From Actinomycetes bacterium (GTDB lineage Bacteria > Actinomycetota > Actinomycetes > Streptosporangiales > Streptosporangiaceae), in contig JAJYUU010000042.1 in NCBI GenBank assembly GCA_021792405.1, positions 1 to 35,152 on the forward strand: a stretch of DNA of 35,152 nt, given 5' to 3'. A model generated the notes under the pieces. The model worked only from the letters and a program-made list of their open reading frames with translations. It was not told where the DNA came from and did no database searches. Within the stretch, counting starts at the first letter, position 1. Each line of letters starts with the position of its first letter. Position numbers and translations under genes: made by a program. Shown piece by piece: positions 1 through 35,152 of this stretch.

Positions 1-287
1 GTGATGATGCTGCCGCCGACCGAGAATCCGGTGCCCCAAGCGGCCAGCCCGGACAGCTCAAGCAGCGGCGAGTCCCTGTCGACCAGCAATTCGAGCCGCT
101 CCCTGGCCAGCATCTTGCCGCGGGCGTGGTGCCGGGCCGCATAGGTCTCCCCGCCGCCGGCCCTGGCCAGTTCCAGCTGCTCGGTCAGCGCGGCGACGGC
201 GGCCAGCTGGACTTGCCGGTTCCGCTGATAGGTGTCGCTGCCGGTGTCGACCGACGAGCGCAGCACGGGCACTGGCGCTTCCCCCAT
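1..287 (-). CDS. Acyl-CoA carboxylase carboxyltransferase (beta) subunit, N-terminal part only
   Basis: The visible 95 residues begin with a stretch containing VLRSSVDTGSD, followed by ARHHARGKMLARERLELLVD and a GLAAWGTGFSVGG segment. This is the characteristic N-terminus of biotin-dependent carboxyltransferase subunits (methylcrotonyl-, propionyl- or acetyl-CoA carboxylase type), which move CO2 from carboxybiotin to an acyl-CoA. The rest, including the acyl-CoA and carboxybiotin sites, lies beyond the window edge. ATG at 287 is the longest start. A GTG at 272 has a better-placed GGGGGA upstream and gives the usual short leader before VLRS, so the true start may be there. It is divergent from the acyl-CoA synthetase at 381, which suggests joint use in fatty acid or branched-chain acyl-CoA catabolism. 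The substrate cannot be told from this fragment. Confidence 0.85.
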   Translation of the reverse strand, partial: MGEAPVPVLRSSVDTGSDTYQRNRQVQLAAVAALTEQLELARAGGGETYAARHHARGKMLARERLELLVDRDSPLLELSGLAAWGTGFSVGGSII

Positions 288-337
288 CTCCGGTGGTACT
301 TCACATCGGTGGCCGCTGACCCGTAGAGTAGCACCCT

Positions 338-355
338 AGTGAACGGCCGCTCACT
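338..355. promoter_or_regulatory. 18-bp palindromic operator between divergent acyl-CoA genes
   Basis: AGTGAACGGCCGCTCACT is an inverted repeat matching at 16 of 18 positions (AGTGA-N8-TCACT with a CGGCCG core). It lies between the divergent starts at 287 and 381. The layout resembles operators of TetR-family repressors that govern acyl-CoA degradation genes in actinobacteria, such as FadR/KstR2-type proteins. The regulator is not in this window, so the family assignment is inference. Confidence 0.6.
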
Positions 356-380
356 ATCGCAACGGACATGAGGGGCTGCA

Positions 381-2057
381 GTGGACCTCGATGTGACCAG
401 CCTGCACCATCGCCGCGCCGTGCATCGATGGGACCGGATGAGCGTCGGCGACCTGCTGGAGCGCGTGACCTGGAGCCGCCCGGACAAGGTGGCCATCGTG
501 AGCCGGCCGGGCGCCTATGCCGATGAGCGGTTTGCCTCGCTGACCTACCGGCAGGCAGACGAGGCAGCCAACCAGGTCGCGCACGCACTGCTCGCCCGCG
601 GCCTGCGGCGGTCCGACGTGGTGCTGTTGTTCTGCGAGAACTCCGCCGAGGCCTACCTGGCCAAGCTCGGCATCGCGAAGGCCGGGCTGGTGGCCGCGCC
701 GCTCAACCCGATGATGGCGCCGGACCTGGCCGAGGCCATGATCGACCTGGTACAGCCGAAGCTGGCGATAGTGGACGCCGAGTTGTGGGCGCGGGCGGAG
801 CAGCCGTTCGCGGCCAAGGGCCTCGCGGCTGCGGTCACCATCGGCATCGGCGGCCCGCCGGTGCCCGGCAGCGTGTCGTTCACCGAGTTGCTCGACGGAC
901 AGCCGGTTACCGAGCCCGACGTGGAGATCCACGCCGATGACATCTGGGAGATCCTCTTTACCTCGGGCACCACGGCGCTGCCCAAGGGCGTGATGATCTC
1001 GCACGCGTGCAGCTACGCCGCCGGGTTCGGGTTCGGGCTGTCGCTGACGCGCGGCCTCAAGCTCGAGTCCGACCTGCGAGTGGGCACCTACCTGCCGCTG
1101 ATCTATCACGTTGGTGATCAGCCATTCACTTACTCCGCTTTCCTGGCTGGCGGGACGCTCGTAATGGGCCGTCGGCCGAATCCTGAGCACATCGCCGAGA
1201 TGATCGCGGAAGAGCAGGTCACCGCGTTGTGGGCAGGCTCGCCTGCCATGGTGCGTGCGCTCGACGAGGTGCTGACCGCACGACCGGACCTGGACGGCAG
1301 CAGTCTCACGGTCATCGTGTACGGCTGGGCAGCGCTGCCGCCGGCGACGCTGGCGTCGCTGAAGGCGCACTGCGGTGAAGACCTCTGCGCGTTCGAGATC
1401 TTCGGCCAGACCGAGTGCATTCCCTGTCACCGGTTCTGGCCGGGCGAGTGGCCGGAACTGTACGCAGCGACCGCGCCGCAGCAGAACTACGTCGGCATCC
1501 CGAGCCCGATTCTCGCCGCCACCGTGCTCGATGCCGACGGCAATGACCTTGCCGGGCGGCCGGGGGCCGCCGGCGAGGCGGTGTACCGCTCGCCCGCGGT
1601 CATGGCCGGCTACTACCGGGATGAGGAAGCCACCCGGCAGGCCTTTCGGTTCGGCTGGTTCCACTCCGGCGACAGCTGCGCCTACGACGACCATGGCCTG
1701 CGGGTCATGCTCGACCGGTACAAGGACATCGTGAAGACCGGTGGCGAGAACGTGTCCAGCCTGCGGGTGGAGGCGGTGCTGGCCCAGCATCCGGACGTGG
1801 CCAAGGTCGCGGTCATCGGCCTGCCGCACGAGCGGTGGGGCGAGGCCGTCACAGCGGTAGTCGTGCCGCGGCCCGGTGCCTCGCCCGCCGCGGACGACCT
1901 GATCAAGCACTGCCGGGCCAGCCTGGCCGGATACGAGACGCCGAAGTCGATCGTGTTCGCCCCGGATCTGCCCGAGACGGTAGGCGGCAAGGTGCTCAAG
2001 TACATGCTGCGTGCCGAGCACGCCAGCCACTACGCTGACAGCGACCCGGCGCGCTGA
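381..2057 (+). CDS. AMP-dependent acyl-CoA synthetase (FadD-like ligase)
   Basis: This 558-residue protein belongs to the ANL adenylating superfamily. It activates a carboxylic acid with ATP to an acyl-adenylate and then transfers the acyl group to CoA. The phosphate-binding motif FTSGTTALPKGVMISH is near residues 192-208. An FGQTE motif, the HSGD loop and the hinge segment LDRYKDIVKTGGENVSS follow. The catalytic lysine of the C-terminal subdomain is present in GGKVLKYMLR close to the end. The length is normal for the family. The GTG start at 381 has GAGGGG about 6 nt upstream. The gene diverges from an acyl-CoA carboxylase subunit with a shared palindrome, so it probably feeds an acyl-CoA catabolic pathway. 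The chain length or substrate cannot be read from the sequence. Confidence 0.9.
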   Translation: MDLDVTSLHHRRAVHRWDRMSVGDLLERVTWSRPDKVAIVSRPGAYADERFASLTYRQADEAANQVAHALLARGLRRSDVVLLFCENSAEAYLAKLGIAKAGLVAAPLNPMMAPDLAEAMIDLVQPKLAIVDAELWARAEQPFAAKGLAAAVTIGIGGPPVPGSVSFTELLDGQPVTEPDVEIHADDIWEILFTSGTTALPKGVMISHACSYAAGFGFGLSLTRGLKLESDLRVGTYLPLIYHVGDQPFTYSAFLAGGTLVMGRRPNPEHIAEMIAEEQVTALWAGSPAMVRALDEVLTARPDLDGSSLTVIVYGWAALPPATLASLKAHCGEDLCAFEIFGQTECIPCHRFWPGEWPELYAATAPQQNYVGIPSPILAATVLDADGNDLAGRPGAAGEAVYRSPAVMAGYYRDEEATRQAFRFGWFHSGDSCAYDDHGLRVMLDRYKDIVKTGGENVSSLRVEAVLAQHPDVAKVAVIGLPHERWGEAVTAVVVPRPGASPAADDLIKHCRASLAGYETPKSIVFAPDLPETVGGKVLKYMLRAEHASHYADSDPAR

Positions 2058-2252
2058 ATGCCCCCGGTCGCGGCTTCAGCATCGGCGGGCACGGCGCCAC
2101 GATGACTGTCATGAGCCACCCGCTGGGAGAAGGACGGCAGCCTGTTGTGACGCTCAGCCTGCTTCCCGCGCGGTACTTCGTTGAGCACTGGTTCAGCTAG
2201 GTTGCCGTGGAGCGGTGGCCTGCCCTGGCGGCCCGCTTGCGTGCTTGCGAGC

Positions 2253-2282
2253 GGATCGTCGCCGAGCAGGCGGCGACGATCC
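2253..2282. terminator. Perfect 12-bp hairpin, likely bidirectional terminator
   Basis: GGATCGTCGCCG and CGGCGACGATCC form a perfect 12-bp stem with a 6-nt loop (AGCAGG). It sits 7 nt past the stop of the leftward CopD-like gene and about 195 nt past the end of the rightward acyl-CoA synthetase, which is the expected place for a shared terminator of convergent genes. There is no U-tract, which is common in high-GC actinobacteria. The remaining intergenic DNA (2058-2252) shows no convincing gene. Confidence 0.6.
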
Positions 2283-2289
2283 ACGCCAG

Positions 2290-2691
2290 CTACCCGGCGA
2301 GCAGGATGCCGAGGAACAGGGCGGCGAGGGCGCTCAGGCCGGTCAGTGCGCCGAACACCGCGAGTCCCGCGGCGCTGCGCGCACGGGCATGCAGTGCTGC
2401 GGTGACCCCGGAGACGGCGACGACGACGAGTTTCACGATAAGGGTGGTTTCGTAGCTTCCGGCGATCTGCGACCGGACGGCGATCACGTTCCAGACGCCG
2501 GTGAGGATGAGCACGGCGAAGGCAGGCCATGCGACCTGGCTGAACCGGCGGGCGGCAGCGCGGGGGATCTCGGCGCCGAAGCGGCGCAGCGCCGGGACCA
2601 GCACGGCGAGCGTGAGCTGTCCGCCAACCCACACGGTCGCGGCGAGCACGTGCAGGAACAGCCGGATCGTGGCCCAGCTAACGGCCAGCAT
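2290..2691 (-). CDS. CopD-like (copper resistance D domain) small membrane protein
   Basis: The 133-residue product has four predicted hydrophobic helices (about residues 5-33, 50-72, 80-103 and 108-132). The first contains HVLAATVWVGGQL, and the H-x5-W-x-GG pattern is typical of CopD/DUF2269-type integral membrane proteins. These proteins have been linked to copper transport and to heme- or redox-associated membrane functions. Its start overlaps the end of the hemerythrin gene by 14 nt, so the two are almost certainly co-transcribed and translationally coupled. The pairing suggests a metal or redox role at the membrane, but no substrate can be assigned. Confidence 0.75.
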   Translation of the reverse strand: MLAVSWATIRLFLHVLAATVWVGGQLTLAVLVPALRRFGAEIPRAAARRFSQVAWPAFAVLILTGVWNVIAVRSQIAGSYETTLIVKLVVVAVSGVTAALHARARSAAGLAVFGALTGLSALAALFLGILLAG

Positions 2692-3154
2692 CGGATGCTG
2701 CAGGCCGCGCCTTCAGGCAGACCCATCCCTCGGGCAGGTCTCCGCGGGCGATGAACGCCTGCAGCCGGTCGGCCGCTGCAGGCGGCAAGATGTCGTCGGC
2801 ACGCGGATACAGGACTTTCTCCTCCTTCAGGTTGTGGTGCAGGAGGTGGCCGGCCAGCTGTTTGCCGAGGGCGAGCCGTGCTCTAGCGTCCGGCGCGTCT
2901 TCCAGCAACTCGAGAATGGCCCAGATCCGGGCGTGTTCGCCCAGCATGACCAGTGTCGGCGCCGCCAGTCCTGGCTCGGCCCGGCACAGCAGCGGGAACA
3001 GGAACTCCTCTTCCAGGTAGATGTGGCGGCGCAGCGCGCGGATCGCGCGTGTCAGCGGCTGCCGGTCGCCGGGTGAGGCTGCGAACGCCGCGATTCCCGC
3101 GTCGATCTCCTGGTGCTCCCGTTGGAGAGCCTGCGCCAGCGACTCGGTCTCCAT
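2678..3154 (-). CDS. Hemerythrin-like HHE-domain protein
   Basis: This 158-residue all-helical protein carries the spaced histidines and acids of a hemerythrin HHE cation-binding domain. They are H14 in REHQEID, H44 in RHIYLEEEFLFP, H74 in GEHARIW, and H103 with H106/H107 followed by the EEKVLYP segment. Such proteins bind a non-heme di-iron centre and act in O2, NO or iron sensing, storage or stress protection. ATG at 3154 has AGAGGACAGC just upstream, a good ribosome site. It is the first gene of a two-gene unit with the CopD-like gene and diverges from the DUF488 gene across a region with a perfect palindrome (3315-3335). The exact ligand is unknown. Confidence 0.85.
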   Translation of the reverse strand: METESLAQALQREHQEIDAGIAAFAASPGDRQPLTRAIRALRRHIYLEEEFLFPLLCRAEPGLAAPTLVMLGEHARIWAILELLEDAPDARARLALGKQLAGHLLHHNLKEEKVLYPRADDILPPAAADRLQAFIARGDLPEGWVCLKARPAASDAGR

Positions 3155-3314
3155 GCTGTCCTCTCGTTCTGTCGTCAGGTCTCTTTATGTCATCAGGCAG
3201 CTATCCGCCCGATCTAGCAGGGCGCGAATCAGGGACTGCCGTCCCCAGGACGGGTAGCTGGTTGTGCGGCAGCGATGAGCGTGCGTTCCCCAAGGATGCG
3301 GCTCGGTCCGGGCG

Positions 3315-3335
3315 GGGCTAAATCCTATTTAGCCC
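3315..3335. promoter_or_regulatory. Perfect palindrome in hemerythrin/DUF488 divergent promoter region
   Basis: GGGCTAAAT-CCT-ATTTAGCCC is a perfect 9-bp inverted repeat with a 3-nt centre. It is AT-rich inside and lies in the 355-nt gap between the divergent starts at 3154 and 3510. A -10-like TATAAA sequence follows on the plus strand at about 3348. A 3-nt loop makes a terminator unlikely, so a dimeric repressor or activator site is the better reading. The regulator is unknown. The remainder of the gap (3155-3314 and 3355-3496) shows no gene. Confidence 0.6.
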
Positions 3336-3509
3336 ATGGCGCATAGTATAAACTAGTTGGTCGCGGCCCTGTTTGCCGCGCATGCCGCCGGGGGGAGGGT
3401 TGGTGACGCTGCCGGGGGCACTCTGGAAGGCCAGGATTGCGTGCTTGGCGCGGGTAAGCCGTCATGGTGGTGGTCGGTTAGTGGCGTTTGCTGCCTGGAG
3501 GGGGTGTGC

Positions 3510-3872
3510 ATGAGCATCGAAGTCCGCGCCCGCCGGGTGTATGAGGAACCCTTGCCGGAGGATGGCGCTCGCGTGCTGGTGGACCGGGTGTGGCCGCGCG
3601 GGTTGCGCAAGGACGCTGCCCGGCTGGATGAGTGGGCGAAAGATGTCGCGCCGTCGGCCGGGCTGCGGGCCTGGTACCAGCACGAGCCGGCCAAGTTCGG
3701 TGAGTTCGGCCGCCGATATGCTGCCGAGCTGGCGGCGCCGGGGCCGCGGGAGGCGCTGGACAGGATCCGCGAGCGGGCTGCGCACGGGCCGGTGACCCTG
3801 CTGACTGCCACCAGAGACCTGAGCCTCAGCCAGGCCGCGGTGCTGGCCGAGTTGCTCCGCCGCGGCTCCTGA
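3510..3872 (+). CDS. DUF488 (YeaO-like) family protein
   Basis: The 120-residue product matches the DUF488 family closely. It has an RVYEEPLPEDGARVLVDRVW block, then PRGLRKD, WAKDVAPS and LRAWYQHEPAKF, and ends in a helix after LLTATRD. Members are small cytosolic proteins of uncertain biochemical function, often found near redox or stress genes. Some database entries wrongly label them as uroporphyrin methyltransferases. The ATG at 3510 has a strong GGAGGGGG ribosome site 5 nt upstream. The frame is open further upstream to 3357, but that extension lacks family similarity. It is divergent from the hemerythrin gene. Confidence 0.85.
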   Translation: MSIEVRARRVYEEPLPEDGARVLVDRVWPRGLRKDAARLDEWAKDVAPSAGLRAWYQHEPAKFGEFGRRYAAELAAPGPREALDRIRERAAHGPVTLLTATRDLSLSQAAVLAELLRRGS

Positions 3873-3913
3873 CGCCCACCCCGGGCGGAAGACCGGATCC
3901 GGATGGCCGCGGG

Positions 3914-4648
3914 CTACCGCGCTTGAGCCGCCGCGGGCTCACCGGGGCCGGGACCATCATTGAGTGTCAGCGAGGCGATGCACAGGGCGGGTTCCGCGAA
4001 CGGGTCCAGCCGGCCTGCGGTCAGCGGGGCCCGCATCCGGTCCAGGGCGCCGCGCATCAGCCCTAGGTGCAGTGAGCAGATCACGTCCCGGTGGCGCTCG
4101 GCCACCTCCCGGAACGGGCACTGGCGCAGGTGCAGCAGGAACGGCCGGCCGTCATGGCCGGCTTCTGCCCGCGGCGCGAAGCCGAGGTCGTCCATGATGG
4201 CGGCGAGCCTGCTGACCGCCTCGGCGGCGCTGGGCTGCTGATAGGGCGGCGGCTGCTCGGCCAGGTAGGCGCCCCACTGCCGGCCGGCGTCCTCGGCGGC
4301 GCGGCCCGGCTCGGGCATGGTCGCGGCGATCATGCTGGTCAGCATCTCGGCGAGCAGCCGGTACCGGCGCCGCCCGCCCGGACCGCCCGGGCCGTCCGGG
4401 GCTGCCCGGTAGCCGATCTTCGGCCGACCCGGGGTCTGGCGGTCCTCGGTCTCGCGGACCGCCAGCCCGGCCTCTGTCAGTGCCTCGAGGTGGAATCGGG
4501 CGGTGTTGGGATGCAGGCCCCTCCGCTGCGCGACCTCGCGGACACCGAGCGGGCCGTCAGCGGCGCGCAGCATGTCCAGAACGCCGGCGCGGCTGCGGCC
4601 GAGCGGCGTGCTCTCCTCGGCTGCCAGCAGCTGCCCGGCATTCATCAC
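3914..4648 (-). CDS. SufR-like winged-helix regulator with possible Fe-S cysteines
   Basis: The 244-residue protein begins with a winged helix-turn-helix (about residues 18-80). This contains LGVREVAQRRGLHPNTARFH and the wing TPGRPKIGY, as in COG2345/SufR regulators. The C-terminal half has three cysteines, C177 and C191 in a CPF-x11-C arrangement followed by SLHLGLMRG, and C223. SufR proteins hold a [4Fe-4S] cluster through similarly placed cysteines and repress Fe-S assembly genes when the cluster is intact. Cluster binding here is inferred. The start is GTG 4648 or, more likely, ATG 4645, which coincides with the predicted transcription start. It lies downstream on the same strand as the ferredoxin and DsbA-like genes. 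Confidence 0.8.
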   Translation of the reverse strand: MMNAGQLLAAEESTPLGRSRAGVLDMLRAADGPLGVREVAQRRGLHPNTARFHLEALTEAGLAVRETEDRQTPGRPKIGYRAAPDGPGGPGGRRRYRLLAEMLTSMIAATMPEPGRAAEDAGRQWGAYLAEQPPPYQQPSAAEAVSRLAAIMDDLGFAPRAEAGHDGRPFLLHLRQCPFREVAERHRDVICSLHLGLMRGALDRMRAPLTAGRLDPFAEPALCIASLTLNDGPGPGEPAAAQAR

Positions 4649-4651
4649 CGT

Positions 4652-4680
4652 ATTTTATCTCACAAACGTCAGTAGAAACT
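4652..4680 (-). promoter_or_regulatory. Predicted leaderless promoter of the SufR-like gene
   Basis: Read on the minus strand, AGTTTC (4675-4680) and TAAAAT (4652-4657) are separated by exactly 17 nt. The A of ATG 4645 falls 7 nt after the -10 hexamer, so transcription would begin at the start codon. No Shine-Dalgarno sequence is present, which fits a leaderless mRNA. Confidence 0.5.
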
Positions 4681-4750
4681 GGCCAGGCGGATGCCCCTGA
4701 GCGGCGGCCGCCGCCGCACGGTAGCGCCGCCGGCGGCTGGCTGCCGCGAG

Positions 4751-5509
4751 TCAGGCCGCCCGGACCGGGACCAGCGGCTGACGGTCCCGGCGCACCTCCG
4801 TTCCGGCGCCGGCCCGCGGCCGCGGCACCAGGACGGCGGACCGGGTCAGGTCTGCCAGGTATTCCAGGGCAGCCACCCCGGATCGCACGGCCTGGTCCGG
4901 GCCGGTGAGCGCGGGAATGACCTGGCTGGGCAGTGCCAGCCACTCCTGCCGCCATTGCCTGATCCGCTGCCAGCCGATAGTGGTCAGCGGTCCGCCGTCC
5001 TGCGCGATTGTGCCGCCCGAGCGGCGGCCGATCCGGACCGGATCAGGGTCGCGGATCAGCAGGCTGGGGATCTCCGGGCTGGCCAGCCGGCTGGTGATGT
5101 CTTCTGGCTGCCACATCAGGGCGGCGACCAGGCGGCGTACCTCGGTGGCGCTGCTCAGGTGCATCCCCTGCGCCCAGATCGCGGCGAACAGGCGACGGCG
5201 CAATTCGCCGGCTACGCCGTCGCTGATCGCCTCGGCGTAGGCGGCCACGGCGGCCTGGGTGTTGCTGATCAGCGTCGGCGGGCTAGCCGGCACGTGTTCT
5301 CCGGGCAGGGCGATCGACGCGATCTCGGCCAGTTCCCGATCCCATGCGGCCCGGTCAGTGTCGGAGCGGCTGCCGGTCAGCGGCAGGCCGCGGTCGTGCT
5401 CGACCGCCCGCCAGTCAACCTCGGTCCCCATGCGGCCGAGCAGGTCAGCACGCTGGCTGGCCAGATAGGAATACGGGCAGTTGAAGTCCCCGTAGATGAT
5501 GACTGCCAT
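4751..5509 (-). CDS. DsbA-family thioredoxin-fold protein with a CPYS active-site motif
   Basis: The 252-residue protein opens with AVIIYGDFNCPYSYLASQRA, the first strand and helix of a DsbA-like thioredoxin fold. The active-site motif is CPYS (C11 and S14) rather than CxxC. This is closer to 2-hydroxychromene-2-carboxylate isomerase or FrnE-like members than to a classical disulfide oxidase. A helical insert and a second thioredoxin half follow. No signal peptide is visible, so the protein is probably cytosolic. ATG 5509 has a very strong ribosome site (GAGGAGGAGG). The open frame continues upstream to 5851, but that part is antisense-frame sequence over the ferredoxin gene. It lies 61 nt downstream of the ferredoxin gene and is probably co-transcribed. 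Confidence 0.8.
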   Translation of the reverse strand: MAVIIYGDFNCPYSYLASQRADLLGRMGTEVDWRAVEHDRGLPLTGSRSDTDRAAWDRELAEIASIALPGEHVPASPPTLISNTQAAVAAYAEAISDGVAGELRRRLFAAIWAQGMHLSSATEVRRLVAALMWQPEDITSRLASPEIPSLLIRDPDPVRIGRRSGGTIAQDGGPLTTIGWQRIRQWRQEWLALPSQVIPALTGPDQAVRSGVAALEYLADLTRSAVLVPRPRAGAGTEVRRDRQPLVPVRAA

Positions 5510-5570
5510 GACAACCTCCTCCTCCTCCGGACCCGCTGCGCTCAGTCCTGCCCGTGCCGGAGTGAGAGCG

Positions 5571-5930
5571 CTAGTGCCTCGTGTCCGCGACGTCACGACG
5601 CGGCAGTGCGGCGACGACTGGAGTATCGGCGCCCACCACGCCAAGCCTCGCCGCCCCGCCCGGTGAGCCGAGCGGCTCATTGCGGCCGGGCAGCGGCCCG
5701 GCAAAGAAACGGGCGTTCTCCCCGGCGTACAGCTGCCAGTCGGCGGGCAGGTCGTCCTCGTAGTAGATCGCCTCGACCGGGCACACCGGCTCGCACGCGC
5801 CGCAGTCGACGCACTCATCCGGGTGGATGTACAGCATCCGCGCGCCTTCATAGATGCAGTCCACCGGGCATTCCTCGACGCATGCTCGGTCCAGCACGTC
5901 GACGCACGCCTCGCCGATCACGTAGGTCAT
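5571..5930 (-). CDS. fdxA: Seven-iron ferredoxin (3Fe-4S plus 4Fe-4S)
   Basis: The 119-residue protein starts MTYVIGEACVDVLDRACVEE and has cysteines at 9, 17, 21 and 25, and at 40, 43, 46 and 50 in CVDCGACEPVCP. This is the standard pattern of actinobacterial seven-iron ferredoxins, which carry electrons to cytochromes P450 and other redox enzymes. The spacing C9-x7-C17-x3-C21-P with a C-terminal CxxCxxCxxxCP supports one 3Fe-4S and one 4Fe-4S cluster. The segment IYYEDDLPADW is also conserved. ATG 5930 has AAGGGAGAG upstream. An AT-rich promoter with an inverted repeat lies just upstream. Its neighbours, the DsbA-like protein and a putative Fe-S regulator, suggest control by redox or iron status. 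Confidence 0.9.
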   Translation of the reverse strand: MTYVIGEACVDVLDRACVEECPVDCIYEGARMLYIHPDECVDCGACEPVCPVEAIYYEDDLPADWQLYAGENARFFAGPLPGRNEPLGSPGGAARLGVVGADTPVVAALPRRDVADTRH

Positions 5931-5956
5931 CGCGCTCTCCCTTACCTCTCAATAAT

Positions 5957-5986
5957 AATTTAGACTAAGTCAACAGTTTAAAACAA
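5957..5986 (-). promoter_or_regulatory. Ferredoxin promoter with overlapping inverted repeat
   Basis: On the minus strand TTGTTT (5981-5986) and TAAATT (5957-5962) are spaced by 18 nt. The spacer is filled by an imperfect inverted repeat, TTTAGACT-N8-AGTTTAAA on the plus strand (5959-5982, arms matching at 7 of 8). This AT-rich block stands out in the GC-rich surroundings. A dimeric regulator bound here would sit between the -35 and -10 boxes. The SufR-like protein encoded nearby is a candidate, by inference only. Confidence 0.5.
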
Positions 5987-5996
5987 GAGGCTATCT

Positions 5997-6035
5997 GCGG
6001 CCCAGGTCTTCGCCGTCCAGGTTGACCTGGGCCGC
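5997..6035. other. 12-bp perfect hairpin in a divergent intergenic region
   Basis: GCGGCCCAGGTC (5997-6008) and GACCTGGGCCGC (6024-6035) pair perfectly around a 15-nt loop. A further wobble and a GC pair extend the stem outside. It lies between the ferredoxin promoter and the rightward methyltransferase gene. It could terminate stray transcription, act as a protein site, or belong to an untranslated RNA. The rest of 5931-6238 holds the two promoters and no convincing gene. Confidence 0.55.
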
Positions 6036-6202
6036 GGAGCACGAGGGGCAAGGGAGACTGACAGGTGGACAGGCTGAAGGGGCATCAGCTCGATCTTCGG
6101 TACCAGCGGCGGGTTCGGTACCTCGCCGGCCTATCACGCCGATGGGACGGCTGGGCCATCGACGGCGGCTACACGGCTCGCTGAGATGCCCACCTGCCCT
6201 GG

Positions 6203-6231
6203 AGTTTCCAGAACGGCGCCCAACGTACGAT
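6203..6231 (+). promoter_or_regulatory. Predicted leaderless promoter of the methyltransferase gene
   Basis: AGTTTC (6203-6208) and TACGAT (6226-6231) are 17 nt apart. The GTG start at 6239 begins 8 nt after the -10 hexamer, and no Shine-Dalgarno sequence precedes it. The -35 hexamer and spacing are the same as in the SufR-like promoter at 4652-4680. Confidence 0.45.
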
Positions 6232-6238
6232 TCCGGCT

Positions 6239-7075
6239 GTGGCAGACAGCGCCTTCCTGGAGCAGAGCTATGCCGCCTACTCCCAGGTCGAGAATGAGTT
6301 CCAGCGGGTCATGGACGAGAGCCTGCATCCGCGCCGGCCGGGCATGCTTGACGACATGGTCGCCGGGCTCGAGTTGCCGGCGGGCGCTGCGGCGCTGGAT
6401 GTCGGCTGCGGTGAGGGCGGCCACGCGATCGAGCTGGCCAGGCGGTTCGGGCTGCGGGTCCTCGGCGTTGATCCGGTCCGCAGCCAGGTCGAGATCGCAC
6501 GGCAGCACCTGGCTGATGCGGCCAGGAACCAGCCCGGCCTGAGCGAGATGGTGCGCTTCGCCCTGGGTAGAGCCGAAGACCTGCCCGCCGGAAGCGACTC
6601 GATGAACCTGGTGTGGTGCCGGGATGTCCTGGTGCATTCTGATGACTCCGGCAGCGCGTACCGCGAGTTCGCGCGCGTGCTGCGGCCGGGCGGCTGGGCG
6701 CTGGTCTACCAGATGTTCACCACATCGCGGCTGGAGCCAGCGGAGGCGGCGCTGCTTCTGCCCGTTCTGGGCTGCGCCGCGGCGAGCATGCGCCCAGCGG
6801 CCACTGAGGCCGCGATCGAGGCCGCGGGGCTGCGCATTGCCCAGCGCATCGTTCTCGACAGCGAGTGGGGAGAATACGCGCAAGAATCCTCGGGAGCGGG
6901 CGGCCGCCAGCTGCTGCACGCCGCGCGGTTGCTGCGCGATCCCCGCCGGTACGTACGCCGCTTCGGCCAGGCGAACTATGACATCGCGCTAGCCGACTGC
7001 CTGTGGCACATCTACCGCATGATCGGCAAACTCAGCGCCCGCGTCTATCTGCTGTCCCCGGAAGATGCCGGGTAA
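6239..7075 (+). CDS. Class I SAM-dependent methyltransferase
   Basis: The 278-residue protein has the Rossmann-type methyltransferase core. Motif I is ALDVGCGEGGHAIELA (about residues 51-66), the acidic end of strand 2 is VLGVDP, and motif III/post-III is LRPGGWALVYQ. The segment FALGRAEDLPAGSDSMNLVW matches the UbiE/COQ5-like subgroup, which methylates small molecules. The C-terminal 100 residues, rich in Arg and aromatic residues, are probably the substrate cap and give no clear substrate. The GTG start appears leaderless. The gene stands alone between divergent and convergent neighbours. Confidence 0.8.
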   Translation: MADSAFLEQSYAAYSQVENEFQRVMDESLHPRRPGMLDDMVAGLELPAGAAALDVGCGEGGHAIELARRFGLRVLGVDPVRSQVEIARQHLADAARNQPGLSEMVRFALGRAEDLPAGSDSMNLVWCRDVLVHSDDSGSAYREFARVLRPGGWALVYQMFTTSRLEPAEAALLLPVLGCAAASMRPAATEAAIEAAGLRIAQRIVLDSEWGEYAQESSGAGGRQLLHAARLLRDPRRYVRRFGQANYDIALADCLWHIYRMIGKLSARVYLLSPEDAG

Positions 7076-7103
7076 CCAGGCGCAGGCCGACGGCGGGCAA
7101 GTC

Positions 7104-7126
7104 AGCGCGGCCGCAGTCTGCGCGCT
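7104..7126. terminator. Weak hairpin between convergent genes
   Basis: AGCGCG and CGCGCT form a 6-bp stem with an 11-nt loop in the 75-nt gap between the ends of the methyltransferase and proton ATPase genes. Position is the main argument for termination. The stem is short and there is no U-tract. Confidence 0.3.
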
Positions 7127-7150
7127 AGCCCGGCGTTCTGCGATGCCCTG

Positions 7151-9532
7151 TCAACCAACGGCGAACCGGCGTAGCAGCGGCACCTTCACCGCGTCGAGGA
7201 TGAGGGTGGCCGCGCCGACCGCGCCGAGCAGGATCAGGAGGTAGCCGAGCGGCACCGGTGCCATCAGGATGCCGAGTGAGGCGAGGAGCAGCACGACGAC
7301 GAGGTCGGCGGCGGTGGCGGTGAGCATCCAGGTGCTGGGCCGTGAGTGCCACAGGTGGCGGCGCTCGCGCACCAGGTAGACAGTGGCCTGGCCGGTGGCG
7401 ACCAGCATGACGAACACCAGCGTCTGGGTGGCGGGCAGGCCGAGATGCAGAACGTCGCGGCCGGCGTAGAAGGTGGCGAAGGACACCACGAGCCAGGGCA
7501 CCGCGATGGCCAGCGCGGCCAGTGACAGCGCGGGCACCCGCCACCGGTCCGGGCGGGGGGAGAAGCTGACGTGGTCGGTGGCCAGCGACATGGTCACGAA
7601 GTCGTTGGCGAACAGCAGCAGCAGCACCAGCCGCGGGGTAGTGACGAACTGCCGGGTGACCAGCAGGCCGACGGCGAGGAACAGGGCGATCTGGAACGTC
7701 TTGACGACCTTGTTCAGGGTGTAGGTGAGCATCCGCTGGTAGACCCGGCGGCCGGTCTCCACCGCGGCCACGATGTTGGCCAGGCCGGGGTCGGTGAGCA
7801 CGATGCTGGCTGCCGACTTGGCCACGTCGGTGGCGGCGGCGACCGCGATGCCGACCTCGGCGCGACGCAGGGCGGGCGCGTCGTTGACCCCGTCGCCGGT
7901 CATGCCGGTGACGTGGCCAGCCCGTTGTGCCCGTTCCACCAGGCGGAGCTTGTCTTCCGGCAGCACCCCGGCCAGGACGTCGAAATCCAGTCCGGCCTCC
8001 GGTCCGGCAGGGTCGTGCAGCGCGGCGGCGTGGCCGGTGCGCGTGCCGATGCCGACCTGGCGGGCTACGGCCGTGGCGGTGGCCGCGGTGTCGCCGGTGA
8101 CCATGATCACCCGGATGCCGAGCTCGGTCAGGCGGGCGACCAGCGCGGCGGAGTCCGGGCGCGGCGGATCGGCCAGGCTGATCAGGCCGGCTAGCTCCAG
8201 CCCTGGCCCGCCGGTGCCGGTCGGCCCGCCGGTTCCGGTCGGCTGGCTTCCGGCCAGCGGACCGGAGGCCACGGCCAGCACGCGGGCGCCGCCGTCTGCC
8301 ATCGTCGCCACGTCCTGGCTCACAGCGGGCGAGGCCTCGGCGAGAGCGGTGAGCACCTGCGGGGCGCCCTTGACTACCCGGACCCGGCTGCCGTCCTGAC
8401 TGATCACAGCCTCGGAGCGCTTGGTGGCCGGTTCGAACGGGGTGAACGACAGCCGCGCGGCTGGCGGAGCCACCCCGGCCGATCGGGCGGCAGCCAGCAC
8501 CGCCAGGTCGATCGGGTCCTGAGTGGCGTCGTCGGACGCGGCGGCGGCCAGCGCGAGCACCTGGCTGACGTCGGCGCCGCGGTACGGGTGCACCGTGGCC
8601 ACAGCGAGCTTGTTGGCGGTGATGGTGCCGGTCTTGTCGGTGCACAGCAGGTCCATCGCCGCGGCTTCCTCGATCGCCGACAGTCGGGTAGCCAGCACGC
8701 CGGCATGGGCAAGATCCGCCGCGCCCAGCGCGGTCGCGAGCGTGAAGGTGGCCGGCAGCGCCACCGGCACCGAGGCAACCACCAGGATCAGCACAAACGG
8801 CAGCAGTTCCGCCAGCGGCAGGTGCGCTACGATCCCGTACGCGATGATCGCTACGACCAGGGCTCCGTCGAGGGCCAGCAGCGCCCATACCACTCGAAAG
8901 ATGGTTTGCTCCAGGTGGCTGACGGTCTTGGCGGTGCGGACCAGCTCGGCGGTGCGCCCGTAGTAGGTCGCAGCCCCGGTCGCCGTCACGGTGCCGGTGG
9001 CCTCGCCGCGGCGCAGCAGCGACCCGGCGAACAGCCGTCCGCCCGGCCCGGCCTCTGCCTCTGCCGATTCGCCGGTCAGCACCGACTGGTCGGCTCGCAC
9101 GGTCCCGTCGGTCACCGTCACGTCCGCTGGAACGACGTCCCCGAGCCGTACGTGCACCAGGTCGCCGGGCACCAGATCGCGGGCGTCGGTCACCTGCCAT
9201 CGGCCGTCCCGGCGGACCCTGGCGCGTACCTGCAGCCGCTGCCGCAGCAGGGCCAGCGCGCCGTGCGCCTTGTCCTCCTGGACGAAACTGAGCACGGCGT
9301 TGAACACCACCAGCAGCGCGATGATCACGGCCTCGGCCGCCTTGCCGGCGGCGATCTCCAGCACGATCGCCGCCTCCAGCATCCACGGCACCGGCCCGGA
9401 CAGCTTGCCTGCCAGCGCCCGGATCCGGTGCCGGCGCTCCTGACCGATCTCGTTCGGCCCGTATTGCGCCAGCCGCGCTGCCGCCTCCGCTCCAGTCAGG
9501 CCCCCGTCGCCCGGCGCTCCGCCCTCCGCCAC
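7151..9532 (-). CDS. P3A-type proton-translocating ATPase
   Basis: This 793-residue pump has all the core P-type motifs. TGES of the A-domain is at 153-156, DKTGT with the phosphorylated Asp at D299, KGAP near 388, and GDGVND at 546-551. TM4 has PVALP. TM6 has FANDFVTMSLATDHV, in which N643-D644 match the Asn-Asp pair that carries the proton in plant and fungal plasma-membrane H+-ATPases, and SPRPDRW follows. It is therefore more likely a proton pump than a Ca2+ or heavy-metal pump. The nucleotide-binding domain carries a short repeat, TGTGGPTGTGGP (432-443). Ten helices can be drawn. GTG 9532 is the start. The gene diverges from a universal stress protein, suggesting a role in pH or energy stress. 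Confidence 0.88.
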   Translation of the reverse strand: MAEGGAPGDGGLTGAEAAARLAQYGPNEIGQERRHRIRALAGKLSGPVPWMLEAAIVLEIAAGKAAEAVIIALLVVFNAVLSFVQEDKAHGALALLRQRLQVRARVRRDGRWQVTDARDLVPGDLVHVRLGDVVPADVTVTDGTVRADQSVLTGESAEAEAGPGGRLFAGSLLRRGEATGTVTATGAATYYGRTAELVRTAKTVSHLEQTIFRVVWALLALDGALVVAIIAYGIVAHLPLAELLPFVLILVVASVPVALPATFTLATALGAADLAHAGVLATRLSAIEEAAAMDLLCTDKTGTITANKLAVATVHPYRGADVSQVLALAAAASDDATQDPIDLAVLAAARSAGVAPPAARLSFTPFEPATKRSEAVISQDGSRVRVVKGAPQVLTALAEASPAVSQDVATMADGGARVLAVASGPLAGSQPTGTGGPTGTGGPGLELAGLISLADPPRPDSAALVARLTELGIRVIMVTGDTAATATAVARQVGIGTRTGHAAALHDPAGPEAGLDFDVLAGVLPEDKLRLVERAQRAGHVTGMTGDGVNDAPALRRAEVGIAVAAATDVAKSAASIVLTDPGLANIVAAVETGRRVYQRMLTYTLNKVVKTFQIALFLAVGLLVTRQFVTTPRLVLLLLFANDFVTMSLATDHVSFSPRPDRWRVPALSLAALAIAVPWLVVSFATFYAGRDVLHLGLPATQTLVFVMLVATGQATVYLVRERRHLWHSRPSTWMLTATAADLVVVLLLASLGILMAPVPLGYLLILLGAVGAATLILDAVKVPLLRRFAVG

Positions 9533-9670
9533 GCTTCAGCTTCGCCCGGCCGGGCCCGGACCCGATAGTGGCGAAGGTCCCGCCAGCTACCTGGTCGGGG
9601 CAGCGCCGGGACGTTCGGCCATGGCAGATGGCCGGCTGCGGCGGCATAGTGGCACGAAAGGGGGTCGGGC

Positions 9671-10606
9671 ATGGGCCGGATCATCGCGGGAATTGACGGG
9701 TCACACGGCTCGCGCATGGCGCTTACCTGGGCGGTGCGGGAGGCGGCGGCGCGCAAGACGATGCTGCAGCCCGTGATCGCCTGGCAACGCCCGGCTGAGC
9801 ACGGCGACACGCCCCATGACCTGGTCAGCGATGAGCAGCTTGCCGAGAGGGCAGCAAGGGAACAGCTCGAACAGGTGCTCGAGAGCGTGGCCGGCCAGTC
9901 TCCGGTGACGATTGCGGACGCTCTGGTGATGCGCGGCGACCCGGCGCGGGTGCTGTGCGAGCAGTCGGCCGGCGCGGACCTGCTGGTGGTCGGCTCTCGC
10001 GGCCTCGGCGGATTCGCGGGCCTGCTGCTGGGCTCGGTGAGCGCGAAGTGCGCCCGCCATAGCCGATGCCCGCTGGTCATAGTCCGGGACGGCCAAGCCG
10101 GGGATGATCACAGCCAGATCAGGCGGATAGTGGCAGGCACCGATATGTCGGACGGGTCGGCCCGTGCGCTTGGCTGGGCGGCGGACGAGGCCGCGCTGCG
10201 CGGCGCGTCGGTCGAGGCAGTCGAGGTATGGGCGGACCCTTACGGCGGTGACATGAGCCTGGAACTCAACATGGAGCACTTCCGCGCGGAGCGCATTGTC
10301 CAACTCGAGCGGGCCGAAGATCGGCTGGCTGCGACCGTCGGGGAGACGGCGGCCCGTCATCCCGGTCTCGTTGTCGTTCCGGTTCTCCTCCAGGGCGAGG
10401 ACCCAGCACAGATCTTGTGCGAGCGGTCGGCGGATGCCGACCTGCTGGTTGTCGGATCACGCGGTCACGGGGGCTTCCTCCGGCTCACGCTGGGTTCAGT
10501 GGGCGATGCCTGCGCGCATCACAGCAAGTGCCCGGTGGCGATCATCCCTAAAGCCCGGCGGGCGGGCCGGACCGGCATTCGGACGCTGGCCGGCGCCAGT
10601 CCCTGA
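9671..10606 (+). CDS. Universal stress protein with two tandem USP domains
   Basis: The 311-residue protein is a head-to-tail duplication of the USP fold. Domain 1 is about residues 1-140, starting RIIAGIDGSHGS, with the ATP-loop VGSRGLGGFAGLLLGSVS. Domain 2 is about 150-295, starting RRIVAGTDMSDGS, with VGSRGHGGFLRLTLGSVG. Both loops keep the G-x2-G-x9-G-S pattern of ATP-binding USPs. The ATG at 9671 has AAAGGGGG upstream. The length and two-domain plan match mycobacterial and streptomycete USPs induced by hypoxia or stationary phase. It is transcribed away from the proton ATPase, with only 138 nt between them. Its 3' end runs into a short tandem repeat array. Confidence 0.9.
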   Translation: MGRIIAGIDGSHGSRMALTWAVREAAARKTMLQPVIAWQRPAEHGDTPHDLVSDEQLAERAAREQLEQVLESVAGQSPVTIADALVMRGDPARVLCEQSAGADLLVVGSRGLGGFAGLLLGSVSAKCARHSRCPLVIVRDGQAGDDHSQIRRIVAGTDMSDGSARALGWAADEAALRGASVEAVEVWADPYGGDMSLELNMEHFRAERIVQLERAEDRLAATVGETAARHPGLVVVPVLLQGEDPAQILCERSADADLLVVGSRGHGGFLRLTLGSVGDACAHHSKCPVAIIPKARRAGRTGIRTLAGASP

Positions 10607-10642
10607 CGGGCGCCAGTCCCCGAAGGGCGCCGGCCCCTGACG
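10592..10642. repeat. Three 17-bp tandem repeats at the end of the USP gene
   Basis: The units are GGCGCCAGTCCCTGACG (10592-10608), GGCGCCAGTCCCCGAAG (10609-10625) and GGCGCCGGCCCCTGACG (10626-10642). Because GGCGCC is self-complementary and GTC pairs with GAC, adjacent units can fold into hairpins. The first, 10592-10614, spans the TGA stop of the USP gene. The array lies between convergent genes and may act as a terminator. Confidence 0.65.
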
Positions 10643-10661
10643 GGCGGACGTGCGGATCAGT

Positions 10662-12254
10662 TCATGACATGGCACTGCGGAGAGCGACCTGGCATAGCTC
10701 GGGCATCTTGCCAACGCCGGCGGCGGCAGCCAGCCGAACGCCCGCGAACGCAAGCGCGAAGCCGTACAGCGCCGAGCACGGGAGCAGTACGCCGACCCGG
10801 ACGGTAACCGGGTCGGCGGCGGTCAGCGCTGCGGCGACGATCACCGGCGCTGCCGCCGCGGCGGTGCCTGCCAGGGTGCCGAAGGTGATGCCGAGCCGGT
10901 AACCGCCGTATCCCTGTGCGGGCACGAGCATCGGGCTGCTGGCTCGCTTGGCCATCGGATGCGGCAGCACCACGGTGAACACATTGCTCAGCCCCAGGGC
11001 AGCGCCGAGGCCGGCCAGCGCGACCGGTGCCGCCTCAAGCCCGATTCCTGGCCGCCCGGCCGCGGCCGCCAGCGCGAAGCAGACCGCGACGACCAGCGGC
11101 GCACCGATCACGCCGAGCACGATGTTCTGGCCGGAGAAGTAGGCGCGCAGGTCGCGTACCCGAGCGAGCGCCATCCCTTCGAGCACGAACGGCGGACCCG
11201 TCAGCCCGGCAGAGTTGGCGTGGAAGATCCCCACGAACGCGGCGCCGAAAATCGCGCTACCCAGGATGACCGCCGGGTGATGCTGCTTGCCGAGGATCGA
11301 ACTAGCCGACACGGCGGCCGTGATGACCGCGACCACCGCCCAGTAGACCAGCGACGCCGGCTCGCGGCGCTGGTAGAGCCAGAACCGGGAGGCCACGGCA
11401 CCGCGCAAGCCGAGCCCGGCCAGCGGCAGTTTCGCGCCGCGGACCCGGGCCGACTGGGTGGTCGTGTCGGCCGTCACCAGTGCCCGGTCGAGCGCAAAGA
11501 CCCAGAGCCAGCCGAGCACGGCGGTGGCGGCGGCCAGCGCTGCAAGGCGGGCGAACGCCACGCCAGGGCGCCCGTCCGAGGCATCCTGGATCGAGTGTGC
11601 CGCCAGGCCGGGCGGCAGCCAGCGCATCCACGCGTCGAATCCGGTGAAGCTCGCCGCAGTGATCTTGCCCTCGGCGGCCGCCCTCGGTACCACCTGGGTG
11701 AAGAACTCATACAACGCGAACAGCGGAATGACCAGGAACGCCGCCAGGTCCCGGCCGCGCCGCGAGCGCAGCAGGCCGGCTAGCGAGGTCGTCACGAACC
11801 GGGAGAGAGCGATGCAGAAGAGGACCTGCAACGCCACCGCGACCACCGCGACCGCCAGGCCAAGCGCGCCGTGTGCCAGTCCCACGGTGACGCCGAGCAG
11901 GCCGATCATGTTAGCCAGTGGCCAGGCACCGGTAGCCGAAGCCGCCAGCAACCCGGTGACGAGCTTGCGGGTGCGCAGCGGATAGAGGGCGAGCACCGAC
12001 GGGTCAAGGGTGCTGTCGACGCCGAAGACCATGATCGGTGCTATCAGCCAGCCGAATGCGAACACTGTGAAGATGACCGCGGTCAGGTCCGCTGACGTGC
12101 TCTTGCCGCTGAGCGAAGCCAGAACGAGGAAGGTGAAGAACGCCAGCGCCGCGGCGAAGATCGTGCTGATGAGGAAGGTAATCCTGGCGGCGTTGGACGA
12201 GCGCAGCGCGTTGACCAGCAGGCGCAGCTTCAGCTGGACGAAGAGCCGAGCCAT
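10662..12254 (-). CDS. ABC transporter permease (multi-spanning membrane protein)
   Basis: The 530-residue protein is strongly hydrophobic, with about 12 possible membrane helices. It begins with a cytosolic stretch, MARLFVQLKLRLLVNALR, followed by the first helices. It lacks a nucleotide-binding domain. Its start overlaps the end of the ATPase gene by 25 nt, so the two form one transporter. The protein resembles large export permeases of the ABC-2/putative ABC exporter type known in actinobacteria. No substrate can be named. The opening helix pair and long loops rule out an importer with a binding protein, and none is encoded nearby. Confidence 0.75.
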   Translation of the reverse strand: MARLFVQLKLRLLVNALRSSNAARITFLISTIFAAALAFFTFLVLASLSGKSTSADLTAVIFTVFAFGWLIAPIMVFGVDSTLDPSVLALYPLRTRKLVTGLLAASATGAWPLANMIGLLGVTVGLAHGALGLAVAVVAVALQVLFCIALSRFVTTSLAGLLRSRRGRDLAAFLVIPLFALYEFFTQVVPRAAAEGKITAASFTGFDAWMRWLPPGLAAHSIQDASDGRPGVAFARLAALAAATAVLGWLWVFALDRALVTADTTTQSARVRGAKLPLAGLGLRGAVASRFWLYQRREPASLVYWAVVAVITAAVSASSILGKQHHPAVILGSAIFGAAFVGIFHANSAGLTGPPFVLEGMALARVRDLRAYFSGQNIVLGVIGAPLVVAVCFALAAAAGRPGIGLEAAPVALAGLGAALGLSNVFTVVLPHPMAKRASSPMLVPAQGYGGYRLGITFGTLAGTAAAAAPVIVAAALTAADPVTVRVGVLLPCSALYGFALAFAGVRLAAAAGVGKMPELCQVALRSAMS

Positions 12255-13072
12255 GACAGCACCTCCTCGTCGCGTGCCCGGGGGCCGACCAGGTCAATGA
12301 AGGCGCGCTGCAGCGTCTTGCCGCCGCGCACCTGGTCCGTGGTGCCGCTCACTATGATCGTGCCCTTGTCGATGATCGACACGTGATCGCAGACCTGCTC
12401 CACTAGCTCCATGACGTGGCTGGAGAACAGAACGGTCGATCCGGAAGCGGTGAACCGCGTCAGCAGCCGGCGGATCACATCGGCGGACACCGGGTCCACG
12501 CCTTCCAGCGGCTCGTCAAGGAAGAGGATCTTCGGGTTGTGAATCAGCGCGCAGCCGAGTGCGGCCTTCTTGCGCATGCCGGTGGAGTAGTCGGCGACCA
12601 GCCGGTTGGCGTCGTCCGTCATGTCCAGCACGCCGAGAAGCTGCGCGGCGCGTGAGCGCGCCTCGCCGGCCGGCAGGCCGCGCAGCCGCCCCGAGTATTC
12701 CAGCAGCTCTTCGCCGCTCAGCCGCTCGAACAGCCTGACCTCTGAGGGAACCACGCCGATGATCGCCTTGGCGGCCGGCGGATCCTCCCACACGTCCAGC
12801 CCCTCGACCACGACCTGCCCACTGTCAGGCCGCAGCAGCCCGGTCATCATCGACAGCGACGTCGTCTTCCCGGCTCCGTTCGGCCCGACCAGCCCGGCGA
12901 GTGAACCCGCCGCGATCTCCAGGTCGATGCCCGCCACTGCTACCTTGTCGCCGAACGTCTTCCGCAGCCCGCGCACCGCGACCGCCGGCTCGCCGGCCAC
13001 CCGGCCCTGTTCCGGCCGGTAGCGGGGCAACTCGGTGGCCGGCGGGACGCCGGGCGAACTCTCGTGGTCCAT
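12230..13072 (-). CDS. ABC transporter ATP-binding protein
   Basis: The 280-residue subunit has Walker A GPNGAGKT (63-70), a signature motif YSTGMRKKA in place of LSGGQ (162-170), Walker B ILFLDEPLEGVDP (from 182) and the switch histidine in SSHVMELVEQ (H219). The Q-loop position reads VVPSE and lacks the usual Gln, and the LSGGQ variant is typical of the CcmA/YtrB-like exporter subfamily. ATG 13072 has GGGGAG 6 nt upstream and is preferred to the longer start at 13111, which would include the promoter. It is the first gene of the operon. A palindrome overlapping its promoter suggests a GntR/YtrA-type repressor. Confidence 0.88.
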   Translation of the reverse strand: MDHESSPGVPPATELPRYRPEQGRVAGEPAVAVRGLRKTFGDKVAVAGIDLEIAAGSLAGLVGPNGAGKTTSLSMMTGLLRPDSGQVVVEGLDVWEDPPAAKAIIGVVPSEVRLFERLSGEELLEYSGRLRGLPAGEARSRAAQLLGVLDMTDDANRLVADYSTGMRKKAALGCALIHNPKILFLDEPLEGVDPVSADVIRRLLTRFTASGSTVLFSSHVMELVEQVCDHVSIIDKGTIIVSGTTDQVRGGKTLQRAFIDLVGPRARDEEVLSWLGSSSS

Positions 13073-13100
13073 GCCGATCTCCCCAGCAGCTGTCGCGAAA

Positions 13101-13133
13101 TGTGATAGCACTATGACACTTCTTTATCATCAA
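13101..13133 (-). promoter_or_regulatory. ABC operon promoter with GntR/YtrA-like operator
   Basis: On the minus strand TTGATG (13128-13133) and TGCTAT (13105-13110) are spaced by 17 nt. The -10 box is covered by an inverted repeat, TGTGATAG-CA-CTATGACA (13101-13118, arms matching at 7 of 8). GntR-family YtrA regulators often control such ABC exporters and bind repeats of this kind. No GntR gene is present in the window. Confidence 0.5.
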
Positions 13134-13254
13134 GGCATCCAGAGCGGGGGGGGCTGGCGATGAGGCTCGCTGGCCGCCGCGGCCCCCAGGCGCTTTGCCG
13201 ACCCTGCCAGCTTCGGCCCTCAGCCGTAGTGGCGACGCGCACTTCGACGGCTGG

Positions 13255-13278
13255 GTTGGCTAGCCACAGGATGGGTAA
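13255..13278 (+). promoter_or_regulatory. Possible sigma-B/F-type promoter for the lipoprotein gene
   Basis: GTTG (13255-13258), a 14-nt spacer and GGGTAA (13273-13278) approximate the GTTT-N14-16-GGGTA(T/C) promoter of actinobacterial stress sigma factors. It would give a leader of about 88 nt before the ATG at 13373. One -35 base and the last -10 base deviate. The rest of 13134-13372 shows no gene. Confidence 0.35.
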
Positions 13279-13372
13279 CAACCGGGAGTTGCCACGGGAC
13301 CCGGTTAACTCTCTGCTCATCGTCACCCACTGTCCCTAGTGTCTCGAGTGTCACTAAACCCAGGCTGACGCG

Positions 13373-14404
13373 ATGAAACGCTTCGTACTTCCGTGCACGG
13401 CGGCCGCCATGCTCCTGGCCGCGGCGGGCTGTTCGGGCTCCGCCGGCTCCGTCAGTTCGCCCGGCCGCGCCAGCTACCTGGCGAACGGCAAGTCGGAGGT
13501 CGCCTTCATCCGCTGGCGGACCGTGCGGGCCGGCCAGGTGCGGGGCACCCTCATGACGGACACCATCGGCGGCGCGCCGCCGTCAGCTTCGGTCCTGGTG
13601 ACTAGCGTGCCGTTCACCGGTGCCGTCCATGGCACCTCGGTCAGCCTGACCTTCTCTCGCGTGCTATTCCTGCATGGCGATGCGGAGGGGAGGCTTACTG
13701 GCAGCGGCCTGACGCTGGCCGTCCCGGATGCTGACGGAACAAGCCAGCACACGACGTTTACCCAAGCCAGCCGTTCCGGTTACGCCAGGGCTGTCGCTGC
13801 GCTGAGCAGCACCGCTGCGCACGAGAACCTGCTGGCCGCACGGGCGGGCAGCGGCCCTTCCGCCAATAGCAGGGCTCAGCAGCGCACTACGCAGCTAGAT
13901 CTCGCCGCGCTGTACCAGGCCTCCAGCCTGGCGCCGCGGGGCAAGCTCGCGGCGGACGTGGAGAGCTTCGCCAGGGACGCCGCGACCGCGCGAGCGCGCC
14001 TGGCGGCTGAGAAGCAGAATGCCTCTGGCGACAACCATTACTGCGCGGCCACTGCTACGGTCGTCGGGGACTCGCGCGGGGTCAGTGGCGCGGTCCTGGC
14101 GGTAACGGGCGCAAGCGAGTCCCTGACCGCGGACCTCACCGCGATCAGGATGGACATCCACACAGCGGACGCTGACCTGCGGCGCCTGAGCAGAGCCGGG
14201 CTGCCGGCCCCGGCCTCAGCCCCCGCGCTGATCGCGACCGCCGACACCAGCATGGCGCAGGCGATCGCGAGTGCGAACTCCTACATCGATCAGGTCAACG
14301 CCATCGGCAATCAGGCCCGCCTTCTTGCCAACCGCATGGCGACCGGCACGTGCTCCGGGGCAGGACAAGCTCCCGTGACAGCGCCGGTCGCGCACGTCAA
14401 GTAG
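13373..14404 (+). CDS. Secreted lipoprotein of unknown function
   Basis: The 343-residue product begins with a lipoprotein signal, MKRFVLPCTAAAMLLAAAGC, with the likely lipidated cysteine at C20, and should be anchored outside the membrane. Residues 30-130 look like a beta-rich domain. From about 140 to 330 the protein is helical and Ala-rich, with many alanines and polar residues in heptad-like spacing, suggesting a coiled or helical bundle. A YCAATAT segment and a late TGTCSG give two further cysteines, which could form a disulfide. I do not recognise a family. It stands alone and is convergent with the YceI gene at a distance of 8 nt. Confidence 0.75.
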   Translation: MKRFVLPCTAAAMLLAAAGCSGSAGSVSSPGRASYLANGKSEVAFIRWRTVRAGQVRGTLMTDTIGGAPPSASVLVTSVPFTGAVHGTSVSLTFSRVLFLHGDAEGRLTGSGLTLAVPDADGTSQHTTFTQASRSGYARAVAALSSTAAHENLLAARAGSGPSANSRAQQRTTQLDLAALYQASSLAPRGKLAADVESFARDAATARARLAAEKQNASGDNHYCAATATVVGDSRGVSGAVLAVTGASESLTADLTAIRMDIHTADADLRRLSRAGLPAPASAPALIATADTSMAQAIASANSYIDQVNAIGNQARLLANRMATGTCSGAGQAPVTAPVAHVK

Positions 14405-14412
14405 ACGTCCAG

Positions 14413-14967
14413 TCAGGTGCCTGGGGTGAGGCCGACATCGAAGTGCACCTCAACCTCATCGCGCAGCTTGAGGGCGCCAAGGAACGCCGAATATGGCTTG
14501 ATTCCCCACCGTGTCTGCGCGACGACCGCCGAGCCCACGGCGCGGCCCTCATCGATCCGGCCCTCCACCGTGACGGGCTGGGTGACTCCGGCGATGCTGA
14601 GGTCGCCTGTCACGCGGAACGACTCCGGTGTCCCGCTGACATCATTCGAGGCGAAGACGATAACCGGGTAGCGGTCAGCGCGGAGAACCTTCGTGCGCAG
14701 TGTGTTCTTGATGTCCGCACGGTCGGCATCGGTCAGCGGCTTGACTCCGCCGGTACCCTCGCGGACCTGGAACGAGTCAACGTCCGCCTCAAGGGTCACC
14801 GAACTGCTGCCAGCGCGGGTGGTGTCGATGACCGCCTTCCCGCGCCAGCGTGTCACTTCGATGGTGAGGTCGTGACCGGCCTTCGCGCCCAGGCCGGTCC
14901 GGGCCGTCTTAACCAGTAGCCGGCCAGATTCCGGCCCTAGCACGTAATTTCCAGAAGGAGTGCTCAC
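14413..14967 (-). CDS. YceI-family lipocalin-like protein
   Basis: The 184-residue protein matches YceI, a beta-barrel fold that binds isoprenoid or other lipid-like ligands. It has NYVLGPESGRLLVKTARTGL, GHDLTIEVTRW, the conserved RADRYPVIVF block, the GDLSIAGVTQPV turn and WGIKPYSAFLG before the last strands. No signal peptide is visible, as in many actinobacterial members. The GTG start at 14967 has no separate Shine-Dalgarno site, and TTAGGT lies 7 nt upstream, so the mRNA may be leaderless. The ligand and role are unknown. YceI proteins are often linked to base or membrane stress. Confidence 0.85.
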   Translation of the reverse strand: MSTPSGNYVLGPESGRLLVKTARTGLGAKAGHDLTIEVTRWRGKAVIDTTRAGSSSVTLEADVDSFQVREGTGGVKPLTDADRADIKNTLRTKVLRADRYPVIVFASNDVSGTPESFRVTGDLSIAGVTQPVTVEGRIDEGRAVGSAVVAQTRWGIKPYSAFLGALKLRDEVEVHFDVGLTPGT

Positions 14968-15106
14968 CCGCCAAACCTAACAACTGGGTCAGCCGGGAAA
15001 CCCGGGCTTGACGCGGAGATCGGCGTGGCACTGCCGCGGCTTTGCCATGATTTGAGCAGTCGGGCCAGGGGCGGCCAGCGCCGAGTAGACGGACTCCGGT
15101 CGCGGG

Positions 15107-15530
15107 CCCCGTGGTGTCGCGGCACTGCGGTTCGGCGACGACGCGGCCCGACGGTGGATCGAGTACCGGCCGAACCCCCGTCCTGGCGGCTGCCTGGCTT
15201 TGCTGAGCGTCGCTGGCCGGAAGGCTGCGCACCGGTTGCTGGCCACCGGGCTGAGCGAGCACTGCTTCGCCCAGGCGATGGCGATGGTTGCCCTCGAGGA
15301 CGACCGCTCGGGCCCGAGGAGGACCTCGGGCACGCGTTGCTCGACGCGCTCGGGCCGACGGCGCGAGCACTGCTCGGCCAGATCGTGGCTCTCTACCTAG
15401 ACCGGCTGCCGGCCGCTATGGCCGCGCGGGAGGCCGCGAAGATAGCTGGCGGCGAGCTGTACTTTGCCTGGGAAGGCCCGCTGACGCGGGACGACCGGTA
15501 CTACTACCGGGTGCAAGCAGGCGACCTTCT
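15107..15530 (+). pseudogene. Degraded DUF3500-family gene
   Basis: Two pieces of a DUF3500 protein lie in different frames. In frame 2, from about 15107 to 15310, the translation includes RRWIEYRPNPRPGG, then AAHRLLATGLSEHCFAQAMA and MVALEDD, matching the N-terminal part of the family. In frame 1, from about 15330 to 15530, it includes LLGQIVALYLDRLPAAMA and ELYFAWEGPLTRDDRYYYRV, matching the C-terminal third. The middle of the protein and the last residues are missing, and the frame shifts near 15310-15330. This is a decayed gene, not an active one. The end runs up to the stop of the antisense phosphatase gene. The flank 14968-15106 shows no gene. Confidence 0.65.
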
Positions 15531-15542
15531 GCGATGTGGCGG

Positions 15543-16778
15543 CTACCTCGCCGGCGGCAAGGCAATCAAGCCAGGCGACCCAGCGGCTGCCAGCGCGCTG
15601 TCCTGCGCCCCGGCGGGTGCAGCCGTCGCGAGGCCGCGGGCCAGATCGTCATCCGGCGAGACAGGCGAAGGCGTCACCTCCAGAAGGAGCAGAGCAACGT
15701 CATCGTCCAGCTTGCGCCTGGCGTGCGCCATCAGCCGGCTGAGCAACTGGTCCGCCGCTGCCTGCAGGTCCGGCAGGCGCAGCGTGTCGACCCAGTCTTC
15801 CAGCCGGAAGTATCGCCCTGCCCGGTCACGTGCCTCGAGCAGGCCATCGGTGTAGAAGACCAGCCGGTCGCCGGCGCTGACCGTGAACGTCGATGCCTGG
15901 ATGTCGGGATGCAGGCCGAGCGGCGTCGCGAACACCGAGGGCGTCAGCGGCCGCAGGTCACCGTCCGCGGTCAGGCGCAGCGGCGGCGGATGCCCGCACA
16001 CCACCAGCTGAAGCCAGCCGTGCGGGTCGAGTTCGGCAAAGACTGCGGTAACGAAGTCTTCCTCGCCGGCCGCCCGGCTGACTGACCCGTCGACAACGCG
16101 CGCGATCTCCGGCAGTGAGAGGCCAGGCTGCGCGCACGCATCGCGGAAGCTCGTCATCGCCACGCTCGCCAGTCGCACCGCTGGCAGGCCCTTCCCGCGC
16201 GTATCGCCGATGAGCCAGCGCGGGTGTCCCGGACCGGGAACGACTTCGAGCAGGTCACCGCCAACCCGTGCCTCGGGCGATGCCGAGAGGTACCGCGATG
16301 CCAGCCGGCCAGCGGTCACTGTCGCGGGGACTTCGGGCAATATGGCGCTTTGCGCGACTCGCGCGACAGCACGGACCTGGCTGATACGGCGCTTGGCCGC
16401 GGCCCGGAGCGCCGAGTTCACGACCGCGAACGCGGCGAGCAGCAACAGCACGCTCAGGTGCGAGGCAAGCATCGCGAGCCGGCCTGGCTGGCCGACGGCA
16501 AGTCCGATGCCGAGCACGACCGCCCAGCCCGCGAGCAGCGCGGTGCCGCGAGGAAACAGCACGAGCGAAGCCAGCAGCGGGCCGACCGCCAGCCACGCGG
16601 CCGGCATGAGGTCCGGCCGGATCAGGTACCCGGCCGCCGCGACCATCGTGATCGCCACGACCAGCACGAGCCCGACCACGCGCCGGGCGCGCTCGGTAGG
16701 CCACTGTGCGGACGCCGACGGATCCGGCGCACTCCTCTGGCCAGCACTCACAGACCTGACCCGGACTCTTGCGCTCAT
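15543..16778 (-). CDS. Membrane-anchored SpoIIE-type PP2C serine phosphatase
   Basis: The 411-residue protein has a short cytosolic N-terminus, three to four membrane helices (about residues 34-125) and a cytosolic SpoIIE/PP2C phosphatase domain from about 150. Catalytic acidic residues appear in ARVGGDLLEV, IGDTRGKGLPA, FYTDGLLEARD and the closing LDDDVALLLLEV, so it should be active. Such enzymes dephosphorylate STAS-domain anti-anti-sigma proteins in partner-switching stress pathways. ATG 16778 has GGAAGG about 9 nt upstream; a GTG at 16805 is a less likely start. No sensor domain other than the membrane part is visible. It follows the LysR gene on the same strand after 114 nt. Confidence 0.88.
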   Translation of the reverse strand: MSARVRVRSVSAGQRSAPDPSASAQWPTERARRVVGLVLVVAITMVAAAGYLIRPDLMPAAWLAVGPLLASLVLFPRGTALLAGWAVVLGIGLAVGQPGRLAMLASHLSVLLLLAAFAVVNSALRAAAKRRISQVRAVARVAQSAILPEVPATVTAGRLASRYLSASPEARVGGDLLEVVPGPGHPRWLIGDTRGKGLPAVRLASVAMTSFRDACAQPGLSLPEIARVVDGSVSRAAGEEDFVTAVFAELDPHGWLQLVVCGHPPPLRLTADGDLRPLTPSVFATPLGLHPDIQASTFTVSAGDRLVFYTDGLLEARDRAGRYFRLEDWVDTLRLPDLQAAADQLLSRLMAHARRKLDDDVALLLLEVTPSPVSPDDDLARGLATAAPAGAQDSALAAAGSPGLIALPPAR

Positions 16779-16892
16779 CAGAGGCCGCCTTCCGGTTCTT
16801 GTCACTGGCTCCAGCCGGTTACACCTAACACTATTGTCCCGGGTCTTCAGTGAACGCTGACCGCAAGCTCCAAATCGGCCCAGTGTGGCCGG

Positions 16893-17885
16893 TCAGGTGC
16901 TCGCTGATCCGGGACGACCGCTGACGGCATCAGCAGCCACTCGGCCGGGCGAGGTCGCCCGGCTGGCGATATGCGCAATCAGGTCCCTGGCCGCGCCCGC
17001 AGGCGGGCTCGCCGCGCCAGCCCAGACGACGCGCAGGGTCCGGCGCAGCTCAAGCTCGGGTGTCCGGACTTCGATCAGCCGGCCCATGGCCAGGTCATCG
17101 GCTACGGCTAGCTCGCTGATGACGGCGGGCGCCGCGGCGGCCAGCACGGCCGCGCGGACCGCCGCCGTGGTCGAGACGGACAGCGCGGCGGGAGCCTGGA
17201 CGTAGCCAGCGCCCAGCGCGGCGGTCAGTGCCGCAGCCAGCGTATCCCGGGTCCCCGAGCCGCCTTCCCTGCTGACGAGGGGAGCGGCGGCAAGTTCCGC
17301 GGCGCTGATGCCGCTGCGGCGCCGGGTCCAGGGATGGCCTGGAGCGACGACGACTGCCAGCCGGTCATGGCCGATGACCCGGCTGTGCAGCCCGGCGGGC
17401 CGTCGCGGTCCCTCGATGAAGCCCAGATCCGCGGCGCCCTCGGCGACGTGGCCGACGACTGTCTCGGAGTTGACCGCGGTGAGCACGACATCGGGAGCAC
17501 GCCCGGCCGGGTGGCCGACCGCCCGGAACGACGAGAGCCAGGTCGGCAGCAGCTGCTCGGCGATGGTCGAGCTGGAGCTGACCCGTAGCCGGCTGCGCCG
17601 GTCCGTGCGCAGCGCGGCGATCCCGGCGTCCAAGCCTGCCGCCACATCGAGCAGCCGGGAGGCCCACTCGGCGATAACCGCGCCCTGCGGGGTCAGGCTG
17701 GAACCGCGCGGGCTGCGGAGCACCAGCGGCACGCCAGTCTGCGCTTCCATGGCCCGGATGCGCGCCGAGACCGCCTGCTGGCTGACGCCGATCTGCTGGG
17801 CGGCGCTATTCAGGCTCCCGGTCTGGGCGACGCCGAGCAGCATCTCGAGCGCGCCGAGATCGGGGACGTGGGCGCTGAGGGGCAT
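16893..17885 (-). CDS. LysR-family transcriptional regulator
   Basis: The 330-residue protein has an N-terminal LysR winged helix-turn-helix (about residues 8-66) with GSLNSAAQQIGVSQQAVSAR. A periplasmic-binding-protein-like effector domain follows, with VNSETVVGHVAEGAADLGFI and a hinge to the second lobe. ATG 17885 is chosen because the upstream extension to 17990 has no family similarity. A TATGCT box 6 nt before the ATG could make it leaderless. It starts 17 nt after the stop of a small membrane protein gene and may belong to the same transcript. The effector and target genes are unknown. Confidence 0.85.
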   Translation of the reverse strand: MPLSAHVPDLGALEMLLGVAQTGSLNSAAQQIGVSQQAVSARIRAMEAQTGVPLVLRSPRGSSLTPQGAVIAEWASRLLDVAAGLDAGIAALRTDRRSRLRVSSSSTIAEQLLPTWLSSFRAVGHPAGRAPDVVLTAVNSETVVGHVAEGAADLGFIEGPRRPAGLHSRVIGHDRLAVVVAPGHPWTRRRSGISAAELAAAPLVSREGGSGTRDTLAAALTAALGAGYVQAPAALSVSTTAAVRAAVLAAAAPAVISELAVADDLAMGRLIEVRTPELELRRTLRVVWAGAASPPAGAARDLIAHIASRATSPGRVAADAVSGRPGSAST

Positions 17886-17902
17886 GCGGCCAGCATAGCC
17901 AC

Positions 17903-18367
17903 CTACAAGCCAGCCTTGTACCACGTCAAAGCCAGGGCGCTGGGTCGCCCGAGCCGAGGGGGCAGCACGGCGCTCGCGGCTGACCCGCAAGCGGGCGTTT
18001 CCGCCCTGGCTATGGCGTCCGAAAGCGCCTGGCCGAATTCGGCCAGGATCCGATGATTATGATCTTCGGCAAGCAGGTGGCCGATTCCCAGCACGGCCGC
18101 CACCGGCCAGTCCACGATGCCGAACGCGGCCAGTGCCCCGAGTCCCGCGTAATAGGCAAGCCGCTGTGGTTCTGGCAGCCGGAGGGTGCCCAATGGCTGT
18201 GGCAGCGTGACAGCGATGGTGTGCCGGTCGAGCACATCGGCCGCTGCCCGCTCGCCTGCATGTCCCGCTGTCGGGCTGCGCTGGGCTGGCACAGCGCCCC
18301 TGGCCGGAGTGCGCCCGGCCGGGTGACCGTCGGCTGCCCGGGCCGCACCGCCGGAGGTAGCGGGCAC
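17903..18367 (-). CDS. Small membrane protein with a VDWPVA motif (paralogue 1)
   Basis: The 154-residue product has a disordered N-terminus and one strong hydrophobic region (about residues 70-100) containing AYYAGLGALAAFGIVDWPVA. The C-terminal 50 residues contain a helix rich in Ala and polar residues (HNHRILAEFGQALSDAIARA). It shares the LP-x-GLG-x-VDWPVA-x-IGH/Y core with the next gene upstream, so the two are paralogues. GTG 18367 has AGGA close upstream. The gap to the preceding gene is 4 nt, indicating one operon. I do not recognise a characterised function. Confidence 0.6.
   Translation of the reverse strand: MPATSGGAARAADGHPAGRTPARGAVPAQRSPTAGHAGERAAADVLDRHTIAVTLPQPLGTLRLPEPQRLAYYAGLGALAAFGIVDWPVAAVLGIGHLLAEDHNHRILAEFGQALSDAIARAETPACGSAASAVLPPRLGRPSALALTWYKAGL
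17904..17920. promoter_or_regulatory. Inverted repeat upstream of the LysR gene
   Basis: TACAAG-N5-CTTGTA is a perfect 6-bp inverted repeat 19 nt upstream of the LysR start. It overlaps the last codons and stop of the small membrane protein gene. LysR proteins commonly bind such sites near their own genes, but its overlap with coding DNA lowers confidence. Confidence 0.4.
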
Positions 18368-18371
18368 GGTC

Positions 18372-18629
18372 CTAACCCCGCCGGGACAGCGCGTAGCCGA
18401 TGGCGATGGCTGCGGCGACGGGCCAGTCCACGGCCCCGACTACCCCGGCGATGCCGAGGCCGGCCAGGAAGCCGGCGCTCTTGTACTCGACATGGCCGAC
18501 GATGGGCAGGTTGATGCCCGGTTCTTCGCGCGGCTGCTGGCGTGGCTGGCGGTCCTGCTCACCGTTGTGCCCAGCCCGGTCGGCCGAGGATCCGCGGCGG
18601 GTGCTCGCCTGGGTCTTCGCGTCCATCAT
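18372..18629 (-). CDS. Small membrane protein with a VDWPVA motif (paralogue 2)
   Basis: The 85-residue product has a charged, Gln/Arg-rich N-terminus (residues 1-38). One or two close hydrophobic segments follow, with FLAGLGIAGVVGAVDWPVA and IAIGYALSRRG at the end. The VDWPVA box is at 67-72. It aligns over about 45 residues with the downstream gene, so the pair arose by tandem duplication. Its ATG at 18629 (or 18626) is preceded by a TGTATACC box at about 18653-18660, a possible -10 element. It diverges from the giant P-type ATPase. The small size and membrane character would fit a pump accessory subunit, but that is speculation. Confidence 0.65.
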   Translation of the reverse strand: MMDAKTQASTRRGSSADRAGHNGEQDRQPRQQPREEPGINLPIVGHVEYKSAGFLAGLGIAGVVGAVDWPVAAAIAIGYALSRRG

Positions 18630-18768
18630 GACAGGCTGCCCGGCTGCGGCCCGGTATACACCATCCCCCCCGGGTGGTTGCCGCGCGCCGCCGGTGGCCG
18701 CTCGCCTGGGCCGCCCTCACCCGGCGAGGGTGATGCCCGGCGGGCCGGCCTCGGCCCACCATATCGGG

Positions 18769-21700
18769 ATGCGCACAGCTGACTGCGGGTCGGCGCCGGC
18801 TGCGCCGGATTCCGACGGGCCGCCTGACCGGGACGGGCCTGACCGGGACGGGCAATCCGGGCCCGGTCGAATTGTCACGGGCACGCCCGGACTGGCACGG
18901 CTCGCCGGGTTCGTCGCGGCCGCCGGGCGGACCGTCCGTTCGCTGCAGTCTCCGCGCGTGCTGTTCCGCTCGGGCGACCGCATTCACATCAGGGTCAGCG
19001 GTGTGGCTCACGGCGCCGGCAGCGAACTGGCCGAGGCGGTGGAAACCGCTCTCGAACGCCACGATGCGGTCCGCTGGGCCGCCGTGAATGCGGCGCTCGG
19101 TGCAGTTGTGGTGCAATGCGACAAAGAGGTGCCAGAAGCCGAGCTTGCCGGGATCGTCGAGCGGCTCGAGGACAGCATGCAGGTTCCTGGTGCGGGCGGC
19201 GACGGACAGCCGGGGCCGATGAACCGGGTTCCCGCCACGGTGGCGCCGCTGGTGGCCACCGCTGCAGGCCTGGCGTTCGCGGGCGCGGGTCGCGCGTTCC
19301 GGGTCGCGCGGCTTCCGGCCGAGCTAGGCTTGCTTTTCCAGTTCGTCGACGCCCAGCCACGGCTGCGCGGCGCGCTCGCCGGAGCTGTCGGCACGGACCG
19401 CGCGGACCTGCTGCTGGCGGTCGGTAATTCGGCGGCACAGACGGCGGCACAGGGCATCAGCGGGCTGACGGTCGACGCCGGACAGCGCGTGCTGCAGCTT
19501 GCCGAGGCCGTGCTCGAGCGGAGCTCGTGGGCCCGGGCTGAGCCGAAACTGTGCATCTCCCGTGCGCGCGCTGCGGCTCGGCCGGTCACCCCGGAACGGC
19601 CGCAGGCAGTGCCGCCCGGAAACGCTGAGCACTTCAGCGACGCGATGGGGGTGTCCGCGGCTGCCGCCTTCGGCGGGGTGCTGGGCATGTCCGGAAGCGC
19701 CCGGCGCGCGGGCGGGGTGGCCGCGGCCACGATCCCGAAGGCGGCGCGAGTTGGCCGGGAGAGCTTTGCCGCAGCGCTCGGGTGCCTGCTGGCCCGCCGC
19801 GGCGTAGTAGTCACCGATCATCGTGCGCTGCGCCTGCTGGATCGTGTTGACGCCATCGTTATCGACGAAGATGTCCTCTTGACGGGTGCGCTGCAGGTCG
19901 GGGAGGTGGTCGGGGTCGGCAGCGCGGATAGTGCGAGCCTCGGCGCGGTGGCGCAGGCGCTGTTCGACCCGGGCAGGGTGGCTGGCATCGTCACCGGTGG
20001 CGGCTTCGCGATGGGCCCGCTTGACGCCCTCGGCGTGAGCTCGAGAACAGCGTCGCAGCTTGCCGCCCGGCTCACTGACGGCGCCGCGGTAACGGTGCTG
20101 GGACTGGCCGAGGCAGGCCGGCTGCGCGCGGTCATCGGAGTTGCCGCTGAGCGGGCGGGAGCGGCGGACATGCTGCTGGCCGCCGCGCAGCGCTCCGGCG
20201 TCAGGTACTTGCTGGCGGCGTCGGCCACCCCGGCGGTGACCCTGCCCGATCCGTCGCTGGTCGTGCCGGGTGGCAGGCGCCTTGTCGCGACTGTTCGCGG
20301 GCTGCAGGCAACGGGGGCGGTCGTTCTGCTGGTGTCAGATCGGCGCCGCGCCCTGGCCGCGGCGGACGTTGGTGTCGGGATTGTCTCGGCCGACGGCCGG
20401 CCTGCCTGGGGCGCCCATATTCTGGCAGTCTCGGGACTGGCCTCGGCCGCGCTCACTGTCGAGGCGGTAAAAGCGGGCAGCGCGGCGTCCCGCCGGGCGA
20501 TGAACCTGTCCCTGGGCGGCACGGCGCTTGGCGGCGCACTGGCGGCTGGCGGCGAACCGGGAACGGCCGCACGGCGCAGCTTGCTGGCGGTGAACGGGGC
20601 CGCGGCGGCCGCGCTCGCGGCCAGTGCCTGGTCGGTATCGGAGCTGGCCCGGCTGCCGGCCAGCGCCCCGCCACCGCCGCCGCCCTGGCATGCCATGCCG
20701 CCCGAGGTCGCGCTGGCCAAGTTGCGCAGCCGGCCGGGCGGCCTGACGACCAGGGAGGTCCGCGGGCGCTGGCGGCCTGATGAGCGCACGCCCGCGCGGC
20801 TGTCGCTGCCCCGTGCCTTCCTTGGCGAGCTGGCTAACCCGCTGACGCCCATACTCGGCGGCGGGGCAGTCCTGTCCGCCTCGATCGGCGCGGTCGCCGA
20901 TGCCATCGTGGTGTCGGCAGTGGCCGGGATATCGGCTCTCATCGGCGGCGCTCAGCGCGTCTATACCGAGCAGTCGATGCGCCGCCTGCTGACGGAGTCC
21001 GCGGTCACCGCGCGAGTGCTCCGGGATGGCACCGAGCGCATCATCCCGGCAGTCGGCCTGGTCGGTGGCGATGTCGTTGTGCTGGCCGGAGGCGACGTGG
21101 TTCCCGCCGACTGCCGGCTGCTGGATGCTAGGTCGCTGCAGGCCGACGAGTCATCGCTGACCGGCGAATCGGCGCCGGTCGAGAAGACCGCGGCGCCGGT
21201 GTTCGCGCCGGCCGTGGCCGACCGACGGTCGATGCTGTACGAAGGCACGACGGTGGCTGCCGGATACGCCACGGCGGTGGTGGTCGCGACGGGCAGCGGC
21301 ACGGAGCTCGGCAAGAGCCTGAAGGCGCTAGCGCAGGCTGCGCCGCCGACCGGCGTGGAGTCGAGGCTGAGCCAGATCACCCGCACGACGCTGCCGCTCG
21401 CCCTCGGCTCGGCGGCCGCCGTGGTGGCAGCCGGGCTGATCCGCGGGCATCCGGCCAGGGACACGATTGGCGCGGCAGTCGGGCTGGCCGTCGCCTCGGT
21501 CCCCGAGGGCCTGCCGTTCCTGGTGACTGCCGCTCAGCTGGCATCGGCTCGCCGTCTGGCCAGGCACGCCACCCTGGTGCGCAGCCCGCGGACCATCGAG
21601 GCGCTCGGCCGGACCAACGTGCTGTGCTTCGACAAGACAGGAACGCTCACGCAAGGCCGGATGGCCGTCGCGGCGGTCTGCGACGGGACGACGACGCGCC

Positions 21701-23331
21701 CGGCCGGCGCGCTGCCCGCCGCGCACCGTGACGTCCTCGCGGCAGCGCTGCGAGCGACTCCCAGGGCCAGGTCCCGGCGCGGCCACGAGCATGTGACCGA
21801 CCAGGCCGTCATCGATGGCGCAGCCGCGCAGGGCCTCCGACGCCGCGACGGCTACGCCGGCTGGCGGCAGGTGGACTCGCTGCCCTTCGAGCCCAGCCGG
21901 GCCTTTCACGCCACGCTTGCCGAGACGAGCCAGCGTCCTGTCCTGTCGGTGAAGGGAGCGCCGGAGGCGATACTGCCGCACTGCGCGAGATGGCGCGGAG
22001 GCGATCTCAGTCCGGCTGATCGCAAGCGGATCGACAGGGCGCTCGGCAAGCTCGCTCAGCAGGGTTACCGGGTGCTGGCGGTGGCCGAGAATCAGGTCAG
22101 CCCAGACGGTCAGCAATCGGTCACGGTCGACGACATGACTTTCGCCGGCCTGGTTGGCTTCGGCGATCCGGTTCGGGCCACGGCTGGCGCATCGGTCAGC
22201 GAGCTCCGCGCCGCCGGCGTCGACGTCGTCATGATCACCGGCGATCACCCCGCCACCGCTACGGCGATCGCCACCGAGCTGGGCGTGCTGAACGGGGGAG
22301 GGGTAGTAACCGGTGCGGAGATCGACCGGCTCGATGACGCCGCGCTGGCCGCCGCGCTGGCCGGCGCGACTGTCATCGCCCGCTGCACGCCCGAGCAGAA
22401 GGTCCGCGTCGTCCGCGGCTTCCAGCAAGCCGGCCGAGTCGTCGCGATGACGGGTGACGGCGCCAACGACGCCGCGGCCATCCGGCTGGCTGATGTCGGA
22501 ATCGCGCTCGGGAAGCGCGGCACGCCGGCCGCCCGCGCGGCTGCAGACCTGGTGGTCACCGACGACCGGCTGGAAACGATCATCGCTGCCGTGATCGAAG
22601 GCCGGGCCATGTGGCGCTCGGTCCGCGAGGCGATCGGCATCCTGGTCGGCGGCAACATCGGCGAGATCGGCTACACGCTCTTCGGCACGCTGATGGCCGG
22701 CACTTCACCGTTGTCGGCGCGGCAGCTCCTGCTCGTCAACTTGCTTACCGACCTTCTTCCGGCGGCGGCGGTCGCGCTGCGCACGCCGCAGCCGGGGGCG
22801 GCGCAGAGCCTGCTCGCCGAGGGGCCCGACACTTCACTCGGATCGGCGCTCACCCGGGAGATCGCCGTGCGAGCCGCGGCCACCGGAGCGGCGGCCAGCG
22901 TCGCGTGGATCGTTGCCCGGATGACCGGCTCGCCCGCCCGAGCGCGAACGGTCGGACTGGCGACCGTGGTCAGCGCCGAGCTTGGCCAGACCCTGCTGGT
23001 GGGTGGCCGCAGCCCGGCCGTCGCCGCCGCGAGCCTGGCTAGCCTGGGAGTGCTGGTGGGCGTGGTGCAGACCCCCGGTGTCAGCCAGTTCTTCGGCAGC
23101 ACCCCGATCGGCCCGGTCGGCTGGTCGATTGCCGCCACCGCGGCCGGCGCGGCATCTGCTGGCTCGGTGCTGCTCCCGAAGTGCGGCCGGCTGCTGACGC
23201 CGGCCATCGACTCGCTGCTGCCGATGTCGGGCCGGGTGCTCGCCCCAGCCCTCGGGCCGCTTCCTCCGGCAGTCCGATCGCTCGCAGGCGCCTTGACCGG
23301 CTTGGCCGACAGGTCAGCTGCGGCCGAGTAG
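18769..23331 (+). CDS. Giant CtpH/CtpI-like P-type cation ATPase with a degenerate N-terminal half
   Basis: The 1520-residue protein contains a complete P2-like pump in its C-terminal half. This half has LTGES (T798), PEGLP in TM4, DKTGTLT (D955), SVKGAPE, ITGDHPATA and TGDGAND (D1230), with NLLTDLLPA late in the membrane region. Upstream is an HMA-like fold without a CxxC (about residues 60-140) and a second ATPase-like module. There the phosphorylation site is replaced by VIDEDVLLTG (D366), and a damaged hinge-like AAADVGVGI segment is present. The overall plan and size resemble mycobacterial CtpH and CtpI. ATG 18769 is chosen because the frame upstream overlaps the divergent gene. Its 3' end overlaps gvpK by 18 nt, tail to tail. 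The ion is unknown. Confidence 0.82.
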   Translation: MRTADCGSAPAAPDSDGPPDRDGPDRDGQSGPGRIVTGTPGLARLAGFVAAAGRTVRSLQSPRVLFRSGDRIHIRVSGVAHGAGSELAEAVETALERHDAVRWAAVNAALGAVVVQCDKEVPEAELAGIVERLEDSMQVPGAGGDGQPGPMNRVPATVAPLVATAAGLAFAGAGRAFRVARLPAELGLLFQFVDAQPRLRGALAGAVGTDRADLLLAVGNSAAQTAAQGISGLTVDAGQRVLQLAEAVLERSSWARAEPKLCISRARAAARPVTPERPQAVPPGNAEHFSDAMGVSAAAAFGGVLGMSGSARRAGGVAAATIPKAARVGRESFAAALGCLLARRGVVVTDHRALRLLDRVDAIVIDEDVLLTGALQVGEVVGVGSADSASLGAVAQALFDPGRVAGIVTGGGFAMGPLDALGVSSRTASQLAARLTDGAAVTVLGLAEAGRLRAVIGVAAERAGAADMLLAAAQRSGVRYLLAASATPAVTLPDPSLVVPGGRRLVATVRGLQATGAVVLLVSDRRRALAAADVGVGIVSADGRPAWGAHILAVSGLASAALTVEAVKAGSAASRRAMNLSLGGTALGGALAAGGEPGTAARRSLLAVNGAAAAALAASAWSVSELARLPASAPPPPPPWHAMPPEVALAKLRSRPGGLTTREVRGRWRPDERTPARLSLPRAFLGELANPLTPILGGGAVLSASIGAVADAIVVSAVAGISALIGGAQRVYTEQSMRRLLTESAVTARVLRDGTERIIPAVGLVGGDVVVLAGGDVVPADCRLLDARSLQADESSLTGESAPVEKTAAPVFAPAVADRRSMLYEGTTVAAGYATAVVVATGSGTELGKSLKALAQAAPPTGVESRLSQITRTTLPLALGSAAAVVAAGLIRGHPARDTIGAAVGLAVASVPEGLPFLVTAAQLASARRLARHATLVRSPRTIEALGRTNVLCFDKTGTLTQGRMAVAAVCDGTTTRPAGALPAAHRDVLAAALRATPRARSRRGHEHVTDQAVIDGAAAQGLRRRDGYAGWRQVDSLPFEPSRAFHATLAETSQRPVLSVKGAPEAILPHCARWRGGDLSPADRKRIDRALGKLAQQGYRVLAVAENQVSPDGQQSVTVDDMTFAGLVGFGDPVRATAGASVSELRAAGVDVVMITGDHPATATAIATELGVLNGGGVVTGAEIDRLDDAALAAALAGATVIARCTPEQKVRVVRGFQQAGRVVAMTGDGANDAAAIRLADVGIALGKRGTPAARAAADLVVTDDRLETIIAAVIEGRAMWRSVREAIGILVGGNIGEIGYTLFGTLMAGTSPLSARQLLLVNLLTDLLPAAAVALRTPQPGAAQSLLAEGPDTSLGSALTREIAVRAAATGAAASVAWIVARMTGSPARARTVGLATVVSAELGQTLLVGGRSPAVAAASLASLGVLVGVVQTPGVSQFFGSTPIGPVGWSIAATAAGAASAGSVLLPKCGRLLTPAIDSLLPMSGRVLAPALGPLPPAVRSLAGALTGLADRSAAAE

Positions 23332-23619
23332 CGGCCCGAGCGGCCCGAGATCCAGGTTCAGGTCTTCCCTGGCCACCTTGAAGTAGTCGCAGAGGCCGGA
23401 CATGCGGTCATCGAGCGCCATCAGGGTCGAACCGATCTGCTCGATCTGATCGTCGGTCAGATCGCCCTGGTCCGCCCGGCGGATGGCCTGGCGTTCCATC
23501 AGCTGCCTGAGCAACTCGACGATTGTCAGCACTAGCGTGGCCAGGCTGCGCTCGACAGTGGCACGATCCATGGGGATATGCGCCGATATACCGGAAACGG
23601 GGAAGAAGGGGCTGGTCAT
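23314..23619 (-). CDS. gvpK: Gas vesicle protein GvpK
   Basis: The 101-residue product matches GvpK. It has an ATLVLTIVELLRQLMERQAI block, RRADQGDLTDDQIEQIG and the terminal DLNLDLGPLGPLL. GvpK is a small, conserved assembly factor of gas vesicles. ATG 23619 is used; a TTG at 23670 would overlap the gvpS stop by 4 nt and add 17 residues without family similarity, but it cannot be excluded. It is the last gene of the operon, and its end overlaps the convergent P-type ATPase gene by 18 nt. Confidence 0.9.
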   Translation of the reverse strand: MTSPFFPVSGISAHIPMDRATVERSLATLVLTIVELLRQLMERQAIRRADQGDLTDDQIEQIGSTLMALDDRMSGLCDYFKVAREDLNLDLGPLGPLLGRS

Positions 23620-23666
23620 CTCATCCGACTGCACCGGTTTGCGGTGCAGTCCGCTGTGGCCGCCGG

Positions 23667-23894
23667 TCAAGTCGGTGTCTCGCGCAAGCCGCCGTCATGC
23701 TCCGCGATGCCGCCCGTCACCGAGTGCACGAGCGCGCGCAGCGAGATCCGCACGAGTTCGACATCGGCGATCGAGAGGGTCACATCGCCGGCGATCACGA
23801 CGCCGCCGGCGAGCACACGGTCGAGGAGGTCGACGAGTGCTACGTGCGGATGGGGCGTGCGGGTGGCCAGTTCCCCGGTGGTGAGCGCCGACAT
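23667..23894 (-). CDS. gvpS: GvpA-family gas vesicle protein, GvpS type
   Basis: This 75-residue protein is a short GvpA paralogue. The core runs VALVDLLDRVLAGGVVIAGD, then VTLSIADVELVRISLRALV, with the alpha-beta-beta-alpha pattern of GvpA-like proteins. It lies directly before gvpK, as gvpS does in Streptomyces clusters, which supports the S name over J. ATG 23894 starts 2 nt after the gvpL stop; an in-frame extension to 23960 lies inside gvpL. It is probably a minor vesicle or nucleation component. Confidence 0.85.
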   Translation of the reverse strand: MSALTTGELATRTPHPHVALVDLLDRVLAGGVVIAGDVTLSIADVELVRISLRALVHSVTGGIAEHDGGLRETPT

Positions 23895-23896
23895 GA

Positions 23897-24709
23897 TCAG
23901 GCGTCCGGCCGGTCGGCGAATGAATAGGCGGGCCACGGTCCGGTCACGGCTACCTCGCAAGCTCCTGCCCGCGCCGCGACCGCTCTGGCGCTTCCGGCGA
24001 ACGCTGGCAAGCTTGCGGAGTCGACCAGGTAAGCCGCGTTGAGCACCTGCAGGCCGGCCTCACCCGTTGCGCGCGTGTCATGCAGCGGGTGCAGGCGGGA
24101 GGCAGCGGCGAGCGGGACGAGCGAGGCGTGTATTTCCTCGCCACATCGGGCGGCCAGGCGCTGGCCCTCCGCACGCGCGGCCAGTTCGGCGCGTCGCCGT
24201 GCCAGGTAGGCTGCGCCGGAGTGGTCGGCAAGTCCCGGCCGGGCCAGCTGTCCATCAGGACTTCGAGCTGATGGCTGCGTCCTGCGAGCGCGATTCAGGG
24301 CGTCCGGGTCAGCCCAGGCCTTGACCCCGCACTCGGTGCGGTCAGCGAGCCAGCCGAGCGCCCGGCAGAACTCGTCGCAGCGCTCGGAGAGCAGGGTGCG
24401 CACGCGCTCGTCGCTCAGGTAGACAGTGGCCAGCCGGAATGGCAGTGCCGGCCCGAGCGCTGCGACGGCGACGACCACGTCGTGGTGACGTCGCGCGACT
24501 AGCTCGAGGTCGGCCGGGTCGGTCAGCCGGTCCTGAAGCTTCTCCGCGCTGAACACGCCCGGATCTACCGACTCGACGACTGCTGTCAGCTGACTGCTGG
24601 CCAGTGCGCGGACCTGCCCGCCGCCAATGCCCCGCAGGCCATCTAGCCCAGCCTGACCCAGGTTGCGGGACAGCGCGTAGACCCAGGTCGCCCCGGCTGG
24701 CGGATTCAT
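23897..24709 (-). CDS. gvpL: Gas vesicle protein GvpF/GvpL family (GvpL position)
   Basis: The 270-residue protein has the GvpF/L two-domain plan. It starts WVYALSRNLG, contains LPFRLATVYLSDERVRTLL and ends with VAVTGPWPAYSFA, the typical closing strand. Members bind GvpA and take part in vesicle assembly or nucleation. A Pro/Ser/Arg-rich insert (about residues 140-165) separates the domains. Its start overlaps the gvpJ stop by 4 nt. It is named GvpL because it lies between gvpJ and gvpS as in Streptomyces; the F or L label rests on position. Confidence 0.88.
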   Translation of the reverse strand: MNPPAGATWVYALSRNLGQAGLDGLRGIGGGQVRALASSQLTAVVESVDPGVFSAEKLQDRLTDPADLELVARRHHDVVVAVAALGPALPFRLATVYLSDERVRTLLSERCDEFCRALGWLADRTECGVKAWADPDALNRARRTQPSARSPDGQLARPGLADHSGAAYLARRRAELAARAEGQRLAARCGEEIHASLVPLAAASRLHPLHDTRATGEAGLQVLNAAYLVDSASLPAFAGSARAVAARAGACEVAVTGPWPAYSFADRPDA

Positions 24710-25098
24710 TCGGCTGACTTTCTGCGCCGCGGCGCTGTCCCGGCAGTTGCGCCATCGTGGCCGTCACGGCGGTTGGCGCCTGAGCTGCCGGCCTCGAGCG
24801 CACCGATGCGCTCTCGCAGCAGCTGGTTCTCCGCTGCCAGGTCACGGGCCGCGGACGAGAGCGTGGGATCATGCTCCCACCAGTCGATCCCCATTTCCCT
24901 GGCGCGCTCGACTGACGCGATCAGCAGGCGCAAGCGGATGGTGAGGAGCTCGACGTCGAGCAGGTCAACCCGGATGTCGCCGGCGACGACGATGCCCTTG
25001 TCCAGTACGCGTTCCAGGATGTCGACGAGGCTGGCGGGTTCCGGGTGCGTGGGAAGCCGCTCCCGGCTAGCTGGCGTCGGCCTCCATTCGCGGCTCAT
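24706..25098 (-). CDS. gvpJ: GvpA-family gas vesicle protein, GvpJ type
   Basis: The 130-residue protein has a GvpA-like core at about residues 20-72, ASLVDILERVLDKGIVVAGD followed by DLLDVELLTIRLRLLIASVE. A MGIDWWEHDP segment follows, a hallmark of GvpJ/GvpM-type relatives. It ends in a charged helix and an unstructured Arg/Gly-rich tail. It is thought to cap or shape vesicle tips. It starts 18 nt after gvpO. Confidence 0.88.
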   Translation of the reverse strand: MSREWRPTPASRERLPTHPEPASLVDILERVLDKGIVVAGDIRVDLLDVELLTIRLRLLIASVERAREMGIDWWEHDPTLSSAARDLAAENQLLRERIGALEAGSSGANRRDGHDGATAGTAPRRRKSAE

Positions 25099-25116
25099 AC
25101 GCCCCCCTAGGCCCGG

Positions 25117-25545
25117 TCACAGGTCCTCCTCGACCTGGCCGCGGTGGTAGCGCTGCCCCCGCTCACAACGGACTAGGTCGCCGTTGGTGTCGAGAGCGAC
25201 CTCGTAGATGGCCATGATGTCGGTGGTCTCCGGTATGCGATGCAGTTCCAGCACTTCCACCGCGACCTGCCAGCCGTCGTCGTCACGTACCACCGCGACG
25301 ACGTTCTCTGGGGGCCGGCCGGTGAGCTGCAGAACATGCTGGGCGGCCACGCGAGCCGCCTCGATCCCGTCGGGTCGCCCCCGGCGCGGCTGCCGGCGCT
25401 CGCGGCCTTCGTCTTCCTCACGGTGCTCGCTCCGGCTCTGGCGCTCCTCGCCGTCCCGGGAGCGGCGTGGCCGGCTGGGGCGCTCGGCGTCGTCGCGAGA
25501 GCGACCCTGCCGATTCGGGGCTCGAGTAGTGGCCTGGTCAGTCAC
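25117..25545 (-). CDS. gvpO: Gas vesicle protein GvpO
   Basis: The 142-residue protein has a long Arg/Glu-rich disordered N-terminus (about 1-60). The conserved GvpO domain follows, with AARVAAQHVLQLTGRPPENV, DDGWQVAVEVLELHRIPETT and DIMAIYEVALDTNGDLV. GvpO is required for vesicle formation in haloarchaea and is the first gene of Streptomyces clusters; here it comes later, after gvpG. GTG 25545 overlaps the gvpG stop by 8 nt and is preferred to 25578. Confidence 0.88.
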   Translation of the reverse strand: MTDQATTRAPNRQGRSRDDAERPSRPRRSRDGEERQSRSEHREEDEGRERRQPRRGRPDGIEAARVAAQHVLQLTGRPPENVVAVVRDDDGWQVAVEVLELHRIPETTDIMAIYEVALDTNGDLVRCERGQRYHRGQVEEDL

Positions 25546-25801
25546 GGTACGCCGCCGATATCCCGGTCGCCTCGCCACGCGCTCGCATGAGCCTGGCGAT
25601 GAGATCGTCCTCGGCCGCCGCGCACTCCTCCGCCGATATCTCGCCGGCCTCCAGGGCCTCGTCGAGTTCCGCTAGCCGCTGGTAGGTTTCCGCCGGGTCG
25701 TAATCCGCCCGCGTAGCCAGGTCGAGCACCTGCTCGCCCAGCCAGGCAACGCCGCGGACCGGCGCGAGCGGCAGCAAGATAAGTCCACTCAGCAGGCCCA
25801 C
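25538..25801 (-). CDS. gvpG: Gas vesicle protein GvpG
   Basis: The 87-residue protein begins [20 protein letters not shown], the amphipathic N-terminus of GvpG. The acidic helix EEISAEE-like segment (ALEAGEISAEECAAAEDDLI) follows. GvpG acts with GvpF/L during vesicle assembly. Its start overlaps the end of gvpF by 13 nt and its end overlaps the start of gvpO by 8 nt. Confidence 0.88.
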   Translation of the reverse strand: MGLLSGLILLPLAPVRGVAWLGEQVLDLATRADYDPAETYQRLAELDEALEAGEISAEECAAAEDDLIARLMRARGEATGISAAYRD

Positions 25802-26625
25802 TGTTCGGTCTCCACTGTCTGCGCGAAGTCGTAAGCCGGGAGCGGACCCACCAGGCGCAGCCGGATCCGGTTGTCCCAGCGCATCCCGAGTTCCTCGGCG
25901 GCTTGTTCAAAGGCCGACCGGTCCGGGCGGTCTACCAGAAACGCCGCGTCAACCGCAATCTCTGGCGATGTCGGCGCGCGCTCGCTGATGGCCGTGACAC
26001 GCGGTTCCAGGAGTTCTCTCATGAGCGCCAGGTCGGCTTGCTGCTTGCGCTCCAGAGCACGCGCGACCAGCGTGCCGAGCCGGATTGCCTCGAGGCGATG
26101 CGTGTCTGCGTCGCGTTCACGCAGCCAGGCGCTCAGGCGCGCGACCTGCGGGTCCTCGGCAAGCACTTCGGCCAGGGCTGCCCCCTTCAGGTACCTGCCC
26201 CGTAGGACGAACTGCTCGTGATTGGCGATGCGCCGCAGGGCGCTGGCAAAGGCATCGGCATTCGGCTCCAGCAGCTCCGCTACCACGGCGCCCGCGTTCT
26301 TGAGCGCGCCGCCGAATCGCATCGGCAGCACCGCACAGGACTGGTGGACTGTCTCGACTACCCGAGCGTGGGCGCGCAGGTCGGCCCCGGTGCCCAGCGG
26401 CCGCGACAGCGACAGCTGGCTGGTCAGAGCCGCGACGGAGCCGTCCGCGACGACCTGGACCTGAGCGTCGCCGATGCCATGCAGCTCGCCGGGTACCGGC
26501 ACACCCGCGGGAATGATGCCGTACACGTAGAGTGCAGATCCGGATGTACCAGGCCGCCTGGACCGGCCCCGCCTCGGGAGGGGGCTAGCTGAGGCGATCC
26601 GCGTTCCCCGCAGGCCGATGCTCAT
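25789..26625 (-). CDS. gvpF: Gas vesicle protein GvpF/GvpL family (GvpF position)
   Basis: The 278-residue protein has a basic N-terminal extension (residues 1-30) before the GvpF domain start [11 protein letters not shown]. It then has [20 protein letters not shown] and the closing [13 protein letters not shown]. The F/L family binds GvpA and is needed for assembly. The ATGA overlap with the gvpA stop (26622-26625) fixes the start. It is divergent in sequence from the second family member at 23897. Confidence 0.88.
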
Positions 26626-27047
26626 TCGTCATCGTCCTGTCGACGCGGCCGCGCGCGGCGCTCCCCGGATCCGTTGCCCTCCGAGTCGCGCCGGCCGGCT
26701 ATCTCCCGAGCCGTCTCCCTGACTCCTGCCAGGGCCCCTTTGGTCTTGTGCCGGGCGCCGCCCTCGGTGATGCTGCCCAGGAGATCCGGCAGGCCCTTCG
26801 GCCCGTTCTCGCGCAGATCGAGGCGGTTCACAGCTTCGGCGAACCGCAGGTAGGTATCCACGCTCGCGACGACTATCCGCGCGTCGATGGTGAGGACTTC
26901 GATGCCGACCAGGGATACCCGGACGTAGACATCGATGACCAGGCCCTTGTCAAGGATGAGATCGATAACTTCGGCTAGCCCGCTCGGCGTCGGCCTCTCA
27001 AGGTAGCCGCCACGCTGCCGCCGCGTGATCGTGGTAGTAGTTGTCAT
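26622..27047 (-). CDS. gvpA: Major gas vesicle structural protein GvpA, long form
   Basis: The 141-residue protein carries the GvpA core [20 protein letters not shown] followed by [19 protein letters not shown] and [13 protein letters not shown], close to structural GvpA proteins that form the vesicle wall. Unlike cyanobacterial GvpA (about 70 residues), it has a C-terminal tail of about 60 charged residues rich in Arg, Asp and Glu, as seen in actinobacterial relatives. The start lies 2 nt after the SRPBCC gene. Whether it forms real vesicles is unknown. Confidence 0.88.
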
Positions 27048-27049
27048 CC

Positions 27050-28207
27050 CTATCTCGCCCGGGCCTTAACCGGCTCGCGCCCACGCGACGACCTGCCACT
27101 GCCGCCGCCACCGCGCCGCGCTTCCCGCTGCTCCCCGTCGCCCTCGTCATGGTCCTCGTCCTCGTAGTCGCGGTCGTAATCCCGGTCTTCGCCTTCGCCT
27201 TCGCGTTCGTCGTAGTCTTCTTCTTCTTCTTCCTCCTCCTCCTCCTCCTCCTCCTCGCCTCCGCGTGCCTCGTCCTCGTAGTCCTCGTCCTCGTAGTCCT
27301 CGGCCTCGTCATAGTCCTCGTAGGCCCGGTCCTCGTCGCGTCGGCCGGCGGATTCCCCGGCCCTGTCGCGGGACTTCCGGCCGTCGTCTTCCTGCTCTCC
27401 GCTTTCGCCGTCGCTGACTACTTCGCCGTCGCGTATCTCGCCACGCCAGCCGGTGACTTCGTCCGGATTGGTCAGCACCTGCGTCATCACATGCCGACGG
27501 AAATGCTTCAGCTCCAGGCGGACGCGCCGGCCCTGGGCTCGCCAGAGATTGCCGATGTTCTCGATCACGCCCCCTGGGTGGTACTCGAGAACGACCAGGA
27601 TCCGGGTAAATTCCGGATCGCCGATCGCGTGGAACGTGACGGTGCCGTCGACGTGGCCCTTGTCGCCCTCGGACTTCCAGACGATCCGGTTGTCGGGGAT
27701 CTGGTCCATGATCGTGGAACGCCAGCTCCGGTGTGACCAGAAGATCTGCGCCTTCCAGCTGAGCTTGGCATCCTCTTCCTGGTTGACTGTCTCGACTTTC
27801 TTCATGAAGGTCGGGAAGTCCTGGAACTGCGTCCAGACGTTGTAGGTCAATGTGAGCGGTGCGCCTACGTCGATCTGCTCGACGATGTTGGTCACCTTGA
27901 GGCCCTTGCCGCCGCCTTTGCCGCCGCCGCCGCCAAGAGCCTTGCCGAGCTTGCCCATGACGCCCGAGGCGCCTGCCTTGGCCAGGCCGCGCAGCGGCTT
28001 GCCCTGGAGGAGGTCGGGTGCACCTTCCTTAAGCGCCTTCGCGGCCGGACCGCCGTTCTCCGCGTAGTCAGTGAGCCGCTCCGTCGCGCGCTGTGTCAGT
28101 GCCCCGAGGAATGACCCGAGTTCTCCCTTCAGCCGGTCGGTTGGCAGTTCGGCGATAAAGCTCTTCAGCATGCCACCACGCTCGGCCTGCGCTGTCTGCT
28201 CATTCAT
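27050..28207 (-). CDS. SRPBCC-domain protein with polyacidic tail in the gas vesicle operon
   Basis: The 385-residue protein has a helical N-terminal region (1-80) and a Gly/Lys-rich linker containing [11 protein letters not shown]. An SRPBCC (START-like, polyketide cyclase/dehydrase) domain follows at about residues 103-245, with [20 protein letters not shown] and [11 protein letters not shown]. The remaining 130 residues are extremely acidic and low in complexity, including a run of 14 glutamates and many DYE/YED units. Streptomyces gas vesicle clusters contain unknown gvpY/gvpZ genes, one of which I recall as SRPBCC-like. The equivalence is tentative. The ATG overlaps the upstream gene by 4 nt. 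A role in surface or membrane attachment is speculation. Confidence 0.75.
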
Positions 28208-28944
28208 TCACTGTCACCCCCGCTCCGGGACGGTGCGGACGGCGGACGGGATCGTCCGCCGCCGCCTTGCCGCTCGCTGCCTGCATCATCACGATCGCCA
28301 TCGCGCTGCGATGGCTGGCCAGCGCGAGCATGCGCGGCCTTCTCTTCCGCGCTGCGCGACTGCCGGCTGGCAGGTGCGCCGTCCGATTCAGCGCGCGATG
28401 CCGGACGGCGTGGCGCCGGGACGCGATCGCCATCGCGTTCGGCTGGGCGGCGTCTCGAGCTCGATGCTGCGGGACGCCGGTCTTCGTCGCGCTGCCGCTC
28501 TCCCTCGTCGCGCTGACCTGCCCGTTCGTCGCGCTGACCTGCCCGTTCGTCGCGCTGACCTGCCCGTTCGTCGCGCTGCCGCTCTCCCTCGTCGCGCTCG
28601 GGCATGCCTGCGGCCGATCCCTCGCCGTCGGCGCCTCCGGCGCGCATTGCGTCAGTCCGGTCCCGCAGGCCGTCGCTGAGCGCGTTGATCTTGCCGCTCA
28701 CGACAGCAAGGGCAGCTGCCTTGCCGGCCTCGACGAGCCGGCCTTTCATCTCCTCGGTCAGCTGCGTGAACTCAGGGGACGAGCTAAGGACCTTTGCCCC
28801 TTGCTGGAACAGGCCGCCTGCCGCGCCGCCGAGGCGTCCGCGCCGAGCTAGCGCTGCTACCGCTAGCGCCCACTTCATCTTGTGGAATCGGCCCAGTGCG
28901 TAGCCCGCCGCGACGGCAAGGCCCAGGCGGGCTCCGCTATTCAT
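28204..28944 (-). CDS. First gene of the gas vesicle operon, repeat-rich unknown protein
   Basis: The 246-residue protein starts NSGARLGLAVAAGYALGR, then a short hydrophobic and basic helix (WALAVAALARRGRLGG) that could touch a membrane or the vesicle. A helical segment from about 50-100 (EEMKGRLVEAGKAAALAVVS) follows, then a long disordered tail rich in Arg, Asp and Glu. The tail includes heptads RDEGERQ and RDERAGQ in an A-B-B-B-A order. ATG 28944 has GGGGGA 7 nt upstream and is chosen over 28977. It resembles the unknown leading genes (gvpY-like) of Streptomyces gas vesicle clusters, but this is uncertain. Confidence 0.65.
   Translation of the reverse strand: MNSGARLGLAVAAGYALGRFHKMKWALAVAALARRGRLGGAAGGLFQQGAKVLSSSPEFTQLTEEMKGRLVEAGKAAALAVVSGKINALSDGLRDRTDAMRAGGADGEGSAAGMPERDEGERQRDERAGQRDERAGQRDERAGQRDEGERQRDEDRRPAASSSRRRPAERDGDRVPAPRRPASRAESDGAPASRQSRSAEEKAAHARAGQPSQRDGDRDDAGSERQGGGGRSRPPSAPSRSGGDSE
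28490..28594 (-). repeat. Five 21-bp tandem units in A-B-B-B-A order, coding
   Basis: Units start at 28490, 28511, 28532, 28553 and 28574. The three central ones are identical, reading CGCTGACCTGCCCGTTCGTC plus G on the plus strand. The two outer ones are identical to each other (CGCTGCCGCTCTCCCTCGTC plus G). They encode the heptads RDERAGQ (B) and RDEGERQ (A) in the disordered tail of the first gas vesicle operon gene. Confidence 0.85.
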
Positions 28945-29040
28945 CGCATCCCCCAGAACGCGAGGGCACGTTTGCATGAGAACCAGCCGCTGGTGGCACT
29001 CCGCCGGCCCCCGACTACGTTGCGGCGCGCCACCAGCGGG

Positions 29041-29065
29041 CTACCCGATTACCTCCGCCGCAAAC
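29041..29065 (-). promoter_or_regulatory. Sigma-B/F-type promoter of the gas vesicle operon
   Basis: On the minus strand GTTT (29062-29065), a 15-nt spacer and GGGTAG (29041-29046) closely match GTTT-N14-16-GGGTA(T/C), the promoter of actinobacterial SigB/SigF stress sigma factors. Only the last -10 base deviates. The leader to the ATG at 28944 would be about 90 nt. The rest of the 298-nt gap (28945-29242) shows no gene. Confidence 0.6.
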
Positions 29066-29242
29066 AAGACTCAACAGCCTCGGTTACCACGACCGCTACG
29101 CAAGAACCACCGTCGGCCAGGGGCGAACCGCCCTGCAGGCATGTCCGGATGGGTTCAGGGGGATTCGAAGCCGCGCTGCATGTACTGGTGCCAGCCGGAC
29201 AGCCTGGGCGACTGCCGCCTCGGCGCTGCGGTCCGCCCCGGC

Positions 29243-32200
29243 CTACGTGGTCGGCCGGAGCCATCTCTCGATGCAGCCGAGTAGTTCCTCGATGTCCACA
29301 GGTTTGGTGACGTAGTCGGTAGCTCCGGCGGCGATGCTCTTGTCCCGGTCTCCCTGCATGGCCCGCGCCGTGACGGCGATGACGGGCAGCTGCGCGAATC
29401 GTGCCATCCGCCGGATCGCCCGGATGGTCTCGTGCCCGTCCAGTTGGGGCATCATGATGTCCATCAGCACCACGTCAAAGTGCCCGGCGCTGAGTGCTTC
29501 GACAGCCTGCCGGCCGTCAGCCGCTCGGGCGACCGCCATCCCGTACAGTTCCAGCACATCGGTGAGCACGAACGCATTGCGCGGGTCGTCATCGACGATC
29601 AGCGCCCTGCGTCCCTTCAGTTCGTCGTGCCGCAGGGCCGGGCGGAGCGCGCCGGATGAGGCGGGAGCTGAGGCGGCGGGCCTGGCGTACAACTGAGTGG
29701 CAGCGGAAATGGCGCCGTCGTGCCCGCCCGTTTCCGTCGTGGTGGCTGTTACCAGCCCGTGCGCACCAGACGGCTCAGCCGCCAGCGCCTCGGCGCCTGC
29801 CTCATGCATGGGCAGGTACAGCGTGAAAGTGCTCCCGGCGCCCTGCTCGCTGTCGACGGTGATCTCGCCGCCCAGCTGAGCTGCGACTTCCCGGCAGATA
29901 GCCAGGCCGAGGCCAGTGCCACCGTACCGGCGGCTCGTGGTGCCATCCCCCTGGTGGAACGCGCCAAAGATGGCGCCGATGTTGTCGCTGGCGATACCGA
30001 TGCCCGTGTCAGTGACGGCGAACGCCACGGCCGCCCTGCCGCCGGGCACTCGGCGGTGAGCGGCCTCGATCCTTACCCCGACGCGGCCGTTCTCGGTGAA
30101 CTTCACTGCGTTCGAGAGCAAGTTGTGCAGGATCTGCCGAAGCCGGTGCTTGTCCGTGATCAGCTCGGCCGGCGCGCCGGGAGCCACTTCGATGGTGAAG
30201 TGCAGGCCCTTCTCGGCAGTGAGCGGGCGGAAGACAGAGTTGAGTTCCTCGGCCAGGCCGCCCAGCGGGAAGCGCTCGGGGCGGACATCCATCTTCCCGG
30301 CCTCAACCTTGGACAGATCGAGGATGTCGTTGATGAGCTGCAGGAGGTCGGAGCCGGACATGTGGATGACGTTGGCGTACTCGACCTGCTTCGGCGTGAG
30401 GTTCTGGTCGGGGTTCTGAGCCAGCAGCCGGGCGAGCACGAGCAAGCTATTGAGCGGAGTGCGCAGCTCATGGGACATGTTCGCCAGGAACTGAGACTTG
30501 TACCGGGAGGCGAGGTCGAGCTGCCGCGCCCGTTCCTCGATCTCCTGCCGCGCTTGTTCGATCTGAGCGTTCTTCTGCTCGATGTCGCGGTTCTGCCGTG
30601 CCAGCTGCTCTGCCTTGTCCTCAAGTTCGGCATTCGACCGCTGCAGCTCGTCCTGGCGGGCTTGCAGTTCGCCCGAGCGCGATTGCAGCTCCGCGGCCAG
30701 CCGCTGTGACTCGGCGAGCAGGGCATCGGTGCGGGCGTTGGCAATGATGGTGTTGACGTTCACCCCGATGATTTCCATCAGCTGCTCGAGGAAGTCACGG
30801 TGAATCTGGGTGAAGCGGGCAAACGAGCCGGCTTCGATCACGCCGAGGGCCTGTCCCTCGAACGCAATCGGCATGATGATGATGCTTGCCGGGGCCGCCT
30901 CGCCGAGCCCTGAGGAAATCCGGACGTAGCCCGCGGGGACCTCGTCGAGCACGATCGGCCTGCCGGTGCGTGCCACCTGGCCGATCAGTGACTGACCGAG
31001 CCGGAACTGGCTGGGGGCGTCCTTGTCGGCGCGCAGTCCGTAGCCTGCGATGAGCCGCATCCGGGTCTCGCCGGCGCCGTGGTCTGCCAGGAAGAACGTC
31101 CCGTGCTGCGCGCCGATCAGCGGGATCAGCTCATCCATGATGAGCTCCGCCACCGCTGGCAGATCCCGGTGACCCTGCATCAGCCCGGCAATGCGGGCCA
31201 GGTTGGTCTGCAGCCAGTCCTGCTCCTGGTTCGCCCTGGTCGTCTCGCGCAGCGATTCAACCATCGCGTTGATGTTGTCCTTCAGCTCAGCTACCTCGCC
31301 CTGAGCCTCGACCGAGATGGACCTGGTCAGGTCGCCTCTGGCCACAGCGCTGGTGACCTCGGCGATCGCCCGGACCTGGCGGGTCAGGTTGCCGGCTAGC
31401 TCGTTCACGTTCTCGGTGAGCCACTTCCAGGTGCCCGAAACGCCCTGGACTTCAGCCTGGCCCCCGAGCCGCCCCTCGCTGCCGACCTCGCGTGCCACCC
31501 TGGTGACCTCAGCGGCGAAGGACGACAACTGGTCCACCATCGTGTTGATGGTCGTCTTCAGCTCCAGGATCTCGCCGCGTGCGTCCACGTCGATCTTCTT
31601 CGACAGATCGCCCTGGGCGACCGCGGTAGTGACCTGCGCAATGTTGCGGACCTGGCTGGTGAGGTTGTTGGCCATCGAGTTGACGTTGTCGGTCAGGTCC
31701 TTCCAGGTGCCCGCGACATTCGGCACGTTAGCCTGGCCGCCGAGTTGTCCCTCGGTGCCGACCTCACGAGCGACCCTGGTTACCTCGCCGGCGAATGCGC
31801 TGAGCGTGTCGACCATGCCGTTGATGGTGCCGGCGAGTGCCGCAACCTCGCCTTTCGCCTCGACGTGGATGCGCTGGCTCAGGTCGCCGCGGGCCACAGC
31901 GCTGGCTACCTGAGCGATCGAACGGACCTGCTCGGTAAGATTCGAGGCCATCACGTTGACGTTGTCGGTCAGGTCCTTCCAGGTGCCCGACGCGCCCTGG
32001 ACGCTGGCCTGGCCGCCCAGTTTCCCCTGCGTACCGACGTCACGAGCGACCCTGGTGACCTCGCCGGAGAAAGCAGACAACTGGTCGACCATGGTGTTGA
32101 TGGTCTCTTTCAGTTCCTGGATCTCACCGCGGGCGTCCACTCGTATCTTCTGGCTCAGGTCCCCCTTCGCGACGGCGGTGGTAACGGTGGCGATGGCGCG

Positions 32201-32800
32201 GACCTGGTCGGTCAGGTTCGTGGCCATGACGTTGACCGACTCAGTGAGGTCCCGCCAGGTGCCGGACACGTCCAGAACGTCGGCCTGGCCGCCGAGCCTG
32301 CCTTCGGTGCCAACCTCACGCGCCATCCGGGTGACCTCGCCGGCGAACGAGGACAGCTGATCCACCATGGTGTTAAGAGTCTGCTTAAGCTCCAGCAATT
32401 CGCCCTTGGCGTTGACCGTGATCTTCTGCGTCAGGTCGCCCTGGGCGACAGCAGAAGCCACCTGGGCGATGTCCCGTACCTGACCGGTCAGGTTGCCCGC
32501 CATGGCGTTCACCGACTCGGTGAGATCCTTCCAGGTGCCGGTCACGCCGGGCAGGTGAGCCTGCCCGCCGAGCTTTCCGTCGCTCCCGACCTCGCGAGCT
32601 ACCCTGGTAACTTCCGATGTGAATAGCGCCAGCTGGTCATTCATGCCGTTGAAGACGGCAGCGATCTCGTTCATCAGCGCGTCGGGGCTGCCCGGCAGCC
32701 TGGTGCCGAAATCGCCGTCACGCACTGCCTTCAGCCCGTCTAGCAGCTGCTGCAAGCGTGAGTCAGCGGGGCCGTGTCCTGGCTGACCTGCTGATTCCAT
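29243..32800 (-). CDS. Soluble poly-HAMP / GAF hybrid histidine kinase with receiver domain
   Basis: This 1185-residue kinase has no membrane helix. Residues 50-540 are a chain of HAMP modules, five of them in near-identical units of 92 residues with the GTWKDLT and AVAQGDL signatures. A GAF domain (about 550-700), a long coiled coil (705-765) and a HisKA domain with [14 protein letters not shown] (H777) follow. A HATPase domain with VTDTGIGI and GGTGLGLAI comes next, and a C-terminal receiver domain with phospho-acceptor D1114 ([13 protein letters not shown]) and VTKPVD closes the protein. It resembles fungal group III osmosensing kinases (Nik1/Os-1) in plan. ATG 32800 has AGAGG upstream. 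No partner regulator is adjacent, so output is through another protein. Confidence 0.9.
31290..32660 (-). repeat. Five 276-bp direct repeats encoding HAMP units
   Basis: The coding DNA repeats with an exact period of 276 bp. The CTTCCAG-type segment that encodes GTWK occurs at 31424, 31700, 31976, 32252 and 32528. Outer boundaries are approximate. This is internal gene duplication, not a mobile element, and could recombine to change the HAMP number. Confidence 0.85.
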
Positions 32801-32906
32801 CCCGACCACCTCTGCTGGGTGCCGACCGCGGCGCACATCCGAGAAGACGCCGAATTGCCGGATGTAACGGGAGCCGATATGACGCTTCGATCATCCCATC
32901 TGAGCT

Positions 32907-32935
32907 TTGCCTAGTTGCCAGGGCTGCTGTAATTA
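32907..32935 (+). promoter_or_regulatory. Housekeeping-type promoter of the ANTAR/SpoIIE gene
   Basis: TTGCCT (32907-32912) and TAATTA (32930-32935) are spaced by 17 nt, followed by a leader of about 40 nt with GGGAAG before the GTG at 32981. This resembles a SigA/HrdB-type promoter. Confidence 0.5.
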
Positions 32936-32980
32936 AGCGCGTAACATGACGGCAATTGCGACGAACCGGGAAGCCGGCTG

Positions 32981-35047
32981 GTGACCGTGACAAGTTCAGA
33001 CGGCGGGCTTGCCAGGCTCACTGAGCTAGTGGAGTGGCAGCGGCAGGAGATCAGCCGCATGCGCTCGGGCGCTGCGTCGCGCGCCGTCACCGACGTCGCC
33101 ATCGGCATCCTGATGGAGCGCCTGTCCTGCTCTGCTGCCGAGGCGCAGACGCAGCTCGATCGCCTTTCCGCGGAAGCGCACGTCACCCAGGCCGACATGG
33201 CGAGCGAGATCGCCGGGGTCCGGCCGCCTGACCCTGGCGCAGGCGGCCGGCCCGGCCCGGACTGGCCCGTCCCGGACTGGCCCGGCCTGGCCTGGGCGGC
33301 CGCCCGCATTGCACCAGACGGGGGCGGCGTCGCCCGCGCGATACTCGACGAGGCGCTGTCCGGTGAAGGTGCGTCGGCCGTGGCGATCTGGCTGTTCGCT
33401 CCGGATGGCGGGCTCGAGCTGGCCGGCGAGGCGGGATTCGGATCGCATGAGGCGGGCCGCTGGCGGCGGATCCCGCCGGGCTTCGATATCCCGGCTGCGC
33501 GCGCAGCCCGCGATGACATCCAGACCTGGTGGCCGCAAGGTCCTCCGACCGGCACTGAGATGCCGCTGATCGGCGGAAATGCCGGGTCTGCACGTGCGGT
33601 CCTGCCGCTGCGCAAACTCGGCGCGAGCATCGGCGCACTCGAGGTCTGCTGGCCGGCCGGCGCTGATGGGATGTCCGCGCGCGCTCGGGAGCGGCTTGCG
33701 TCGATTGCTGACGTCTGCGCGCAGGCGCTGACCGCAGGCGGCGGAAGCGGCATGGCATCGGACTACTCGGCGGCCTGGCTCTCTGCGCTCCTTGACGCGC
33801 TGCACGATTCGGCCCTGATCGCCCGGCCGTGCCGTGACGATGGCGGCCAGCCGTTCGCGCTGGTGGTCGACTGGGTCAGCGAGCGCTTCGCCGATCCGCT
33901 CGGGCGGCCGCGGGCCGACCTGGCCGGCTGCAGGCTGACCGAGATCTATCCGGAGGCGGCGCGACCCGGTGGCTTGTCTGACCGCGCCCTGCAGGTGCTG
34001 GCTACCGGGCAGCCGCAGCGCCTGGACAGCGTGGTCCTCACCACGTCGGCCGGCGGATTCACGGTACAGGCTGACATAGCGCCGCTGTTCGACGGCCTCG
34101 TCATCGCATGGCGGGAGACCAGCGAGGCTCACCGGCTGACGGCGCTGCTCGAGCAGGCCCAGTGGCTCGGGCGCATCGGAAGCTGGCATGAGGATCTCGT
34201 CTCCGGCGAGGTGCACTGGACCGACCACACGTTCACGGTGCTGGGGCGCTCGCCAGGCAACCCGGTGCGGCTGATGAATCTGGACGAGCACGTGCTCGCG
34301 GACGACAAGCGGGCTCTGGCCGCATTCCGGGAAAGGGTGCTCAGCGGGCGGGAGGGAGCAACTGCCGCGTTCAGGATCATCCGCGACGATGGCACTATCC
34401 GGCAGCTCCGGGCGTTCGGCCAGCCAGTCGTGAGCTCGACGGGGGAGCTGGTCGGCGTTCGCGGAGCATATCAGGATGTAACGTCACAGTTTTCCACTCA
34501 AGTGGCTTTCGATGCCACCCGTGAGCAGCTCATCAGCGCCGAGGAACGTGCCAGCGAGCAGCACCGGCTCGCAGTGCGGCTGCAGGAGGCCATCACCCCT
34601 CGCGCCTCCCGCCTGGTCGAGGACGCTGGTCTCGAGGTGGCCGCGCGGTACCGGTCTGCCGGACCGGCCAGGCTGGTCAGTGGCGACTGGTACGACGCAG
34701 TCGGCTTGCCGGACAAGCGCGTCCTGGTAGCAGTCGGCGACGTCGCCGGACACGGGCTGAATGCCGTTACTGGCATGGTGGCGCTGCGAAACTACCTTCG
34801 CGGCCTGGCCATCACCGGCGCCGGTCCAGCTACCCTGCTCGGCTGGCTCAACACCGCCGCCTGTCATCTGTCCGACGGAATCTTCGCTACGGTCGTGTGC
34901 GCGATCTACGATCCGGACGACCGGACGCTGCGCTGGGCACAAGCAGGTCACCTGCCGCCTTTGCTGGTTCGCGACGGTGCTGCACGGGCGCTGCGGCCGC
35001 CCGCAGGACTACTGCTCGGCGCCGTTAAGGGCTCTCCGCTGAATTAG
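32981..35047 (+). CDS. ANTAR-GAF-PAS-SpoIIE phosphatase, C-terminus cut by an insertion sequence
   Basis: The 688-residue protein starts with an ANTAR-like helical segment (about residues 34-80; VAIGILMERLSCSAAEAQ). A GAF domain (about 100-255), two PAS domains (about 260-390 and 395-510), a coiled segment and a PP2C/SpoIIE domain from about 540 follow. SGDWYDAVGL, VGDVAGHGL and WAQAGHLPPLLV are present. The domain then stops at GLLLGAV followed by KGSPLN and a stop. The usual final 70-80 residues, including the TDGL and DD-x-T metal-binding Asp motifs, are missing. The last six codons appear to come from an ISAzo13-type element. The protein is probably inactive as a phosphatase. GTG 32981 has GGGAAG upstream. 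Confidence 0.8.
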   Translation: MTVTSSDGGLARLTELVEWQRQEISRMRSGAASRAVTDVAIGILMERLSCSAAEAQTQLDRLSAEAHVTQADMASEIAGVRPPDPGAGGRPGPDWPVPDWPGLAWAAARIAPDGGGVARAILDEALSGEGASAVAIWLFAPDGGLELAGEAGFGSHEAGRWRRIPPGFDIPAARAARDDIQTWWPQGPPTGTEMPLIGGNAGSARAVLPLRKLGASIGALEVCWPAGADGMSARARERLASIADVCAQALTAGGGSGMASDYSAAWLSALLDALHDSALIARPCRDDGGQPFALVVDWVSERFADPLGRPRADLAGCRLTEIYPEAARPGGLSDRALQVLATGQPQRLDSVVLTTSAGGFTVQADIAPLFDGLVIAWRETSEAHRLTALLEQAQWLGRIGSWHEDLVSGEVHWTDHTFTVLGRSPGNPVRLMNLDEHVLADDKRALAAFRERVLSGREGATAAFRIIRDDGTIRQLRAFGQPVVSSTGELVGVRGAYQDVTSQFSTQVAFDATREQLISAEERASEQHRLAVRLQEAITPRASRLVEDAGLEVAARYRSAGPARLVSGDWYDAVGLPDKRVLVAVGDVAGHGLNAVTGMVALRNYLRGLAITGAGPATLLGWLNTAACHLSDGIFATVVCAIYDPDDRTLRWAQAGHLPPLLVRDGAARALRPPAGLLLGAVKGSPLN

Positions 35048-35152
35048 GCAGGTTTGTCTGGGACGGCTGGCTACCGTTGTGGTATGGGACAGCTGATGGT
35101 GGATGAGGACAGGTTCGCGGGGATGCTGGCTGAGGTACGGCCTCACCTGGAT
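35027..35152 (+). mobile_element. Left end of an ISAzo13-family insertion sequence
   Basis: From about 35027 the sequence changes from phosphatase coding DNA to AAGGGCTCTCCGCTGAATTA and on to a transposase start at 35084. The start resembles ISAzo13-family ends, and the first transposase residues fit the family. The right end, the terminal inverted repeat and the target duplication lie outside the window. The exact boundary is uncertain by a few bases. Confidence 0.6.
35084..35152 (+). CDS. ISAzo13-family transposase, first 23 residues
   Basis: Only the N-terminus is in the window, MGQLMVDEDRFAGMLAEVRP followed by HLD. The pattern of an acidic start, then FA-x-ML-x-E-V-x-PHLD, is typical of ISAzo13-type transposases, which carry out cut-and-paste transposition with a DDE domain further on. 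The reading frame is open to the window edge. Because so little is visible, the family call is tentative and rests partly on the preceding IS-like end. Confidence 0.55.
   Translation, partial: MGQLMVDEDRFAGMLAEVRPHLD

Follow-up and report, generated by a model that had tools for sequence, protein, structure and literature searches.

Our results indicate that the gas vesicle (gvp) operon of this Streptosporangiaceae genome is very probably transcribed from a promoter that is read by RNA polymerase with a group 3 stress sigma factor of the SigB/SigF family. The whole stretch of DNA that was analyzed, 35,152 nucleotides, is referred to here as the window, and L086 is the only congeneric genome found to carry gvp genes (the sister). 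As judged from sequence comparison, the motif alone is modest evidence, and its conservation in related operons is decisive. This strong comparative support is what is new; stress-sigma control of gvp genes has already been reported in Streptomyces.

The probable promoter element and the gvp operon

The minus strand of the window reads CTT-GTTT-GCGGCGGAGGTAATC-GGGTAG-CCC, and the whole element, from 29065 to 29041, has a spacer of 15 nt between GTTT and GGGTAG. It has the form of a SigB/SigF-type promoter, with a GTTT-like -35 element, a GGGTA-like -10 element, and 14 to 16 nt between GTTT and GGG. The initial annotation had placed it about 97 nt before the first start codon of the gvp operon and facing it, which was confirmed: the element lies on the same strand, is oriented toward the operon, and is separated from ATG 28944 by 96 nt. 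The window has no other GTTT-N13-17-GGGTA (shuffles predict 0.06). No sigma-70-like promoter or terminator was found near the element, including between the kinase gene upstream and the operon.

29062..29065, minus strand: -35 element GTTT, kept in relatives
29041..29046, minus strand: -10 element GGGTAG, 15 nt from GTTT; GGGTA or GGGCA at exactly N15 in relatives
29033..29035, minus strand: predicted transcription start, 6 to 8 nt past GGGTAG, by analogy with sigma-B-type promoters

The operon downstream is complete and runs on one strand from 28944 to 23314, with gvpA, gvpF/L, gvpG, gvpO, and gvpK all present. It is the only gvp locus found in the genome, whose three gvpA-family genes all sit there.

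28204..28944, minus strand: first operon gene, uncharacterized, 246 aa; a homolog opens the operon in relatives
27050..28207, minus strand: SRPBCC (Polyketide_cyc) protein, Pfam PF03364
26622..27047, minus strand: gvpA-type structural protein, PF00741, NF006872
25789..26625, minus strand: gvpF/L, PF06386
25538..25801, minus strand: gvpG, PF05120
25117..25578, minus strand: gvpO, PF05800
24706..25098, minus strand: gvpA-family protein (J/S/M type), PF00741
23897..24709, minus strand: gvpL/F, PF06386
23667..23894, minus strand: third gvpA-family protein, PF00741
23314..23670, minus strand: gvpK, last operon gene, PF05121

ATG 28944 is preceded by a possible ribosome-binding site (GGGGGAT), and it is a likelier start than the in-frame ATG at 28977 because the sister has ACG at the latter position. 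The first operon gene contains imprecise QRDERAG-type repeats (28480-28620), whose length differs between the two congeneric genomes and where local identity to the congener falls to about 61 to 63%. A very large P-type cation ATPase gene (1643 aa, 18400-23331) lies on the opposite strand directly past the operon.

Proposed mechanism and comparison with known systems

In the mechanism that we propose, RNA polymerase with a SigB/SigF-family sigma factor would read the site and begin transcription about 6 to 8 nt past GGGTAG, and one message would run through gvpK. An anti-sigma kinase of the RsbW type would presumably sequester the sigma factor until stress, possibly osmotic stress, leads to dephosphorylation of an RsbV-type antagonist and thereby frees it, so that the gas vesicle genes would be switched on within that stress response.

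Both boxes and the N15 spacing of the element match SigF promoters of Mycobacterium smegmatis, whose consensus is GTTT-N14-19-GGGTA (PMC4694148). The SigF regulon of that organism is a different one, and the passages considered name no gvp genes (PMC4694148). GGGTAG and GGGCA are both among the -10 elements of mapped promoters of the SigB homologs of Streptomyces coelicolor (PMC8346170). A close counterpart is the S. coelicolor gvp operon (SCO6496-6508): its promoter is reported to be regulated by SigB (PMC5733086), and activation of the genes by salt is reported to depend on SigB (PMC6629963, citing Lee et al. 2005). Given these reports, a link between gvp genes and stress is supported but is not new. 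Gene order differs: Streptomyces-type loci have gvpO as their first gvp gene, and in the window the 246-aa protein and SRPBCC genes lead the operon.

A sigma-B-type promoter might instead serve development or stationary phase rather than an osmotic or general stress response. This is a variant of the explanation that we favor, with which its probability overlaps, and we regard it as possible but rather unlikely. The promoters recognized by the different SigB homologs of S. coelicolor are largely shared, and differentiation is among the roles of these factors (PMC8346170), but the gvp genes of that organism are reported to be salt induced through SigB (PMC6629963).

Conservation of the element in related gvp operons

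A search for GvpO in 120 related genomes gave a match in 39, and the DNA upstream of gvpO was used for comparison; eight named loci were added from a separate search. The named matches of that search, together with the kinship labels of the genomes compared, suggest that the genome of the window belongs to the Nonomuraea lineage. The set used to examine conservation consisted of 21 operons outside the genus that open with the same first gene, and the motif was searched within 300 nt of that gene. With first-gene starts that were our own choice from tblastn and with a -10 motif that was extended to GGGCA only after this variant had been seen in relatives, GTTT-N15-GGG[T/C]A was found in 14 of the 21 operons (dinucleotide shuffles, 1000 sets: mean, 0.05; maximum, 2). 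Every other spacing from 8 to 24 occurred in at most one operon, and the antisense strand of the 21 operons had none at N15. With GGGTA alone, the count was 8 of 33 upstream regions, a set that includes the window's own and Streptomyces-type regions, against 0.003 expected. Near matches such as GATT-N15-GGGCA, or with N14 or N16 spacing, were present in six of the other seven operons (L046, L096, L101, L115, L116, and L121), leaving L107 as the only one of the 21 without a site or a near match. In the sister, the stretch from -35 to -10 is identical at 25 of 25 positions, against only 82 to 87% for the intergenic DNA just upstream.

Conservation of the exact spacing in relatives (14 of 21 operons against 0.05 expected) argues that the element is not a product of chance. 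One exact spacing across the family also suggests that expression of the gvp genes is under selection and tied to a stress response. Functional gas vesicles are not reported in actinobacteria according to PMC6629963, yet the operons persist.

The Streptomyces-type operons, in which gvpO is first, mostly lack the strict motif, although SigB control is reported in Streptomyces. GTTT-N15-GGG[T/C]A was missing before most of them, the exception being L118 (GTTT-N15-GGGCA), and a relaxed motif searched in 450 nt was found in 3 of 15, not beyond the 1.7 expected by chance.

Occurrence of the motif in the genome

In the 5.39-Mb genome, GTTT-N13-17-GGGTA has 26 matches and the reversed control has 12; only 4 of the 26 have the N15 form. 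GTTT-N14-16-GGGCA occurs 37 times against 15 for the control. As the strict pattern is only about twofold over the control and shows no clear genome-wide peak at N15, no large regulon is visible with it. The strict motif did not serve to define a genome-wide regulon, since the matches are few, many are intragenic, and C202, one of the four with N15, is probably a palindromic operator of the CsoR-like kind. GGGGTAT palindromes were also observed at L127:7722 and L127:10231, in front of an LmbE-like gene and close to a gene that is probably CsoR-like; these are probably metal-sensor operators that mimic a sigma-B -10 element.

The twofold excess would also be compatible with a chance match at the gvp locus. 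The operon would then depend on another promoter (housekeeping or ECF) within the 300-nt gap, or on transcripts that read through from the kinase gene, which lies upstream on the same strand with no terminator-like site found in between. We consider this very unlikely, given the exact N15 spacing in the relatives, the lack of any sigma-70-like site found, and the full conservation of the element in the sister even though about 1.5 kb separates the kinase gene from the promoter there.

Predicted leader and inverted repeat

The predicted transcript would begin within an inverted repeat that starts 1 nt past the -10 element, the predicted start lying in its left arm.

28945..29034, minus strand: predicted 5' leader
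28987..29039, minus strand: inverted repeat, arms 29022-29039 and 28987-29004, with a perfect 11-bp core (CCGCTGGTGGC/GCCACCAGCGG)

A core of 11 bp was reached in only 1 of 300 shuffles, and the repeat is a single exact copy in the genome. Past the -10 element, 93 of 99 aligned columns are identical to the sister, where the core is 13 bp because a G-T opposition has become G-C through a single change. The repeat was not found in the other relatives and is specific to the genus. The folding energy of the leader was not unusual (z of 0.20 and -0.69), so the case for a hairpin comes only from the inverted repeat; an Rfam scan of the leader gave no match above the gathering scores. The repeat may form a 5' hairpin that protects the message, or it may be a local operator.

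A further explanation, which we also consider very unlikely, is that the element itself is the operator of a repressor or activator, possibly joined to the inverted repeat (28987-29039), and not a sigma site: the repeat is adjacent to the -10 element and kept in the sister, and GGGTA-containing palindromes at another locus of the genome form a probable CsoR-like operator, but relatives keep GTTT-N15-GGG[T/C]A without the repeat, and the shared element is not palindromic and agrees with sigma-B/F promoters from the literature in its spacing and in each of its two boxes.

Sigma and anti-sigma genes in the genome

A SigB/SigF-type promoter would require a matching sigma factor, and two sigma loci (C51 and C66) score above the NCBIfam SigBFG cut-off (TIGR02980). 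The C51 sigma gene comes after a weak RsbW-like gene. GTTT-N14-GGGCAC lies about 46 nt before the start of the C66 sigma gene, which suggests that this sigma factor is self-regulated. The genome also encodes, at C76, a paralog (56% identical) of an RsbW-like protein found at the gvp locus of the sister; the best homolog of that protein in a same-class genome (G093) is encoded directly before a SigB-like sigma gene. The proposal of the initial annotation that the element is a stress-sigma promoter is upheld by its sequence, position, and conservation at exact spacing, by the two SigB/F/G sigma genes, and by the published SigB dependence in S. coelicolor; further observations are that the genome has anti-sigma genes and that the sister has an RsbV/RsbW-like pair at the locus.

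Neighboring regulators and probable loss of an RsbV/RsbW-like pair

Three regulatory genes lie near the operon in the window, and all are also present in the sister.

29243..32836, minus strand: hybrid kinase with at least five HAMP domains, GAF, HisKA, HATPase, and receiver (domain search), 99% identical in the sister
33059..35047, plus strand: ANTAR-PAS-SpoIIE phosphatase, divergent from the kinase
15543..16805, minus strand: second SpoIIE phosphatase, about 6.5 kb past gvpK

The initial annotation took the poly-HAMP kinase and SpoIIE phosphatases as fitting a stress role. The genes are real and are shared with the sister, but the association does not extend further: among relatives outside the genus, no convincing conservation of kinase, SpoIIE, RsbV, or RsbW genes beside gvp was found, the single case being L105, where a weak match to RsbW lies about 3 kb away from gvp. 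The arrangement resembles the OsaA/OsaC osmotic system of S. coelicolor, in which a large cytosolic poly-HAMP hybrid kinase is found beside a SigB-tuning regulator (PMC9739842, PMC10117811). This likeness is one of description and does not imply orthology; no OsaB-like gene was identified, the neighbor in the window is the ANTAR-PAS-SpoIIE gene, and the sister adds separate RsbV- and RsbW-like genes.

In the sister, an RsbW-like HATPase_c_2 gene (5981-6421) lies directly before the gvp promoter, and an RsbV-like STAS gene lies on the other strand between the kinase and the promoter, both within L086:5324-6421. This RsbV/RsbW-type pair counts in favor of the argument from stress-related neighbors. 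An intact partner-switching pair at the gvp locus was found in the sister only. In the window, about 1.25 kb is missing between the kinase and the promoter relative to the sister, and a remnant marks the position.

29152..29198, minus strand: scar, frameshifted 3' remnant of an rsbW-like gene, from alignment to the sister; deletion junction near 29194-29198

The remnant covers the final ~47 bp of the gene and is thrown out of frame by an additional deletion of 10 nt. Homologs of this RsbW align through residues 140 to 142, inside the remnant, and a deletion in the window is therefore likelier than an insertion in the sister. The window thus appears to have lost the pair by a deletion of about 1.25 kb, though the junction could also be an assembly error. 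This raises the tentative possibility that the gvp operon of the genus once had a linked control unit, made up of the kinase, SpoIIE, an RsbV-like protein, and an RsbW-like protein, that fed into a SigB-type promoter with a genus-specific 5' palindrome, and that the species represented by the window deleted RsbV and RsbW and kept the promoter. Its gvp genes might then answer to a different anti-sigma factor or have escaped restraint in part. As only one of the two close genomes has the anti-sigma pair next to the promoter, they provide a natural experiment on how gvp control works.

Groups of small genes whose products look like Asp23/alkaline-shock proteins were observed on the opposite strand, upstream of and divergent to gvp, in two relatives (L101:1270-3868 and L112:1514-4061), a possible further association of gvp operons with stress genes.
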